Made by a program: the position numbers and the translations under genes
Source: Halanaerobium saccharolyticum subsp. saccharolyticum DSM 6643
GTDB taxonomy: Bacteria; Bacillota; Halanaerobiia; Halanaerobiales; Halanaerobiaceae
DNA length: 64,000 nucleotides
Direction: 5' to 3'
Assembly (NCBI RefSeq): GCF_000350165.1
Contig: NZ_CAUI01000010.1
Location: 62,001 to 126,000 of the forward strand
Shown: one piece after another, positions 1 to 64,000 of the stretch
How positions within the stretch are numbered: the first letter of the stretch is position 1
Layout: every line of letters starts with the position of its first letter
The notes under the pieces: model-generated
Database searches by the model: none
Told to the model about the DNA's origin: nothing
What the model saw: only the letters and a program-made list of their open reading frames with translations

Positions 1-509
1 CTAGTTATACATTAAGTCAAGGACTTGAAGTTATCGGGCTGAAAAATGGCTATGATTTAATTATATGTGGTATGGAAAGTACAGATGGAGATACAGCACA
101 GGTGGGACCTGCAATTGCAGAAACTTTAAAAATTCCACATGTAGCCTATGTTAGTTCAATAAAGGAGTCTAATGGGGAAAAAATTATTGTTGAAAAAGAT
201 ATGGGAGAAACAATTGAAATTGTAGAATTTAGTTATCCCGGTTTGATTACAGTTACTAAAGAGGTAAATCAACCGCGGCTTCCATCATACAGACTTAAAC
301 TTGATACACGTGATAGAAAAATTGAAACTCTTACTTTTGCTGATTTGCTTGATGATGATGAAAACAATTTTGGTTTAAAGGGTTCTCCAACTCAGGTAGA
401 AAAAGTATTTCCTCCAGATGATAATATTGAAAAAGTAATGTGGACTGGAAATGGCGAAGAACTGTCAGAGAAATTATTTAATGAATTAAAGGAGTTGAAA
501 GTTATATGA
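1..509 (+). CDS. etfB: Electron transfer flavoprotein beta subunit, 3' part
   Basis: The frame is open from base 3, so the start codon lies upstream of the window; about 168 C-terminal residues are visible. The stretch CGMESTDGDTAQVGP is the nucleotide-binding signature of EtfB, followed by the family's usual mixed alpha/beta C-terminus. EtfB pairs with EtfA to carry electrons from a flavin dehydrogenase. The stop overlaps the next start by 4 bases (ATGA), so translation is coupled to etfA. With etfA and the GlcD-like gene it makes the arrangement of the electron-confurcating lactate dehydrogenase/Etf complex known from Acetobacterium woodii (LctBCD); that role here is inferred from gene order. 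Family assignment is secure. Confidence 0.93.
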   Translation, partial: SYTLSQGLEVIGLKNGYDLIICGMESTDGDTAQVGPAIAETLKIPHVAYVSSIKESNGEKIIVEKDMGETIEIVEFSYPGLITVTKEVNQPRLPSYRLKLDTRDRKIETLTFADLLDDDENNFGLKGSPTQVEKVFPPDDNIEKVMWTGNGEELSEKLFNELKELKVI

Positions 510-1729
510 GCAACTACGATATTGGTTATGTAAATTGTTCCTTATGTGAAAAATGTATTGATGCTTGTCCATTTGATGCCATTGCTGTAGTGGATGGTAA
601 AATAAAAATGAATTCAGCCTGCAAAGCTTGTGGAATATGTGTTGATAGCTGTCCGGAAGGTCTTATTACTCCTGTTAAAGATCAGAGAGCAAGCGTTGAT
701 AAAAGTCAATATACTGATGTTTTAGTTTTTGCAGAGCAAATTGAAGGGGAAGTACATCCGGTAACCTATGAATTAATGGGCAAAGGAAGAGAATTAGCTA
801 ATAAAATAGATCAGGAACTTCATGTTATTTTACTTGGGCATAATTTAATGGATCAGACTGATGAAATCTTGGCACATGGTGCTGATAAAATTTATGTTTA
901 TAACCAAAAAGCACTTCATCATTTTGATGTTCAGGCTTATGCTCGAGCATTTGAAGATTGTGTTGAAAAAACTAAGCCAACAATTATCTTAATTGGAGCA
1001 ACTCCAGTTGGTCGCTCACTCGCCCCCAGAATATCAACCAGGTTCAAAACAGGTTTAACTGCTGACTGCACCATTTTAGATGTAAGAGAAAATACAGATT
1101 TGGTTCAGACAAGACCTGCTTTTGGTGGTAATATAATGGCTAGAATTTTAACTACTAGAACCAGACCCCAGATGGCAACAATGCGCTATAAAGTTATGGA
1201 GCCAGCTGCAAAAGTTGATAATCCAACAGGGGAAATTATAAACTTTAGTGTTCCGGAAGCAGAATTAGAAACAAGATCAAATTTTATCAGCATTACTAAA
1301 AAACCTGAAGTAGAAAGTATTGAAGATGCAGATAAAATTATAGCTGTTGGTCGAGGAATAAGGGAAGAAAAAGACTTAGAGATGATCAAAGAACTTGCCG
1401 ATCTCATAGGAGCTAAAATTGGAACAACTAGACCTTTAATTGAAAAAGGATGGACCGGCCATCACCAGCAAATTGGCTTAAGTGGTAGATCAGTTAGACC
1501 AGAATTAATAATTACCTTAGGTATTTCGGGAGCAGTTCAATTTGTTGCAGGCATGAAAAGTTCAGAACATATTTTTGCGGTAAATAGTGATCCTGAGGCA
1601 AGCATTTTTAATGTGGCTCATTATGGTATGGTTGGAGATTTATATAATATTGTACCAAAATTAATTGAAAAAATTAAAAATGGAGAGAATGTATTTAAAA
1701 AAATAGAAAAAGAAGCAGTTGCAATTTAA
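506..1729 (+). CDS. etfA: Electron transfer flavoprotein alpha subunit with N-terminal 2x[4Fe-4S] ferredoxin domain
   Basis: The protein has 407 residues. Residues about 8-55 hold two ferredoxin cysteine motifs (CSLCEKCIDACP and CKACGICVDSCP), enough for two [4Fe-4S] clusters. The rest is a standard EtfA: the N-terminal alpha/beta domain, then the FAD-binding C-terminal domain with the conserved GLSGRSVRPELIITLGISGA-type segment near residues 330-350. A ferredoxin extension is typical of Etfs in bifurcating or confurcating complexes, where it could pass electrons to or from soluble ferredoxin. The ATG overlaps the etfB stop. The lactate-dehydrogenase-like gene follows 27 bases later behind a strong AAGGAGGA site, so the three genes form one operon. 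Confidence 0.95.
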   Translation: MSNYDIGYVNCSLCEKCIDACPFDAIAVVDGKIKMNSACKACGICVDSCPEGLITPVKDQRASVDKSQYTDVLVFAEQIEGEVHPVTYELMGKGRELANKIDQELHVILLGHNLMDQTDEILAHGADKIYVYNQKALHHFDVQAYARAFEDCVEKTKPTIILIGATPVGRSLAPRISTRFKTGLTADCTILDVRENTDLVQTRPAFGGNIMARILTTRTRPQMATMRYKVMEPAAKVDNPTGEIINFSVPEAELETRSNFISITKKPEVESIEDADKIIAVGRGIREEKDLEMIKELADLIGAKIGTTRPLIEKGWTGHHQQIGLSGRSVRPELIITLGISGAVQFVAGMKSSEHIFAVNSDPEASIFNVAHYGMVGDLYNIVPKLIEKIKNGENVFKKIEKEAVAI

Positions 1730-1756
1730 AAACACTGAGTTAAAGGAGGAAAATTG

Positions 1757-3148
1757 ATGGATTATAATAAAATAACAAAAGAAGATATAGAAGTATTAAT
1801 AGATATCTTAGATGATGATCGTGTAACTTTAAGAGAGGATATAAATGAGGATTATTCTCATGATGAATTAGCAGAATTGAAAGCATTTCCAGAAATTATG
1901 ATAGAACCTGAAACCACCGAAGAAGTTTCTCAAGTAATGAAATTTGCTTCTAAGAGAAATATACCGGTAACTCCCAGAGGGACTGGAACAGGACTTTGTG
2001 GTGGAGCAGTTGCTATGGAAGCTGGTATTTTATTATTAACAACTTCCATGGATCGAATTATTGAAATTGATGAGGAAAATTTGACTGCTAAAGTGCAGCC
2101 GGGAGTAATTTTGATGAATTTTTCCGAAAAAGTAAATGATTTAGGCTTTATGTATCCACCAGATCCAGGCGAAAAAAGTGCAACCTTAGGTGGTAATGTA
2201 CTAACTAATGCAGGTGGAATGCGAGCTGTTAAGTATGGTGTTACAAGAGATTATGTGCTGGGGATGGAAATTGTACTTCCCAATGGAGAAATAATTGATA
2301 CTGGAGGTAAAGTTGTTAAAAATAGTTCTGGTTATAGTATTCAAGATTTAATAATTGGTTCTGAAGGTACTTTAGGGATTGTAACAGAGATTACTTTAAA
2401 ATTAGTTCCAATGCCAAAAAAAGCATTAACCTTATTAATTCCTTTTGACAGTCTAGAAGAAGCAATTGGAACTGTACCAGAAATAATTAATGCTAAAATA
2501 GTTCCAACAGGAATTGAATTTATGGAAAAAGAGGTTTTATTAGCTGCAACTGATTATTTAGGTAAAGAATTTCCAGATACATCTGCTCCAGCCTATCTTT
2601 TGCTTAAATTTGATGGTAATGATAAAAAAGAAATAGAGAAAAAATATGAAGTAGCCGCTGATGTTTGCTTAGAGAATAATGCCTATGATGTATATATTGC
2701 TAATACAGATGAGCGTCAGGATGTAATCTGGGATACAAGAGGAGCTTTGCTTGAGGCACTAAAAGCAGTAAGTGAGCTAGATGAATGTGATGTGGTTGTA
2801 CCTAGGAATAAAGTTGCTGATTTTGTTAATTTTACTCATAATTTAGAGGATAAACATAAATTACGGATACGTGGTTTTGGTCATGCTGGAGATGGAAATT
2901 TACATCTGTATACTTTAAAAGATGACTTAGATGATGAAACCTGGCAGAAAAGGAATAAGGCAGTTATGGATGAACTCTATGCTAAGTCTAGAGAGATGAA
3001 AGGTAAAGTATCAGGAGAACACGGAATTGCAATTGCAAAAAAAGAATATTTACATGCAGATATTGGCCCGGTTCAGCTTGGCTTAATGAGGGGAATAAAA
3101 AATACTTTTGATCCGCAGAATATCTTAAACCCTGGCAAAACAGTTTAA
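1757..3148 (+). CDS. FAD-linked 2-hydroxyacid (D-lactate/glycolate) dehydrogenase, LctD/GlcD type
   Basis: About 463 residues. It has a PCMH-type FAD-binding domain (residues about 40-215, with PRGTGTGLCGGAV and PPDPGEKSATLGGN) and a FAD-oxidase C-terminal domain with the HAGDGNLH motif and a SGEHGIAIAKKEYL stretch. These are hallmarks of GlcD/D-lactate dehydrogenases. The in-frame TTG at 1754 is possible, but the ATG at 1757 sits 6 bases after AAAGGAGGA and is preferred. Directly after etfBA, it is probably the catalytic subunit of an Etf-dependent lactate dehydrogenase that oxidises lactate with NAD+ while spending reduced ferredoxin. The exact substrate is not proven; glycolate or another 2-hydroxyacid is possible. 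LarA-family racemases lie about 30 kb downstream. Confidence 0.88.
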   Translation: MDYNKITKEDIEVLIDILDDDRVTLREDINEDYSHDELAELKAFPEIMIEPETTEEVSQVMKFASKRNIPVTPRGTGTGLCGGAVAMEAGILLLTTSMDRIIEIDEENLTAKVQPGVILMNFSEKVNDLGFMYPPDPGEKSATLGGNVLTNAGGMRAVKYGVTRDYVLGMEIVLPNGEIIDTGGKVVKNSSGYSIQDLIIGSEGTLGIVTEITLKLVPMPKKALTLLIPFDSLEEAIGTVPEIINAKIVPTGIEFMEKEVLLAATDYLGKEFPDTSAPAYLLLKFDGNDKKEIEKKYEVAADVCLENNAYDVYIANTDERQDVIWDTRGALLEALKAVSELDECDVVVPRNKVADFVNFTHNLEDKHKLRIRGFGHAGDGNLHLYTLKDDLDDETWQKRNKAVMDELYAKSREMKGKVSGEHGIAIAKKEYLHADIGPVQLGLMRGIKNTFDPQNILNPGKTV

Positions 3149-3190
3149 ATTAACATTTATCTAATTTTATAGTTTTACAATAATAAGATT

Positions 3191-3237
3191 AAGCAGTCCA
3201 ATTTCTGTATAGGTCATGATTGAGGCTGCTTACTTTT
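3191..3237 (+). terminator. Probable terminator of the etf-lactate dehydrogenase operon
   Basis: AAGCAGTCC at 3191 can pair with GGCTGCTT ending at 3231 (one bulge), followed by ACTTTTTTA. It lies about 40 bases after the stop of the dehydrogenase gene. The loop is long, so confidence is moderate. Confidence 0.5.
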
Positions 3238-3243
3238 TTAAAA

Positions 3244-3270
3244 AGTAAAAACCCGCCTTGCAGCGGGTCT
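3244..3270 (-). terminator. Rho-independent terminator of the yaaA gene
   Basis: ACCCGC (3251-3256) pairs with GCGGGT (3263-3268). Read on the minus strand the stem is followed by TTTTTAC, and it lies about 25 bases past the yaaA stop. The opposite strand has no good U-run, so the direction is clear. Confidence 0.75.
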
Positions 3271-3294
3271 GAAAAAAATCATAAAAAAAGAGAT

Positions 3295-4032
3295 TTATTT
3301 TTCAAAGGGCTTAATAAAATAAAGTTCATTTTCAGAAGATTGATCTTCATTAAAAACATATCCATCCAAATTAATTTCTTTAATTTGATCTATGCTTTCA
3401 ACCTGTTTTTTGATCAATTCATTGAGCAGTTTGCCTCGATTATGTTTAACATAATAACCGACTGTTTTAAGGCTGCCATCCTCTTTTTCTTCTTTGAAAT
3501 AAAAATCTATTATCTTTCCTTCATAATTTTTTTCAACGACTTTGCTGTACTCATTTGAAGCTAAATTTATAATTAAATCAACATCAGAAAAATACTCTTT
3601 CATTACTTCCTGCCAGTATTCATAAAGATTGATTCCATTAGGTTTAAGCCTCATTTCCAACCTGTAAGGCCAGATTTCTGTATTTGAATGCAGTGGACCA
3701 TACATCGGAGAAATTATAATTAGCTTTTCCTGCATATATGAAAATTGCTCTTTATTATAGCTCTCTAAATCAATTTGTTTGAAAGCTGAGCCATTATAAC
3801 ATTCAATAGCCGGAATTGTTTGATCTTCAAAACTGTGGTTTTGAAAAAGTTCATATGTCCTATCTAAAAGTTTGCCCTGGATATCTAGTTCAGACTTTAA
3901 TTCCTTTTTTGACAATCCTTTAAGATAATTAAATAATTTTTTAGTCATATCTTTATTTGGAATATCTTTACCTTTTTCTTGGCTTTTTCTCTCGTGATTT
4001 TGAGTTTTGCTTGGTGATAATATTATTTTCAT
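3295..4032 (-). CDS. yaaA: YaaA family protein (peroxide stress response, UPF0246/DUF328)
   Basis: About 245 residues, full length for the family. The N-terminus MKIILSPSKTQ is the family signature, and the central IIISPMYGPLHSNTEIWPYR-type segment and the C-terminal KNYEGKIIDFYFKE segment are also conserved. In E. coli YaaA protects DNA and protein from oxidative damage by lowering free iron. An upstream ATG at 4041 is in frame, but the ribosome site AAGGAAAGG abuts it and is spaced correctly for the ATG at 4032, which also gives the canonical N-terminus. It is single on the minus strand, ends at its own terminator, and faces away from the CGGC gene by about 140 bases. Confidence 0.9.
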   Translation of the reverse strand: MKIILSPSKTQNHERKSQEKGKDIPNKDMTKKLFNYLKGLSKKELKSELDIQGKLLDRTYELFQNHSFEDQTIPAIECYNGSAFKQIDLESYNKEQFSYMQEKLIIISPMYGPLHSNTEIWPYRLEMRLKPNGINLYEYWQEVMKEYFSDVDLIINLASNEYSKVVEKNYEGKIIDFYFKEEKEDGSLKTVGYYVKHNRGKLLNELIKKQVESIDQIKEINLDGYVFNEDQSSENELYFIKPFEK

Positions 4033-4174
4033 ATTTAACATCCTTTCCTTGTAGAACTATATTATTTCTTATTTAATATATTCAAGGAAAATTATTTTAC
4101 TCCTTTATTATAAAAACAAATTGATATTTTCATAAAATGGTGAAATTAACCTTTATAAGTTAAATGAAAAATAT

Positions 4175-4621
4175 TTAATTGTAGCTTTTTCTAAGTTCTT
4201 CTTCATTTAAAATCAGCTCTATTTGTTTTCTTTTTGCAGGAGTGTCCCATGTTTTTAAAATATTATGTTTTTTAAAGTATTTTTCTGGTATTGGGTGAGT
4301 GCCAATTACCACTTTTGTATTATATGTATTTTCAATAAAATTTTTGAAATAGTTTATCCGTGGGCAGGGAGGATAACCAACAACTAAGCCTGTAGCAAGA
4401 TGAATAACTTCAGCTCCATTTTTAATCATTTCTTGAGGTGCATATTCTATATTTCCGCCTGGACAGCCTCCACAGCTTGTATAACCAACGACTTCTACCT
4501 CTTTACCTTTATAAATCTGAAAAGCACCTTCTCGATTTTGTAAAGCTTTAAAACATTTACCACCTGCACAGCTGCTGTAACGGTCACAGATAAAAATAGC
4601 TATTTTCTTTTTTGAACTCAT
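4175..4621 (-). CDS. CGGC domain-containing putative metal-binding protein
   Basis: About 148 residues. It opens KKIAIFICDRYSSCAGGKC, has the diagnostic VGYTSCGGCPGGN motif in the middle, and GYPPCPRINYFK near residue 95. These cysteines give the family its name and suggest metal binding, but no function is established. The ATG at 4621 follows AAGGAGG by 5 bases; the longer in-frame start at 4654 has no such site and is rejected. It appears to be transcribed alone, divergent from the ROK regulator at 4820. Confidence 0.85.
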   Translation of the reverse strand: MSSKKKIAIFICDRYSSCAGGKCFKALQNREGAFQIYKGKEVEVVGYTSCGGCPGGNIEYAPQEMIKNGAEVIHLATGLVVGYPPCPRINYFKNFIENTYNTKVVIGTHPIPEKYFKKHNILKTWDTPAKRKQIELILNEEELRKSYN

Positions 4622-4768
4622 AATAACCTCCTTATTTACTTTAGTTATGAACATTATACCATAAATATATATAAAGATATAATATAGTAGTCTAGTAGTA
4701 TATAGTTTATATTAATAAAAAACTGCTTAAATTAAATATTTTTTTAACTTTTTAAAGGACTTTTTAAA

Positions 4769-4797
4769 AGTATCTTCAATATATATAATAAGATACT
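4769..4797 (+). promoter_or_regulatory. Inverted repeat in the ROK regulator promoter, candidate operator
   Basis: AGTATCTT (4769-4776) and AAGATACT (4790-4797) form a perfect 8-base inverted repeat around the AT-rich CAATATATATAAT, 22 bases before the ROK start codon. Its position over a TATAAT-like -10 suggests autoregulation. This is an inference from symmetry and position only. Confidence 0.4.
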
Positions 4798-4819
4798 AAA
4801 GAAATCGAGGGTTGGTATT

Positions 4820-6010
4820 ATGGAAATTAAAAATTCTAAAGCTTTAAAAAGGCATAATCAACAAGCTGTATTAAGTGAAATTATAAAAAGACAGCCAATT
4901 TCTAGATCGAACTTAACGCAAGAGTTAGATGTATCTCATACAACTATATCATATTTAGTTAAAGATTTGATGGATAAAGAATTAGTTGTAGAAATGACTG
5001 CTGATTCAACAGGTGGGAGACCGCCAAAATTATTAAGCTTTAAAGGTGACAATAAATATATAATATCCATGAGTTTTGAAGAACGAAAGATTGCTTATGC
5101 TATATATAATTTAGATATTGAATTAATTGATAAAGAAATAATAGAGGTTAATAATGAACTTTTTGTTGATTTAATTAAAAAAATAGAAAAAGTGAGTAAA
5201 TTAAAAAATAAAGAGTTTGATATAAATGAAGAACAGATCTTTGGAATAGGTGTGTCAGTACCAGGTATCTATAAAGAATATAAAGACTTAGTAATAAATT
5301 CTACAACTCATTATTTAGGCAGTATTAATTTAAAAACTGAGCTAAATAAAATATTTAACTATGCCCCAATATATATAGATAATGATGCTAACCTATCTGT
5401 CTATTATGAGTGGAGTCATATGTTAGATAAAGAATATGATAACTTAATTTATATTTATGTTGTAGACGGAATTGGTAGTGGAATTATAGTTAATAATAGT
5501 TTATATACAGGTAGTCATGGTAATGCAGGAGAAATTGGGCATATGAAAGTTAAATCTAAAGGAAAAAAATGTATCTGCGGTGGACAAGGGTGTCTAGAAA
5601 CAATATCATCAATAAAAGCTATTGAAGATGATTTTAAAAAAGCAGTTGATAATGGAGAATATACTCTTTTAAACGATATATTTGATTCTCCTTTTGATTA
5701 TAAAGAGATTATTACCGGTTATCTAAATAATGATAAATTGTGTAAAAAAATAATTAATAGAGCTATAAAATACTTTGTTCGCGGTCTTTCTAGTATAATA
5801 AACATATTTGATCCTCAGATAATAGTTTTAGGTGGTCTTTTTGATGAATTTAATGAAGACATGATTAAAAAAATTAATAACAAACTTGAGAATTCATATT
5901 TTCCTGATGAAAATGATAAACCTAAAATAATTAATAGAGGTGACCAACAAAATTACCAAATTTCAGCTGTAACTTCTTTTATATTCGATAAATGGAAAGC
6001 TAATTTCTGA
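4820..6010 (+). CDS. ROK family transcriptional regulator (XylR/NagC type)
   Basis: 396 residues. Residues about 10-75 form a winged helix-turn-helix (ISRSNLTQELDVSHTTISYLVKDL is its core, quoted here only in part as SRSNLTQELDVSHTTIS). A ROK sugar-kinase-like domain follows, with DGIGSGIIVNNSLYTGSHGN, the EIGHMKV phosphate-loop region, and the zinc-binding CICGGQGCLE (consensus CxCGxxGCxE). ROK repressors usually sense a sugar or sugar phosphate and control adjacent uptake genes. It precedes the sugar ABC operon on the same strand with about 180 bases of extremely AT-rich DNA between, so it is the likely regulator of 6193-11502. The ATG follows a GAGGG site. Confidence 0.92.
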   Translation: MEIKNSKALKRHNQQAVLSEIIKRQPISRSNLTQELDVSHTTISYLVKDLMDKELVVEMTADSTGGRPPKLLSFKGDNKYIISMSFEERKIAYAIYNLDIELIDKEIIEVNNELFVDLIKKIEKVSKLKNKEFDINEEQIFGIGVSVPGIYKEYKDLVINSTTHYLGSINLKTELNKIFNYAPIYIDNDANLSVYYEWSHMLDKEYDNLIYIYVVDGIGSGIIVNNSLYTGSHGNAGEIGHMKVKSKGKKCICGGQGCLETISSIKAIEDDFKKAVDNGEYTLLNDIFDSPFDYKEIITGYLNNDKLCKKIINRAIKYFVRGLSSIINIFDPQIIVLGGLFDEFNEDMIKKINNKLENSYFPDENDKPKIINRGDQQNYQISAVTSFIFDKWKANF

Positions 6011-6192
6011 TAAGAAATTATATTAATAAAAATTTACAGAATTTTTAAAAAATTAATTAAAAATTTAAACAATATTAATAATTAAACTATAAAATTATAA
6101 TTAAAATTTTTTTATTTTTTAAAAAATCCAAAAGGAGGGATGGTAAAGATAATTTTGATTTAAAGTATTAAAAATTCAAAGGAGGATGAAAA

Positions 6193-7464
6193 ATGTTTAA
6201 TAAGAAGTCACTTTTAATTTTAACACTTGTAATTTTATTTGTGGGTGTATTCGCTTTATCAACTTCTGCAGAAACAATTAAAATGATTAGTATGAAACAA
6301 GCTGGTTGGACACCAGAAGAGTATGATCAAATCATTGCTGAGTTTGAAGATAATAATCCAGGCATAGAAGTAGAGCTTACATTGGTTGGTTATGATGCTT
6401 TGCATGATAAGTTAATTACTTCAATTTCTGGAGCTAATCCAGCCTATGATGTTGTTTTAATTGATGATATCTGGTACGCACAGTTTGCTGAAGCTGGTTG
6501 GTTATTAGATGTAACAGAACGAGTATCTAGTGATATGAATGATGATGTATATGACAAGGCCTGGGAAGTTGTTGGATATAATGACCGACTTTATGGACTA
6601 CCTTGGCTCTTAGATTTAGAATATTTCTTTTACAACGAACAAATTCTAAATGAAGCTGGTATTGAAAATCCACCTAAAACATGGGAAGAAGTTGTGGAAC
6701 AGTCAAGAATAATAAAAGAAAAAGGTATTGTTGAATATCCAATGGTTTGGAGTTGGGCTCAGATTGAAGCACTTATCTGTGATTGGGTAACATTACTTAA
6801 AGGTAATAATGGGGACTTTTTTGATGAAAATAATAAACCAGCATTTAATAATAAAAGGGGAGTTGAAACTTTAAGCTGGATGAAAGAAACTATTGACAGT
6901 GGACTTACAAACCCAGCAAGCTTGTCTGCTAATGAAGAAGAAGTAAGAAGAATTTTCTCACAAGGTAATGCTGCTTTTACAATTAACTGGGTCTACATGT
7001 ATGAATTATTAAATAATCCAGATGAATCTAATATAGTTGGCCAAACACAACTTGCTTTAATGCCTGTATTTGAAGATGCAAAATCAGAAGGTGTTGAAAG
7101 TGCAAGTATTACTGGTTCAATGGGCTTTAGTGTAACAAAAAATTCTCCAAATGCAGATATTGCCTATGATTTAATTGAATTTATGACAAGTAAAGATATT
7201 CAAACAAGATATGCTGATCATGTAACTCCGATGTACAAATCTGTAATGCAGCAAGAAGAAATAATTGAAATGCATCCTGAAACATTTAAAATGTTTGATA
7301 AGCAGTTCCCGTATATTTATTCAAGACCAAAAGTTCCTTATTATACTGAAATGTCACGTGTGTTACAAACTTCAATTCAGAATGCTCTTGTAGGTAATGT
7401 TAGTCCACAAGAAGCATTAGATAACGCTGCAGAAGAAGTAGAAAAAATTCAAGAACGTTGGTAA
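6193..7464 (+). CDS. Sugar ABC transporter substrate-binding protein
   Basis: 423 residues. It has an N-terminal signal peptide (charged MFNKKS, hydrophobic core, predicted cleavage after FALSTSA near residue 26) and then a family-1 extracellular solute-binding fold (KQAGWTPEEYDQIIAEFEDNNPGIEVE start, MGFSVTKNSPNADIAYDLIEF near residue 310; quoted only to identify the fold). There is no lipobox cysteine, which is unusual for a Gram-positive binding protein and suits an organism with an outer membrane, as Halanaerobiales have; anchoring cannot be settled from sequence. It heads an operon and is followed by a strong stem-loop. The ATG lies 8 bases after AAAGGAGG. Confidence 0.93.
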   Translation: MFNKKSLLILTLVILFVGVFALSTSAETIKMISMKQAGWTPEEYDQIIAEFEDNNPGIEVELTLVGYDALHDKLITSISGANPAYDVVLIDDIWYAQFAEAGWLLDVTERVSSDMNDDVYDKAWEVVGYNDRLYGLPWLLDLEYFFYNEQILNEAGIENPPKTWEEVVEQSRIIKEKGIVEYPMVWSWAQIEALICDWVTLLKGNNGDFFDENNKPAFNNKRGVETLSWMKETIDSGLTNPASLSANEEEVRRIFSQGNAAFTINWVYMYELLNNPDESNIVGQTQLALMPVFEDAKSEGVESASITGSMGFSVTKNSPNADIAYDLIEFMTSKDIQTRYADHVTPMYKSVMQQEEIIEMHPETFKMFDKQFPYIYSRPKVPYYTEMSRVLQTSIQNALVGNVSPQEALDNAAEEVEKIQERW

Positions 7465-7471
7465 AACAATA

Positions 7472-7507
7472 AAATAGTGCGGAGTTTTTAAATACTCCGC
7501 ACTATTT
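7472..7507 (+). promoter_or_regulatory. Intercistronic stem-loop after the binding-protein gene
   Basis: AAATAGTGCGGAGT (7472-7485) and ACTCCGCACTATTT (7494-7507) are perfect 14-base arms. No long U-run follows, so it is more likely an mRNA-stabilising or partial-termination element that keeps the binding protein more abundant than the permeases. That role is inferred; the repeat itself is exact. Confidence 0.75.
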
Positions 7508-7533
7508 TCACTAATTTTATGGGGGAAAACATT

Positions 7534-8442
7534 ATGAACTTTATTAAAAAAAAGATCACCAGTAAATTTGAAAAAAACACAAATTTGCTAGGATGGATTT
7601 TGGTTCTTCCAAGTTTTTTAATAATTGCTTCTGTGGTTTTTTATCCAATTGTTAGAACAATGTGGTTAAGCTTTACTTCCTATTCATTAGCTTATCCTTG
7701 GAGGACACAATTTATTGGCTTGAAAAATTATATTGATTTTTTTATATCTTTTGATTTTTGGGCAACAATCGGTAGAACTGCTTATTTTACAATAATTTCG
7801 ACAGGTATAGAAATTGTTTTAGGTATAGCTATTGCATATTTAATAAATTTACACCTGAAAGGGTGGAAAATATTAAGAACAATTGTAATTATACCTTGGG
7901 CTGTACCAACAGTTGTAAATGCAATTATGTGGAAATGGATTTATAATGCAGAATATGGTGCTTTAAATGGATTGTTGCAATCATTAAATATAATTGATAA
8001 GTATCAGACTTGGTTATCTAAACCTTGGACAGCGATGAATTTAGTTATATTAGCCGATGTCTGGAAATGTACACCATTTGTTGTTTTAATTATGAGTGCT
8101 TCTTTGGCAACTATAAGCGAAGACCTTTATGAAGCAGCAGATATTGATGGTGCGAATGGACTTCAAGTTTTTAGCTATATTACATTACCATTATTAAAAC
8201 CAGCTATTATGGTTGCTTTAGTTATAAGAACTGTTGAAGCATTTAAAGCTTTTGATATTATATATGTTTTAACTAGAGGTGGCCCAGCTAATGGAACCCA
8301 GATTATTTCATATAAAGCATATTTAGAATCATTCAGCTTTTTAAATATGGGAAGGGGTTCAGCTCTTTCATTTATAGTTTCTATATTTATATTAATTTTA
8401 TCTCTGGTTTATATAAGAATCTTATATACAGAGGACGTGTAA
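7534..8442 (+). CDS. Sugar ABC transporter permease, MalF/UgpA type
   Basis: About 302 residues with six predicted transmembrane segments. The first is at about residues 20-42, and the conserved EAA loop (YEAADIDGANGLQVFSYITLP) lies near residue 200, the contact site for the ATPase. The ATG at 7534 follows GGGGGAA with suitable spacing; an in-frame ATG at 7519 overlaps that site and is less likely. It is the first permease of a heteromeric pair, with the second starting 3 bases after its stop. No ATPase gene is present in the operon, so a shared MsmX/UgpC-like ATPase encoded elsewhere is presumably used. Confidence 0.92.
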   Translation: MNFIKKKITSKFEKNTNLLGWILVLPSFLIIASVVFYPIVRTMWLSFTSYSLAYPWRTQFIGLKNYIDFFISFDFWATIGRTAYFTIISTGIEIVLGIAIAYLINLHLKGWKILRTIVIIPWAVPTVVNAIMWKWIYNAEYGALNGLLQSLNIIDKYQTWLSKPWTAMNLVILADVWKCTPFVVLIMSASLATISEDLYEAADIDGANGLQVFSYITLPLLKPAIMVALVIRTVEAFKAFDIIYVLTRGGPANGTQIISYKAYLESFSFLNMGRGSALSFIVSIFILILSLVYIRILYTEDV

Positions 8443-8445
8443 AAG

Positions 8446-9303
8446 ATGAAAAAAATGACACCAACCAAAAAAATAATTGGTTATATTTTAATGATAGTAG
8501 TTGCAATCTGGATATTAGCGCCGATTTATTGGCTGGTAATTTCTAGCTTATCTACCCAATCTTCATTATTAATTAAACCAATAGATTGGTTTCCTGATAA
8601 TCTGACCTTTAAAAATTATGTGAGTATATTTTCAACCCAGGCAGGATCATCTCAATCAGCTGAAATGTTTACTAAGGCTTTATATAATAGTGTATATGTT
8701 TCTTTCTTTGTTACTTTAGTAAGTTTAATATTTGGAATTCCTGCGGCTTATTCTTTTTCTCGACTTGACTTTAAAGGGAGAAGAATAGGAATGCTTACTA
8801 TGATTGCAACTAGAATGATTCCAGTTGTAAGTTTGATAATTCCAATTTATATTTTGATAAATAATATTGGACTATTAGATAAGAAAATAACTTTGGTTTT
8901 TGTATATTTATCTTTCACTTTACCATTTGTAATATATATTATGACAGGCTTTTTCCGGAGTATACCAATGGAATTAGAAGACTCTGCTAGAATAGATGGA
9001 TGTTCAAGATTAGGAGCATTAATCAGAGTTATATTACCTCTTTCTGGCCCCGGTATTGCATCAGTAGCTATATTTTCATTTCTTTTAGCATGGGATCAGT
9101 TTTTTTATGCTTTAATCTTAACAAATAGTTATGCATCTAAAACTGTTCCAGTAGCAATAACTGAGTTTACAGGTCGACATGCTGTAAACTATACTGCAAT
9201 GACTACAGGTGGTGTTTTAGCTGCAATTCCTCCCATGATTATTGTAATAATATTTCAAAGATTAATTATCAAGGGACTAACAGCTGGTTCAGTAAAGGGT
9301 TAA
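8446..9303 (+). CDS. Sugar ABC transporter permease, MalG/UgpE type
   Basis: 285 residues with six predicted transmembrane segments. The C-terminal half holds the EAA-type loop (LEDSARIDGCSRLGALIRVI), and the C-terminus ends in the usual short GLTAGSVKG tail of MalG proteins. It starts 3 bases after the upstream permease stop and ends 12 bases before the kinase gene, so it is tightly embedded in the operon. The transported sugar is unknown. The downstream kinase and SIS-domain protein suggest an amino sugar, a glycated amine or another ketose derivative. Confidence 0.93.
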   Translation: MKKMTPTKKIIGYILMIVVAIWILAPIYWLVISSLSTQSSLLIKPIDWFPDNLTFKNYVSIFSTQAGSSQSAEMFTKALYNSVYVSFFVTLVSLIFGIPAAYSFSRLDFKGRRIGMLTMIATRMIPVVSLIIPIYILINNIGLLDKKITLVFVYLSFTLPFVIYIMTGFFRSIPMELEDSARIDGCSRLGALIRVILPLSGPGIASVAIFSFLLAWDQFFYALILTNSYASKTVPVAITEFTGRHAVNYTAMTTGGVLAAIPPMIIVIIFQRLIIKGLTAGSVKG

Positions 9304-9315
9304 GGGGGTCTCAAA

Positions 9316-10434
9316 ATGTTAGAAGATTTAAAAGGGAAAATAGAAAAAATAATTGAGGAAAAAAAATATCTAGATAAAAATGCAGCAATTGGTTTTGATG
9401 GATTTGTTGATAAAATATATAGGCCAATTAGTTCACAGGAAGGTAAAACAATTAACTATTATAAAACTATAGATGATTTTGGGGACAGGATAAAACAAGC
9501 TTCTGGACTCAGCTGTGATATAGATATTGAATTAGAATCAATACAACCTGGTGGTAATACACCACTTTTTGCAAACTCTTTGGGACATTTGGGCATAAAT
9601 ACTGACTGTATTTCACCAATTGATGAATATGAAGAGATCTTTAATAAATATATGTCTAAAAACTGTAATATATATTCTATAGGTAAGCCTGCTTTAAGTT
9701 TTGTTTTAGAGTTTTTTGATGGGAAAATAATGTTAGGAGATACACATACATTCAAAGAAATTGACTATAATACAATTAAAAATAAAGTTGGAGATAAAAT
9801 ATATGAAATATTAAATAACTATGAATTGCTTTCGATGGTTAATTGGAGTCATTTTAATAATATGACATCAATTTGGAAAAAAATAATTAATTATTTAAAT
9901 CAAAATCAAGATAAATTTAATAATAAAGAACAAACTCTTTTCATTGATTTAGCTGATACTAGTTCAAGGTCAATTAAAGATATAAAAGAAATGTTAAAAA
10001 CTTTATCTGATTTTAGAGATTATTATAGAGTAATCATTGGTTTAAATGAAAATGAAGTTAGAGATTTAGGAAAAAAGATGATGACAAATAATTTCAAAGA
10101 TATTACTAATATTGGTAAGCATTTAGTTAATAGTGGATTTGTTGATGAAGTAGTAATCCATCCTGTTGCTGAAGCATATCTAGTAAAAAAATCAAATAAA
10201 GTTAAAGTGAGAGTTCCTAAAGTGGAAGCGCCTGTTTTAACTGTTGGTGGAGGAGATAATTTTAATGCGGGGTTTATTTGGGGAATATTAAATAATCTTA
10301 CTGATCAAGAATCTTTAGTATTAGGCACAGTAAATGCTAGATTATTTGTTGAAAAAGGATCAAGTCCTTCGATTGATGATCTTTATAATTATATTTCTAA
10401 AAATAAAGATTCTATAGAAGTCATAAATATATAA
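9316..10434 (+). CDS. PfkB-family carbohydrate kinase
   Basis: 372 residues of the ribokinase/PfkB fold. PGGNTPLFANSLGHLG near residue 78 is the first PfkB signature, and VGGGDNFNAGF near residue 313 is the second, carrying the catalytic aspartate and anion hole. An unusual insertion-rich middle (residues about 140-240) makes it longer than ribokinase or FrlD (about 280-310). It probably phosphorylates the sugar imported by the preceding ABC transporter. The SIS-domain gene follows 15 bases later. A kinase plus a SIS-domain protein behind a transporter resembles fructoselysine-type (frl) or N-acetylamino-sugar operons; the substrate is not determined here. RBS GGGGGTCTC precedes the ATG. Confidence 0.85.
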   Translation: MLEDLKGKIEKIIEEKKYLDKNAAIGFDGFVDKIYRPISSQEGKTINYYKTIDDFGDRIKQASGLSCDIDIELESIQPGGNTPLFANSLGHLGINTDCISPIDEYEEIFNKYMSKNCNIYSIGKPALSFVLEFFDGKIMLGDTHTFKEIDYNTIKNKVGDKIYEILNNYELLSMVNWSHFNNMTSIWKKIINYLNQNQDKFNNKEQTLFIDLADTSSRSIKDIKEMLKTLSDFRDYYRVIIGLNENEVRDLGKKMMTNNFKDITNIGKHLVNSGFVDEVVIHPVAEAYLVKKSNKVKVRVPKVEAPVLTVGGGDNFNAGFIWGILNNLTDQESLVLGTVNARLFVEKGSSPSIDDLYNYISKNKDSIEVINI

Positions 10435-10449
10435 ATATGAGGTGGTAAA

Positions 10450-11502
10450 ATGTCTGATCCGATGATTAAAGATATAAAAAGTCAACCAGAATTTTTGAAT
10501 ATGATTTTGACTAATTATTTTGAAGATACAAAGTATAAAAAAAGATTAAAAGAGGTAATTAATTATATTGAGGATAATGATAATCCAATTCTTTTTGCAG
10601 GAATGGGTAGTTCAAATTATTCTGCAATATCAGCAATTAACATCTTATCTAACAAAGGATATCTTTGTCTAAATCCAAATATAGATGAGTTCATACATTA
10701 TCAGATGAATTCTATAAATGAAAATGTTACTGTAATAGCTATTTCTCAATCTGGAAAAAGTGCAGAAACAAAGAAACTATTAGAAAAATTATCTGATAAT
10801 ACTACTATCATTGCAATTACAAATTATGAGGATAGCCCAATCGCTCAAATGTCTGATTTTGTATTACCTATATTTGCAGGCAAAGAAGCTACTATCTCTA
10901 CTAAAACTTATGTGAATAGTAATTATCTGCTCAATATAATCGCTCATTTAGTTGATAATAATAAAGGTTTAGATATAAAAAAACAGTCAGATGATATTGA
11001 AATAATAAATAATTTTATAGTGCAAGCAGAAAACACTATTCATAATCTATATAATCATCTAAAATCTAAAGATAAATGGTCGTTTATTTCAAGGGGAGAT
11101 CTTTTAAGTACAACATTTATGGGAGCTTTAATTTGTGCCGAAGGAACAGGATTGCAGCCTAAAGGTTATAGCGGTGGTTCTTTTAGACATGGCCCTTTAG
11201 AAATCACAGGCAAAAATCACGGTGCCATTGTATTTGCACATGGCGATCACACTTTTAACCTTTTAATAAAACTTACCGAAGAGATGGCCCAAAATGGGTC
11301 AAACATAATATTGTTAACAGATAAAAACTATAATAATGAAAGTGATAACATTCTTTTAAATAAAATACCAATTGTCAATAGATTATTACTCCCAACTATA
11401 TATGCAGTTGTAATACAGCTTTTCACAAGAGAAACTGCTTTAAATAGAGGAAGAATACCCGGCATGTTAAATAAAATTTCAAAAGTCACTGAAAAAGAAT
11501 AA
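10450..11502 (+). CDS. SIS domain sugar-phosphate isomerase/deglycase-like protein
   Basis: 350 residues with two SIS domains, as in the isomerase half of GlmS, AgaS or FrlB. The first has GMGSSNYSAISA and the AISQSGKSAETKKLLEKL sugar-phosphate loop near residue 100. The second has EGTGLQPKGYSGGSFRHGP near residue 235; the RHGP motif is typical of GlmS/FrlB-type enzymes. No glutaminase domain is present, so it is not a GlmS. It probably acts on the phosphorylated product of the upstream kinase (isomerisation, deamination or deglycation). It is the last gene of the operon and is followed by a strong terminator at 11554. Confidence 0.87.
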   Translation: MSDPMIKDIKSQPEFLNMILTNYFEDTKYKKRLKEVINYIEDNDNPILFAGMGSSNYSAISAINILSNKGYLCLNPNIDEFIHYQMNSINENVTVIAISQSGKSAETKKLLEKLSDNTTIIAITNYEDSPIAQMSDFVLPIFAGKEATISTKTYVNSNYLLNIIAHLVDNNKGLDIKKQSDDIEIINNFIVQAENTIHNLYNHLKSKDKWSFISRGDLLSTTFMGALICAEGTGLQPKGYSGGSFRHGPLEITGKNHGAIVFAHGDHTFNLLIKLTEEMAQNGSNIILLTDKNYNNESDNILLNKIPIVNRLLLPTIYAVVIQLFTRETALNRGRIPGMLNKISKVTEKE

Positions 11503-11553
11503 AATATATTTGTCCTAACTAGTTCTTGAAATATTTTTCAAAATAACACAGAA

Positions 11554-11580
11554 GACTCGCCTCCCGGCGGGTCTTTTTTT
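11554..11580 (+). terminator. Rho-independent terminator of the sugar operon
   Basis: An 8-base stem (GACTCGCC with GGCGGGTC, one T-G pair), a 4-base loop, then TTTTTTT. The stem and the next ~30 bases (GGG...CCC and TTAATATTCAATG) closely match the DNA immediately 3' of the tRNA-Ser gene at 51.1 kb, so this terminator may derive from a tRNA 3' flank. Confidence 0.88.
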
Positions 11581-11762
11581 ATGGGTTTTAGCCCTTAATA
11601 TTCAATGTTAGTTGACCTTTATAATTTTTATAATTATTATCTAGAAATGGTTAAAAATCTGCAATATTTTTGACAAATTTTTTTCATGTTAAGATAAGGA
11701 CTATTTGTGAGTAAATAAGATTTAATTAGGGATTGAAGTCTTTAATCATGTTTGAAGTTATT

Positions 11763-11789
11763 TAAGTTTTGCAAACTTGAGTACGATAA
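11763..11789 (+). promoter_or_regulatory. Sigma-28 (FliA/SigD)-like promoter of the chemoreceptor
   Basis: TAAGTTTT, 11 bases, TACGATAA; the consensus is TAAAGTTT-N11-GCCGATAA. It lies 60 bases upstream of a chemoreceptor gene, the kind of gene this sigma factor usually serves. The rest of the gap 11581-11848 holds only AT-rich DNA with no ORF. Confidence 0.6.
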
Positions 11790-11848
11790 TATAGTTAGAG
11801 AGATTAAATAAAATCATCATCAGCAAAAAAGGAGTGTAATAAAAAAGC

Positions 11849-13870
11849 ATGAAATTATTAAAATTTAAGTCGATTAGAGCAAAATTTTTAATACCGACAC
11901 TTATAGTACTTATAGCAGGGATGGCAGCAATAGGATATATAGGTTATGATACTCAAAGAGACTATATCATGGAGCAGACTGAAGAAACAGCAACCTCAAA
12001 GATGGAAGAAATTAAAACCATAATAGATGATAGAAAAGAAAATGCTCAGCTTACTGAAGAGGCAATTGATAAATATCTTATTACAATAACCAGAACAATA
12101 GATCAACATTTAACAACAGTATCTGATTCTATAATCCAGGAGGAAATAAATACTCTTATGCAGGAGTTGGATTTAGAAGAAATCCATGTAACTGATGCAA
12201 AAGGTGTTATCAGATGGTCTAGTGTTATGGAATTTATTGGGTTTGATTTTAGTGAGTCAGAACAGACAAAGCCTTTTCTAGAAGGATTGGAAAATGAAGA
12301 GTTTGAATTAGCACAAGCTCCTCAAGAGCGAGGAACAGATGGTGAATTATTTAAATATATAGGGGTTGGAAGAACAGATAAAGCGGGAATTGTCCAGATT
12401 GGTGTCCAGCCGAAAGAACTGCAGGAAATTTTGGCAAAAATTGATATCACTCGTACGGCAGAAACAGCTAAATACGGTAGAAATGGATATGTTTATATCA
12501 CAAATAAAAGTGGACAAATAATAAGTCATCCAGAAAGCAGTATGATAGGAAGCAGTATCACAGATTACAGCTGGGGAAATGAAATATTAACTCAGCAGGA
12601 GGGTAGTGATATTATTAACCTGGAAGGGGAAGAACTTCTCCAGAATTATATGCCCTATGATAACTATATAATAGTCACCGCACTTCCAACTTCTGAATAT
12701 CAATCAGCGCTGGATGCATACAGAAATAAGATATTCATTACCATCTTGTTAGCAATAATTATAGCCTCAATTATAGTCTTTATGGTAACCTCTTCTGTAG
12801 TAAATCCGCTTAAAAATGCTATAGGATTTGCAGAAGAGATAGCAAATGGTAATCTTTCGGTGGCAGAATTGAAAGTAAAGACTAAGGATGAAGTTGGGGA
12901 ACTATCCAATGCATTAAATAATATGCTCAAAAACCTAAAATCTCTTGTTGGCCAGGTAATAGATATTTCAGCTAATCTGTCAGCTTCAAGTGAAGAACTT
13001 TCAGCCTCTGGTGAAGAAGTATCAGCTTCTGCAGAACATGTTGGCACAGCAATCCAGGATGTGGCATCTGGTGCTGAAGAACAATCAGCACAGGCGCAGG
13101 AAACAAATGCTCTGCTCTATGAACTTACAGGCCAGATCAATATGGTAAGTAGTTCCTCGGAAGCAATGAACAAAAAAGCAGATGAGGTAACATATAATAT
13201 AGAAGTTGGTGATCAATCTATAGAAAATTCAGTAGCAGAGGTCAATAAACTCAAAGAAAATTCTAATAATGTATCTGATGCCATAGATTCTCTTGCAGAT
13301 TCATCACAAAGAATTGGTGAGATAGTTCAAATAATTAAAGATATATCTGCTCAGACAAACCTTCTTGCTTTAAATGCAGCTATTGAGGCAGCAAGAGCCG
13401 GAGAAGCAGGAAGAGGTTTTAGTGTTGTTGCAGATGAAATTAGAGAATTGGCAGAACAGTCAGGCGAAGCTACCGATGAAATATCAAAATTAATTGGTGG
13501 AATTCAGAAAGATGTAGAAATTTCGGTTGAAAATATGGAGCAGACAGAGCAAGCAGTAGATACAAGTGTAAATTCAATAGAAGAAAGTGGTAAGTCATTT
13601 GATGATATCAGGCAGGCTGCTTCTGTTCTGAATAATATAATAGAAAATATAGGTGAACAGACTGAAAAAATGAAAGTAAACAGTAATGAAGTGGAATCTG
13701 CAGTAAAACAGATTGCAGAAGTCAGTCAAACCGCGGCAAGTAATGCAGAAGAAGTTGCTGCAGCCAGTGAAGAACAGAGTGCTTCCACTGAAGAGATTGT
13801 AAATTCTGCTCAAAATCTTGCAGAAATGGCACAGAAACTCTCAAATGCAGTAAATGAATTCAAAATTTAA
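11849..13870 (+). CDS. Methyl-accepting chemotaxis protein with extracellular Cache-type sensor
   Basis: 673 residues. One transmembrane helix lies at about residues 13-33, then an extracytoplasmic sensor (about 35-290) with the Cache-like [19 protein letters not shown] segment, a second helix (about 294-318), a HAMP domain (to about 370) and a long signalling coiled coil. The kinase-contact tip [20 protein letters not shown] falls near residue 500. Glutamate/glutamine-rich heptads on both arms are candidate methylation sites. It is transcribed alone from a sigma-28-like promoter and followed by a weak hairpin at 13895. The ligand is unknown; the neighbouring sugar operon is only suggestive. 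Confidence 0.95.
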
Positions 13871-13894
13871 ATAAAAAATAAGTATAATCGAGTA

Positions 13895-13926
13895 GGAGAA
13901 AAATAATTAATTTATTCTCCTTTCTC
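13895..13926 (+). terminator. Possible terminator after the chemoreceptor gene
   Basis: GGAGAA and TTCTCC flank an AT-rich loop, followed by TTTCTCTTA. The stem is short with a weak T-run, so confidence is moderate. Confidence 0.4.
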
Positions 13927-13969
13927 TTACAACAATCACAGTATATCGTTAGTTGCTGTGCGGTTCATT

Positions 13970-14001
13970 AAGAATTAATTACTTGAAGAATTAATTACTT
14001 G
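13970..14001. repeat. 16-base perfect tandem duplication
   Basis: AAGAATTAATTACTTG occurs twice head to tail (13970-13985 and 13986-14001). It covers the last codons of the group II intron reverse-transcriptase remnant. Probably a replication-slippage duplication in non-functional DNA. Confidence 0.8.
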
Positions 14002-14175
14002 TGCATATCTTTCCGTAAAATTAAAGTATCCAAATTTCTTTAAGAACTGGTTAGTAAAGATTTTTGCAAGTGTTGGGCTATTGGACATTATCCAGTAGCC
14101 TTTTCTTGTATTAGCATATTCCCATGCTTTAGCTTCTCTGATAACGAGTATTAGTATTCTCCGCTGAAATAGCAT
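13975..14175 (-). pseudogene. C-terminal remnant of a group II intron reverse transcriptase/maturase
   Basis: A 66-residue frame whose KAWEYANTRKGYW and SNSPTLAKIFTNQFLKKFGY segments match the C-terminal maturase end of LtrA-type group II intron proteins (consensus KAWEWANTRKGYWR, SPIL...LTN). The first residues are out of register, so an additional frameshift is likely, and the reverse-transcriptase domain is missing. Just downstream on the same strand GAACCGCACAG resembles the start of an intron domain V, but no intact hairpin can be drawn. Only a degenerate scrap of the intron remains. There is no reason to believe it is expressed. Confidence 0.72.
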
Positions 14176-14490
14176 GCATTTTAATCATAAGACATCAACA
14201 ACTCTAAATCAGAAAAAACAGAAAAAAATCAGCCAAAAATTAGGAAAAAATCAGATACGTTTTATTTAGTTAAAGAGCATTTCAATAACAGGTATTATCC
14301 CCGTTATAACGACCTTTGTAGATGATAAAATAGATTTTACAGAAAACGATAAATAAGATTTTACGGGTATTGCTAGATAATGTAAAAGTAATGATTTTCT
14401 AATGGTAAATATGTTAAATTAATCCAGTACCATAATCTGCTCTTTTAGGATATAATATTCTTCTAAATATTCTAAAAGGGGGCAGAAATA
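14176..14490. other. Gene-free gap holding the left end of the IS21 element
   Basis: No ORF. TAGATTTTAC at 14331 and AAATAAGATTTTAC at 14351 are the repeated terminal sequences of the IS21 element described next; the second matches, inverted, 18034-18047. The rest is AT-rich DNA, including short repeats of AAAAATCAG. Confidence 0.6.
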
Positions 14491-15896
14491 TTGAACAAAG
14501 AAGATGGATATAAAATGCATATGAAAATCCAGCAATTAAAAGAAATAGGATTAAATAAATCCCAGATTGCAAGAAGATTAAATATCAGCAGACCAACACT
14601 CAATAAATACTATGACTTAAATACAGAAGAATTTAAAGAAGTTCTTCAGTCAATGAGTACCAGAACTAAAAAAGCAGATAAGTATCATGATAAGATTCTA
14701 AACTGGCTAAAAGAACATCCTGATATCTCAGCTTCTCAAATCTATGACTGGATTGAAGAACAGCTTAACGGATATCCTGGTTTCACAGAAAGTACTCTTA
14801 GAAATTACATAAGAGATTTAAGAAAAGAGCATAATATACCCAAAACAAAGCATCCCAGGATCTATGAGGCAGTTGAAGATCCGCCAATGGGTCAGCAGAT
14901 GCAGGTTGATATGGGTGAAAAATGGGTCTACAAAGCAGATAAAATCACCAGAGTTAAGCTCTATCTCATTGCCTTTGTTCTCTCCCATTCTCGATACAAA
15001 TATGTAGAATGGTTTGATAGACCATTAACTACAGCTGATGTAGTAGCAGCTCACGAAAATGCATTTGAATACTTTGAAGGCATACCAGAAGAAGCTGTCT
15101 ATGATCAGGATAGTTTAATCCTGTACAGTGAAAACTATGGTGATTTAATTTACACTCACCAGTTTGCATCATATAGGCTTGAAAGAAAATTTAGAGTATA
15201 TATGTGTAGGGCGGCTGATCCTGAATCTAAAGGTCGTATTGAAAATGTTGTTGGCTATGTAAAAAATAATTTTGCAGCTCATAGAACATTTATCAATTTA
15301 GAAAAGTGGAATGAGGATTGTCTTAAGTGGCTTGAACGCCGTGCTAATGGGAAAATATATGGCACAACAAAAAAATACCAGCTCAGGTATTAACCGTCGA
15401 AAAGAAATACCTGAAGCCGGTATCCGAAAAAATTAAAAATAATTCTTCTGACTTAAGTATAACTTATCAGGTGAGAAAAGACAATACTATCCCGATAAAA
15501 GGTAACAGATATTCTGTTCCATTAGGCACCTATCAAGGACCTGAAAGCTATGTTAAAGTGCTTGAGGACAATGATAAATACTTGATATATGATTTTGAAA
15601 GTACAGCTAAACTGGCAGAACATAAAATAATAAGAACTAAAGGTAAACTCTCTAAAAATAGAGATCACGGTAGAAAGAAATCTGATAATATTGACAAACT
15701 GATAGAAAAGATAACTCTTCTCTTTCCTGATCACAAAAGAGCAGATAAATTTTTAGCAAGAATCAGAAAAGAAAAACAGCGATATATCAGGGAACAACTG
15801 CTTGTAATAGAAAAAGCTTTAGAAGATAAAGATTCTGAAACTATCACAGAAGCATTAGAATACTGTATAGGTAATAAAACTCTCCAGTGCCAGTGA
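14491..15896 (+). pseudogene. istA: IS21 transposase IstA, frameshifted
   Basis: The first frame (14491-15393, 300 residues) holds an N-terminal helix-turn-helix (GLNKSQIARRLNISRPTLNK) and the DDE core (QMQVDMGEKW for the first Asp, VYDQDSLILYS for the second, ADPESKGRIENVVGYVK for the Glu). The protein resumes in another frame as IPAQVLTVEKKYLKPV and continues to 15896 with the C-terminal Mu-type beta-barrel region. The change of frame is at a run of seven A at about 15369. Either a real -1/+1 frameshift or a homopolymer error would explain it. Start is TTG at 14491 behind AAGGGGG. Confidence 0.85.
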
Positions 15897-16552
15897 TTTT
15901 AGAGATATCATTAGTTATTACGATAAAGAAAAAATCAAGTCTAAAAATGATGATATTTTACTGGTAGCTGATAATATAGCTTTAAATGAAAAAGATAAGG
16001 CTAAACTTGCTGCTAAACCAGCAGTAAGAGATCTTGATGTCTATCAAAAGATATTTGACTCTTAAAACTGGAGGTATAAATGACAATCACAATTGAAAAT
16101 CTAAAAGATAAATTTAAAGTTTTAAAGTTAAAAAATGCCTCTGATAATATATCAGAAATCATATCTCATGCTGTTGAAAATTATTTTCCCAGCGAAAAAT
16201 TATTAGAATATGTATTAGACCAGGAGATTGAGGCACGAGAAGAAGCTCGCCTAGAAAAATATTTGAAACAAGCTGCATTCCCATAGTATAAAACTCTGGC
16301 TGAGTTTAATCTTGAAGAACAGCAGTCATTATATAAAAAACAGTTTAACCAGTTTAAAGAATTATCCTTGCTTGAGCGTGGCTAAAATAGAGTACTGCTT
16401 GGTCCTTTAGGAGCAGGCAAAACTCATCTGAGCATCGGCCTCGGCATTCATGCCATCAACGAATGCTACCAAGTAATCTTTGCAGCTATTAGTGATTTAA
16501 TCTACTGGCTTAAAATTGATGAAATGATTAGATATTATAAAACTAAACTCAA

Positions 16553-16567
16553 TAGAGTTTTAAAGAG
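16553..16567 (+). repeat. Left copy of 15-base target duplication of the IS30 element
   Basis: TAGAGTTTTAAAGAG, identical to 17749-17763 on the other side of the element. 15 bases is longer than the 2-3 bases usual for the IS30 family. Confidence 0.8.
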
Positions 16568-17748
16568 GTGAATTGCAAGTTGCAATGCACGGTTTTTTTT
16601 GATTTTTTAAAAATTACCTGTACCTTAAGTATTTCTAGATGCTGAAACTAAGTTTTTCTCTAAATAATTCGTCTGAATTTCCGTAGCCAAACATTTTTCT
16701 GGGATAAGTGTTTATAAATTCCTGAATCTTTTTTACTAGGGTTCTTTTGATCCCTTTGAAGCTTGTGCCTTTAGGTAAGAATCTTCGGATAAACCTGTTA
16801 GCTACCTCATTTGAGCCTCTCTGCCAGATGCAGTATGCATCGCAGTAATACTGACTGGTTCTTGGGATACTGCTACCTGTAAAAGATTCTTCAATTCCTT
16901 CATAATCTGCAAATTCTGCTCCATTGTCTGTAGTGATTGTTTTGAATGTCTCTCTGAAATTCACTACTCCAAATCGTCTTTCTATACGATCTAACCCCTT
17001 TACCACAGATTCTGATTTCTTGTTTGGTATTTTTTCTATGATTTCCTGTCTGGTCTGTCTTTCTGTTAAAACCAGTAAAAATGGCTCTCCTTTTTCCTTT
17101 AAACCCTCTACCAAATCCATCTCCCAGTGTCCAAATTCTTCCCTGGTATCAGCTTCTTCAGGTCTGTCCCTAATTGTCCGGCCTTCCTTACGTCTAGTAG
17201 TACTAGCACTTTCTTTAGGCCTATCTTTTTCAACTTTATAGTTACCATGTATGAGATCATCTCTATCTATATCCAAAACACCTTTATCTATATAATTATA
17301 GATTGTTTTCCAGTGTAGTTCTGTCTCATAATCATCTGATTTTTTAATATCATCTACTACTGCTGCAGGAGATCTTAATTTAAGTATTTGCTCTTTTATA
17401 AATTCTGCTAATTTATTATTATCGCCTATTTTTAAATCCGGTCCTTTAGCAGTATTCTTTTGCTCTATTTCACCCTTTTTAATTTCACGACTTACTGTAG
17501 TTCTATGACAGTTTAGTTCTTTACCTATTTCAGTATAATTTTTATCCTGTTGATTGTATAGATGTTCTATCTTTACGCGATCTTCATAACTTAGGTGTTC
17601 ACCTTTGCTTCTTTTTGTGTTACAATTACTTTGACACATATTCTGTACCCTCCTAATGTTTTTGTGGTTATTAACATTATACAAAAGGTACAGGTATGTG
17701 TCTATTTTTTTATCAAATTACCGCGTGCATTTAATTATACAATTTATT
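16568..17748 (-). mobile_element. Complete IS30-family insertion sequence (1181 bp) inside istB
   Basis: The ends are imperfect inverted repeats: AATTGCAAGTTGCAATGCACG on the left and, on the complementary strand of the right end, AATTG...AATGCACG; both then continue to ACCTGTACC. It is flanked by identical 15-base direct repeats and encodes one intact transposase on the minus strand. A deleted relative lies at 51294-51490. Confidence 0.85.
16635..17639 (-). CDS. IS30 family transposase, apparently intact
   Basis: About 334 residues. The N-terminal helix-turn-helix HLSYEDRVKIEHLYNQQ, with NCHRTTVSREIKKG, is the IS30 DNA-binding signature. The DDE catalytic domain has FGHWEMDLVEG for the first Asp, TDNGAEFADYEG for the second, and RGSNEVANRFIRRFLPKGTS for the Glu; all three acidic positions are present. 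The start at 17639 follows AGGAGGG by 8 bases; the longer frame from 17684 lacks a ribosome site. No frameshift or stop was found, so the element could be active, unlike the IS21 element around it. Confidence 0.92.
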   Translation of the reverse strand: MCQSNCNTKRSKGEHLSYEDRVKIEHLYNQQDKNYTEIGKELNCHRTTVSREIKKGEIEQKNTAKGPDLKIGDNNKLAEFIKEQILKLRSPAAVVDDIKKSDDYETELHWKTIYNYIDKGVLDIDRDDLIHGNYKVEKDRPKESASTTRRKEGRTIRDRPEEADTREEFGHWEMDLVEGLKEKGEPFLLVLTERQTRQEIIEKIPNKKSESVVKGLDRIERRFGVVNFRETFKTITTDNGAEFADYEGIEESFTGSSIPRTSQYYCDAYCIWQRGSNEVANRFIRRFLPKGTSFKGIKRTLVKKIQEFINTYPRKMFGYGNSDELFREKLSFSI

Positions 17749-17763
17749 TAGAGTTTTAAAGAG
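17749..17763 (+). repeat. Right copy of 15-base target duplication of the IS30 element
   Basis: TAGAGTTTTAAAGAG, identical to 16553-16567. The istB frame continues immediately after it. Confidence 0.8.
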
Positions 17764-18055
17764 TGATCTTTTAATTATCGATGACATTATGTTTATGGCT
17801 ATGGAAAAGCAGGAATCCAACCTCTTTTTCCAGCTGATAAACAAACTGTATGGTTAGACTTAAATTATTATCACCTCAAATAAAGGTCCTTCAGACTGGG
17901 GTGAATTGATAGGTGATCAGGCTATTACAGCTGCAATTTTAGATCGTATAATTCATAAGTGCTAAATCATCAATTTAGATGGTGATAGCTACAGATTGAC
18001 TTACAGAGAAACCATTTTTAAAAATTATTGGGTGTAAAATCTTATTTAACATTCA

Positions 18056-19002
18056 CAATAAGATCCCACTAATAATTATTACCGGCTTCTTGGGAGCAGG
18101 TAAGACAACATTTTTGAATAATTTACTGGGGCAGCTTAAAGATAAAAAAACTGGAGTTATTGTTAATGAGTTTGGTGAGACTAATGTAGATGCCAAGATG
18201 CTTGATTTGGAAAATGATGATGGCATAGTTGAAATAAACAACGGTTCTATTTTTTTGCAGCTGTTTATCAGGGTCTTTTGTAGAATCGATATTATCATAC
18301 AAGGATATTGACTTAGACTATTTACTAGTTGAGAGTTCGGGGATGTCAAGACCTAAAAGTATCGACAGCATTTTAGCTGATGTGGCTAAAATAACAGATG
18401 ATAGATTTGATTTTAGAGGAATGATTAGTATAGCAGAGGCTTCTAATTTTAATAAGATTTTTAAAGCATTAAACTTGGCCAGAGAACAGGTAGCATACAG
18501 TGATTTGGTTATAATTAATAAAACTGACTTAGTTGATAATAAAGAATTGGATAAGATTGAAAGCATAATTATTTCTTTAAATCCAAGTGCAGAAATAATT
18601 AAAAGCAGTTATTCTGAGCTTAATATAGATATCCTGGAAAATAATTTTTCTTCTAATAAAGATGTTGGAAAAATTTGAAAGAAGATGGAATTTACTGACT
18701 TAAATAAACCAGAAAATATCATACTGGAGTTTGAGAATGAACTTAAAATTGATAAACTGAAAAGTTTAATCAAAGAACTATCCACCTATTCTCATAGGAT
18801 TAAGGGCTTTGTTTATTTTGTTAATATAAAAAAGAAAACTACTTTAAAATCAAAAAAATCACTCCAGGGAAGGGAGTGGGATAAAAATGAGAAAAATATC
18901 TATTTTTTTAAAATGAATAAGCTAATTTTTTTGCTAGAAAAGCGAACAAATGCATATAAAAATAAAAAAGAAAGAGCTGATTATTTGAACTTTAAAGAAT
19001 GA
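18056..19002 (+). pseudogene. CobW/COG0523-type metal-chaperone GTPase, disrupted
   Basis: The N-terminal sequence KIPLIIITGFLGAGKTTFLN carries the CobW P-loop, and EINNGSIF followed in another frame by CSCLSGSF gives the family's CxxC-type region. YLLVESSGMSRP is the switch region, and VIINKTDLVD is the guanine-specificity NKxD motif. The conserved C-terminal domain starts at about 18690. Three lesions are visible: no start codon, because the IS21 end replaces it; a one-base frameshift at a run of seven T at about 18250-18256; and an in-frame TGA at 18676. The last ~60 residues no longer resemble CobW. Such GTPases deliver zinc, cobalt or iron; this copy is almost certainly dead. Confidence 0.82.
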
Positions 19003-19483
19003 GAAATAAAAAGTCGGCAACAATCATGTTGATAGAAGACAGCATAGATTGAAAGAACTTAAAGATCATGAGGATAATATAGAAAAACCAGTGCTAGCTG
19101 ATAAGGAGAAAGAAAAAATTAATTAAAAACTGATATGCTATCTATAATCATATCGTCAAAGTTCACTTGACCGTTGTTGGATTTTTAAAATATAATTGTC
19201 ATAATTATTCTTCTTAGTGGTTTGGTTTTTATTTCGCTAATAAATAATTTAACCACTTAAAGAAGGATTATTTTTTTAAAACAGGTTATCATAGTTCTAT
19301 TTAAACAACCTATTAAGGATTGGATTTAATTAATAGAATGTTTATCTTATATTAATATAATAGAATATTTTGACGTGAAATTTATTTCATATATTGTTGT
19401 ATGATTTTAAAAATAAAGAATTATATTATTTTTTTGAGAATATAAGAATAATAAATTCATCTCAGAAGGGAAAGATATACAAT
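19003..19483. other. Gene-free stretch upstream of the MFS gene
   Basis: A short coding-like tail RLKELKDHEDNIEKPVLADK (about 19047-19123) ends in TAA; its parent gene is not recognised. At about 19208-19278 an imperfect inverted repeat (TTCTTAGTGGTT with AACCACTTAAAGAA) followed by TTTTTTT may be a terminator. TTGACG at 19370 with AT-rich DNA downstream could be the -35 of the MFS promoter. Confidence 0.4.
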
Positions 19484-20683
19484 ATGAAAAAAAGAAAGAT
19501 ATTTATTTTTACTCTGCATGTTCTAATGACAACACAAACATACTTTTTCTTGCCATTAATTCCAATTTACGCAAAAGAATTTGGTATAACTCAATTTTTA
19601 ATTGGACAGATTATATTCTTCTACAATCTACCAAGTGGGTTTACCAAAATTTACATAGGTTTTTTAATTGACAAAATAGGTAGTAAAAATGTGCTTATAT
19701 TTTCGAACCTTATATTTATAATTGGGCTAATATTTTATTTTTTTCCGAGAAACTTTTTTATTTTATGTACTGCTCAGTTTTTAACCGGTACAAGTAGAGC
19801 CGCTTTTATGGCCAGTACAGCTTTTTATTTTTCAGAGATGGATGCTGATGAGCGGGGGAAAAATCTTGGTATAAGAACAGCAGGAATAGGAATGGGATTT
19901 TTTATTGGTCCTATTTTAGGAGGTTTTGTAAGCGACTTGTGGGGTTATTATTCTCTTTTCATCATATTATTAATGTCTTTTTTTCTAAATGCTCTTCTCC
20001 TAAAAAATCTACCTAATATTGAAGTTAAAAAGAAAAAAACAAAACCAGCGGAAGATAATAATTTTATTGATGAAACTAAACTTCTATTAAAAAACCCAGA
20101 ATATCTTATAGTTATATTAAGTGGTTTTACAATCTCTTCAATTATGATATTAACAGATAACTATCTACCTCTTTATTTGAATGAAATCAGCCTTTCTCTG
20201 AAAGCAGTTGGTTTTATATTAAGTGTTAAAGGCCTGTCACAGATAATATTTGGCAGTATAATGGGCAGTTTATCTGATAAATATGGAAGAATGATCTTTG
20301 TTTATGGTGGGATAACAATCCCAGCTTTATCTATCATGCTGCTTCCTTTTTTGACTAATTTTTATTTTCTTGTTCTTAATGTATTTTTAATATCTTTAGG
20401 ATTTACAGTTCTAAATCCAATATTAAATGCACTTGCAGCTGAAACTGTTAGCCCAGAAAGAAGAGGTTTTTCTATCGGCATCTGGCAGTCAAGTGTAAGC
20501 TTTGCAACAACAACATTCGCTCTTTTATTCGGTTATATGTACAGCGCTTTTAAATTAAATTATATATTTGTTGTTTCCAGTTTATTTTTATTACTCTGCC
20601 TTATTGGTGTTATTTTTTTAAGATACAAATTTGTGCTAAGCGGAAAAACAAAATTAAAGGAAGTGAATTCTTATGATCAATGA
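19484..20683 (+). CDS. MFS transporter
   Basis: About 399 residues with 12 predicted transmembrane helices in two halves joined by a lysine-rich loop (VKKKKTKPAEDNN) near residue 190. GIRTAGIGMGFFIGPILGG in helix 5 is the antiporter-type motif C, and the loop between helices 8 and 9, GSLSDKYGRMIF, is the MFS motif A. These point to a drug/H+ or metabolite antiporter; the substrate cannot be told. The ATG at 19484 gives a natural N-terminus; a longer frame from 19394 has no good ribosome site. Its last codons overlap the ATG of a truncated AraC-like gene, so they once formed an operon. Confidence 0.9.
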   Translation: MKKRKIFIFTLHVLMTTQTYFFLPLIPIYAKEFGITQFLIGQIIFFYNLPSGFTKIYIGFLIDKIGSKNVLIFSNLIFIIGLIFYFFPRNFFILCTAQFLTGTSRAAFMASTAFYFSEMDADERGKNLGIRTAGIGMGFFIGPILGGFVSDLWGYYSLFIILLMSFFLNALLLKNLPNIEVKKKKTKPAEDNNFIDETKLLLKNPEYLIVILSGFTISSIMILTDNYLPLYLNEISLSLKAVGFILSVKGLSQIIFGSIMGSLSDKYGRMIFVYGGITIPALSIMLLPFLTNFYFLVLNVFLISLGFTVLNPILNALAAETVSPERRGFSIGIWQSSVSFATTTFALLFGYMYSAFKLNYIFVVSSLFLLLCLIGVIFLRYKFVLSGKTKLKEVNSYDQ

Positions 20684-20839
20684 TATCGATCACAGCAAAT
20701 CTGATTTTAGCCTTTTTATCGAAGATTTTATCGTTTCACACAGAAAAAAACTTTGATATTAAGAGATCATAAACATTATCATAATTCTTATGTGATTCTA
20801 TTGACAAATAACGGTAGTGGAATCGTTTTTGCCAAGTGA
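20673..20839 (+). pseudogene. Truncated AraC-type regulator, N-terminal sensor fragment
   Basis: From the ATG at 20673 (AAAGGAAGTG ribosome site, overlapping the MFS stop) the frame reads FIEDFIVSHRKK and stops. After a frame change at a run of seven A (about 20744-20750) it continues LILRDHKHYHNSYVILLTNNGSGIVFAK and stops at 20839. This aligns with the N-terminus of the intact AraC protein at 20986-21855 (SISHRKTSSTVKYFKHYHNA, then YEILLQNSGSGEFF). The DNA-binding half is missing. It is a paralogous, dead regulator of the MFS gene. Confidence 0.72.
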
Positions 20840-20985
20840 AATTTGATTCTTTTATTAATTTAAAATTGACCCGGGTACGCAAAAAATAATATTAATTTAC
20901 TCAACCAGCTACTTTTCAGTTTCTTTCATTCGATAAGAATTACCATTCATATTAATTACATATGATTTGTGGGTCAATCTAAACT

Positions 20986-21855
20986 TTATTTTTCTATTCC
21001 TCTGTACTGGGTGGGAGTAATTCCATTTATTTTTTTAAAAGTTCTTTCAAAATGTGTCAATGAATTAAATCCTACATTTACTGCAATATCAGTTATATTT
21101 TCACTGCTTTTTATCAACAGTTTCTGTGCTTCCATAATTCTTTTGTTGTTGACAAACTCTATGACTGTAAAACCTGTACTATCTTTAAAAAAATGACTCA
21201 AATAATATTTACTAATATATAACTTTTCGGCAATATTCTGAAGAGTTATTTTATTCTTATAATTTTGATTAATATAGGCTATTATTTCAGCCAGCTGAAG
21301 GTTGGGATTGGTTTTTTTGTCATTTTTATTACTGTATTTTGTCTCAATTTCTATAATTCTATCAATAATAACAACCATTTCTAGCAAATAAGCGTGAACG
21401 ATAGGCTGAAACATATATTTCTTTTTTGTTGACTCCATGATTATCTTTTCAGTCAGATACTTAATTTTTTTATAGTCCTGATCTTTAAGTTTTATGTATT
21501 TAATATTTTTTTTAAATATATCTGTTAAATGAAAATCATATTTTTCAAATATACAGTTGTTTTTTAAAAAAGGACCTTTCATCTGTAAAACAAAGCGATC
21601 ATAATTGGCGGAATTTTTCTTAACAAGAGTCTTGTGTATATCAAATTTATCGATTAAAAAAATTGATTTTGACGTCATATTATAGTTGTTATCTTTTATA
21701 AAAAACTCTCCTGAACCACTGTTCTGCAACAAGATCTCATATGCATTATGATAGTGCTTAAAATATTTTACAGTTGAGGATGTTTTCCTGTGTGAAATGC
21801 TAAAATCATTCGTCAACTTACTTTCATTATAAATATTGTCATCTTTTTTATCCAT
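20986..21855 (-). CDS. AraC family transcriptional regulator
   Basis: About 289 residues. An N-terminal cupin-like ligand domain (HYHNAYEILLQNSGSGEFF near residue 30) is followed by a C-terminal double helix-turn-helix (ITLQNIAEKLYISKYYLSHF, and IAVNVGFNSLTHFERTFKK with the PTQYRG end). The start at 21855 follows TGGAGG by 8 bases; the ATG at 21870 lies inside that site. It is divergent from the large oxidoreductase/transport cluster beginning at 22074, with 218 bases between, so it is the natural candidate regulator of that cluster, probably an activator responding to its substrate. Confidence 0.92.
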   Translation of the reverse strand: MDKKDDNIYNESKLTNDFSISHRKTSSTVKYFKHYHNAYEILLQNSGSGEFFIKDNNYNMTSKSIFLIDKFDIHKTLVKKNSANYDRFVLQMKGPFLKNNCIFEKYDFHLTDIFKKNIKYIKLKDQDYKKIKYLTEKIIMESTKKKYMFQPIVHAYLLEMVVIIDRIIEIETKYSNKNDKKTNPNLQLAEIIAYINQNYKNKITLQNIAEKLYISKYYLSHFFKDSTGFTVIEFVNNKRIMEAQKLLIKSSENITDIAVNVGFNSLTHFERTFKKINGITPTQYRGIEK

Positions 21856-21894
21856 TTTTTTAACCTCCATAATTTACAACTTTATTTAATTTTA

Positions 21895-21923
21895 AGTATA
21901 TATTACATTTTAAGAAATTACAA
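21895..21923 (-). promoter_or_regulatory. Probable sigma-A promoter of the araC-type gene
   Basis: On the minus strand TTGTAA, 17 bases, TATACT. It sits about 40 bases before the start of the AraC gene. CAACA/TGTTG (21921-21935) forms a small inverted repeat over the -35 that might be an operator. Confidence 0.5.
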
Positions 21924-22073
21924 CAATATATGTTGAACAAAAGCTAAGCAACAAGATTCGGAAAGTAAATATTCAATTTTTATCATATTATAGTCTTGCA
22001 AGTTAAAAAATTCTAAAAACTTTTTAAATAAAGTTTATATTGAAAATTTAAAAAATAATTAGGAGGGTCAGTT

Positions 22074-23534
22074 TTGAAAAAAAACTACGATATTACAATA
22101 ATAGGAGGTGGTGTAGTAGGCACTGCTATTGCAAGAGAATTAAGTAAATACAAAACTGATGTATTACTTATTGAAAAAGAAAATGATGTAGGGCAGGGTG
22201 CTAGCAACAGCAATAGTGGTGTAGTTCATTCTGGTTTTACAGCACCTGTGGGTTCACTTAAAGCAGATGTATGTATGTACGGCAACAATCATTTTGAAGA
22301 AATTTGCAGAGATCTGGATGTTCCATATGAAAAGACAGGTAAATTAGTGGTAGCTGTAGAAGAGAAACAGGTTGCAGAACTATATAATCTGCAGTACATC
22401 GGAAGAAAGAATGGTGCAGAACTGCATATAGTTGGTGAAGATTTTATAGAAGAAAAAGAACCGAACATATCAGGTAAAGCAGCGATGTATTCTCCCAATA
22501 GTGCAATTACAAGTCCATATGAACTTACAATAGCCTTTGCAGAGAATGCATATCAAAATGGTGTTGAGATCAACCTGAATACAGAAGTGTTAGAAATAAA
22601 TAAAAAAAATCACAAATTTTCTGTCAAAACAGACAAAGGTGAAATTATGACAGATTATGTTATCAATTCTGCAGGTCTTCATTCAGATAAAATAGCATCT
22701 TTTTCTGGTGAAGATAGATATGAAATATATCCCTGCAGAGGTGAATATTACGTTCTGGACAAAAATGCGTCGGGGCTTCTGTCAAGACTTGTTTATCCAG
22801 CACCACCAGAAAATGCTGGCGGATATGGAATTCACCTTACTCCGACTGTAGAAGGAAATATTTTGATTGGACCTAGCAATGAATACATCGATAATGTTGA
22901 TAATGAGGCTACAACAAAAAAAGTAATGGATAAATTGATAAAAGAAGCAAAAGAGTTTCTGCCCAAACTTTCTCGAGATATGGTGATTAGAAGTTATTCT
23001 GGTATTAGAAGCAAAATTGTTCCACCTGAGGTCGGTGGATTCACAGATTTTATTATAGAAAAAAGCCCCAAATATGATAACTTTATTAATTTAATTGGAA
23101 TAGAATCACCTGGACTGACTTCTGCTCCAGGTATTGCAAAATATGTTACAGAAATAATAGATGAAATGGAAAAATTAAAGAAAAATGAAGACTTTGTAAA
23201 AACAAGAAAAGGAATAACCAAATTTTATGAACTTTCTGAAGAAAAGCAAAAAGAACTTGCTGCAGATAATCCCAATTACAGAGAAATAATTTGCAGATGT
23301 GAAAATATAACAAAGCAGGAGATAATAGATGCATTAAATAATCCTCTTGGAGTACAAACATTAAAAGGAGTAAAATACAGAGCTAGAGCCACAATGGGAA
23401 GATGTCAGGGCGGTTACTGTATGTCCAGAATAATAGAAATCATGCAGGATGAATTTGATATGGGTCTAGATGAAATTAAGCTGGAAGGCAATAACTCCAA
23501 TCTTTTTGCTGGACAGGCAAAGGGGTGGGAATAA
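22074..23534 (+). CDS. FAD-dependent oxidoreductase with C-terminal BFD-type [2Fe-2S] domain (GlpA/LhgO-like)
   Basis: 486 residues. The dinucleotide fold IIGGGVVGTAIARELSKY opens the protein, and a DAO-type FAD oxidoreductase domain runs to about residue 365. A BFD-like domain follows with the cysteines of CRCENI and GRCQGGYC (residues about 404-448), which could bind [2Fe-2S]. It resembles anaerobic glycerol-3-phosphate dehydrogenase A and L-2-hydroxyglutarate oxidase. The TTG start follows TAGGAGGG. The next two genes (a second flavoprotein and a DUF1667 protein) form a trio seen in Clostridia and Thermotogae. No glycerol kinase or glycerol facilitator is nearby and the neighbours handle organic acids, so a 2-hydroxyacid is the more likely substrate here. 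Confidence 0.88.
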   Translation: MKKNYDITIIGGGVVGTAIARELSKYKTDVLLIEKENDVGQGASNSNSGVVHSGFTAPVGSLKADVCMYGNNHFEEICRDLDVPYEKTGKLVVAVEEKQVAELYNLQYIGRKNGAELHIVGEDFIEEKEPNISGKAAMYSPNSAITSPYELTIAFAENAYQNGVEINLNTEVLEINKKNHKFSVKTDKGEIMTDYVINSAGLHSDKIASFSGEDRYEIYPCRGEYYVLDKNASGLLSRLVYPAPPENAGGYGIHLTPTVEGNILIGPSNEYIDNVDNEATTKKVMDKLIKEAKEFLPKLSRDMVIRSYSGIRSKIVPPEVGGFTDFIIEKSPKYDNFINLIGIESPGLTSAPGIAKYVTEIIDEMEKLKKNEDFVKTRKGITKFYELSEEKQKELAADNPNYREIICRCENITKQEIIDALNNPLGVQTLKGVKYRARATMGRCQGGYCMSRIIEIMQDEFDMGLDEIKLEGNNSNLFAGQAKGWE

Positions 23535-23535
23535 A

Positions 23536-24780
23536 ATGATTAAAATAGGACTCGTAATTATTGGAGCAGGACCTGCAGGGCTGGCTGCTGCACTTGCTGC
23601 ATATGAAGACGGAATTGAAGATATATTAATTATCGAAAGAGAAGATAGGCCAGGGGGAATCTTAAACCAGTGTATCCACGATGGTTTTGGGCTGCACAAA
23701 TTTAAAGAAGTGCTGACAGGACCAGAGTATGCTCACCGTTATATAGATAAAGTCAGAGGAAAAGAAATAGAAATTATGACAAATACTATAGTAACAGAAT
23801 TAACAGATGAAAAGGAAATTAAAGCATTTAATGAAAATGAAGGCATTCTCCACATCAAAGCTGAGGCTGTGATTCTGGCTATGGGAAGCAGAGAAAGAAC
23901 AGCAGGTGGAATAAGTTTACCTGGTGACAGGCCCTCCGGAATATATACTGCAGGACTTACACAGAATTTAATGAATCTACAGAATATACAGGTTGGTAAA
24001 AAAATCGTTATTCTTGGCTCTGGAGATATAGGTTTAATTATGGCCAGAAGGCTGACATTAGAAGGTGCAGATGTAAAGACAGTACTGGAAATTATGCCTT
24101 ATTCAAATGGATTAAGGCGCAATATAAATCAGTGTCTTGTTGATTATGATATTCCACTTAAGCTAAATCATACAGTAATAGATGTTAAAGGTGATGGCAG
24201 GCTAGAATCAGTGATTGTGGCAGAAGTTGATGAGTTATTTAATCCGATTGCAGGTACAGAATATGAGATAAAGTGTGATACTTTAATTCTTTCTGTTGGA
24301 CTTATTCCAGAAAATGAGCTTTCCAAAAAAGCAAAAGTTCAGTTAGATAACACAACAGGTGGAGCAGTGGTAAAAGACAATTTAGAGACAAATGTTGACG
24401 GCATATTTGCCTGTGGAAATGTTCTCCATGTTCATGATCTGGTGGATTTTGTTTCTGACGAAGCAGAAAAAGCAGGCAGAGCTGCATCTGAATATATTAA
24501 AAAAGGTCATAAATTAAATAAAGAAAACATATTTGTTGAAACCGGTAGTGGTATAGGATATGTAATTCCACAGGTTATTTCTAAAGGAAAAGATCAAATA
24601 TTTTCTATGAGAGTAAGAAAACCTGATAAAGATAAGAAAATAAAGGTTATTGCTGATGGAAAAGTTCTTCATGAAGAACTTTTTAAAAAGCTAAATCCAT
24701 CAGAAATGATAAAGATAAAGGTGAACAAAGATAAAATTAAACCAATGGAAAAATATAATATAAAGGTTGTGGTCGAATAA
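23536..24780 (+). CDS. NAD(P)/FAD-dependent oxidoreductase, partner of the GlpA-like flavoprotein
   Basis: About 414 residues. It has two dinucleotide folds: VIIGAGPAGLAAALAAYEDG near the N-terminus (FAD) and IVILGSGDIGLIMARRLTLE near residue 157 (NAD(P)H). GIFACGNVLHVHDLVD near residue 290 is the usual FAD-contact end. It probably transfers electrons from the adjacent dehydrogenase to NAD(P) or to a ferredoxin. A longer frame begins at 23470 inside the upstream gene, but the ATG at 23536 follows GGGGTGGGAA and gives the natural fold start. It begins 1 base after the upstream stop and its own stop overlaps the ATG of the DUF1667 gene by one base. Confidence 0.88.
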   Translation: MIKIGLVIIGAGPAGLAAALAAYEDGIEDILIIEREDRPGGILNQCIHDGFGLHKFKEVLTGPEYAHRYIDKVRGKEIEIMTNTIVTELTDEKEIKAFNENEGILHIKAEAVILAMGSRERTAGGISLPGDRPSGIYTAGLTQNLMNLQNIQVGKKIVILGSGDIGLIMARRLTLEGADVKTVLEIMPYSNGLRRNINQCLVDYDIPLKLNHTVIDVKGDGRLESVIVAEVDELFNPIAGTEYEIKCDTLILSVGLIPENELSKKAKVQLDNTTGGAVVKDNLETNVDGIFACGNVLHVHDLVDFVSDEAEKAGRAASEYIKKGHKLNKENIFVETGSGIGYVIPQVISKGKDQIFSMRVRKPDKDKKIKVIADGKVLHEELFKKLNPSEMIKIKVNKDKIKPMEKYNIKVVVE

Positions 24781-25151
24781 TGGTAGAAAAAAAATATATA
24801 TCCTGTATATTATGTCCAAATGGTTGTGATATAAAAGTAAAATATATGAATGATGAAATAATAGAAATTGAAGGTGCAGTCTGTCCAAAAGGCAAAGACT
24901 ATGCAAAACAGGAAATAAAGAATCCACTTAGAACACTGACTTCTTCAGTGATGGTTGAAGATGGGGATACTTCTCTTGTAAGCGTAAAGACCAGTAAACC
25001 AGTACCATTAGAAAAGGTAATGGATATTATGAATGTAATTGATGATGTGAATGTGAATGCCCCTGTTTCAGTAGGAGATATTATTATTGAGTCTCCTGCG
25101 GGATTAGACTGTGATATTGTTGCTACAAGAGAAGTTAAAATAAAAAAATAA
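24780..25151 (+). CDS. DUF1667 domain-containing protein
   Basis: 123 residues. The N-terminal CILCPNGCDIKV and the following VCPKGKDYAKQEI carry four cysteines (CxxC...C...C) that could hold an Fe-S cluster or zinc; the remainder is DUF1667. The start overlaps the preceding stop (TAATG). This family almost always follows the two GlpA/B-like flavoproteins, which makes it a probable third subunit and electron-transfer component of that dehydrogenase. Its biochemical role has not been shown to my knowledge. Confidence 0.87.
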   Translation: MVEKKYISCILCPNGCDIKVKYMNDEIIEIEGAVCPKGKDYAKQEIKNPLRTLTSSVMVEDGDTSLVSVKTSKPVPLEKVMDIMNVIDDVNVNAPVSVGDIIIESPAGLDCDIVATREVKIKK

Positions 25152-25252
25152 TGTATTAGGAGGTGAGATATTTTTTATTCTGTCTATACTTTTAGTTCCA
25201 ACTAATTGTAAAAATTAGAATTTAGTAGAAAATAAGAGGAGGAAAATATTTT

Positions 25253-26209
25253 ATGAAACGCATTATGACTTTTGTTCTGATGGCTCTTTTGGTTTTAAGT
25301 CTGAGTAGTGGTGTAATAGCAGCTGATTATCCTAACAAGACAATTACATTAATGGTTCCTTTTTCAGCCGGTGGTGGAACTGATGTAATAGCAAGACTAT
25401 TTGCTCCATATTTAGAAGAAGAATTAGATGAAAGTATTGCTATTTTAAACAAACCTGGTTCTAACGCTGAAGTTGGTATTACATGGTTATATAACCAGGA
25501 TCCTGATGGATATTCAATTGGATTTACTAACTTACCACATTTTGTGTCTAATCCACTTATGAGAGAGACCCAATATTCAATTGATGCATATCAGCCTTTG
25601 ATTAACTTAGTTACTGACCCAGGCGTAATAGCAGTTAAAGCAGATGATGATAGATTTCCTGATTTAGAATCATTCGTTAAATTTGCAGAAGAAAATCCTG
25701 GTTCATTAACAATTGGCAACTCAGGAATTGGTGGAGACGACCATATAGCAACTTTGATGCTTCAGGATAGAACTGGTGCTAAATTTACTCCAGTACCATT
25801 TACAGGTGCTGCACCTAACAGAACGGCTCTGCTTGGTGGACACATTATGGCTGCTGCAATCAACGCAAGTGAAGCAGTTCAATTTGTGGAATCCGGTCAG
25901 ATGAGAGTCCTAGGAGTTATGTCTGAAAAGAGATATGGAGATTTACCAGATGTTCCAACATTTAAAGAAAGTGGTTATAATGTAATTTCTGGTTCTAGTC
26001 GTGGTATTTCATTGTTGAAAGGAGTTTCTGATGAGAAACTTCAAATTTTAGCAGATGCAGCAAGAAAAGCAGCGAAGAACCCGGAATTTATAGAAAAGGC
26101 TACTAAAGCTCAGCAGCCTCTAGATATTCAAGTATTAGATAACGCTGAAAAAGTTCTTGAAAGATATAATAGTAACATTAAAGAATTACACAAAAAGTTC
26201 CAGTGGTAA
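25253..26209 (+). CDS. tctC: Tripartite tricarboxylate transporter substrate-binding protein
   Basis: 318 residues. A signal peptide (MKRIMTFVLMALLVLSLSSG, cleavage near VIAA-DYP, residue 24) is followed by the TctC/Bug fold. YPNKTITLMVPFSAGGGTDV near the mature N-terminus is the family signature, and DVPTFKESGYNV near residue 235 is also conserved. Bug proteins bind carboxylates such as citrate, tartrate or sulfolactate; the ligand here is not readable. RBS AAGAGGAGGAA precedes the ATG. It is followed by a palindrome and then tctB and tctA, so all three components are present. Confidence 0.94.
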   Translation: MKRIMTFVLMALLVLSLSSGVIAADYPNKTITLMVPFSAGGGTDVIARLFAPYLEEELDESIAILNKPGSNAEVGITWLYNQDPDGYSIGFTNLPHFVSNPLMRETQYSIDAYQPLINLVTDPGVIAVKADDDRFPDLESFVKFAEENPGSLTIGNSGIGGDDHIATLMLQDRTGAKFTPVPFTGAAPNRTALLGGHIMAAAINASEAVQFVESGQMRVLGVMSEKRYGDLPDVPTFKESGYNVISGSSRGISLLKGVSDEKLQILADAARKAAKNPEFIEKATKAQQPLDIQVLDNAEKVLERYNSNIKELHKKFQW

Positions 26210-26236
26210 TAAAGAACATAAAAAAATTAAAGCAAA

Positions 26237-26258
26237 GGGAGAAGCATATGCTTCTCCC
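26237..26258 (+). promoter_or_regulatory. Intercistronic palindrome after tctC
   Basis: A perfect 22-base palindrome (arms GGGAGAAGCAT and ATGCTTCTCCC) between tctC and tctB without a U-run. As in the sugar operon it follows the binding-protein gene, consistent with protecting that part of the mRNA; the role is inferred. Confidence 0.75.
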
Positions 26259-26295
26259 TCTCAATGAAATTTAAGTTGATTAAGGAGGGAAAACA

Positions 26296-26733
26296 ATGGA
26301 AATGGCTGTAAAAGATAAAATTACTGCCGCTATAATTTTTATTTTAAGTGTGGCTGGTTATATTAAAGCGGGGGAATATGAAATGGGAGGAGCCAGTTCG
26401 TTTCCCAAAGCAATTTTTATGGGGGGAATAGTTCTTTCGGCTGCTTTGTTTTTAGCGGCTCAATTTGATTTTTATAAGGGAAAAGAAAAAACAGAAAATA
26501 TTAATGTTAAGAGAATGGCAATGATTATTGGAATTAGCATACTGTATTTTGTATTGATTGATAAAGTTGGATACTTTATTGTAACACCATTATTTTTATT
26601 TTCATTAACAATTATTCTTGGTTATAGAAACAAAAAGATTTTATTTCTCTACCCCCTCTTTTTTAGCGTGTTTTTATTTTTAGTATTTAGACTGTTTTTA
26701 AATGTACCATTACCAATGGGAATTCTATCTTAA
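26296..26733 (+). CDS. tctB: Tripartite tricarboxylate transporter small membrane subunit
   Basis: 145 residues with four predicted transmembrane helices and a short charged loop (YKGKEKTENINVK) after the second. Size and topology fit TctB, a poorly conserved family. It lies between tctC and tctA, 23 bases before the latter. The ATG follows AAGGAGGG. TctB together with TctA forms the membrane part of a secondary transporter driven by an ion gradient. Confidence 0.9.
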   Translation: MEMAVKDKITAAIIFILSVAGYIKAGEYEMGGASSFPKAIFMGGIVLSAALFLAAQFDFYKGKEKTENINVKRMAMIIGISILYFVLIDKVGYFIVTPLFLFSLTIILGYRNKKILFLYPLFFSVFLFLVFRLFLNVPLPMGILS

Positions 26734-26756
26734 AATAAATTGAGGAGGTAAAATAT

Positions 26757-28262
26757 ATGTGGGATTCGTTGCTTCAAGCTTTTTCGACAATTTTTAGTTT
26801 TTATGGTATTTTCTTAATGATTTCTGGTGTTGCTGGAGGTATAACAATTGGTGCTATGCCCGGTTTATCTGCAACTATGGGAGTTGCTCTATTGATTCCT
26901 ATAACTTTTGCTATGGAGCCAGCCTATGGACTTATTTTACTTGGAAGTATATATATTGGAGCAATTTATGGAGGTTCAATATCTGCAATATTAATAAGAG
27001 TACCTGGAACACCTGCTTCTGTTGCTACAACACTTGATGGCTATCCGATGACTACAAATGGCGAAGCAGATAAAGCATTAAAAATTTCTATAACTTCTTC
27101 TTTTACTGGTGGGGTAATAAGTGCTCTTGCCTTATTGTTTATTTCACCGCCGCTTGCAAAAATTGCTTTAGAATTTGGCCCAGCTCAATATTTCTGGGTT
27201 GCACTTTTTGGTTTATCTATAATTGTAACACTATCTGCTGATAATCCGATCAAGGGTTTTATTTCAGCGGCAATTGGTCTTTTTGTGGGTGTAGTGGGAA
27301 TGGATCCACTGGTAGGTACTTCAAGATTTACATTTGAAAATGTAAATTTGCAGAGTGGTGTTCAGGTTATTGTTCTGCTGATAGGATTATATTCTATTCC
27401 ACAGGTTTTAGAGACTTTAGAAAGTGGAAAGTTAAATAAAGGTATAAGTGTTATGAAAACAGATAAAATTATTTCTCCAAAAGAAATTTTTGCAGAGATA
27501 AAGGAAATCTGGCCAACATATTTAAGATCAGGTATTCTTGGAACATTAATAGGGATTATTCCTGGTGCTGGAGCAAACATTGCATCTTATGTTGGATATA
27601 ATGAGGGGAAAAGATGGTCTAAAAACCCCGAAAAATTTGGTACAGGCTATAGTGAAGGGATTGCAGCCTCGGAAGCAGCTAATAATGGTGTAACCGGAGG
27701 ATCATTAATTCCGCTTTTAACTTTAGGTGTTCCTGGTAATGGTGTTACTGCAGTTCTTATTGGTGGTCTTTTGATTCAGGGATTAAATCCTGGTCCAAGA
27801 TTATTTGCACAGAATGCAGATATTGTTTATTCCTTTATGGGAGCAATTCTTATTGGTAATTTTATTATGCTTGTGCTCGGATATTATGGAGCAAATTTAT
27901 TTATAAATGTTGTTAAAATACCTACAGCGGTCTTAGGACCGATTATTATAGTGTTGAGTATTGTAGGATCTTATGCAATTCAAAACAGTTTGTTTGATTC
28001 TGGATTAATGTTGGCTTTTGGTTTACTAGGATATTTAATGCGTAAACTTAACATAGACTCTGCCCCTGCGGTACTGGCATTAATACTGGGTCCGATGGCA
28101 GAATCAAATGTTAGAAGAGCTCTTCTGATGGGGGCAGGTAATCCCGCTGTTCTATTCAAAGGATTAATCAACTGGGTATTAATTATTATGATAGTTGGTT
28201 CTATGGGCTTTGCATTCTACACATTTTATAGAGAGAGAAAAGTTGCTTTTACAGACAAATAG
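26757..28262 (+). CDS. tctA: Tripartite tricarboxylate transporter large permease
   Basis: 501 residues, the normal TctA length, with about 11-12 predicted helices. Family motifs are GAMPGLSATMGVALLIPITF near residue 35, GGSISAILIRVPGTPAS near residue 72, and the second-half copy IGIIPGAGANIASYVGYN near residue 265. TctA forms the translocation path for the carboxylate. It is preceded by GAGGAGG and is followed 28 bases later by the ferredoxin subunit of a 2-oxoacid oxidoreductase, linking uptake to oxidation. Confidence 0.95.
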   Translation: MWDSLLQAFSTIFSFYGIFLMISGVAGGITIGAMPGLSATMGVALLIPITFAMEPAYGLILLGSIYIGAIYGGSISAILIRVPGTPASVATTLDGYPMTTNGEADKALKISITSSFTGGVISALALLFISPPLAKIALEFGPAQYFWVALFGLSIIVTLSADNPIKGFISAAIGLFVGVVGMDPLVGTSRFTFENVNLQSGVQVIVLLIGLYSIPQVLETLESGKLNKGISVMKTDKIISPKEIFAEIKEIWPTYLRSGILGTLIGIIPGAGANIASYVGYNEGKRWSKNPEKFGTGYSEGIAASEAANNGVTGGSLIPLLTLGVPGNGVTAVLIGGLLIQGLNPGPRLFAQNADIVYSFMGAILIGNFIMLVLGYYGANLFINVVKIPTAVLGPIIIVLSIVGSYAIQNSLFDSGLMLAFGLLGYLMRKLNIDSAPAVLALILGPMAESNVRRALLMGAGNPAVLFKGLINWVLIIMIVGSMGFAFYTFYRERKVAFTDK

Positions 28263-28290
28263 ATAACTTAAATTTAGGAGGGTTACATTT

Positions 28291-28506
28291 ATGGTAGAAA
28301 CTGTTAGCAAGACAAAAACAAAGATAGAAACTAATCAAAAATGGTGCAAAAGCTGTGGAATATGTGTAGACTTTTGCCCAACAAATGTATTAGAACTAGA
28401 CATTACAGGAAAACTTAAGGTAGTGGATGCAGACGCATGTATCAGCTGTATGCTGTGTGAGTTGCGCTGTCCTGATTTTGCAATAGAAATAGTAGAGGAG
28501 GATTAA
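28291..28506 (+). CDS. korD: 2-oxoacid:ferredoxin oxidoreductase delta subunit (2x[4Fe-4S] ferredoxin)
   Basis: 71 residues with two full cluster motifs: CKSCGICVDFCP and CISCMLCELRCP. It is the small ferredoxin-like subunit of four-subunit KorDABC/VorDABC enzymes. The alpha gene starts 5 bases after its stop and beta and gamma follow, so it is a bona fide subunit, not a free ferredoxin. It receives electrons from the beta-subunit thiamine site and passes them to soluble ferredoxin. Confidence 0.93.
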   Translation: MVETVSKTKTKIETNQKWCKSCGICVDFCPTNVLELDITGKLKVVDADACISCMLCELRCPDFAIEIVEED

Positions 28507-28510
28507 GTAT

Positions 28511-29644
28511 ATGAAAGAAGCAGTATTAATGCAGGGTAATCAAGCAGTAGCTGAAGGAGCCCTGGCAGCAGGATTGAAATTCTGTGCCGGATATCCGATT
28601 ACCCCTTCAACAGAAGTAATAGAAATACTTTCAGAAAAATTGTCTTCCCACGGAGGAAGATTTATACAGATGGAAGATGAGTTGGGAAGTATAGGAGCAA
28701 TAATAGGTGCATCAGCAGCAGGAAAAAAATCGATGACGGCAACAAGTGGACCAGGATTTAGCCTGATGCAGGAAAACCTGGGCTATGCAGCAATGGTAGA
28801 GTTGCCGATAGTAATATACAATGCACAGAGGGTAGGGCCATCCACAGGTGGAGCTACAAAACCACATCAGGCGGATATAATGCAGGCTAAATGGGGATCA
28901 CATGGAGACAGCCCACGTATAGCATTAATGCCTGGATCAGTAAAAGAAGCATATGAGATCACAGTAAAAGCATTCAATCTTTCAGAAAAGTATATGGTTC
29001 CAGTAGTAATCTTAATGGACGAGCTCTTAGCACATATGAGAGAAAGTATAGTAATACCGGATAAAGATGAATTGGAAATAGTAGAAAGACGCACAGATGC
29101 AGATCCCAAAGATGAGTATCTACCGTATAAAATAGATGAAACAGGATTACCAGTACTGCCACCACTGGGTGGAGGATACAGGTACAATATATCTGGCATG
29201 ATCCACGGAGAAGATGGAATACCGGATCTTACACCATCGACAATAGATGCTAATGTAAGGAGAATCAACTCCAAATTAGATAGATACTATGATGATATAG
29301 TAATGCTGGAGAACGAAAAAAATGAAAAAGCTAAAATAGCCATTTTTGCATTTGGTTCAACCACCAGACCGGCAAAAGGTGCAATCAAAAAAGCAAAAAA
29401 AGCGGGAGTAGAAGTAGAGCTTATCAGGCCGATAACAATCTGGCCGTTCCCAGAAAAAGAGCTTAAAGAGATAGCAAAAAGAGTGGATAAGATAATAGTG
29501 GCAGAGATGAATTTAGGCCAGACAGCTGGACTGGTAAAACAGGCTCTAGAAGGAAAAGCAGAAGTGATACAGCACAACAGAGTAGATAGTGGACACATAA
29601 GTGTAGAAGAACTCTACAATAAAATTATGGAAGTAAATTCATAA
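28511..29644 (+). CDS. korA: 2-oxoacid:ferredoxin oxidoreductase alpha subunit
   Basis: 377 residues. The pyrimidine-binding domain carries GLKFCAGYPITPSTEVIEIL near residue 22 and TATSGPGFSLMQENLGYA near residue 80, both typical of KorA/VorB. The transketolase C-terminal domain begins near residue 275 (KIAIFAFGSTTRPAKGAIK). Whether the substrate is 2-oxoglutarate, a branched-chain or another 2-oxoacid cannot be decided from these motifs. Adjacent sucCD favours 2-oxoglutarate to succinyl-CoA. Confidence 0.92.
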   Translation: MKEAVLMQGNQAVAEGALAAGLKFCAGYPITPSTEVIEILSEKLSSHGGRFIQMEDELGSIGAIIGASAAGKKSMTATSGPGFSLMQENLGYAAMVELPIVIYNAQRVGPSTGGATKPHQADIMQAKWGSHGDSPRIALMPGSVKEAYEITVKAFNLSEKYMVPVVILMDELLAHMRESIVIPDKDELEIVERRTDADPKDEYLPYKIDETGLPVLPPLGGGYRYNISGMIHGEDGIPDLTPSTIDANVRRINSKLDRYYDDIVMLENEKNEKAKIAIFAFGSTTRPAKGAIKKAKKAGVEVELIRPITIWPFPEKELKEIAKRVDKIIVAEMNLGQTAGLVKQALEGKAEVIQHNRVDSGHISVEELYNKIMEVNS

Positions 29645-29657
29645 GGAGGATAAATAT

Positions 29658-30476
29658 ATGAGCAAATTGGATAATTTACTGAGAACAGATCAGATGCCTC
29701 ATTTTGCCTGTCCGGGATGTACCCATGGTACAGCCTGGAAGTCCATGCTTAAGGCAGTAGAAGATCTGGGCTTAGATCAGGATAAAACAGTGATGGTATG
29801 TGCGATCGGATGTGCGGGTAGATTACCGGTATATTCAGATTTTCCATCTCTCAGAACACCACATGGAAGAGCGTTAAGCTATGCAACAGGAGTAAAACTT
29901 GCCAATCCAGAATTAAATGTAATAGTATTTATGGGAGATGGAGATGCAGCAGCAATTGGGGGTAATCATTTAATCCATGCAGCTAGAAGAAACATCGATA
30001 TTACCGCAGTAGTAGCAACAAATGAGATATATGGAATGACAGGAGGACAGTATGCGCCGACAACAGAGAGAGGAAGATTTGCCTCTACAGCACCATTTGG
30101 GATGACAGAAAATCAAATGGATGTATGTAAGCTTGTAGAAGGGGCAGGAGCAACTTTTGTTGGACGTGGAGATGTCTACAATGTAAGAGAGCTAAAAGGC
30201 TTAGTGAAGGCAGCTATAGAACACAAAGGATTCTCTTTAGTTGAAATATTTACAACTTGTCCTACTCATTTTGGGAGAAAAAATAATATGAAACAGCCTT
30301 CTAAATTAGTAAAACATCTAAAAGAGCTGACAGTAACCAAAAAACAAGCAGAAAAGATGACTGAAGAAGAATTAAAAGGTAAATTAATTAGAGGTATACT
30401 TGTAGATGAGGAAAAGCCAGAATATGTAGAAACATATGATAGACTGACAGGATTTAAAGAAGAAGGTGAAGGATAA
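29658..30476 (+). CDS. korB: 2-oxoacid:ferredoxin oxidoreductase beta subunit
   Basis: 272 residues. The thiamine-diphosphate domain has the conserved CPGCTHGTAW cysteine motif near residue 20, GCAGRLPVY near residue 52, and the metal/thiamine motif GDGDAAAIGGNHLIHAARRN near residue 92. EIYGMTGGQYAPTTERG follows, as in other family members. The stop overlaps the start of korC by one base (TAATG). Together with korA it forms the catalytic core. Confidence 0.94.
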   Translation: MSKLDNLLRTDQMPHFACPGCTHGTAWKSMLKAVEDLGLDQDKTVMVCAIGCAGRLPVYSDFPSLRTPHGRALSYATGVKLANPELNVIVFMGDGDAAAIGGNHLIHAARRNIDITAVVATNEIYGMTGGQYAPTTERGRFASTAPFGMTENQMDVCKLVEGAGATFVGRGDVYNVRELKGLVKAAIEHKGFSLVEIFTTCPTHFGRKNNMKQPSKLVKHLKELTVTKKQAEKMTEEELKGKLIRGILVDEEKPEYVETYDRLTGFKEEGEG

Positions 30477-31045
30477 TGAGTTTAAAAAAACTTGAACAGT
30501 TAGAGATAAGATTCAGTGGTTCAGGAGGACAAGGACTTGTGCTGGCAAGTATTATCTTTGCCGATATACTGACAGCCTCAGGCTATAATGTAATACAGGG
30601 AGAGTCTCACGGTATAGAGGCCCGTGGAGGTGCAAGCAGAGGAGAGGTAATTGCAAATAAAAAAGGGATTACAAACCTTGCAGTTAAAAATCCGGATATA
30701 TTTGTGGCACTTTCACAGCAGTCATGCAGCAAATATTATGCTGATGCAAAAGAAGATGCCCTGATAATTTTAGATTCATTTTTAATTGAAGATATTCCAG
30801 AAATCAATACAGAAAATCTATATCGAATACCATTTACAAAAGAAGTAAAAGAAGAGCTGGGAACAATACTGCCGACAAATATAGCTTTTATAGGAGCAGT
30901 GGCAGAGCTGACAGATATAGCAGAATTAGATGTATACAAAAAAGCAATAAAGGGAAGAATTCCTAAAGGGACAGAAGAAGTAAATATGAAATCCTTCCAA
31001 TTAGGTATGGAACTTGCTAAAAAAGTGCAGTCAGAAAAGGAGTGA
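30476..31045 (+). CDS. korC: 2-oxoacid:ferredoxin oxidoreductase gamma subunit
   Basis: 189 residues. RFSGSGGQGLVLASIIFADI at the N-terminus and GESHGIEARGGASRGEVIAN near residue 43 are the gamma-domain signatures. It completes the korDABC set and shares its start with the korB stop. Its stop is 7 bases before the TTG of the sucC-like gene, so the oxidoreductase and the CoA ligase are transcribed and probably translated together. Confidence 0.94.
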   Translation: MSLKKLEQLEIRFSGSGGQGLVLASIIFADILTASGYNVIQGESHGIEARGGASRGEVIANKKGITNLAVKNPDIFVALSQQSCSKYYADAKEDALIILDSFLIEDIPEINTENLYRIPFTKEVKEELGTILPTNIAFIGAVAELTDIAELDVYKKAIKGRIPKGTEEVNMKSFQLGMELAKKVQSEKE

Positions 31046-31052
31046 AGCTAAC

Positions 31053-32192
31053 TTGAAAATATACGAATATCAGGCTAAAGAAATTTTTTCGGAAAATGGG
31101 ATAGAAACCCCTGCTGGCCAGCTGGCACTTTCAGTAAAAGAAGCTGTAAAAAAAGCAGAAGAACTGGATTATAAGGTTGCCCTAAAATCTCAAGTCCATG
31201 TGGGTGGAAGAGGTAAAGTTGGTGGAATTAAATTTGCTTCAACTAAAGAGGAAGTAGAAAAAATGGCAGAAAAGCTATTTAATATGGAAATAAAAGGTGA
31301 AGAAGTAAATAGACTATTAATTGAAGAGCTACAGGATATAGAAGAAGAATACTATCTGGGATTAACATTAAACAGAAGCAAAAAAACAGACACACTTATT
31401 TTCAGCCGTTCAGGTGGAATGGATATAGAAGAAGTTGCAGCAAAAAAACCAGAAAAAGTTGTTAAAGTTAATATTGATCCTGTTTTAGGATTTCAGAATT
31501 TTCATCTGAATCCGATAGTAAAAGCTTTCGATTTTGACAGAGAAATGAGCAAAAAAATTGTACCAATAGTAAAGAAGCTTTATGATATATTTAAAAATAA
31601 TGACTGTTTATTAGTAGAAATCAACCCACTTGCCCTGCTGGCTGATGGAAGTGTAAAAGCTCTTGATGGCAAATTAGAGATGGATGATAATGCAAGATAC
31701 AGACAGTCAAAACTTCTCACAATGTGGGATGAAGAAAAAGAAGAAAAAATGGAGTTAATTGGTCGTCAGGCTGGTTTTGTTGTTATCAAATTGAGTGGAA
31801 ATGTATCAGTAATAAGTAATGGTGCCGGTCTTGCTATTTCGACACTTGACGCACTGCAGCGACATGGAGCGAATGCAGCAAATATACTTGACTTGAGTGG
31901 AGGAGCTACTTCTGAAAAGGTACAAAAAGCTTTTGATGTAGTTTTACAGGACAGTGATGTTGAGTCAATATTATTCAATATCTTTGGTGGTATAACAAGG
32001 TGTGATGAAATTGCAACAGGTGTAAGCAAATCTTTAGAAAAAGTACCATCTGAGATTTCTGTTATCTGCAGACTTCAGGGGACAAATCGCGATGAAGGTA
32101 TAGAAATACTTAAAGAAGCAGGACTTGAGGCGGCATCTGATTTAGAAGAAGTGGTAGAAAAAGTTGTAAAAACAATTAAGGGGGGTGAATAG
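31053..32192 (+). CDS. sucC: Succinyl-CoA synthetase (ADP-forming) beta subunit
   Basis: About 379 residues. The ATP-grasp N-terminal part begins KIYEYQAKEIFSENGI and has KSQVHVGGRGKVGGIK near residue 45; EINPLALLADGSVKALDGK near residue 190 is the magnesium/ATP region. The C-terminal CoA-ligase domain has LDLSGGATSEKVQKAF and FNIFGGITRCDEIATG. TTG at 31053, 8 bases after AAAAGGAGTG, is the start; an in-frame ATG 39 bases upstream would overlap korC without a ribosome site. It makes ATP from an acyl-CoA, most simply the succinyl-CoA made by KorDABC. A malate-CoA-type ligase is a less likely alternative. Confidence 0.92.
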   Translation: MKIYEYQAKEIFSENGIETPAGQLALSVKEAVKKAEELDYKVALKSQVHVGGRGKVGGIKFASTKEEVEKMAEKLFNMEIKGEEVNRLLIEELQDIEEEYYLGLTLNRSKKTDTLIFSRSGGMDIEEVAAKKPEKVVKVNIDPVLGFQNFHLNPIVKAFDFDREMSKKIVPIVKKLYDIFKNNDCLLVEINPLALLADGSVKALDGKLEMDDNARYRQSKLLTMWDEEKEEKMELIGRQAGFVVIKLSGNVSVISNGAGLAISTLDALQRHGANAANILDLSGGATSEKVQKAFDVVLQDSDVESILFNIFGGITRCDEIATGVSKSLEKVPSEISVICRLQGTNRDEGIEILKEAGLEAASDLEEVVEKVVKTIKGGE

Positions 32193-32193
32193 T

Positions 32194-33063
32194 ATGAGTA
32201 TTATTATCGATAAAGATACTAAAATTATTGTTCAGGGTATTACTGGACGTGAAGGAAGTTTCCATGCTGATTTGATGTTAAAATATGGTGCAAATGTAGT
32301 TGGGGGAGTAACACCTGGGAAAAGTGACCAGAAAATTAACGGTCTGCCTGTATTTGACACAGTAAAAGAAGCAGCAGAAGCAACAAGTGCAGATGCAAGC
32401 ATACTATTTGTTCCTCCAAGATTCAGCAGAGATGCTATTTTAGAGGCGATTGATGCAGGTCTTGAGGTAGTTGTTACGGTTGCAGAAGGTATCCCTTTCC
32501 ATGATATGCTTTACTGTAGAGAATATGCAAATAAAAATAACTGCACATTAATTGGCCCCAATACACCAGGAATTATATCTCCTGGAAAATCTAAATTAGG
32601 ATTTATGGCGGATATTATCTATAAAGAAGGCAGTGTGGGCATGATCTCAAGAAGTGCTACTCTTTCTTATGAAGCAGTTAACAACCTGACAATAAATGGA
32701 ATTGGTCAGTCTACAGTTGTTGGTATAGGTGGTGACCCTTTACAGGGGATAACATTTAAAGATTTGTTGCCCCTTTTTGAAGAAGATCCAGAAACAGAGG
32801 TTGTTTTGATGATTGGAGAAATCGGTGGCACAGATGAGGAAGAAGCTGCCTTGTATGTCAAAGAAAATATGGAAACACCTGTTATTGCATTTATAGCAGG
32901 AGAGGCTGCACCTGAAGGAAAAAGAATGGGTCATGCAGGTGCTATAGTTTCTCCAGGTGGAGAAGGTAGTGCAAATTACAAAAAAGAAAAACTTGAAGAA
33001 GCCGGGATTGAAGTTGCAAGGAAACTGACAGACATTCCTGATCTTTGTAAAAAATATATATAG
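32194..33063 (+). CDS. sucD: Succinyl-CoA synthetase alpha subunit
   Basis: About 289 residues. It has the CoA-binding fold with VQGITGREGSFHADLMLKYG near the N-terminus, the FVPPRFSRDAILEAIDAG region, and the active-site histidine loop AGEAAPEGKRMGHAGAIVS near residue 240 (phosphohistidine at GHAGA). The ATG at 32194 follows AAGGGGGG; the extra in-frame start at 32185 is inside the sucC stop region. It lies 1 base after sucC and 14 bases before the first larA-like gene. Confidence 0.94.
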   Translation: MSIIIDKDTKIIVQGITGREGSFHADLMLKYGANVVGGVTPGKSDQKINGLPVFDTVKEAAEATSADASILFVPPRFSRDAILEAIDAGLEVVVTVAEGIPFHDMLYCREYANKNNCTLIGPNTPGIISPGKSKLGFMADIIYKEGSVGMISRSATLSYEAVNNLTINGIGQSTVVGIGGDPLQGITFKDLLPLFEEDPETEVVLMIGEIGGTDEEEAALYVKENMETPVIAFIAGEAAPEGKRMGHAGAIVSPGGEGSANYKKEKLEEAGIEVARKLTDIPDLCKKYI

Positions 33064-33077
33064 TGAGGTGGAGTATT

Positions 33078-34328
33078 ATGGAATTTAAATTAAAATACGG
33101 CCACGAAAAAGTAAAGGTAAATGTTCTCGAACAAAATCTAATGGCAGAACTGATGCCAGAAGATGTTGAAGCTCTGAAAAATCCTGAGGCAGAAGTGATA
33201 AGAGCACTGGCTGAACCTATTAAGAGTAAAAAGCTCAAAGATTTAGTAAAAGATCAAGATGAAGTTGTAATTTTAGCCAGTGATATTTCTCGACCTTCTC
33301 CTTCCTATTTGCTTCTCCCTCCTATTGTTGAAGAATTAAACTCAGCAGGAGTTAAAGACGAAAATATAAAAATTGTCTTTGGGCTGGGAGTACACAGAAA
33401 ACAGACTGAAGAGGAAAAGAAAAAACTTGTTGGAGAAGAGATCTATAATAGAATAGAGTGCATAGACCATGAGGTTGAAAGCTGCAGAAATGTGGGTACA
33501 AGTAAAAGAGGTACAGAAATAGAAATCTTTGATCAGGTCCTTGATTCAGATTTTATTATAGCAACAGGTAATTTGGAATACCACTATTTCGCCGGATTTA
33601 GTGGAGGTGCAAAAGCACTCGCACCAGGTGTGTGCAGTCGAAAAACTATTCTACAGAATCATCAGAAATTCTTAGATCCAATGGCAAGAGGTGGACAGAT
33701 AGAAGGAAATCCTGTTCGCGAAGAAATAGAAGAGATTGGCGAAATGATAGGCATAGATTTTATGGTTAATGCTGTGCTTAACAGTGGCAAAAAGCTGATA
33801 AAGGTTGTTGCTGGTGAAGTAACTGCTGCCCACCGTGCAGGTAAAGATTATATAGAAAAAATATATCAGAGCGAAATAGATGAACTTGCTGATATAGTAG
33901 TTACCACACCTGGTGGAATGCCAAAAGATATTGACCTCTATCAGACACATAAAGCTATGGAAAACGCCAGTCTTGCCGTAAAAAAAGGTGGTAAAATTAT
34001 AATTGCTGCTAAATGTGAAGATGGGCTTGGAGAAGATCATTTTGGTGATGCACTTACAGGAGGAAAATCTGCTCAGGAATTAATTGATGAGTTGGAAGAT
34101 GATTTTATTCTCGGACGCCACAAAGCTTCTCGGATCGCCATGATACATAGCGAAAGTGAGATTTATCTTGTTTCATCACTGTCAGATGATATAAAAGAAA
34201 AACTCTTTATAAATATCTTTGATGACCTGGATAGTGCACTAAAAGATGCAATGGATGAACTTGGTGATGATGTCAAAATTCTTGTTATTCCTTATGGAAT
34301 ATCTACACTTCCAAAACTTAAAGAGTAA
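33078..34328 (+). CDS. LarA-family nickel-dependent 2-hydroxyacid racemase/epimerase, copy 1
   Basis: About 416 residues. DISRPSPSYLLLPPIVEEL near residue 70 and GLGVHRKQTEEE near residue 105 are LarA motifs, the latter with the first catalytic histidine. YHYFAGFSGGAKALAPG near residue 173 holds the second histidine and the lysine (GGAK) that anchors the nickel-pincer cofactor in Lactiplantibacillus LarA, and TILQNH supplies the metal-ligand histidine. All key residues are therefore present. The genes for making the pincer cofactor (larB, larC, larE) are not in the window. LarA homologues act on lactate, malate, gluconate and other 2-hydroxyacids; which one applies here is unknown. It follows sucD in the same operon. 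Confidence 0.88.
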   Translation: MEFKLKYGHEKVKVNVLEQNLMAELMPEDVEALKNPEAEVIRALAEPIKSKKLKDLVKDQDEVVILASDISRPSPSYLLLPPIVEELNSAGVKDENIKIVFGLGVHRKQTEEEKKKLVGEEIYNRIECIDHEVESCRNVGTSKRGTEIEIFDQVLDSDFIIATGNLEYHYFAGFSGGAKALAPGVCSRKTILQNHQKFLDPMARGGQIEGNPVREEIEEIGEMIGIDFMVNAVLNSGKKLIKVVAGEVTAAHRAGKDYIEKIYQSEIDELADIVVTTPGGMPKDIDLYQTHKAMENASLAVKKGGKIIIAAKCEDGLGEDHFGDALTGGKSAQELIDELEDDFILGRHKASRIAMIHSESEIYLVSSLSDDIKEKLFINIFDDLDSALKDAMDELGDDVKILVIPYGISTLPKLKE

Positions 34329-34472
34329 TGAGTCAGAAGAACAAAACAAATTGAATCATCCTGAATTAAGAGCTATTTGCTGTGCAGTATGATTTTTTGC
34401 ATAAAATTTTTATTTAAATAATGATAAATTTCAATATCACTTAGTATATTATATGGGGAGGCGACAATTGAA

Positions 34473-34925
34473 ATGTTTAAAATTTTAGTTGCTGTAAAGG
34501 GTTCTGAAAGCTGTTCTGCGGTTGCTCAGAAAGCTCAAGAAATGGCTCTTTTATGCAAAGGTTCAGTTACATTTCTGACAATTATAAGTACTAAACACAA
34601 ATTGATAAGATCTAAAGAAGAGTTTGAACAGTTAAATCTCGATCTGGAAGAAACAAAAAAAGAAACAGAAGAAGCTTTAAAAACATGCAGCACACTATAT
34701 GGGCAGTGTGAGGTTGAATTAGGAGAAAAGGGTTTAGAGACTGAAAGAGTTGTTAAAGAAGGAAATTATATAGGGCAAGATATATGTAATTATGCTGAAG
34801 AAAATAATTTTGATTTAATAGTTATTGCTGATAAAAGTGATAAAACAGTAAAAGATAAGCTGCTGGGAAGTACAGCGGAAAAGATTATAAAACATGCAAA
34901 AACATCTGTCTTGGTTGTAAAGTAA
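34473..34925 (+). CDS. Universal stress protein family (UspA)
   Basis: 150 residues of the UspA fold. The ATP-binding loop near the C-terminus reads GSTAEKIIKHAKTSVLVVK (G-9X-G-S/T type). RBS GGGGAGG precedes the ATG with about 8-base spacing. It sits between two LarA-type genes and just before malic enzyme, in the same orientation, but with 144 bases upstream that could hold a separate promoter. Usp proteins often accompany transporters and may bind nucleotides to regulate them; no specific role can be claimed. Confidence 0.9.
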   Translation: MFKILVAVKGSESCSAVAQKAQEMALLCKGSVTFLTIISTKHKLIRSKEEFEQLNLDLEETKKETEEALKTCSTLYGQCEVELGEKGLETERVVKEGNYIGQDICNYAEENNFDLIVIADKSDKTVKDKLLGSTAEKIIKHAKTSVLVVK

Positions 34926-34932
34926 ATATTCT

Positions 34933-34956
34933 CCCACAAAAAATATTTTTTGTGGG
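34933..34956 (+). promoter_or_regulatory. Intercistronic palindrome after the UspA gene
   Basis: A perfect 24-base palindrome (arms CCCACAAAAAAT and ATTTTTTGTGGG) starts 8 bases after the UspA stop and precedes malic enzyme. On either strand it could act as a weak terminator, as the stem itself contains the T-run. Confidence 0.65.
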
Positions 34957-35000
34957 AAGAGTCCTGTTAGAAAAAAAATTAAACTTTAAGGATGGTTATT

Positions 35001-36230
35001 TTGGAAAATTTAAAAGAAAAAGCGTTAAAGATGCATGAAGAAAAAATGGGGAAATTAAAGGTAGCAGGAAAGGTTAAGGTAGAAAACGAAGATGACTTAA
35101 CCCTTGCTTATTCTCCGGGAGTTGCCTATCCATGTCTAGCAATTGCCGAAAACAGTAATGATGTATATAAATACACTAATAAAAGCAACTTTGTAGCTAT
35201 TGTTTCCAATGGTACCGCAGTATTGGGACTGGGAAATATAGGAGCAGATGCTTCTATACCTGTAATGGAAGGAAAATCAGTTTTATTTAAAGAGTTCGGT
35301 GCAATAGATGGGTTTCCAATCTGTCTTGATTCAGAAGATTTAGAAGAAATAATCAATACAGTAAAGTTGTTAGAACCTGTATTTGGAGGAATAAATCTTG
35401 AAGATATAAAAGCACCAGAGTGCTTTATTATAGAAGAAAAATTAAAAGAAGAAATGAACATTCCTGTATTCCATGATGACCAGCATGGAACTGCAATTAT
35501 AACTTTGGGTGCACTTATGAACTCAATTAAAATTTTAGATAAGAAATTCAAAGATTTAAAAGTAGTAATCAATGGTGCAGGAGCTGCTGGAATTTCCATG
35601 GCCGGAATCATAATGGAAAAAGGAGCTGAAAATGTCATACTCTTAGATAGATGTGGAGCTCTTTATGAAGGCAGAGGAAACATGAATGAGATCAAAGAAA
35701 AAATTGCAAAGATAACTAATCCTGACAAAGAAAAGGGAAAGTTAGGAGATGTCATAAATGGAGCAGATGTCTTCCTAGGAGTATCTGTAGCAAATGTAAT
35801 GACAGAAGAGATGGTAAAAGATATGGCAGATGATCCGATAGTATTTCCCATGGCAAATCCAGATCCTGAAATAGATCCAGAACTTGCTTTTAAAGCAGGC
35901 GCAAGGATAGTAGGAACTGGACGTTCTGATTATCCAAATCAGATCAACAATGTACTTGCTTTCCCGGGAATTTTCCGTGGAGCACTGGATGTAAGAGCGA
36001 CGGATATTAATATGGAGATGAAACTCGCAGCAGCACAGGCGCTTGCAGACTTAGTCAGTGAGAAAGAACTTACAGAAGAATATGTAATACCAAAACCTTT
36101 TGATAGTAGAGTTGGACCACATGTTGCGGCAGCAGTAGCGGAAGCAGCAGTAAAATCTGGTGTAGCAAGGATAGAATTAAGTTATGAGGAGGCTTATAAA
36201 AAGGCAGAAGAAAAACTGGGGGAAGAATAA
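35001..36230 (+). CDS. NAD-dependent malic enzyme (oxaloacetate-decarboxylating)
   Basis: About 409 residues, the short bacterial type with no phosphotransacetylase extension. The N-terminal LAYSPGVAYPCLAI contains the catalytic Tyr, and ESVLFKEFGAIDGFPICLD-like segment and VFHDDQHGTAIITLGALMNS (metal-binding DD) follow. The NAD fold is VVINGAGAAGISMAGIIMEK near residue 190. The reaction is malate to pyruvate plus CO2 with NAD(P)+ reduction. The TTG at 35001, 7 bases after AAGGATGG, is preferred to the ATG at 34992, which overlaps that site. Its stop is 1 base before the second LarA-type gene. Two decayed paralogues lie at 44.2 and 48.5 kb. Confidence 0.92.
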   Translation: MENLKEKALKMHEEKMGKLKVAGKVKVENEDDLTLAYSPGVAYPCLAIAENSNDVYKYTNKSNFVAIVSNGTAVLGLGNIGADASIPVMEGKSVLFKEFGAIDGFPICLDSEDLEEIINTVKLLEPVFGGINLEDIKAPECFIIEEKLKEEMNIPVFHDDQHGTAIITLGALMNSIKILDKKFKDLKVVINGAGAAGISMAGIIMEKGAENVILLDRCGALYEGRGNMNEIKEKIAKITNPDKEKGKLGDVINGADVFLGVSVANVMTEEMVKDMADDPIVFPMANPDPEIDPELAFKAGARIVGTGRSDYPNQINNVLAFPGIFRGALDVRATDINMEMKLAAAQALADLVSEKELTEEYVIPKPFDSRVGPHVAAAVAEAAVKSGVARIELSYEEAYKKAEEKLGEE

Positions 36231-36231
36231 T

Positions 36232-37530
36232 ATGGAAGTGAAAATACCTTATGGTAAAAACGAATATGTTTCTGTTGATATTCCTAAAAAGAATCTAATT
36301 GGTGTTTTTGATGTAGAGGAAAAAGAAAAAATAAAAGATACTATGGCGGCAGTAAAGAAAGTTTTGAATAATCCTGTTGCAGCAGATTCATTAAAAGCAC
36401 TTGCAGAAGACAGAAAAAATGCAGTTATTGCAATTACAGATCACTCCAGGCCAAACATTGAAAAAATTGCACTGCCAATCATTGTAGAAAAACTCAATGA
36501 AGCGGGAATAAAAAACGATGATATCACTGTTATGATAGGTCCGGGATCTCACAGACTAGCATATGAAGAAGAAGTTAAAGATAAACTTGGTTCAGTATAT
36601 GGAAAAGTAAATTATGTCTGCCATAGTGCTTTTGATAGTGAAATGGTTGATTTAGGAGAAACTTCTTTTGGTCACCCTGTCAAAATCAATAAGCAGTTTT
36701 ACGAATCAGATTTAAAAATCGCTCTCGGCACCGTTTTACCACATCCATTTGCTGGATTTAGTGGTGGAGGTAAGATGGTTTCTGTTGGAGTTGCAAGTGA
36801 TGAGACCATAAGTTCCACCCACAGGCCTATAATAGTTGACAATCCGCAGGCCAGTTTTGGTATTGTAGAAGATAACCCATTTTATCTTTCAAGTCTAGAA
36901 ATGGCAGAGATGGCAAAAGTAGATTTTCTGGTAAATGGAGTTATGAACGAAGAAGAAGAACTATTTTATGTACAGGCTGGAAAAGTTGAAAAAGCACACA
37001 GAGATATAGTTGCTTATGTTAGAGATATGTTCGAAGTAAAAGTTTCAGAAAAAGCAGATGTCTTGATTGTTGCAAGTGGATATCCAAAAGATTCTAATCT
37101 ATATCATGTATCAGCCATGGGGGTCTGTGCTGTTGCAGGTTCAGCAGTAAAATATCCATGTGTAGATAAAGGTGCCCGATTGATTATGGTATCACCGATG
37201 AAAGATGGAATATATAATCATGTTTTCTATGATACACTTGCTAAACATAAATCTCCAGAAGAAGTTGTAAATGTTGTAGGAGCTTTTGAAGAATTCAAGC
37301 CGGGACACCATAGAGCTTATGGAGTTGCCCAGGTTCTTTCTGACCATGAAGTAGTTATGGCTCAGCCGTATCTTGAAAAAGATGTTTTTGAAAAAATTCA
37401 TATGAGTTATGCAGAAACAGCTCAGAAAGCTGTAGATCAGGCACTTGCTGATTTTGGAGAAGATACAAGAATTGCTGTAATGCAGTATTCACATAGAATG
37501 ATAGTTAAATATGAGCAGGAGGTGAAATAG
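36232..37530 (+). CDS. LarA-family nickel-dependent racemase/epimerase, copy 2
   Basis: About 432 residues, clearly divergent from copy 1. ITDHSRPNIEKIALPIIVEK near residue 82, IGPGSHRLAYEEE near residue 103 (histidine), and LPHPFAGFSGGGKMVSVGVA near residue 180 (histidine and the pincer lysine as GGGK), then STH, preserve the catalytic set. Two LarA paralogues in one operon imply two different hydroxyacid stereocentres or substrates. The ATG at 36232 is 1 base after the malic-enzyme stop and follows GGGGAAGAA; the longer frame starting at 36184 lies inside malic enzyme. The dehydratase gene starts at the base after its stop. Confidence 0.85.
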   Translation: MEVKIPYGKNEYVSVDIPKKNLIGVFDVEEKEKIKDTMAAVKKVLNNPVAADSLKALAEDRKNAVIAITDHSRPNIEKIALPIIVEKLNEAGIKNDDITVMIGPGSHRLAYEEEVKDKLGSVYGKVNYVCHSAFDSEMVDLGETSFGHPVKINKQFYESDLKIALGTVLPHPFAGFSGGGKMVSVGVASDETISSTHRPIIVDNPQASFGIVEDNPFYLSSLEMAEMAKVDFLVNGVMNEEEELFYVQAGKVEKAHRDIVAYVRDMFEVKVSEKADVLIVASGYPKDSNLYHVSAMGVCAVAGSAVKYPCVDKGARLIMVSPMKDGIYNHVFYDTLAKHKSPEEVVNVVGAFEEFKPGHHRAYGVAQVLSDHEVVMAQPYLEKDVFEKIHMSYAETAQKAVDQALADFGEDTRIAVMQYSHRMIVKYEQEVK

Positions 37531-39204
37531 TTGGAAGAACTTAGAAGTCAAAAACACATGGAAGGTTTAACAGGAGCTTATGCTAGAGCCATGTACAGAA
37601 CAATGGGATATACAGATGAAGATCTCAAAAAACCTCAGATAGCAATAGTTAACTCATTTAGTGAAAGTAATCCGGCTCATTATCATCTCAGAGATCTAGC
37701 TAAATATGTAAGAGAAGGTATTTATGGAGCTGGAGGAATGCCTGTTGAATTTAATACAATTGCTCCCTGTGATGCTGTTGCACAGGGAAAAGGTATGCAT
37801 TATATTCTGCCGTCTAGAGATATTATAGCAGCCTCAATAGAGCTAATGGTTCAGGCATCACAGTATGATGGACTTGTTATGCTCTGTTCCTGTGATAAAA
37901 TAGTTCCTGGTATGCTCATGGCGGCAGCCAGACTTGACCTGCCGACTGCATTTTTAACAGGTGGTGTAATGCTTTCCCGGGAGATAGCTGGAGAAGAATT
38001 TGTTACCTGTGATATAAAAGAAGCAATGGGTAGAGTAAATTCTGGTGAAATAACTGAAGAAGAATTTTACGAAATAGAATCAAATACCTGTGCTACTGTC
38101 GGGACATGTTCTATGATGGGAACAGCGATGACCATGAGTACATTTGTTGAAGCACTGGGGCTTTCTATACCTGGTTCGTCTACAATGCTTGCTGTTGATT
38201 CTCAGAGAATGCATAAAGCAAAGGAAACAGGTAAACTTGCTGTAGATCTTGTAAAAAATAATATTACTACCAGAGAAATGATAAATGAAGATACAATTAA
38301 AAATCTGGTTAGATATTTGATGGCAGTAGGTGGCTCAACAAATGCTATTTTACACCTACAGGCAATTGCTTCTGAATTTGGTTATGAACTGCCGCTGAAA
38401 TTATTTGATGAATACAGCCAGACCACACCACTGCTGGCAAAGTTTAAGCCTGCTTCTAAGTTTAACATGAGTGACTACCACAAAGCAGGAGGAGTATATG
38501 GAGTTCTTAAAGCCCTTTCACCACAGTTATATACAAATTTTCTAACTATAACAGGTGAGAAGATGAGTGATCTTCTTGAAAAAGTAGAATTTACTCCCAA
38601 TGAAGTAATTAAATCACTCGAAAATCCGCTGGCAGAAAAAGGTGGGCTTGCTGTTCTACAGGGTAATCTTGCTCCTAAAGGGTCTATTGTTAAGGAAAGT
38701 GGAGTAGATGAAGAGATGCTTGTTCACAGCGGACCTGCTGTAATAGCTAATTCGGAAGAAGAGGTTAAAGAACTTCTACTGTCAGGTAAGGTTAAACCTG
38801 GTGATGTACTTGTAATCCGCTATGAAGGACCAGCAGGCGGCCCGGGAATGAGAGAACTATCACTTCCAGCTGCAATATTGGTAGGGATGGGACTTGGCAA
38901 ATCTGTGGCAATGATAACAGATGCACGATACTCTGGAGCAACACGCGGTCCTTGTATCGGTCATGTTTCCCCAGAAGCTGCAGTAGGTGGAAATATCGCT
39001 TTTATTAAAGATGGAGATATAATAGAAATTAATATTCCAGAAAGAAAACTTGAGCTAAAAGTTTCTGAAGAAGAACTGCAGAAGCGGAGAAAAAATTGGA
39101 AAAAAGTCCCGATGAAAGTGGCTGGTAACAGTTTCCTCAGAACTTATGCCAAGATGGTGAGTGATGCTGGTGAAGGTGCAGTCTTTAAATATAGGGAGAA
39201 GTGA
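37531..39204 (+). CDS. IlvD/Edd family dehydratase
   Basis: 557 residues, full length. [20 protein letters not shown] near residue 127 and [20 protein letters not shown] near residue 190 carry the Fe-S cysteines and the catalytic region. [16 protein letters not shown] and [20 protein letters not shown] near residues 435-480 are also conserved. The family dehydrates 2,3-dihydroxyacids, either in branched-chain amino-acid synthesis (IlvD) or in sugar-acid breakdown. No ilvC or ilvA is nearby, while a UxaA-type dehydratase follows, so a sugar-acid or hydroxyacid dehydratase is favoured. TTG start behind AGGAGGTG; it abuts the LarA-2 stop, and its stop overlaps the next start (GTGA). Confidence 0.88.
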
Positions 39205-39500
39205 TTAAAATTAGTGAAATAAATATACTTAAAATAAGCGAAAAAGACAATGTAGCAGTACTTCTTTCTGATGTATCTAAAGGAGATTATTATATTTACA
39301 ATGACAAAAAATATGAACTTAAAGAAGATATAAAGTTTGGTCATAAAGCAGCACTTAATGCTATAAAAGAAGATGAAGAAATAATAAAATATGGTGAGAT
39401 AATCGCATATGCAAAAGAAGATATTTCTGCCGGAACCTGGATTCATAATCATAATATAATTTCTGATCGCGGCAGGTTGAAAGCAGGTGATGACAGATGA
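39201..39500 (+). CDS. UxaA-type dehydratase small subunit (SAF domain)
   Basis: 99 residues forming a SAF domain, the N-terminal part of altronate/galactarate dehydratases here encoded separately. [16 protein letters not shown] and [19 protein letters not shown] are recognisable, the latter being the usual KIAL.dI..Ge.i.kYG region. GTG start overlapping the upstream stop by 4 bases; its own stop overlaps the large-subunit ATG by 3-4 bases. Split genes like this encode altronate-, galactarate- or sulfolactate-processing enzymes (UxaA, GarD, SuyA). Which substrate applies is undetermined. Confidence 0.85.
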
Positions 39501-40675
39501 AATTTATGGGATATAAAAGAGAAGATGGTTCTGCTGGTGTAAGAAATTTTTTGGTAGTGATTCCCTCAGTGTTTTGTGCTAACAAAGTTGCAGAACAGAT
39601 AGCAGCAAATATAGAGGATGCCGTTAGTCTGACCCATTCTGTAGGCTGCAGTCAGGTTGGAGAGGACTTGGAACAGACAGCAAGAACACTCAAAAATCTT
39701 GCGACACATCCTAATGTAGGTGGAGTGTTAATTGTTGGACTTGGATGTGAGCGCTTTACTCCACAGGAGTTTTACGATGCCGTGAAGGAGAGTGGAAAAC
39801 CTGTAGAAAAGGTTGTTATACAGGAAGAAGGAGATTCTCTAAAAGCTGTTACTGTCGGTACAGAAAAGCTCTATGAATTAAATGAAGTAGTAAATTCATA
39901 TCAAAGAGAAGAAATCGATGTTTCTGAGCTGACAATTGGGTTAGAATGTGGTGGAACAGATGCCACTTCAGGTATTGCTGCAAATCCAGCAATAGGAAAA
40001 ACATCCGATATACTGATAAGTAAAGGAGGATCTTCAGTATTTAGTGAGACGACCGAATTGCTGGGTGCCGAACATATCTTAAGACGCCGCTGTGTAGATG
40101 ATGAAGTGGCAGAAAAAATGTTGAATTCTGTTGAAAGAACAGAGGGAGAACTTGCAAGGGCAACCGCCTCTGAAAAATACAAGCATCGTTCTGCACTTAT
40201 TTCTACCGGAAACTTTGACGGAGGAGTCAGTACAGTTGTGGAAAAAGCTCTTGGAAACATTCATAAAACTGGGACAGCTCCAGTAACCGGTGCAGTAAAA
40301 TATGCAGAAAAGATGCAGGCAAAAGGTCTTAACTTTATGGATACTCCTGGTCAGGATGGGGAATCTACTACAGGTCTGGTTACAGGTGGAGCACAGATTG
40401 TTCTCTTTACAACGGGTAGAGGAACTCCTACCGGCTTTCCAATTGCACCTGTGATAAAAATAACAGGAAATGATGATACTTTTCAAAAAATGAAATTTAA
40501 TCTTGATATAAATGCAGGGAAAGTAATACTGGGTGAAGAAGATATAGATTCAATGGGTAAAATAATATTTGAATATATGCTGGAAGTTGCTTCTGGTAAG
40601 AAGATAAAAGCAGAAGTTCTCGGCCATGATGAATTATTTAATATACCCAGAGTTTTAAATTACTGTGGAAGTTAA
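39497..40675 (+). CDS. UxaA/SuyB-type dehydratase (lyase) large subunit
   Basis: 392 residues. GYKREDGSAGVRNFLVVIPS at the N-terminus, THSVGCSQVGED near residue 45, GLECGGTDATSGIAANPAIG near residue 148 and GNFDGGVSTVVEKALGNIHK near residue 237 are all conserved in the altronate dehydratase C-terminal family. The histidine and cysteines are probably metal ligands. With the SAF subunit it would remove water from a sugar acid (or sulfite from sulfolactate, as SuyAB does). A terminator hairpin follows at 40686, so it closes the operon that starts upstream. Confidence 0.87.
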   Translation: MKFMGYKREDGSAGVRNFLVVIPSVFCANKVAEQIAANIEDAVSLTHSVGCSQVGEDLEQTARTLKNLATHPNVGGVLIVGLGCERFTPQEFYDAVKESGKPVEKVVIQEEGDSLKAVTVGTEKLYELNEVVNSYQREEIDVSELTIGLECGGTDATSGIAANPAIGKTSDILISKGGSSVFSETTELLGAEHILRRRCVDDEVAEKMLNSVERTEGELARATASEKYKHRSALISTGNFDGGVSTVVEKALGNIHKTGTAPVTGAVKYAEKMQAKGLNFMDTPGQDGESTTGLVTGGAQIVLFTTGRGTPTGFPIAPVIKITGNDDTFQKMKFNLDINAGKVILGEEDIDSMGKIIFEYMLEVASGKKIKAEVLGHDELFNIPRVLNYCGS

Positions 40676-40685
40676 TAATAACATT

Positions 40686-40725
40686 AAGTGGATGAAATCT
40701 GTTTTAAAGCTTCATCCACTTTTTC
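40686..40725 (+). terminator. Rho-independent terminator after the UxaA-type genes
   Basis: AAGTGGATGAA (40686-40696) pairs with TTCATCCACTT (40711-40721), an 11-base stem with a 14-base loop, followed by TTTTCT. It marks the end of the main catabolic transcript. Confidence 0.85.
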
Positions 40726-40764
40726 TATCTGTGATTTTTATTTTAATAATTAGAGGTGATTATT

Positions 40765-41991
40765 TTGGGTATAATAGGATTAATTATTGCTTTTTCTACA
40801 GCAATTTTTTTGATTTTCAAAGATTATAATATGGGATTATCTCTTTTCCTTGGAGCAGTAATACTTAATTTTTTTAGTGGTTTTGGATTTATTAATTTAT
40901 TTGAGCATATCATAATAACACTGCAGGATCCTACTACAATAAAGCTTATGTTGGTCGTGACATTGATAAGTGGGCTTGGTTTTTTAATGGATCTGACCGG
41001 AGATATGAGAAAGATGATAGATGCCTGTATTAATATATTTAAAGATGGAAGACTTTTGAGTATGATTCTGCCGGCACTGATTGGTACATTATCAGCTCCA
41101 GGAGGAGCAATACTTTCTGCACCGATGATAAACGAAACTGGAGATAAAATTGGTTTAGACAATAATAGAAAAACAGCTATTAATCTTTTTTACCGCCATA
41201 TAGGGTATTTTATCTATCCATTGTTTTCATCTATTATTGTTGCAAGCAGTATGTTAAATAAGAGTGCAGCATCTATAGTAAAATATAATATTGTAATAAT
41301 GTTATCTGGATTAATAATTGCTTTTTTTGTACTTTTTAGAAATTTAGATACAGAAGAAAAACATGAGACAAAAACTGGGTTTGCAGAAAATATTTATAAT
41401 TTCAGCAGGGCGTTTTTTCCTATTTTCATAACACTGTTTTTGGCTTTGGTAATAAAAATATATTTTCCATTGGCTGTTTTAATAGGTGTAGTGACAGCAG
41501 TTTTAAATAATTGGCCAGAAGAAAAAAAGATAGAAGTTTTTAAAAATAGATTTTATGAATTTTTTACTAAAGGAATAAAATACAAGTTAACATTTATAAT
41601 TTTTGGTGTTATGGTGTTTAAGACAATTCTAGAAAAATCTGGTGTAATCAATATTATAGCAGAAGGTCTGACAGGTCTGGGTCTGCCGTTGTTTCTGATA
41701 ATAATTGTTTTGGGCTTTATTTCTGGATATATAACAGGAGTACACGTGGCGGCTACAGGTATACTGCTGGCAATATTTATACCCCTTTTTCCTGTCGGTG
41801 TTGAAGGACCATATGTTTCACTACTTTTAACTTCAATAATAATCGGTTATCTTGTCTCTCCGCTGCATTTATGTCTTGCTCTAACTACTGAATATTTTTC
41901 TTCGGAAATTGCAAAGGTCTATCAGCTGCTTTTTCTGCCTCTAATCGGAATGATTTTGGCAGGGGTTATTCAGATTATAATTTTTACATAG
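40765..41991 (+). CDS. DUF401 family membrane permease
   Basis: About 408 residues with 10-11 predicted transmembrane helices. LPALIGTLSAPGGAILSAPM near residue 115, with YRHIGYFIYPLFSSIIVAS after it, and GFISGYITGVHVAATGILLA near residue 315 are typical of DUF401 (ion-transporter-like superfamily). It probably carries a small organic anion. The TTG at 40765 lies 6 bases after GAGGTG; the GTG at 40756 is inside that site. It is separated from the UxaA genes by a terminator and followed by an asparaginase gene 59 bases later, so the two may form their own short operon. Confidence 0.82.
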   Translation: MGIIGLIIAFSTAIFLIFKDYNMGLSLFLGAVILNFFSGFGFINLFEHIIITLQDPTTIKLMLVVTLISGLGFLMDLTGDMRKMIDACINIFKDGRLLSMILPALIGTLSAPGGAILSAPMINETGDKIGLDNNRKTAINLFYRHIGYFIYPLFSSIIVASSMLNKSAASIVKYNIVIMLSGLIIAFFVLFRNLDTEEKHETKTGFAENIYNFSRAFFPIFITLFLALVIKIYFPLAVLIGVVTAVLNNWPEEKKIEVFKNRFYEFFTKGIKYKLTFIIFGVMVFKTILEKSGVINIIAEGLTGLGLPLFLIIIVLGFISGYITGVHVAATGILLAIFIPLFPVGVEGPYVSLLLTSIIIGYLVSPLHLCLALTTEYFSSEIAKVYQLLFLPLIGMILAGVIQIIIFT

Positions 41992-42050
41992 TTTGAATAG
42001 ACAGATTAGCACAAAATAATAATATTTAATTTTAAAAAGAGGTGTTTATA

Positions 42051-43076
42051 ATGGCTGAGATTTTAGTCCAAAAATTTAGAGGTGAACTTTTAGAAAATAT
42101 TCATCGAGGGGATATAGCTGTGAGTACTACAGAAAAGAAAGTTGTTGCTTACTGTGGAGATGTTGATAAAGATGTATATTATCGCTCTGCAGCAAAACCT
42201 CTGCAGGTACTGCCTGTTATTACAAGTGGTGCAGCAGATAAATATGGTTTTATAGATAAAGAGATTGCATTGATGGCGGCTTCACACACTGGAGAAAAGT
42301 TTCATATTGAAATTTTGAAAAGTATTCTTTCTAAAATGGATCTTTCCATTGAGGATTTAAGATGTGGGACTCATCCTCCATTCAGCCGTAATGCCAGAAA
42401 ATATCTGCGCGAAAATAATCTTCCAATAACACAGGCACATAATGCCTGTTCCGGTAAACATTCTGCCCAACTGGCTCTCGCCAAATTTTATGGTTGGAAT
42501 CTGGATAAATATTACAAAAAAGAACATTATGTTCAGAAAATGCTTTTAAAAACTATTTCTGAAGCTGCTGATTACCCAGCGGAAAAAATATATCAGGGAA
42601 TCGATGGCTGTGGAGTAGTGGTCTTTGGTCTACCTTTAAAAAACATTGCTTATTCTTATTTCTTGCTGGAAAACAATAAATTTATGAGTGAGAAATATAG
42701 AAAAGCAGCAGACAGGATAGTTAGTGTTATGAAGAAATATCCGGCTATTATTGCTGGAACAAATCGGTTTGAAACATTACTATGTCGGACTATATCGAAA
42801 GACATACTTGTCAAATCAGGAGCAGATGGTGTATTTGCCCTGGCTTTTGATGATAAAGGTATTGCAGTTAAAATTGAAGATGGTAAATTACCTGCTGTCT
42901 ATCCGGTTGTGATAGATATACTAAAAAAATATGATGTTATAACTGATGAAGAAACAGATAAATTGGATAAATATTATAGACCAGTTATTAAAGATCATAA
43001 TGGACGTAAGGTAGGATATATAAAGGCAAATTTTGAACTGAAAGTAGATAGCTATAGGAATAAATTTAATACATAA
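42051..43076 (+). CDS. Asparaginase (asparaginase II family, PF06089 type)
   Basis: About 341 residues. RSAAKPLQVLPVITSGAADK near residue 46, MAASHTGEKFH near residue 75, HNACSGKHSAQLALAKFYGW near residue 130 and IDGCGVVVFGLPL near residue 187 define this family, a different fold from the AnsA/AnsB type. It should release ammonia from asparagine, giving aspartate, in the cytoplasm (no signal peptide). The ATG at 42051 is 6 bases after AGAGGTG. Why it follows the acid cluster is unclear; the DUF401 permease could feed it. A 13-base-arm hairpin overlaps its stop codon. Confidence 0.85.
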   Translation: MAEILVQKFRGELLENIHRGDIAVSTTEKKVVAYCGDVDKDVYYRSAAKPLQVLPVITSGAADKYGFIDKEIALMAASHTGEKFHIEILKSILSKMDLSIEDLRCGTHPPFSRNARKYLRENNLPITQAHNACSGKHSAQLALAKFYGWNLDKYYKKEHYVQKMLLKTISEAADYPAEKIYQGIDGCGVVVFGLPLKNIAYSYFLLENNKFMSEKYRKAADRIVSVMKKYPAIIAGTNRFETLLCRTISKDILVKSGADGVFALAFDDKGIAVKIEDGKLPAVYPVVIDILKKYDVITDEETDKLDKYYRPVIKDHNGRKVGYIKANFELKVDSYRNKFNT

Positions 43077-43087
43077 TTTATTCCTAT
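43054..43087 (+). terminator. Hairpin overlapping the asparaginase stop codon, probable terminator
   Basis: ATAGGAATAAATT (43054-43066) and AATTTATTCCTAT (43075-43087) are perfect 13-base arms with an 8-base loop; the stop codon TAA at 43074-43076 is at the start of the second arm. There is only a weak T-rich tail, so transcription may be slowed rather than fully stopped. Confidence 0.5.
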
Positions 43088-43210
43088 CTTAAGAATTAAA
43101 ATTTTAAAAAATCTAAAAAAATAAAGCAGAAATTTGTATATTTTTATATAATATTATAATTGATTGAAGCATTAATTCATTTAACACACTAAAAGAAAGT
43201 GGTGATTGTA

Positions 43211-44167
43211 TTGGGGTTTAAAGTGTTGATAACTAAATATATTCCCGAAAAAGGTTTACAAGAATTAAAAAAAAATTGTCAAATTATTATGCCAGAAAAA
43301 GGGAAACCTTTTAGTGATAAATATATACTTGAAATTGCTGCAGATATTGATGCTCTTATTGCTGTTAGATTTAATGTTAGTAGTGAGTTTATTAATAGAG
43401 CAAAAAATCTTAAAATTATTAGTGTTTATGGGGTTGGTATTGATAACATGGATATAGAAAAAGTTTCTAAGAATAACATTTTGGTAAGTAACCTGCCTGA
43501 AGTAGTAACAGAACCTACTGCGGAATTAGCTTTTGGATTAATGTTAGCATTGAGCAGAAGAATTGTAGAAGCAGATTATTTTGTAAAAAATGAAAATGAT
43601 AAGAACTGGCATCCCTTTTTACTTATAAGTAATGAATTATATGATAAAAAACTGGGCATTATTGGTTTTGGTAGAATAGGTCAGGCGGTAGCAAGGAGAG
43701 CCTTAGCTTTTGGTATGAAAGTATACTTTTATGATAAAGCTTATAGTAATAATGATAAATTTAATATGGATGTTAATTACTCATCTTTTTTTGATATATT
43801 AGAAAATACGGACTATATAACTCTTCATGTACCACATGTTAGATCAACACATCACTTAATTTCTAAAAATGAATTTAAGAAAATGAAAAATTCTACTTTT
43901 TTGATCAATAATTCTCGTGGTCCAGTAGTTGATCAACAGGAATTAATAAATGCTTTAAAAAATAAAGAAATTGCTGGTGCTGCATTGGATGTTTTTGAGA
44001 ACGAACCCGAGGTTCCAAAAGAATTGACTGAATTCAAAAATGTAGTATTAACTCCACATTTAGGAACAACAACTATTGAAACAAAAACCAAAATGGCTTT
44101 TGAAGCCTCAAAAAAAATTATTCAATTTATTAATGGGAAAATGCCTGAAAATATTGTAAATAAATAA
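43211..44167 (+). CDS. D-isomer-specific 2-hydroxyacid dehydrogenase
   Basis: About 318 residues. The NAD-binding fold has IGFGRIGQAVARRALAFGMK near residue 155. The catalytic set is present: Arg in INNSRGPVVDQQEL, Glu in DVFENEPEVP, and His in LTPHLGTTTIE. It resembles phosphoglycerate dehydrogenase and glyoxylate/hydroxypyruvate reductases; the exact 2-oxoacid is unknown. TTG at 43211 follows AAGTGGTG with good spacing; GTG codons just upstream overlap that site. It is in the same direction as the acid cluster and directly upstream of a dead malic enzyme. AAAATGCCT (44142) and AGGCATTTT (44197) may form a terminator around its end. Confidence 0.9.
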   Translation: MGFKVLITKYIPEKGLQELKKNCQIIMPEKGKPFSDKYILEIAADIDALIAVRFNVSSEFINRAKNLKIISVYGVGIDNMDIEKVSKNNILVSNLPEVVTEPTAELAFGLMLALSRRIVEADYFVKNENDKNWHPFLLISNELYDKKLGIIGFGRIGQAVARRALAFGMKVYFYDKAYSNNDKFNMDVNYSSFFDILENTDYITLHVPHVRSTHHLISKNEFKKMKNSTFLINNSRGPVVDQQELINALKNKEIAGAALDVFENEPEVPKELTEFKNVVLTPHLGTTTIETKTKMAFEASKKIIQFINGKMPENIVNK

Positions 44168-44234
44168 TATATTGAATATTAATTAGATAATAAAAGAGGC
44201 ATTTTCTGTTTAATTAAAAAGTAGAAGTGGTCTT

Positions 44235-45439
44235 GTGAAATTAAAAGAAGAAGCTTTAAAAATGCATAGAGATAATCAAGGTAAATTGATGGTAAAAACT
44301 AAAGTTGCAGTTAAAGATGAACATGATTTATCTCTTGCTTATTCGCCTGGTGTTGCAGAACCTTGTTTAGAAATTGAAAATAACAATGATAAAATTTATG
44401 ATTATACAAATAAAGCAAATTTTGTTGCTGTAGTTAGTGATGGTAGCGCTGTATTAGGACTTGGAGATATTGGTGCTGCAGCCTCAATGCCTGTTATGGA
44501 AGGTAAGGCAGTTCTTTTTGAAGAGTTTGGTGGAGTAGATGCTTTTCCAATCTGTCTTGATGAGTCTGATCCAGATAAAATTATAAAAATTGTAAAAAAG
44601 ATGGAGTCTGTCTGGGGGGGATAAATCTAGAAGATATTAAAGCACCAAAATGTTTTTATATTGAAGAAAAATTAAAAGAAGAATTAAACATACCTGTTTT
44701 CCATGATGATTAGCACGGTACTGCAATTATTACTACAGCAGGACTTATTAATTCTCTAAAGATAGTAGATAAGAAAATTGAAGATGTCAAAGTTGTTGTT
44801 AATGGTGCAGGGGCTGCTGGCGTAAGTGTAATAGATCTCCTTATAGAAGAAGGAGTAAAAGATATTATTGCTTTAGACAGCAAAGGTGCTATCTATGAAG
44901 GCAGAGATAATCTCAATGAGGTCAAAAAAGAACTAGCCAAAATAACTAATAAAGATAGCAAGACTGGAGATCTTGCTGAAATAATGAAAGAAACATATGT
45001 GTTTATTGGTGTCTCAATTGCCAATTTAGTTTCAAAAGAAATGATAAGATCAATGAATGAAGACACTATTATTTTTGCTATGGCAAATCCAGTTCCAGAA
45101 ATAATGCCAGATGATGCATTTGAAGCAGGCGCTAAAATTGTAGGTGCAGGGCGCTCTGATTTTCCAAATCAGGTAAACAATGTGCTGGCATTTCCTGGTA
45201 TTTTCCGAGCGGCACTTGATGTGAGAGCAAAAGAAATCAACAAAAAGATGAAACAGGCAGCCGCTTATGCTTTAGTAGAGCTAATTGCCAAAGATGATTT
45301 AAAACCAGATTATGTAATACCAAAACCATTTGACCCTCAGGTTGGTCCAAATGTGGCTGCAGCAGATACAGGAGTAGCAAGAATAGAGATTACCTATTAT
45401 GACGAACTTGAAAAAGTTAAAAAAATAATGGGAAAATAA
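44235..45439 (+). pseudogene. Malic enzyme copy 2, disrupted by a frameshift and a stop codon
   Basis: It begins KLKEEALKMHRDNQGKLMVK from the GTG at 44235 and matches the intact enzyme at 35001 along its whole length. A run of seven G at 44614-44620 puts the sequence out of frame (WGG then [12 protein letters not shown] in another frame). The conserved HDDQHGTA reads HDD-stop-HGTA, because CAG has become TAG at 44712. About nine residues are missing near the end (AAADTGVARI). Such multiple lesions make a dead gene. A hairpin with a T-run (45465-45497) still follows it. Confidence 0.88.
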
Positions 45440-45464
45440 TTGTAATAGACTATAAATTATGGCA

Positions 45465-45497
45465 GGGGTGATTTTCTAGTTATTCTCTGCTATTTTT
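45465..45497 (+). terminator. Probable terminator after malic enzyme copy 2
   Basis: GCAGGGG pairs with TCTCTGC using G-T pairs around an 18-base loop, followed by TATTTTTTTA. It may still serve transcripts from the hydroxyacid dehydrogenase gene. Confidence 0.55.
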
Positions 45498-45543
45498 TTA
45501 TAAAATTTACTATTGATAAAAGTCAATATAGAAAGGAAGTAAA

Positions 45544-45951
45544 ATGAAATCTATAGAAGAAAAAATTAAAGAAATTAAAAAATGAGATTTTGAAGTTCAC
45601 CTTATTTTAAAAAATAGATAGAAAAAATTCAGCTTTTACTAGAAGTGAAGAGATTATTGATCTGATTTTTATTAGGAGAAAACGCATATATGAAAGGGTC
45701 GAAAATTATCATATTTCGCCATCTGCTAAACTTTTATTAGTTACTAACCAGGGTTAGGGTTTATTATATACTGAAGAATAATTTGAAGAAATAAGGGATG
45801 ATTATTATTGCTAAAGAATGAAAAAATTTATTATGATAAATTAAAAAGTTTAGAAGTTGATATTTCTCTACTTCAGGGTAGATTTAAAGTAAAAGCAAAT
45901 TTTTCAGATAAGCTGGAGATTAATGTAAATTTTAATGCAGGTATTTACTAA
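45544..45951 (+). pseudogene. Stop-riddled remnant of a small protein, perhaps a bacterial PH-like domain
   Basis: It opens with ATG behind GAAAGGAAG (MKSIEEKIKEIKK) but stops after 13 codons. Across several frames one can still read SAKLLLVTNQG, LLYTEE, FEEIRDDYY, then KIYYDKLKSLEVDISLLQGR and FKVKANFSDKLEIN, ending at 45951. The pattern 'LLVTN...G...IYYDKLKSLE..LLQG.FKVK' is reminiscent of short bacterial PH-domain (YokE-like) proteins, but I am not sure. At least four stops or frameshifts make it non-coding now. Confidence 0.4.
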
Positions 45952-45984
45952 CATAATTTTTTTAGATATTGTTAGGCAACATCG

Positions 45985-46013
45985 AATTAGATTTAATTTC
46001 TACAAATCTAATT
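45985..46013 (+). promoter_or_regulatory. Inverted repeat upstream of the nfn operon
   Basis: AATTAGATTT and AAATCTAATT form perfect 10-base arms with a 9-base loop, 80 bases before the nfnA start. It could be an old terminator or an operator; there is no direct evidence for either. Confidence 0.4.
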
Positions 46014-46093
46014 ACTTATTTATAGTTTTTTAGTATCTTAATAAGTTATTATACTTTAATATTAAGGACAATATTTATAAACAGGAGGAAAAA

Positions 46094-46927
46094 ATGTATA
46101 AAGTACTTAAAAAAGAAAAATTAGTGCCAACAATTACGAAACTTAAAATTGTGGCACCATTAATTGCTGAGAAAACAAAGCCTGGAAATTTTATTATCTT
46201 AAGAGTTGATGAAAAAGGAGAAAGAGTGCCACTTACAATTGCTGATTATGATAGAGAGGAAGGAAGTATAACTATCATTTTTCAGGAAGTAGGTTATTCC
46301 ACAAAAAAATTAGGAAAACTAGAAGTTGGAGATTGTCTACAGGATTTAGTTGGTCCTTTAGGCCACCATATTGATATGGAGGACTGTAAGAAAGTAGTTT
46401 TACTTGGAGGAGGGACTGGAACTGCTCTGCTCTATCCAAAAGTTAAAGGTTTCTATGAACAGGGTGCTGAGGTAATCAGTATCACAGGTGTCAGAACTAA
46501 GAACTTGATTATTTTAGAGGATGAATTAAACGAGTATAGTGATAAACTATATATTGCAACAGATGATGGAAGCTACGGAATTCATGGTTTTGTAACGGAG
46601 ATTTTAAAAGATGTACTGAAAGATGAAAAAGACATAGATTTAGTTGTAGCTATTGGACCGGTGCCGATGATGAAGGCAGTTGCAGATATGACTGAAGAAT
46701 ATGGCATAGAAACCATAGTCAGCTTAAATGCAATTATGGTTGATGGCACAGGGATGTGTGGAGCCTGTCGGGTAACTGTAGGCGGAGAAACAAAGTTCAC
46801 CTGTTTTGATGGACCATCCTTTGATGCACATCAGGTTGATTTTGAAGAACTAATGAACAGACTTAACTTTTATCAGAATGAAGAAGAAGATGTAGCAAAA
46901 GCAAATTCAGCTGAGGAGGTAAATTAA
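46094..46927 (+). CDS. nfnA: NADH-dependent ferredoxin:NADP+ oxidoreductase subunit A
   Basis: 277 residues, of the ferredoxin-NADP reductase / dihydroorotate dehydrogenase electron-transfer type. The FAD domain opens the protein (RVPLTIADYD, FQEVGYSTKKLG), GGGTGTALLYPKVKGFYEQG near residue 110 is the NAD-binding part, and the [2Fe-2S] cysteines are in GTGMCGACRVTVGG and TKFTCFDGP near residues 220-240. With NfnB it forms the electron-bifurcating transhydrogenase (NADPH to NAD+ and ferredoxin, or the reverse). Its stop overlaps the nfnB start by one base. RBS ACAGGAGGAA. Confidence 0.93.
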   Translation: MYKVLKKEKLVPTITKLKIVAPLIAEKTKPGNFIILRVDEKGERVPLTIADYDREEGSITIIFQEVGYSTKKLGKLEVGDCLQDLVGPLGHHIDMEDCKKVVLLGGGTGTALLYPKVKGFYEQGAEVISITGVRTKNLIILEDELNEYSDKLYIATDDGSYGIHGFVTEILKDVLKDEKDIDLVVAIGPVPMMKAVADMTEEYGIETIVSLNAIMVDGTGMCGACRVTVGGETKFTCFDGPSFDAHQVDFEELMNRLNFYQNEEEDVAKANSAEEVN

Positions 46928-48345
46928 TGTCCCTACAGAAAAAGAAAACTCCAATGAGAGAACAGGATCCTAAAGAAAGAATTAAAAACTATAAGGAAGT
47001 TCCTTTTGGTTATACTGATCAAGAGGCGCTAATGGAGGTAGAAAGATGTCTGCAGTGTAAACATCAGCCCTGTGTTGACGGATGTCCAGTTAAAGTGCCT
47101 ATTCCTCAGTTCATTCAAGCCATTAAAGATGGAGATGTTGTTGAGGCTAATCAGATAATCAAGACAAAGAATAGCCTTCCTGCTGTCTGTGGACGAGTCT
47201 GTCCTCAGGAAGAACAGTGTGAAGACCTCTGTGTGATGGGAATTAAAAATGAGCCTGTTGCTATAGGTAGATTAGAGAGATATGTATCAGATTATAATAT
47301 GGAAAGAGGTTCAGATAAATCATCGTCTAAAGAGATAGAAAAGATGAAGATTCCAGAACTTAAGGGGAGAAAGGTAGCAGTAATAGGTTCAGGACCAGCT
47401 GGTTTAACAGCAGCGGCTGACCTGGCCAAATACGGACTTAAAGTAACTATTTTTGAGGCTCTTCATGATACGGGGGGTGTGCTTCGTTATGGAATACCTG
47501 AGTTCAGACTTCCAAAAACTATCGTTGATAAAGAGGTAGAATCTATCAAAGAATTGGGAGTTGAGATTAAACTTAATGTCGTGGTAGGTAAATCACTTAC
47601 AGTAGATGAAATATTTGAACAGGGCTATGAATCAGTATTTATAGGAGTGGGGGCCGGTCTACCTAGATTTTTAGGTATACCAGGTGAGAATTTAAATGGA
47701 GTATATTCGGCAAATGAATTTTTAACAAGGGTTAATCTAATGAAGGCCTTTAAATATCCTGAGTATAAGACTCCTGTTATAGTGGGAGATAAGGTTGCAG
47801 TTGTAGGAGCAGGAAATGTTGCTATGGACTCAGCTAGAACAGCAAAAAGACTTGGAGCTGAAGATGTATTTATAGTTTATAGACGTTCCAGAAATCAAAT
47901 GCCGGCAAGATCAGAAGAGATTCATCATTCAGAAGAAGAAGGAATAGAACTAAGGTTGCTTAATAATCCTGTTGCAATCCATGGAAAAGACGGCTGTATT
48001 GATAAAATGGAGTGTCTGAAAATGGAACTTGGAGAAAAAGATGATTCAGGTAGAAGAAGACCGATTCCGATTGAGAAATCAAACTGGGTGATTGATGTGG
48101 ATACAGTAATCATCGCTATAGGTCAGAACCCCAATCCCTTATTAACCAAAAACACAAAGGATTTAGATATTGAAAGCTGGGGCGGAATAATAGTAGATGA
48201 TACTCAGCAGACAAGTAGAGAGGGAGTATATGCCGGTGGAGATGTAGTTACCGGTGCAGCAACAGTTATTAAAGCTATGGGTGCTGGTAAACAAGCAGTA
48301 GAAAGTATAAAAGATTATCTCTTAAATAAAAAGGATAATAAATAG
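46927..48345 (+). CDS. nfnB: NADH-dependent ferredoxin:NADP+ oxidoreductase subunit B
   Basis: 472 residues, homologous to the small subunit of glutamate synthase. The N-terminal Fe-S region has CLQCKHQPCVDGCPVKVPIP and CGRVCPQEEQCEDLCVMG, enough for two [4Fe-4S] clusters. AVIGSGPAGLTAAADLAKYG near residue 150 binds the bifurcating FAD, and VAVVGAGNVAMDSARTAKRL near residue 290 binds NADPH. No glutamate-synthase large subunit is adjacent and nfnA is, so NfnB is the right name. The enzyme balances NADH, NADPH and ferredoxin pools in fermentative anaerobes. Confidence 0.94.
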   Translation: MSLQKKKTPMREQDPKERIKNYKEVPFGYTDQEALMEVERCLQCKHQPCVDGCPVKVPIPQFIQAIKDGDVVEANQIIKTKNSLPAVCGRVCPQEEQCEDLCVMGIKNEPVAIGRLERYVSDYNMERGSDKSSSKEIEKMKIPELKGRKVAVIGSGPAGLTAAADLAKYGLKVTIFEALHDTGGVLRYGIPEFRLPKTIVDKEVESIKELGVEIKLNVVVGKSLTVDEIFEQGYESVFIGVGAGLPRFLGIPGENLNGVYSANEFLTRVNLMKAFKYPEYKTPVIVGDKVAVVGAGNVAMDSARTAKRLGAEDVFIVYRRSRNQMPARSEEIHHSEEEGIELRLLNNPVAIHGKDGCIDKMECLKMELGEKDDSGRRRPIPIEKSNWVIDVDTVIIAIGQNPNPLLTKNTKDLDIESWGGIIVDDTQQTSREGVYAGGDVVTGAATVIKAMGAGKQAVESIKDYLLNKKDNK

Positions 48346-48443
48346 TAATGAATAGTAGATAAATAGAGAGAAAAAAATTAATAAATATTGGTAGAGCTGA
48401 ATTTCAAAATTAGAATTATGGATTAAGCCAGAAAGAAAGCTTA

Positions 48444-48527
48444 AAAATAGAAATAAAATATGGTAAAGAATTAATTAAATTTGACATTTCAGAAGGTAGA
48501 GTGCTTAAAGTTCTTAAAGCTTCATAA
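48444..48527 (+). pseudogene. N-terminal scrap of a LarA-family gene
   Basis: The frame reads KIEIKYGKELIKFDISEGRV and then LKVLKAS-stop. This matches the N-terminus of LarA-type proteins (compare FKLKYGHEKVKVNV and VKIPYGKNEYVSVDIP at 33.1 and 36.2 kb). It runs directly into the malic-enzyme remnant in another frame, so a deletion has joined a larA-type gene to a malic-enzyme gene. Confidence 0.6.
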
Positions 48528-49566
48528 AGATAATCAAGGTAAATTACAGGTTCAGACAAAATTTTAAGTTAAAAACGAACATGATCTTTCATTAGCATAT
48601 TCGCCTAGTTTAGCATCATCATGTTTAGAAATTGAAAAAGATCCAAATAAAATATATGAATATACAAACAACTCAAGTTTTGTAGCTGTAGTGAGTAATG
48701 GTAGTGCTGTCTTAGGATTAGGAAATCTTGGTGCTTCAGCTTCTTTACCAGTAATGGAGGGAAAGGCAGTATTGTTTAAAGAATTTGCTGATGTTGATGC
48801 TTTTCCAATCTGTTTAGATGAATCTGACCCTGATAAATTAGTAGAAAATATTAAAAAATTGGCACCGATTTTTGGAAGTATTAATCTAGAAGATATAAAA
48901 GTAGTAGTAAATGGAGCTGGGGCTGCAGGAGCTAGTATAATTAAATTACTTAATTTTGAATGAGTTGGAGAAATTATAGCTCTGGATATCCATGGAACAA
49001 TTTATAGAGGTAGTCCTCATCTTGATGAAAGTACCAGAGAGATAGCTGAAATAACAAATCCCAAAAATAAAAAAGGAGATCTTGCAGATATGATTAAAGA
49101 TGCAGATGTATTTATTGGGGTTTCTGCAGCAAATCTTCTATATAAAAAAATGGTTAAATCAATGGCAGCTGATCCAATAATCTTTGCGATGGCTAATCCT
49201 GAATCAGAGATTTGGCCTGAAGATGCTTTAAAGGCTGAAGCCAGGATTGTCGGCACTGGCAGATCAGACTATCCAAATCAGGTGAATAATGTATTAGCAT
49301 TTCCAGGGATTTTTCGAGGAGCACTGGATGTACGAGCAAAAAAGATTAACGAGGAAATGAAAAAGGCCGCAGCTTATGGATTAGCTAATCTAATTTAAGA
49401 AAATGATTTAAAACCAGATTATGTAATACCAAAACCTTTCGATCCAAGAGTTGGACCTCATGGTGCTGCAGCTTTAGCACAAGCAGCTATTGATACAGAG
49501 GTCGCTAGAATAGATATTAGTTATAAAGCAGAACTAGAAAAAGCTAAAAAATTCATGAATAAATAA
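48514..49566 (+). pseudogene. Malic enzyme copy 3, deeply decayed with internal deletion
   Basis: From LKLHKDNQGK onward it follows the malic-enzyme sequence: HDLSLAYSP, GSAVLGLGNLGASASLPVME, then a jump from SINLEDIK straight to VVVNGAGAAGASI. That jump removes about 45 residues, including the metal-binding HDDQHGTA region. Stops occur after QTKF, after LLNFE (TGA, 48961) and after GLANLI (TAA, 49396). It ends AKKFMNK at 49566. It is more degraded than copy 2, showing an older loss. Confidence 0.87.
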
Positions 49567-49679
49567 TTTTATATTATAGAGGTTATATTAAATTTAATGA
49601 GAAGGTATATATGTATAACAATTAACAAAATAAGTTTGGTAACGTCAAGTGTTTTATGTAAATAAATTAATATCTTTCT

Positions 49680-50225
49680 TCAAATAGTTAAATTAGTTTA
49701 TCTTTTGCAGCTAAAAATCTTTTTTAATCTTCATTCTTACCATTTAGAATTTTAGTCTGAATCTTAATACTTAGAGCATCAATAAAGAGCACAATGTAGA
49801 GTTTTTCTAAGGGTCTGCTTTTCCACTACTCAATTGCTTTAACTGTACTATATCTGTCGGTTGCTGACACTAGTAGCACTGTATTTTGGGCCATACATTT
49901 GCTCAATCAAATTCGCGATATCACGGGTAAAAAGCCTTCGGGCATACATTTTAACTATACGTTCTAGCCAGTCATCACAGCACTTATATGGTTTTAAAAG
50001 AGCATTGTGAAAGTTATTATTTTTATCTCTTGGAATCTTTAAGTTTCAATGAAATTATATTTAATCTGTAATATATAGAAATAATCACCATTGCGACTGT
50101 TGTTAGATTTTTTGCTAGCAACTCTATACTTATCGTAATTTAGAAATCCAGTTAATTTAGATCTAAGAATTTTTTCGAGGAAAATTTTGATCATATCATT
50201 AATCACATCGTCAAAATTTTATTTA
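49680..50225 (-). pseudogene. Degenerate IS256-family (Mutator-type) transposase fragment
   Basis: On the minus strand, starting near 50222, one can read NDMIKIFLEKILRSKLTGFL, NYDKYRVASKKSNNSRNGDY, then ALLKPYKCCDDWLERIVKMY and ARRLFTRDIANLIEQMYGPK, then LYIVLFIDALSIKIQ-like codons across frameshifts. The pattern (L..F..L.YEKY...NSRNG.Y ... ALYA.G.STRDI...L...YG) is that of IS256 transposases and includes the first catalytic Asp region (IDALS). Several stops and frameshifts are present and the C-terminal half is lost. No terminal repeats were found with confidence. Confidence 0.7.
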
Positions 50226-50962
50226 CACAACTTACTGTTCATTACTACCAAATAAAATTTAATAGTTTTAATATTTAAGATAGTAATAACTAAATATTCT
50301 TTTATCATGTTTTCAGCAGTGCCCCTAATGTTATTCAGGTAATGGATTATATTTATCTGATAGCATATAATTTGTTCCATCTATACATCTACAGAAATTT
50401 AAGAACTTTTTATTTTAAAAAAAGAACTAAAAAGACATTTTCAAGAAGATTTTACAAGAGACTTATCCTCTTAAATGAGCTGCTGTATTATAAATGTGCA
50501 TCGTCAGGATAAGACTCGAATTTGTTCAGCTAGTCATAGAACTACAAAAAAATATGCTAAAAGCCCTCCATTTTAATGGGGAAAGGATATTCTGTATCCT
50601 ATTTGAATAAATTCCAGTGTAAAAAATGCTATTTAAAGAGATATTCCGCTTTTTTGTTTTTTAAAAATCATTTTTGGAGTCTCTGATTAAGACAAATTGA
50701 TCTTTAAATGATAAATAATATTCAGGCCTATCTTATTAACATATATTTTATTAATGATAAATCAGTAAATGGATCTAAGAGTAAAGTTGAATGGATTGGA
50801 GCTATAAAAGTTGTGAAAAACTATCTTGGTATCAAAAAAATCACAAGTTAAGTGATTACATGATTGATTTATTCATAGATGTAGAAGAAATATAATTTTT
50901 AAATAGAATATATTTTCAAATAGAGAAAGTAACAATTTATTAAGTTACATTAAATATAAGAG
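50226..50962. other. Gene-free degraded region
   Basis: No ORF of interest on either strand. Scattered coding-like scraps (RQDKTRICSASHRTTKKYAK near 50500; SVNGSKSKVEWIGAIKVV near 50760) separated by stops suggest one or two more decayed transposase genes, but no family can be named. Together with the IS256 and IS30 relics on either side this is a dumping ground for mobile DNA next to a tRNA gene. Confidence 0.5.
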
Positions 50963-50996
50963 CTGATATCAGTCATTAAAAGATATCGGTTTTTTT
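50963..50996 (+). terminator. Terminator-like hairpin with T-run
   Basis: CTGATATC (50963-50970) pairs with GATATCGG (50982-50989) followed by seven T. No intact gene lies just upstream; it probably belonged to a lost gene. Confidence 0.6.
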
Positions 50997-51073
50997 GTTT
51001 ACCATTGATATTATAATTAATTTAGCTCTAAATAATCAAAATGGCAGGATTTTGGCAGGATTTACCTCCAAAC

Positions 51074-51100
51074 AACAAAAAACCCGCCTCTCGGCGGGTC
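51074..51100 (-). terminator. Rho-independent terminator of tRNA-Ser
   Basis: ACCCGCC (51082-51088) pairs with GGCGGGT (51093-51099). On the minus strand the stem is followed by TTTTTTGTT. It lies about 33 bases past the 3' end of the tRNA. The intervening sequence and stem recur at 11.55 kb. Confidence 0.85.
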
Positions 51101-51132
51101 TTTTAAAATGGGCATCAGCCCTTAATATTCAA

Positions 51133-51220
51133 TGGCGGAGAGACAGGGACTCGAACCCTGACACCTTTCGGCTTCACCGGATTTCAAGTCCGGCTCCTTA
51201 GCCAATTCGGACATCTCTCC
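51133..51220 (-). tRNA. tRNA-Ser (anticodon UGA)
   Basis: 88 bases on the minus strand, beginning GGAGAGA and ending TCTCTCC-G-CCA with the CCA encoded. The anticodon stem CCGGA/TCCGG encloses CTTGAAA, giving anticodon TGA. A long variable arm (between the anticodon stem and the T arm, GTGAAGCCGAAAGGTGT region) is typical of serine tRNAs, and the T loop GGTTCGAGTCC is normal. It is a lone tRNA gene amid relics of mobile elements. Confidence 0.95.
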
Positions 51221-51293
51221 ACTTATGTCACGAATAATATTGTACTATATCTTTTGATTCCTGTCAAGAGCAATTGATAATTTCTTTTTAAAA

Positions 51294-51490
51294 GGTGAAT
51301 TGCAATTTGCAATGAACGTTTTGTCGAAATATTCTGATTCTTCATTTTCCTATCTTTATATGTTATAATTAATTTAAGAAATAGATTAATTTATATTTTA
51401 CACATATTCTATCTTTAACTAATGTTTTTGCTGATATAAACATTATTATAAGTTATAGATATGTGTTTATTTTTTGTCTTATCAATTGGG
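51294..51490 (-). mobile_element. Internally deleted IS30-type relic (MITE-like)
   Basis: The left part GGTGAATTGCAATTTGCAAT matches the left end of the IS30 element at 16568. The right part, ACACATATTCT...CTAATGTTTTTG...ATAAACATTAT...TATGTGTCT/TTTATTTTTT, matches the start-codon side and promoter of its transposase. The ~1 kb coding part is gone, leaving about 200 bases. The outermost ~28 bases of the right end also seem to be lost. It lies between tRNA-Ser and the sigma-54 activator gene and may supply part of the latter's promoter region. Confidence 0.65.
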
Positions 51491-51551
51491 AAAATCACTT
51501 TTGTGATCTGTCATTATTTTTGCGAAATATAATTTTTGAAAGGAGAAAAAT

Positions 51552-53171
51552 ATGAGCTGTTCTTTTAAAATAGAGGTTATTGACATGCCTGGAGTTACAA
51601 GTCAACTTTTAAATGTAATAGATGACTTAAATATTAATTTGATGGCAATGGAAGTGATTCCTGGAGAAATATTCATTCGGGTTGGGGCTTCACCGCAGTG
51701 CAAAACAGTTAAAAAAGAAACACTGCTAAATGAATTATTAGAATTTGATTTTGTTAAAAAAGTAAATGATATTGAATATATGCCTTTTGAGGTCCAAGAA
51801 CAAGAATTAAAAACAGTTATGAATAATTTAAAAGAAGGGATTATTGCTGTTGATAAACAGGGTAAAATAAGTACGATGAATAAATCAGCAGAGATTATCT
51901 TAAATGCATCTTTAGAGGAGTCTATCGGAAAAAACATTAGAGAAATTATCGGTTCAGATGAAATTACAATTTTAGAAACTCTAGAAAAAGAAGAAAAAAT
52001 TGAAAACGAAGAGGTTTTAATTGAAGGAGATTATGGACAGTCACATTACTTTACAACAACAACACCTATTTTTGATAAAGATAATAACCTAATTGGTGCA
52101 GTTGCTTCAATGAAAGATATTGATGAAGTAAGAAAATTATATAATACTATTCATGAGACCCCTAAAATTAAATTTAGTGATATAATTCATCAGAGTGAAA
52201 AAATGAAGCAGTTGATTGAATATGCAAAAAGATCTGCTAAAAATGATTCTACAATATTTATCCGAGGCGAAAGTGGAACCGGAAAAGAACTATTTGCAAG
52301 AGCAATTTATTCAGCCAGTTCTAGAAGTCAAGAGCCTTTTATAGCAGTTAACTGTGCGGCGTTACCAGATTCTTTACTAGAAAGCGAACTTTTTGGTTAT
52401 GAAGAGGGTTCTTTTACTGGAGCGAAAAAAGGTGGAAAACAGGGACTTTTTGAAATAGCTGATAAAGGCACAATTTTTCTAGATGAAATTGGTGAAATGT
52501 CAGCTCATCTGCAGGCAAAACTTTTAAGAACTCTTGAGCAAAATCAGATTAGAAAAGTTGGTGGAGATCAGGTTATTAATATAGATGTCAGAATAATTGC
52601 TGCGACTAATAGAAAAATTGAGGAAATGATTAGAGAAAATAAATTTAGGGAGGACTTATATTATAGATTGAACGTTATTCCTGTTATTATTCCACCTCTT
52701 AGGGAAAGAAAAGAAGACTTATTTGCTTTAAGTAATTATTTTATCTGGAAAATTACTAATAAAATGAGAATTCCTAATAAATATTTATCTGCAGAAGCTA
52801 AGAAGAAGATAATATCATATGATTGGCCTGGTAATGTAAGAGAATTAAAAAATGTTCTAGAAAGAGCAATTAATTTTGTTTCTTCAGAAAAGATAGAAGC
52901 AGAAGATATAATATTTGATAGGTTAAGATTACAGAATAACAATATTTTGAGTGATCAAGATAATAATATCAATAAAAATGAAAGATTATTAGAAGGAGAT
53001 CATTTAGCTATAAAAGAGATTACTTCTATTAAAGAGATGGTAAGCGAATTGGAAAAGATGGTTATAACGCATACTCTAAATAAAGAAAAAAGTTTGCGAA
53101 AAGCAGCTAAAGTTTTGGGCGTATCCCATACTACAGTGTTAAATAAGGCCAAAAAGTATGATGTGAAATAA
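51552..53171 (+). CDS. TyrR-like sigma-54-dependent transcriptional activator (ACT-PAS-AAA+-HTH)
   Basis: 539 residues. The first ~75 residues form an ACT domain (FKIEVIDMPGVTSQLLNVID) and a PAS domain follows (about 85-190). The AAA+ core has Walker A GESGTGKELFARAI near residue 238, the sigma-54 contact loop GSFTGAKKGG near 285, and GTIFLDEIGEM as Walker B. A Fis-like helix-turn-helix ends the protein (SLRKAAKVLGVSHTTVLNKA). The order ACT-PAS-AAA-HTH is that of TyrR, which senses aromatic amino acids. A perfect TyrR-type box and a sigma-54 promoter lie between it and the methionine gamma-lyase gene, so that operon is its likely target. RBS AAAGGAGAA. Confidence 0.93.
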   Translation: MSCSFKIEVIDMPGVTSQLLNVIDDLNINLMAMEVIPGEIFIRVGASPQCKTVKKETLLNELLEFDFVKKVNDIEYMPFEVQEQELKTVMNNLKEGIIAVDKQGKISTMNKSAEIILNASLEESIGKNIREIIGSDEITILETLEKEEKIENEEVLIEGDYGQSHYFTTTTPIFDKDNNLIGAVASMKDIDEVRKLYNTIHETPKIKFSDIIHQSEKMKQLIEYAKRSAKNDSTIFIRGESGTGKELFARAIYSASSRSQEPFIAVNCAALPDSLLESELFGYEEGSFTGAKKGGKQGLFEIADKGTIFLDEIGEMSAHLQAKLLRTLEQNQIRKVGGDQVINIDVRIIAATNRKIEEMIRENKFREDLYYRLNVIPVIIPPLRERKEDLFALSNYFIWKITNKMRIPNKYLSAEAKKKIISYDWPGNVRELKNVLERAINFVSSEKIEAEDIIFDRLRLQNNNILSDQDNNINKNERLLEGDHLAIKEITSIKEMVSELEKMVITHTLNKEKSLRKAAKVLGVSHTTVLNKAKKYDVK

Positions 53172-53181
53172 AATTTCCACT

Positions 53182-53199
53182 TGTAAATAAATCTTTACA
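53182..53199 (+). promoter_or_regulatory. TyrR-type box, probable enhancer site of the activator
   Basis: TGTAAA, six bases (TAAATC), TTTACA: an exact match to the TyrR consensus TGTAAA-N6-TTTACA. It lies 11 bases after the activator's stop codon and about 230 bases upstream of the sigma-54 promoter at 53428, a normal enhancer distance. The rest of 53172-53512 shows no ORF. Confidence 0.7.
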
Positions 53200-53427
53200 C
53201 TAGTATTTGCTATTTATAACTAGTAAAACTAATATAATTAACCATAATTGATTTTAATTTGATATTAAGATGTGGAAACATTAATTAACGACATTCAAAA
53301 TTTTAAGACTATTTATATGAGTTTTAAAGTTAAAAAATTATTTATTATATATTTAAAAATAAAATAAAACCTTATGAAGCTTATTATAACAGCGATTTAA
53401 AAATATTTTTTTAAAAATATAAGTTTC

Positions 53428-53444
53428 TGGCATATTAATTGCAT
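53428..53444 (+). promoter_or_regulatory. Sigma-54 (-24/-12) promoter of the methionine gamma-lyase operon
   Basis: TGGCAT-ATTAA-TTGCAT against the consensus TGGCAC-N5-TTGCW; the invariant GG and GC are 10 bases apart. It ends about 70 bases before the TTG start of the lyase gene. Its pairing with an upstream activator gene and a TyrR box supports it. Confidence 0.85.
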
Positions 53445-53512
53445 TATATATAGGCGAAAGTAAATTAAAAAGATTTTATTTAACTTTAAATTAATTACAG
53501 GGGGTTTTTATT

Positions 53513-54739
53513 TTGGAAAAGAAAGATTTAGGAAAATTAGGTTTTCAATCACTTTGTTGTCACGCAGGTCAGCATGCTGACCCACAGACAGGAGCTCACA
53601 ACACTCCTATTTATCAAACTTCAACTTTTGCCTTTGAAAATGTGCAGGATGGTTCAGCAAAATTCGCTGGTGAAAAAGAAGGGTATATTTATACAAGATT
53701 AGGTAACCCTACTCAAAATGCTTTAGAAGAAAAAATGGCTGCTATTGAGGGTGCAGAAGCAGCAATTGCTACAGCTTCTGGTATGGCTGCAATTTCATCA
53801 TCTGTTATGGCTGTTGCTTTTGCTGGAGATCATATTTTAGCACATGATTGCCTATATGGATGTACACACTCTTTAATGGAAGAAATACTACCAAGATATG
53901 GAATTGAAGTTACTTTTGCTGATTTATCTAACTTGGATAATGTAGAGGAAAATATGCAGGACAATACTAAACTTGTATATTTGGAAACACCTTCAAACCC
54001 AACTTTAAATTTAGTTGATATTGAAGAAGTTAGCAAAAAAGCTCATGCAGCAGGAGCAAAAGTTATTGTAGATAATACTTTTATGACTCCATACCTGCAA
54101 AGCCCACTAGCGTTAGGTGCAGACATGGTTGTTCATAGTGCAACAAAGTATATTGGTGGACATGGTGATGCAATTGCCGGTGTTATTGCTGGTAAAGAAG
54201 AAATGTTAGCTGACATTAGAATGACTACTCTTAAAGACTTTGGTGGAATTATCAGTCCATTTAATGCCTGGTTACTATTAAGAGGTCTTAAAACTCTTCC
54301 AATTCGTGTAGAAAAGCATAATCAAAATGCTATGGAAGTTGCTGAATTCTTAGAAGCTCATGATAAAGTAGAAAAAGTATTCTATCCAGGCTTAGAAAGT
54401 CATCCACAGCATGATTTAGCTAAAAAACAGGCTTCAGGTTTTGGAAGCATGATTAGTTTTGAATTAAAAGGTGGACATAGTGCTGGCGAGAAAATGATGA
54501 ATAATGTTAATTTAGCTACATTAGCAGTAAGTCTTGGAGATGTTGATACATTAATTCAGCATCCAGCTTCAATGACTCATGCTCCAGTGCCTCGTGAAGA
54601 AAGATTAGCAGCTGGAATTACAGATGGATTAGTTAGAATTTCAATTGGTATTGAAGATGTTGAAGATATTATTGCTGATTTAGAGAACTCTTTGTCAGTT
54701 TTAGCTGATGTTGAGGATGAATCTCTAACTACAGTATAA
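53513..54739 (+). CDS. megL: Methionine gamma-lyase
   Basis: 408 residues of the Cys/Met metabolism PLP-enzyme family. YTRLGNPTQNALEEKMAAIE near residue 60, LYGCTHSLMEEILP near residue 117 (the cysteine typical of methionine gamma-lyases), and the PLP lysine in HSATKYIGGHGDAIAG near residue 211 support the call over cystathionine gamma-lyase or O-acetylhomoserine sulfhydrylase. The reaction is methionine to methanethiol, ammonia and 2-oxobutyrate. TTG start behind CAGGGGG. It is under a sigma-54 promoter and followed by a transporter, so the pair looks like a methionine (or aromatic/branched amino acid) catabolic operon. A cystathionine-lyase activity cannot be excluded. Confidence 0.88.
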   Translation: MEKKDLGKLGFQSLCCHAGQHADPQTGAHNTPIYQTSTFAFENVQDGSAKFAGEKEGYIYTRLGNPTQNALEEKMAAIEGAEAAIATASGMAAISSSVMAVAFAGDHILAHDCLYGCTHSLMEEILPRYGIEVTFADLSNLDNVEENMQDNTKLVYLETPSNPTLNLVDIEEVSKKAHAAGAKVIVDNTFMTPYLQSPLALGADMVVHSATKYIGGHGDAIAGVIAGKEEMLADIRMTTLKDFGGIISPFNAWLLLRGLKTLPIRVEKHNQNAMEVAEFLEAHDKVEKVFYPGLESHPQHDLAKKQASGFGSMISFELKGGHSAGEKMMNNVNLATLAVSLGDVDTLIQHPASMTHAPVPREERLAAGITDGLVRISIGIEDVEDIIADLENSLSVLADVEDESLTTV

Positions 54740-54812
54740 GTTTAAAATAAGCGTTCAACTATAAATTATTAAGAGTAAGATTCAAAAATAAAAATCACTG
54801 TATAAGATAGAT

Positions 54813-54830
54813 CCTCCGGTGAACCGGAGG
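54813..54830 (+). promoter_or_regulatory. Intercistronic stem-loop between megL and the transporter gene
   Basis: CCTCCGG, loop TGAA, CCGGAGG; the stem can be lengthened by AGA/TCT around it. No T-run follows (AATAAGG), so it may attenuate or stabilise rather than terminate. Confidence 0.7.
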
Positions 54831-54891
54831 GTCTAATAAGGAAATAATACTCAGAAAATTTAAAAAACCAATTTATGGAGGTTAAATGTAG

Positions 54892-56244
54892 ATGAAAAAA
54901 AATATTAAAGAAATGGATAAAGGGAATCCGGTAGCTCTAATTCCTTTATTTGTATTTTTGGTTTTATACTTGGGTATGGGTATTTATTTTTCCATGCAAG
55001 GAGTCGAAATGGCGTTTTATCAATTCCCGGCGCCTATAGCTGCTTTAGTCGGTATTGTCGTGGCCTTTCTTATGGGATCAGGTTCTATGGAAGAGAGAGT
55101 ATCTTCTTTTGTTAAAGGTGCTGGAGAAAACAATGTTATTATAATGTGTATGATTTATTTACTTGCAGGTGCTTTTTCTACAGTATCTCAAGCTGTAGGT
55201 GGAGTAGATGCAACTGTTAATTTAGGTCTTTCTATTATACCATCTCAATTTTTACTTCCAGGCTTATTCCTGATAGCAGCATTTATTGCGACTGCTATGG
55301 GTACTTCAATGGGAACAATTGGTGCGGTAGTTCCAATTGCTGTAGGTATTGCTTCTAAAGCTGCACTTCCATTACCACTTACTATTGGTGCTGTTATTGG
55401 TGGAGCAATGTTTGGTGACAACTTATCAATTATATCTGATACTACAATTGCTGCAACTCAAACTCAGGGTGTCGAAATGCGGGATAAATTCAAGATGAAC
55501 CTTTTAATTGTTTTACCTGCCGCTATTCTTACATTAGTATTCTTATTTTTCTCAGGAGAAACAGCAGTTCAGGCTTCACAGTATTCTTATGAATTAATTA
55601 AGGTTGTTCCATATATTGCAGTATTGTTCTTTGCTTTGATAGGAGTAAATGTTTTTATGGTTTTATTTGGAGGTATGCTTTTATCTGGCTTAATTGGAAT
55701 TGTATTTGGTGATTTCACATTCATTGCAATGGCCCAGGAAGCATATGCTGGATTTAATAGTATGACAGAAGTATTTTTCTTATCAATGTTTGCCGGGGGT
55801 CTGGCTGCAATGATACGAAAAGAAGGTGGATTACAGTATTTAATTTATACTATTTCAAGTAAAATAAACAGTAGTAAGGGTGCAGAACTTGGTATAGCAG
55901 CTTTAGTTAGTGTGACAGATGTTTGTACAGCTAACAATACAGTTGCTATTATTATCAGTGGACCGCTTGCTAAAAACATAGCGATTGAAAATGATGTTGA
56001 TTTAAGACGTAGTGCAAGTCTTTTAGATATATTTGCTTGTGTGTGGCAGGGTATTATCCCCTATGGTGCACAGATCTTATTAGCAGGTTCATTAGCTAAA
56101 ATTTCACCGATTCAGATTATTCCTAATCTGCATTATAATTTCTTAGTATTACTTGCTGGATTATTAGCTATTTATTTTGCTTTCCCAAGTGCCGAGAAAC
56201 TTTTTGATAAAAAAGCACCAGCACAGCAAAATAAAACTGCATAG
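54892..56244 (+). CDS. NhaC/YuiF-type Na+/H+ antiporter family transporter, probable amino-acid (methionine) permease
   Basis: 450 residues with about 11-12 predicted helices. The conserved core TAMGTSMGTIGAVVPIAVGI near residue 142 and GGAMFGDNLSIISDTTIAAT near residue 177 are NhaC-superfamily motifs, with a later VTDVCTANNTVAIIISGPLA repeat near residue 345. Members next to methionine genes (MetT-type) are predicted methionine transporters, and its position after methionine gamma-lyase argues for that role. A simple Na+/H+ antiporter remains possible. RBS TGGAGG. A large terminator follows. Confidence 0.85.
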   Translation: MKKNIKEMDKGNPVALIPLFVFLVLYLGMGIYFSMQGVEMAFYQFPAPIAALVGIVVAFLMGSGSMEERVSSFVKGAGENNVIIMCMIYLLAGAFSTVSQAVGGVDATVNLGLSIIPSQFLLPGLFLIAAFIATAMGTSMGTIGAVVPIAVGIASKAALPLPLTIGAVIGGAMFGDNLSIISDTTIAATQTQGVEMRDKFKMNLLIVLPAAILTLVFLFFSGETAVQASQYSYELIKVVPYIAVLFFALIGVNVFMVLFGGMLLSGLIGIVFGDFTFIAMAQEAYAGFNSMTEVFFLSMFAGGLAAMIRKEGGLQYLIYTISSKINSSKGAELGIAALVSVTDVCTANNTVAIIISGPLAKNIAIENDVDLRRSASLLDIFACVWQGIIPYGAQILLAGSLAKISPIQIIPNLHYNFLVLLAGLLAIYFAFPSAEKLFDKKAPAQQNKTA

Positions 56245-56304
56245 TTAAGACTGATTTTTTGATTCAAAAACATCATATAGATAAAAATTAAATGGAATAA
56301 AAAT

Positions 56305-56378
56305 AGGTGGAGCTGTAATTTAGCTTTAGAAATTAACGTGAAAGTTATAATTTCTGAGTAAATTAGCTCCACCTTTTT
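56305..56378. terminator. Bidirectional terminator between the transporter and ilvB genes
   Basis: AGGTGGAGCT (56305-56314) pairs with AGCTCCACCT (56365-56374), and the interior also pairs (TAGCTTTAGAAATT with AATTTCTGAGTAAATTA, imperfectly). TTTTTGG follows on the plus strand and ATTTTTATT on the minus strand, so it can end both convergent transcripts. Confidence 0.85.
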
Positions 56379-56402
56379 GGTGTTATTTTGGTTTAAAAGA
56401 TA

Positions 56403-58151
56403 TTATTTAATTTCTTCTTTGTGTAAGAGCATTTCATCTAGACTATCTCCGTCAACAACCATAGGGAACATTGTTTCCTCTTCTTCCATAATAAAGTCAA
56501 GTAGATATGGTTTAGGACTATTGATAGCTTCTTCAATTGCTGGTTTAATATCTTCAACCTTCTCAATTCTAATTGCTTCAAAATTAACAAATGACTCTGC
56601 TAATTTAACAAAATCAGGTATCATTTCTTGCGGACAATTTTCTCCACCAGCAGAACAGTCAGGTGGGCAGGAAACATCTTTTCTTAAACAAGTTGAAAAG
56701 TAATTTTTATCCTGATAGACTTCCTGCAGCTGTCTAATCATACCCAGCTGTTTATTATTAAAAACCACTATATTTACAGGTAGATTTTGTTTTGCAATTG
56801 TCGCCATATCCTGCATGTTCATCATAAAACTTCCATCTCCAGCGATAGCTATTACTTTTTTATCTGGATTCCCTAGTTGAGCTCCAATGGCAGCTGGAAA
56901 ACCAAAGCCCATGGTACCTAAACCACCTGAAGAAATAAAAGATCTAGCTTCAGTATATTTATAATAATGGGAAGCCCACATCTGATGCTGACCTACTTCA
57001 GCAGTAATTATAGTATTTTTAGGGCTAACATTATATATTTCTTCAATAACCTGCCGGTGAGTTAATTTATTTTTTTTAGGTGTATATTCTTTTTTAAGGT
57101 TTAAATCCCGCCATTGATCAATTTTTTGCATCCATTCTGGATGTTCATTTTTCGCTACTTTTTTATTTAGTACCTCTAAAACATTTTTCACATCTCCAAC
57201 TATGGGGATATCAATGACCAGACGTTTTCCAATTTCAGCAGGGTCAATATCAATGTGAATTATCTTTGCATTTGGAGCAAATTTATCAATTTTACCTGTT
57301 ACTCGATTGTCAAATCTTGAGCCAACAGCAATAATTAGATCAGCATTATGTATAGCATTATTTGCTTGGGTTGTTCCATGTAGTCCTAACATCCCTAAAC
57401 TTAATTCACTAGTGCTATCAAATGAACCCAGCCCCATCATTGTTGTTGCAACAGGGATTCCGGTTTTATTTGCTAATTCTCTTAACTCTTCACTGCCGCC
57501 TGAGTTTATTACCCCACCACCAGCATAAATTATTGGAGTTTTTGCATTGTTAATAGCATCTGCAGCTTTTTTTATCTGCAAATTATGACCCTTATTAGTT
57601 GGGTTATAACCGGGTAGATAAACCTTATCGGGATAGTTAAATTCAGCTTCTTGAACTAATATATCTTTGGGCATATCAATTAAGACTGGACCTGGCCTAC
57701 CTGTTTGAGCAATATAAAAAGCCTCTTTAATAGTTTTTGCCAAATCATTTACATCCTTAACTAAATAATTATGTTTAGTTATAGGCGCAGTTATACCTCT
57801 GATATCAGCTTCTTGAAAAGCATCTGTACCGATAGCAGACATTGGAACCTGGCCTGTGAAGGCAACAATAGGAATAGAATCCATATGGGCAGTGGCAAGG
57901 CCTGTTACTAAGTTAGTGCCACCCGGTCCAGATGTTGCTAAACAAACTCCAGCTTTACCAGTTGATCTCGCATATCCCCCAGCTGCGTGCACAGCAACTT
58001 GTTCATGATAAGGCATAACAAATTTAATTTTTGATTTGCGAAACTCCTCAAAAATAGGTAAAACAGCTCCTCCAGGATATCCGAAAACTAATTCTACCTG
58101 CTCTTGTTTCAAAGACTCAATAAAGATTTCAGCACCTGACAGTTTTTTCAT
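56403..58151 (-). CDS. ilvB: Acetolactate synthase large subunit with a cysteine-rich insertion
   Basis: 582 residues. PYHEQVAVHAAGGYARSTGK near residue 47 carries the catalytic Glu of thiamine enzymes, SGGLGTMGFGFPAAIGAQLG near residue 420 and GDGSFMMNMQDMATIAKQNL near residue 445 are the thiamine/Mg2+ motif, and GPGGTNLVTGLATAHMDSIP is the FAD-type region. After QEVYQDKNYFST, where most enzymes go straight to the substrate loop, there is an extra stretch of about 20 residues with four cysteines (C-x6-C-x3-C-x6-C). No ilvN or other ilv gene is adjacent; it ends at a terminator. ATG behind AGAGGAG. A T-box leader controls it, so it serves branched-chain amino-acid synthesis. Confidence 0.93.
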   Translation of the reverse strand: MKKLSGAEIFIESLKQEQVELVFGYPGGAVLPIFEEFRKSKIKFVMPYHEQVAVHAAGGYARSTGKAGVCLATSGPGGTNLVTGLATAHMDSIPIVAFTGQVPMSAIGTDAFQEADIRGITAPITKHNYLVKDVNDLAKTIKEAFYIAQTGRPGPVLIDMPKDILVQEAEFNYPDKVYLPGYNPTNKGHNLQIKKAADAINNAKTPIIYAGGGVINSGGSEELRELANKTGIPVATTMMGLGSFDSTSELSLGMLGLHGTTQANNAIHNADLIIAVGSRFDNRVTGKIDKFAPNAKIIHIDIDPAEIGKRLVIDIPIVGDVKNVLEVLNKKVAKNEHPEWMQKIDQWRDLNLKKEYTPKKNKLTHRQVIEEIYNVSPKNTIITAEVGQHQMWASHYYKYTEARSFISSGGLGTMGFGFPAAIGAQLGNPDKKVIAIAGDGSFMMNMQDMATIAKQNLPVNIVVFNNKQLGMIRQLQEVYQDKNYFSTCLRKDVSCPPDCSAGGENCPQEMIPDFVKLAESFVNFEAIRIEKVEDIKPAIEEAINSPKPYLLDFIMEEEETMFPMVVDGDSLDEMLLHKEEIK

Positions 58152-58196
58152 AACTTCAACTCCTCTTAATATTTAGATTATAATTTAAAAAAATAT

Positions 58197-58497
58197 ATAA
58201 AAAACCTCTCATCTCAAATAACAGCTTAAATCTATTATCTGGGACGAGAGGTTAATTCACGTGGTACCACCCTAATTCGCTATTGATTATAATAGCCTCA
58301 ACAAGTGCTTTTTGCTAGCACTTTAGAATCTGGTAACGGAAACTGAAATATCCGATAAAGCTTACTAAATTCAGCTTTATAGTTCAAGGATGAGAGAGAT
58401 AATAAAATAGATACGGTTTCCAGCAGCTCCGATTCTCTATAATCATATTTTTATTATTCATTTCCTATCATAACTTTTAGAATATTTAAATTGTATG
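58197..58497 (-). ncRNA. T-box riboswitch leader of ilvB, probably leucine-specific
   Basis: Read on the minus strand: stem I (about 58440-58380), then the T-box core AGGGTGGTACCACG (58273-58260, consensus AGGGUGGNACCGCG), then the terminator hairpin AACCTCTC.../GAGAGGTT (58253-58203) followed by TTTTTTAT. The specifier loop is probably CTC just before ATCCTTGAAC (58394-58392), i.e. leucine; ATC (isoleucine), shifted by three bases, is the alternative. Uncharged tRNA binding would favour the antiterminator and switch ilvB on. Confidence 0.93.
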
Positions 58498-58503
58498 AAT
58501 ATG

Positions 58504-58532
58504 AGTATAATAAATAAATTTCATCTTGTCAA
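58504..58532 (-). promoter_or_regulatory. Sigma-A promoter of the T-box/ilvB transcript
   Basis: On the minus strand TTGACA, exactly 17 bases, TATACT. Transcription would start near 58497, just upstream of stem I of the T-box leader. The remaining gap to the chemoreceptor gene (58533-58657) holds nothing recognised. Confidence 0.8.
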
Positions 58533-58657
58533 ATATAAAATCATTTAATTTGAGAAAATTTTAAATTTTTTCTAAAAAAATAAAGGTTTTTTTAAAAGAA
58601 TGAAGAAATAAATATATAAGATAAAGTCGACAGTATACAGTAAACAATATTCTAGGA

Positions 58658-60739
58658 GTGATTAAAATTAAAAATATTAAAAACATGTTTTTTAACAGTA
58701 TTAAATTTAAGCTAATAGTCGTGTTATTGTTAATTGCTTTAGTTCCTTTAGGCATAGTTAGTTATTTTCAAATCAGGAATGTCGAAAATATGATAGAAGA
58801 TTCTTTTGTGGAATCAACTAAAAGAGAGGTTTCGCAGGTTGATAATGCTATTAATTTATATTTTGAACAGTTAAAATCAAATACTAGATTTTTAGTTGAA
58901 AATGAATACATAAAACAGGTTGAAGATAATGTAACAAAATACTTAAATAATCAGAACGATAGTTTAATGATGACTCCATCCGAAAATGGAGGGGTAGAAG
59001 AAGATATTTATTATTTATTTGATGACTTCGCAAAAACTCATCCTGAGGTTTCATATATTTATATCGGAACCAAGTATGGTGGGATGATTCAGCATCCAGA
59101 AGGGGTTGTTGGCAGTAATTACGACCCGCGAGAAAGACCATTCTATGAAGTTGCTTTAGCGAATGAAGGTCAGGTAGTTTTAACTGAACCCTACTATTGG
59201 GAAGCTGATGACACGATTAATATTGGAGCCGTATCAACATTTAATAATAGTGACGGCGAATTCATTGGAGTTTTAGGGATTGATATTGGTTTAAATAGTT
59301 TAACAAATTTAATCAAAGATATTACTATTGGAGAAGAGGGTTTTATTATTTTAGTTGATGATCAAAATAATATTCTGGCTCATCCACGGGAAGCTTCTTT
59401 GACTTTTGAAAATGTTTCAGCATTAGGAGTAGAAGAATTAAGCAGTAATTTAGATCAGGATTCAAAAGCTTTTGAAGCAGTAATGAATGGAGAAGAGTAT
59501 TTATTTAACACTTATAAATCTGATGGTACCTCCTGGAACTTTATTTCTGTAATTCCAAAAAGCGAACTGGAAGCTCAGATAAACCAGATGTATAAGCAGA
59601 TAATTACAATAATTATTGTTTTATTGATCTTAATTTCTTTACTTGCTTTATTTATTTCTAAAAAAATATCTGATCCGATTATAGAAGCTACAAATTTTTC
59701 TAAAGAAATAGCTGCTGGAAATTTGAATGCGGAGAAGATTAAAGTTAAAGGAAACAATGAACTTTCAATTTTATCTGAGGCATTAAATGAGATGCAGGAA
59801 GATTTAAAAGATATGATATCTCAAATTAATAATATTGCTCTTGATTTATCATCATCAAGCGAAGAATTGAGTGCATCTGGAGAAGGGTTAGAGCATTCTG
59901 CAGAAAAAGTTGGGGAATCTATTGAACATGTTGCTTCTGGTGCTGAAGAACAGTCAGCACAGACTGAAGAAAGTACTGCATTAGTATCAGAATTGAGTAA
60001 AGAAATTGATAATATTGATAAAATGTCTAAAAACATGAAAACTGAAACTAAAGTAGTTATGGAAAATATTGAAGAAGGCAGTGTGTCAATGGACACTTCT
60101 ATTGATCAAATAGAAAGTGTAAATCAAAATACTGCTGAAGTGTCAGATAGTATTGGTGAACTTGGAATTTTATCTGAAGAGATTGGTAATATAGTTAATT
60201 TGATAAATGGAATTGCTTCTCAAACTAATTTACTGGCTTTAAATGCTGCAATAGAGGCTGCTAGAGCAGGAGAAGCCGGACGAGGATTTAGTGTTGTTGC
60301 TGATGAAATTAGAAACCTAGCCGAAGAATCATCTAAGGCTACTGAAAAAATTGAAGAATTAATCAAAGACATTCAAGAAGGTGTAGATAATTCAGTTGGT
60401 AAAATGAATGAAACAGAGGAAGTTGTTCAAAGCAGTGTTGATGTTATAGAAAAAACAAAATTATCTTTTGATAAAGTTAAAGAGGTTTCAATGAAATTAA
60501 GCCAGATAATAGAAAATATAGATTTAAAAACAAATAAAGTTAATACTAAAGGTAAAGAAGTGGCAGAAATAATCAATCAAATTGCTTCTGTGAGTGAAGA
60601 ATCGGCACAGAGATCAGAAGAGGTTGCTTCTTATAGTCAGGAACAGCTTAATTCTACTAAAGAAGTAGTTAGGTCAGCAAAAACTTTAGCAGAAACCGCA
60701 GAAAAATTAACAGAAACAGTTAATAAGTTTAATTTATAA
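58658..60739 (+). CDS. Methyl-accepting chemotaxis protein with dCache-type sensor
   Basis: 693 residues. One transmembrane helix near residues 18-36, a large extracytoplasmic double-Cache domain (about 40-305; [30 protein letters not shown] and [14 protein letters not shown] are its landmarks), a second helix (about 310-332), HAMP, and the signalling domain with tip [20 protein letters not shown] near residue 521. DPRERPFY is the amino-acid-binding-like dCache signature, so amines or amino acids are plausible ligands. The GTG at 58658 overlaps TAGGAG; an ATT at 58667 has better spacing and an ATG at 58685 has none, so the true start is uncertain. The activator gene follows 29 bases later. 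Confidence 0.93.
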
Positions 60740-60768
60740 GATATTTAATTGTTTAAGGAGGAGATTTT

Positions 60769-62148
60769 TTGTCTATTAAAAATCTTCATTATATAAAAAG
60801 GGCATTTAGAGAAACAGATGTTATTTGTATTATAGATAAAAATGCAAAAATACTTTATTACAACAACTATAATGATATCCATAATAAACTTGGGACAGAA
60901 AAGGTCGTCGGCAGGCCTTTTCTGGAAGTTTATCCCTGGCTTGACTGGGAAACCAGTACGGCTTTGAAAGTTCTCAAAACAGGAGAAGCTATTGTTAATC
61001 AAGCTCAGGTTATGAAGTTAAGTGATGGTACAGAGGTTAATGCTGTCAATACCGCTTTTCCTTTAAAAAACAAAAATGGTATTTTAGGTGTGGTTTTCTT
61101 ATCTTATGACATTAATACAATGATTAATACTTCTGAGGTAGAAGCGGTAAAAAAAAGTGAAAATAATATAGGATCTAAATATAAATTCTCAGATATAATT
61201 ACCAAAAATGCTGAAGTTATGAGGATTATCGCTCAGTTAAAAAAAGCTGCAAAATATAATTCGAATATTTTAATTTATGGTGAAACGGGAACTGGTAAAG
61301 AATTATTTGTCCATTCAATTCACAATGCAAGTAATAGAGTATCAAAACCTTTTATCTCTCAAAATTGTGCAGCTATACCAGAAAACTTAATGGAAAGTTT
61401 GTTTTTCGGGACTACAAAAGGGAGTTTTACTGGCTCTGAAGCAAAAAAGGGTCTATTTGAACTTGCAAATGGAGGCACAATTTTTTTAGATGAGATTAAT
61501 TCAATGCCTCCTTCTCTTCAGGCCAAACTTCTTCGAGTTATAGAAAATGGAAGAGTCAGGAGGATTGGTGGAAAAAAAGAATATGAAACTGATGTCAGAA
61601 TTATTGCTTCTACAAATGAAAAATTAGAAGATTTATTAGGTTCGAAACGATTTAGGAAAGATTTATATTATCGAATTAGTGTAGTGAATATTGAAATCCC
61701 ACCCCTGCGAAAAAGAAAAGATGATATTCAAGTTTTATGTGATCATTTTATATTAGATTATAACGAAAAATTTGATAAAGATATTAGGGGAATAGATACA
61801 AGAGTTGAAAAAGTATTTTTAAGTTACGACTGGCCCGGAAATGTTAGAGAGTTTAAAAATTGTATTGAAAGTGCATTTATTAGTAATACAAAAGGCAATA
61901 AAATTAGGATTGATGATATACCCAAATATATTTTAAAGAGAATAGGATCAGCATTAGCTTATAAAGAAGATGAAGTAAAGTTTGGAGAAAATTTATCTTT
62001 AAAAGCTAATGTCCAAAATCTTGAAGAAAAATTAATTTCAAAAGTTTTAGAAAAGGCAGACCAAAATATTACTAAGGCAGCAGAAATCCTTAAGATCTCA
62101 AGACAATCATTATACCATAAATTGAAAAAATATAATCTTAATTATTAA
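60769..62148 (+). CDS. Sigma-54-dependent activator, RocR/PAS type, with variant GSFTGS loop
   Basis: 459 residues. An N-terminal PAS-like domain (about 12-120; ICIIDKNAKILYYNNYNDIH) precedes the AAA+ domain with Walker A GETGTGKELFVHSI near residue 170, Walker B GTIFLDEINSM, and the arginine region DLYYRISVVNIEIPPLRKR. The C-terminal Fis-type helix-turn-helix is NITKAAEILKISRQSLYHKL. The sigma-54 contact loop reads GSFTGS rather than GAFTGA, which is unusual at the last position. TTG start behind AAGGAGGAG. A sigma-54 promoter with an inverted repeat lies in the gap to the next gene, which is therefore its likely target. Confidence 0.92.
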   Translation: MSIKNLHYIKRAFRETDVICIIDKNAKILYYNNYNDIHNKLGTEKVVGRPFLEVYPWLDWETSTALKVLKTGEAIVNQAQVMKLSDGTEVNAVNTAFPLKNKNGILGVVFLSYDINTMINTSEVEAVKKSENNIGSKYKFSDIITKNAEVMRIIAQLKKAAKYNSNILIYGETGTGKELFVHSIHNASNRVSKPFISQNCAAIPENLMESLFFGTTKGSFTGSEAKKGLFELANGGTIFLDEINSMPPSLQAKLLRVIENGRVRRIGGKKEYETDVRIIASTNEKLEDLLGSKRFRKDLYYRISVVNIEIPPLRKRKDDIQVLCDHFILDYNEKFDKDIRGIDTRVEKVFLSYDWPGNVREFKNCIESAFISNTKGNKIRIDDIPKYILKRIGSALAYKEDEVKFGENLSLKANVQNLEEKLISKVLEKADQNITKAAEILKISRQSLYHKLKKYNLNY

Positions 62149-62157
62149 AACAAAAAT

Positions 62158-62201
62158 AGTCTACAGTGTAATTAATTTTTACAGCTGTAGATTATTTTTA
62201 C
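62158..62201 (+). terminator. Hairpin after the activator gene, probable terminator
   Basis: TCTACAGTGTAA and TTACAGCTGTAGA pair with one bulged base, followed by TTATTTTTAC. It contains TGTAAT-N5-TTTACA, close to a TyrR box, so an additional operator role is conceivable. Confidence 0.6.
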
Positions 62202-62247
62202 GTTAAGCTTAAAAATAGTGCTTAAATTGATTTAAAAAACTGAAATC

Positions 62248-62274
62248 AAGTCTAAAATAGCTTTATTTAGGCTT
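62248..62274 (+). promoter_or_regulatory. Inverted repeat upstream of the sigma-54 promoter, candidate activator site
   Basis: AAGTCTAAA (62248-62256) and TTTAGGCTT (62266-62274) are inverted with one mismatch. It lies just upstream of the -24 element; most enhancers are farther away, so the assignment is tentative. Confidence 0.4.
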
Positions 62275-62290
62275 AAAAGCTTAAACTTTT

Positions 62291-62307
62291 CGGCATAGAA
62301 CTTGCAA
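62291..62307 (+). promoter_or_regulatory. Sigma-54 (-24/-12) promoter
   Basis: CGGCAT-AGAAC-TTGCAA; the invariant GG and GC are 10 bases apart. It ends 42 bases before the ATG of the flavin oxidoreductase gene and follows a sigma-54 activator gene. Confidence 0.75.
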
Positions 62308-62348
62308 TTATATTATAGTGAGTAATAAAACTATAAGGAGGATCAAAA

Positions 62349-64000
62349 ATGACGAAAAATTATGATAGTTTATTTAAGCCAATAACAATTTCTAATTTAG
62401 AAATCAAAAATCGAATAGGGATGGCACCTATGGCAGCATCAGGCTTAATTAATTCTGATAATGCTTTTGATCAGAGAGCAGTTGAGTATTATGTCGAAAG
62501 GGCAAAAGGAGGAACAGGTTTAATTATCACAGGCGGGGTAGAAGTTGAAAATACAATTGAACAGACCCATACCGGCATTTTTCAAAATATTTCAACAAAC
62601 CCAACTGCTTTTAAATTAACAGCCAGTGAAATGGTTGAGAGGGTACAGGCCCATGGGGCAAAAATATTTCTGCAGTTGACGATGGGATTTGGTAGATCAC
62701 TATTTTTAGATTTAGTGGACAGTCACCCGGTTGCTCCTTCTGCAGTATCTCACTTCAGTCAGCCTGAGATTACCTGCCGGGAATTAAAAACTGAGGAAGT
62801 AGAATTTATGATTCAAAAAATGATAGATGCTGCGGTTTTAGCAGAGGATATTGGTTTTGATGGGGTAGAAGTGCATGCAATGCATGAAGGTTATTTAATT
62901 GATCAATTTGCCTTATCAATATTTAATAATCGGACAGACAAATATGGTGGGAATTTGAAAAAGAGACTTCGGGTAGCAACTGAAATTGTCGAGGGCATTA
63001 AGAAAAAATTAGACAGAGATTATCCAGTTATTTTACGCTATGGGGTAAAAAGCTGTATTAAGGATCTGCATCAGGGCGGCTTACCTGGAGAAGATTATCA
63101 GGAAAAGGGAAGAACTTTAGCAGAAGGTCTGGAAGCAGCTGCAATACTTGAAGAGGCAGGTTATGACGCTTTTAATGCAGATTTAGGCTCATATGAAGCT
63201 TTATACTGGGCTCATCCACCAGCATATATGGATCACGGCCTTTATTTACCCTATGTCCAAAAATTAAAAGAAGTAGTTGATGTTCCGATTTTAACTGCCG
63301 GCAGACTCGATGATCCAGAACTTGCAGCCCGGTCCGTTGGCGAAAGCCAGATTGATATGGCTTTAATTGGTCGCGGCTTATTAGCTGATCCTGATTGGCC
63401 CAACAAAGTTAGATATCAAAAATTAGATAAAATTAGACCCTGTTTAGCCTGTCATGATGGTTGTATGGGGAGATTAGAAAGTGGAAAGAAGATATCATGT
63501 GCAGTTAATCCAGCCTGTGGACGAGAGGTGGAATATAGCATAGATCCCGCCTTGAAAGAAAAAGAAATAATGATAGTTGGAGGCGGAATAGCAGCCATGG
63601 AAGCTGCCAGAGTTAGCGCTCTCAGAGGTCATAAAGTTAAGCTTTATGAAAAAAATGATTACTTAGGCGGACACTTAATTGAAGCTTCTGTACCTGAGTT
63701 CAAAAAGGATGAAAGAAAGCTTATTCAGTGGTATAAAAAAGAATTAACAGAACTCGGAGTTAATATCAATTTAAAGCAGGAGGCAGACCAGAAATTAATA
63801 GCAGAAGTGTCTCCAGATGAAGTTATAATAGCTGCCGGTGCCAAAGCAAATATTCCATCAATTTCTGGGGTCGAGCAGGAAAATGTAATCACTGCCTGCA
63901 GAGCACTAATGAATGAAGATCAAATAGGAGAAAAGGTAGTAATTTTAGGTGGGGGCCTTGTTGGAGTGGAAACTGGAGTCTGGTTAGCAGAAAAAGGAAA
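62349..64000 (+). CDS. NADH:flavin oxidoreductase / 2,4-dienoyl-CoA reductase-type (old yellow enzyme) protein, 5' part
   Basis: At least 550 residues are visible; the gene runs off the window. The N-terminal TIM barrel (SLFKPITISNLEIKNRIGMA, and DGVEVHAMHEGYLIDQF with the catalytic His region) holds FMN. CLACHDGCMGR and SCAVNPACG near residues 360-390 supply the four cysteines of a [4Fe-4S] cluster. EIMIVGGGIAAMEAARVSAL near residue 405 starts the FAD domain, and VVILGGGLVGVETGVWLAEK near 530 the NAD(P)H part. This layout is that of FadH/BaiCD/trimethylamine-dehydrogenase-like enoate reductases. The substrate is unknown. ATG behind AAGGAGGA; sigma-54 promoter upstream. Confidence 0.9.
   Translation, partial: MTKNYDSLFKPITISNLEIKNRIGMAPMAASGLINSDNAFDQRAVEYYVERAKGGTGLIITGGVEVENTIEQTHTGIFQNISTNPTAFKLTASEMVERVQAHGAKIFLQLTMGFGRSLFLDLVDSHPVAPSAVSHFSQPEITCRELKTEEVEFMIQKMIDAAVLAEDIGFDGVEVHAMHEGYLIDQFALSIFNNRTDKYGGNLKKRLRVATEIVEGIKKKLDRDYPVILRYGVKSCIKDLHQGGLPGEDYQEKGRTLAEGLEAAAILEEAGYDAFNADLGSYEALYWAHPPAYMDHGLYLPYVQKLKEVVDVPILTAGRLDDPELAARSVGESQIDMALIGRGLLADPDWPNKVRYQKLDKIRPCLACHDGCMGRLESGKKISCAVNPACGREVEYSIDPALKEKEIMIVGGGIAAMEAARVSALRGHKVKLYEKNDYLGGHLIEASVPEFKKDERKLIQWYKKELTELGVNINLKQEADQKLIAEVSPDEVIIAAGAKANIPSISGVEQENVITACRALMNEDQIGEKVVILGGGLVGVETGVWLAEKG

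Follow-up and report, generated by a model that had tools for sequence, protein, structure and literature searches.

The IS30-type element inserted in an IS21 remnant of Halanaerobium saccharolyticum very likely represents an IS30-type subfamily that joins its ends to the target with a 14-bp stagger, as a rule just upstream of a sigma-A promoter and with the 3' end of the transposase gene facing that promoter. The duplication, the fixed ends, the single orientation and the distance to the -35 box are seen directly in the copies compared. IS30-family elements in general duplicate 2-3 bp of their target, and a sequence-only reading of the window, the whole stretch of 64,000 nucleotides analysed here, had pointed to a duplication of 15 bases as the possible mark of a subgroup with another cutting geometry. 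The comparison of copies from related genomes supports such a subgroup.

The element occupies 1182 bp (16567-17748), and its transposase reads on the minus strand. Its ends were fixed with copies taken from related genomes, in which 14-bp repeats directly abut the element. In the window, one copy of the repeat lies at 16553-16566, adjoining the 3' end of the transposase at the right end, and the other at 17749-17762, adjoining the 5' side at the left end. The repeat proposed earlier is genuine, being present at both ends here and common in relatives, and only its length needs correction. The 15-mer TAGAGTTTTAAAGAG does occur both at 16553-16567 and at 17749-17763; because the element of close relatives terminates in ...TTGCAATTCACC, base 16567 is the element's own and the match at 17763 a chance one, which sets the duplication at 14 bp with base 16567 inside the element. 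The left terminal inverted repeat (17719-17748) contains the subfamily signature TTGTATAATTAAATGCAC, and the right one (16567-16596) is imperfect, matching the left end at 17 of 30 positions. Two minus-strand hexamers with putative promoter roles sit near the ends: an outward-facing, -35-like TTGCAA (16573-16578), 6 nt from the right end, and an inward-facing, -10-like TATAAT (17734-17739), 9 nt from the left end.

The surrounding DNA bears out the nesting in IS21. An istA remnant of two plus-strand ORFs spans 14491-15896; the first (14491-15393) matches the IstA profile at 184 bits (cut-off 160), and the second (15471-15896) is a putative istA piece. The istB remnant left of the insertion (16080-16552, plus strand) is recognised from its translation and from a weak profile match of the piece at 16080-16286, which falls under the family cut-off, and the remnant on the right (17763-18040, plus strand, end approximate) from its translation. 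Translated apart rather than joined, both istB pieces fall in the same frame if 1196 bp are subtracted; NRVLK closes the left piece (AGA codon at 16554) and RVLKSDLLIIDD opens the right one (AGA codon at 17750). This agrees with the earlier statement that excision restores the istB frame. The gene is also damaged elsewhere, by one in-frame stop in the left piece and several in the right. Beyond the right piece, 18053-19002 holds several short ORFs with a GAGKTT motif, which resemble a broken CobW-type GTPase gene.

The transposase ORF (16635-17684, minus strand, 349 aa) belongs to the IS30 family, as had been read from the sequence: it matches NCBIfam NF033563 at 195 bits (cut-off 80), among the PHROGs it matches phrog_4646 ("integration and excision: transposase") best, at 304 bits, and it carries an N-terminal helix-turn-helix, PF13936 HTH_38, at residues 27-70. 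PF00665 scores 32.3, marginally below its cut-off of 32.6. The Pfam and NCBIfam matches are confined to HTH_38, rve, IS30 and IS481, with no Mutator-type transposase among them. The enzyme had been called intact; in fact, 22 residues present in all six aligned relatives are missing, through an in-frame deletion of 66 nt at 17456-17457 (minus strand) between residues 76 and 77, and the frame is otherwise open. In the related locus L117, the stretch missing from the window protein is flanked by two GAGCAAAA repeats. This is the single ORF of note in the 1182 bp, and the element is an IS, not a phage. The 2.87-Mb genome has one copy of it, no other IS30-family match and no second copy of the istB DNA. 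As described below, there is also no clear promoter at its site; with a dead istB as target and a transposase lacking 22 residues, the window copy is atypical.

The fetched Halanaerobiia loci contain 81 distinct left ends, 48 of them with a right end (47 found by motif and one, L184, by its repeat); 34 of the 81 have no right end by motif, many of these at contig ends, and some further signature places at contig ends lie outside the fetched set. The signature TTGTATAATTAAATGCAC was found in 23 of 59 genomes of the class, and its backward-read pattern matched in none of them. The outer bases are constant throughout: the left end starts 9 nt ahead of the TATAAT within TTGTATAATTAAATGCAC, and the right end halts 6 nt past TTGCAA. 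A duplication flanks 39 of the 48 two-ended copies, as an exact 14-mer at the fixed ends in 34 and as 13 bp or with one mismatch in five, and all 39 right flanks differ from each other. The duplicated sequences are rich in A+T (83%, versus 71% over the 200 bp on the left side). Additionally, the site filled in L115 is vacant in genome G010, where a single copy of the repeat is present and the -35 and -10 boxes are kept. At a second such site, filled in L113, G010 has no insertion and keeps a tRNA-Leu promoter; 22 bp around the site are unalignable there, so that a single copy is unreadable.

These flanks bear directly on whether the element is an ordinary IS30 relative with a short duplication, its repeat a coincidence or a product of recombination between copies. 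E. coli IS30A does carry a 2-bp repeat in the copy we inspected, as IS30 is described in the accessible part of one paper (PMC9333248), and 9 of the 48 two-ended copies lack a matching repeat. Against this stand 34 exact 14-mers abutting identical ends, 39 distinct flanks and a relative's empty site with one repeat copy. We consider the short-duplication or coincidence reading refuted by so many independent 14-bp repeats, and its being right after all hardly credible.

The right flanks were scored for sigma-A boxes (TTGACA, 16-18 bp, TATAAT), with a distance window of 10-13 bp that was set after the Halanaerobiia flanks had been viewed. In 33 of the 39 duplicated sites, the best match lies 10-13 bp beyond the duplication and reads away from the right end. 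The order is thus right end, 14-bp duplication, 10-13 bp and -35 box, which places the -35 box 24-27 bp from the right end, and the 3' end of the transposase is always toward the promoter. The same distance yielded 4 of 39 in left flanks read outward and 3 of 39 on the other strand of the right flanks; 300 dinucleotide-shuffled sets gave a mean of 3.5 and a highest value of 10. Compared with 20,000 random window sites, 31 of the 39 sites reach at least the 99th percentile at that distance. The six remaining sites include the window copy, whose score of 6.1 at 10-13 bp, not a good promoter, is equalled by 22% of random window sites. Genes follow several of these promoters: tRNA genes start 52-151 bp past the duplication at 5 of 38 scanned loci (L113, L135, L136, L137 and L140), so several of the promoters serve real genes. 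A crude search for gene starts (a ribosome-binding site plus an ORF within 300 bp) succeeded in 17 of 39 right flanks versus 7 of 39 left flanks, an excess that lends weak support to the promoter reading.

The promoter signal might instead arise from selection acting on a real duplication, insertions within genes being lost and those at A+T-rich, promoter-near intergenic sites being left. The A+T-richness of the duplicated sequences would fit, and insertions in genes do occur, the window copy being one. Yet selection for intergenic sites would not fix one distance of 10-13 bp together with one orientation, there is no peak in the left flank or on the opposite strand, and the peak recurs in phages whose transposases are about 40% identical. 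We regard this account as unlikely. What exactly is recognised is a separate matter. The transposase may itself read the -35 and -10 hexamers, with no part for RNA polymerase, which we rate as possible and somewhat short of probable: a TTG and a TATAAT-like block are visible in the unfitted column counts over the 39 sites, but few transposases in which one helix-turn-helix is recognised would be expected to read a bipartite target of 30 bp at a distance of 11 bp, and sequence data cannot separate DNA reading from contact with the polymerase.

More distant relatives provide a better promoter test than the Halanaerobiia, even if some of their flanks had also been viewed beforehand. Of 57 relatives less than 50% identical, 35 have the right-end motif, and the 22 without it were excluded from the promoter test. 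Among these 35 clostridial right ends, from relatives about 40% identical, 26 have the promoter at 10-13 bp and nine fall outside that window; the other strand gave 2 of 35, and shuffles gave a mean of 3.1 with a highest value of 8. A generic search that paired repeats with inverted repeats succeeded for close copies and returned chance matches for most clostridial loci with their 3-kb flanks, because the left ends turned out to lie 11-52 kb away in five of six elements. For these six, up to 60 kb upstream was examined; an exact 14-bp repeat marks the distant left end in five (L050 at about 39 kb, L073 at about 48, L087 at about 51, L105 at about 52 and L094 at about 11), and none was found in the 38 kb fetched for L047. 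Phage genes are present in all three elements checked: tape measure, terminase, portal, major head and endolysin in L050, terminase and portal in L105, and endolysin and baseplate in L094. Another clostridial locus, L066, has an exact 14-bp repeat at just 2068 bp, unlike the elements of 11-52 kb, which leaves room for clostridial members that are not phages.

Faecalibacterium phage Lagaffe, with 40% identity to the window protein, is among the best matches in the phage collection. Its right end directly meets its left end in a junction that reads TTGACT-16-TAATAT; the corresponding junction of phage nd4 is TTGACA-17-TATCAT, and the clostridial locus L074 has TTGACA-17-TATAAT. By pattern, the junction is present in two of the seven phage records examined and absent from five, and the IS itself yielded no joined-end circle. 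A 9.3-kb inovirus record (bajarodino virus 13, PQ006184.1, L248) also encodes, at 2428-3510, a transposase with 39% identity to that of the window, and filamentous phages may use such a transposase too.

Given these ends, we infer an IS30-like first step in which the element would form a circle, its two ends separated by about 0-2 bp; this spacing follows from the positions of the hexamers, 6 and about 9-10 nt inside the ends. The joined ends would create a strong promoter, with TTGCAA or TTGACA about 17 bp from TATAAT, and then attack the target strands 14 bp apart rather than 2 bp, at a point set by the promoter or by RNA polymerase bound there. In this reading, the integrase of clostridial temperate phages is a transposase from the same clade, and it duplicates and targets the host DNA in the same manner. 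The window copy would be an old insertion of this kind into the istB of IS21, at a site that has no clear promoter, followed by the loss of 22 residues.

The range of both traits was followed in a tree of 51 transposases. Support is 100/100 for the 13 Halanaerobiia rows and 100/99 for the 22 rows from clostridia and phages; the two groups join at 94/86, which is under the mark for strong support. L211 and L220 come next (100/99), and E. coli IS30A, L214/L216 and L223 lie outside. Twenty outgroup IS30 loci were fetched. Nine (L206-L210, L217, L221, L222 and L224) have repeats, eight of 13-15 bp and one of 21-22 bp, and 11 have none by script, L213 among them showing 13-15 bp by eye. The long repeat is that of L207, whose sister copies have 13-15 bp. 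Macrococcus copies show about 13 bp by eye in two of five (L201 and L202) and none in three, and the Lactococcus copy L196 has no repeat. The 13-14 bp duplication, as read from these flanks, thus extends beyond the subgroup. No promoter was found at 10-13 bp in any of the nine outgroup right flanks scored (L217 excluded, the repeat-less L219 included), and on this small sample the long duplication appears to predate promoter targeting and to be more widespread. In four of the nine (L206, L207, L209 and L222), the promoter score peaks 20-22 bp beyond the 14-bp mark, about one helical turn further out than in the main clade, which would put the right end perhaps 34-36 bp from the -35 box; four of nine are too few for a claim, and a search for further L206-type copies found none.

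Known systems display these traits apart, as far as the accessible portions of the papers go. IS30 shares the transposase family, and its ends join via an IR-IR junction that forms a promoter (PMC9333248), which fits the end hexamers described here; in contrast, its duplication is 2 bp instead of 14, and it inserts at hot spots or into its own ends, whereas the present clade targets promoters. IS1630 of Mycoplasma fermentans resembles our element in combining an IS30-type transposase with long duplicated junctions, of 16, 23, 25 and 26 bp (PMC3317919). Since the IS30 family already includes IS1630 with its 16-26 bp, we let family membership rest on the transposase and treat the 14-bp duplication as a variant trait. 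IS1630-like behaviour as a full account of the element, to which the 21-22 bp repeat of L207 might also be counted, is nevertheless very unlikely: lengths in IS1630 vary, the target named in the available text is inverted repeats and no promoter rule was seen there, whereas nearly all duplications here measure 14 bp, and what the sites are seen to share is a promoter rather than a hairpin. The IS1202 group likewise has long duplications (16-28 bp) with a transposase of a different family, and the part of PMC10132070 available to us names no target for the long-duplication group.

Insertion at a fixed place before promoters is known from TnGBS, ISLre2 and some ISKra4 elements, which insert 13-17 bp from sigma-A promoters and encode Mutator-type transposases (PMC3942029), unrelated to IS30 by the classes given in the accessible text of that paper. 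Measured from the -35 box to the right end, their distance is 15-17 bp, compared with 24-27 bp (14 plus 10-13) here. In the accessible text on Lagaffe (PMC5883640), its integrase is called an IS30 transposase, and direct repeats at the ends of the prophage came as a surprise to the authors; that integrase falls in the same clade as the window transposase, in a 48-kb phage as opposed to a 1.2-kb IS. In the open-licence literature, in part accessible to us, we found no report of a fixed 14-bp duplication or of promoter targeting in IS30-type elements or phage integrases, and none of long duplication and promoter targeting together; subscription papers and ISfinder may hold part of this.

Two traits so far found reported only apart, the long duplication of IS1630 and the promoter targeting of TnGBS, are joined in the present elements, as a long fixed IS30-type duplication with a fixed insertion before the promoter. 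We tentatively suggest, as a picture rather less likely than not, that IS and temperate phages share one promoter-seeking IS30-type clade. DNA bound by RNA polymerase, or the promoter DNA itself, would capture the joined ends, with joining at points 14 bp apart on one helix face upstream of the -35 box, so that an element or prophage could insert and leave genes unbroken. The distances from right end to -35 box in TnGBS (about 16 bp), this clade (24-27 bp) and perhaps the outgroup (34-36 bp) differ by about one helical turn, as if several unrelated or distant transposases docked on the same face. The two traits together offer a simple explanation for the repeats at the Lagaffe ends, and the target rule is precise enough for direct testing. 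Phage FP01, described in 2026, was given conflicting lifestyle predictions, and its IS30 transposase orf43 was taken for an acquired insertion sequence, with no integrase, in the accessible text (PMC13432834); if orf43 belongs to this clade, it would be a candidate integrase, which may help in judging gut phages.

Four short derivatives were observed among the Halanaerobiia loci, each retaining both ends and flanked by a duplication of the length described above: 252 bp in L184 (2020-2271), 565 bp in L192 (1734-2298), 660 bp in L191 (418-1077) and 1018 bp in L193 (416-1433). From their structure, such non-autonomous copies seem to have been moved in trans.
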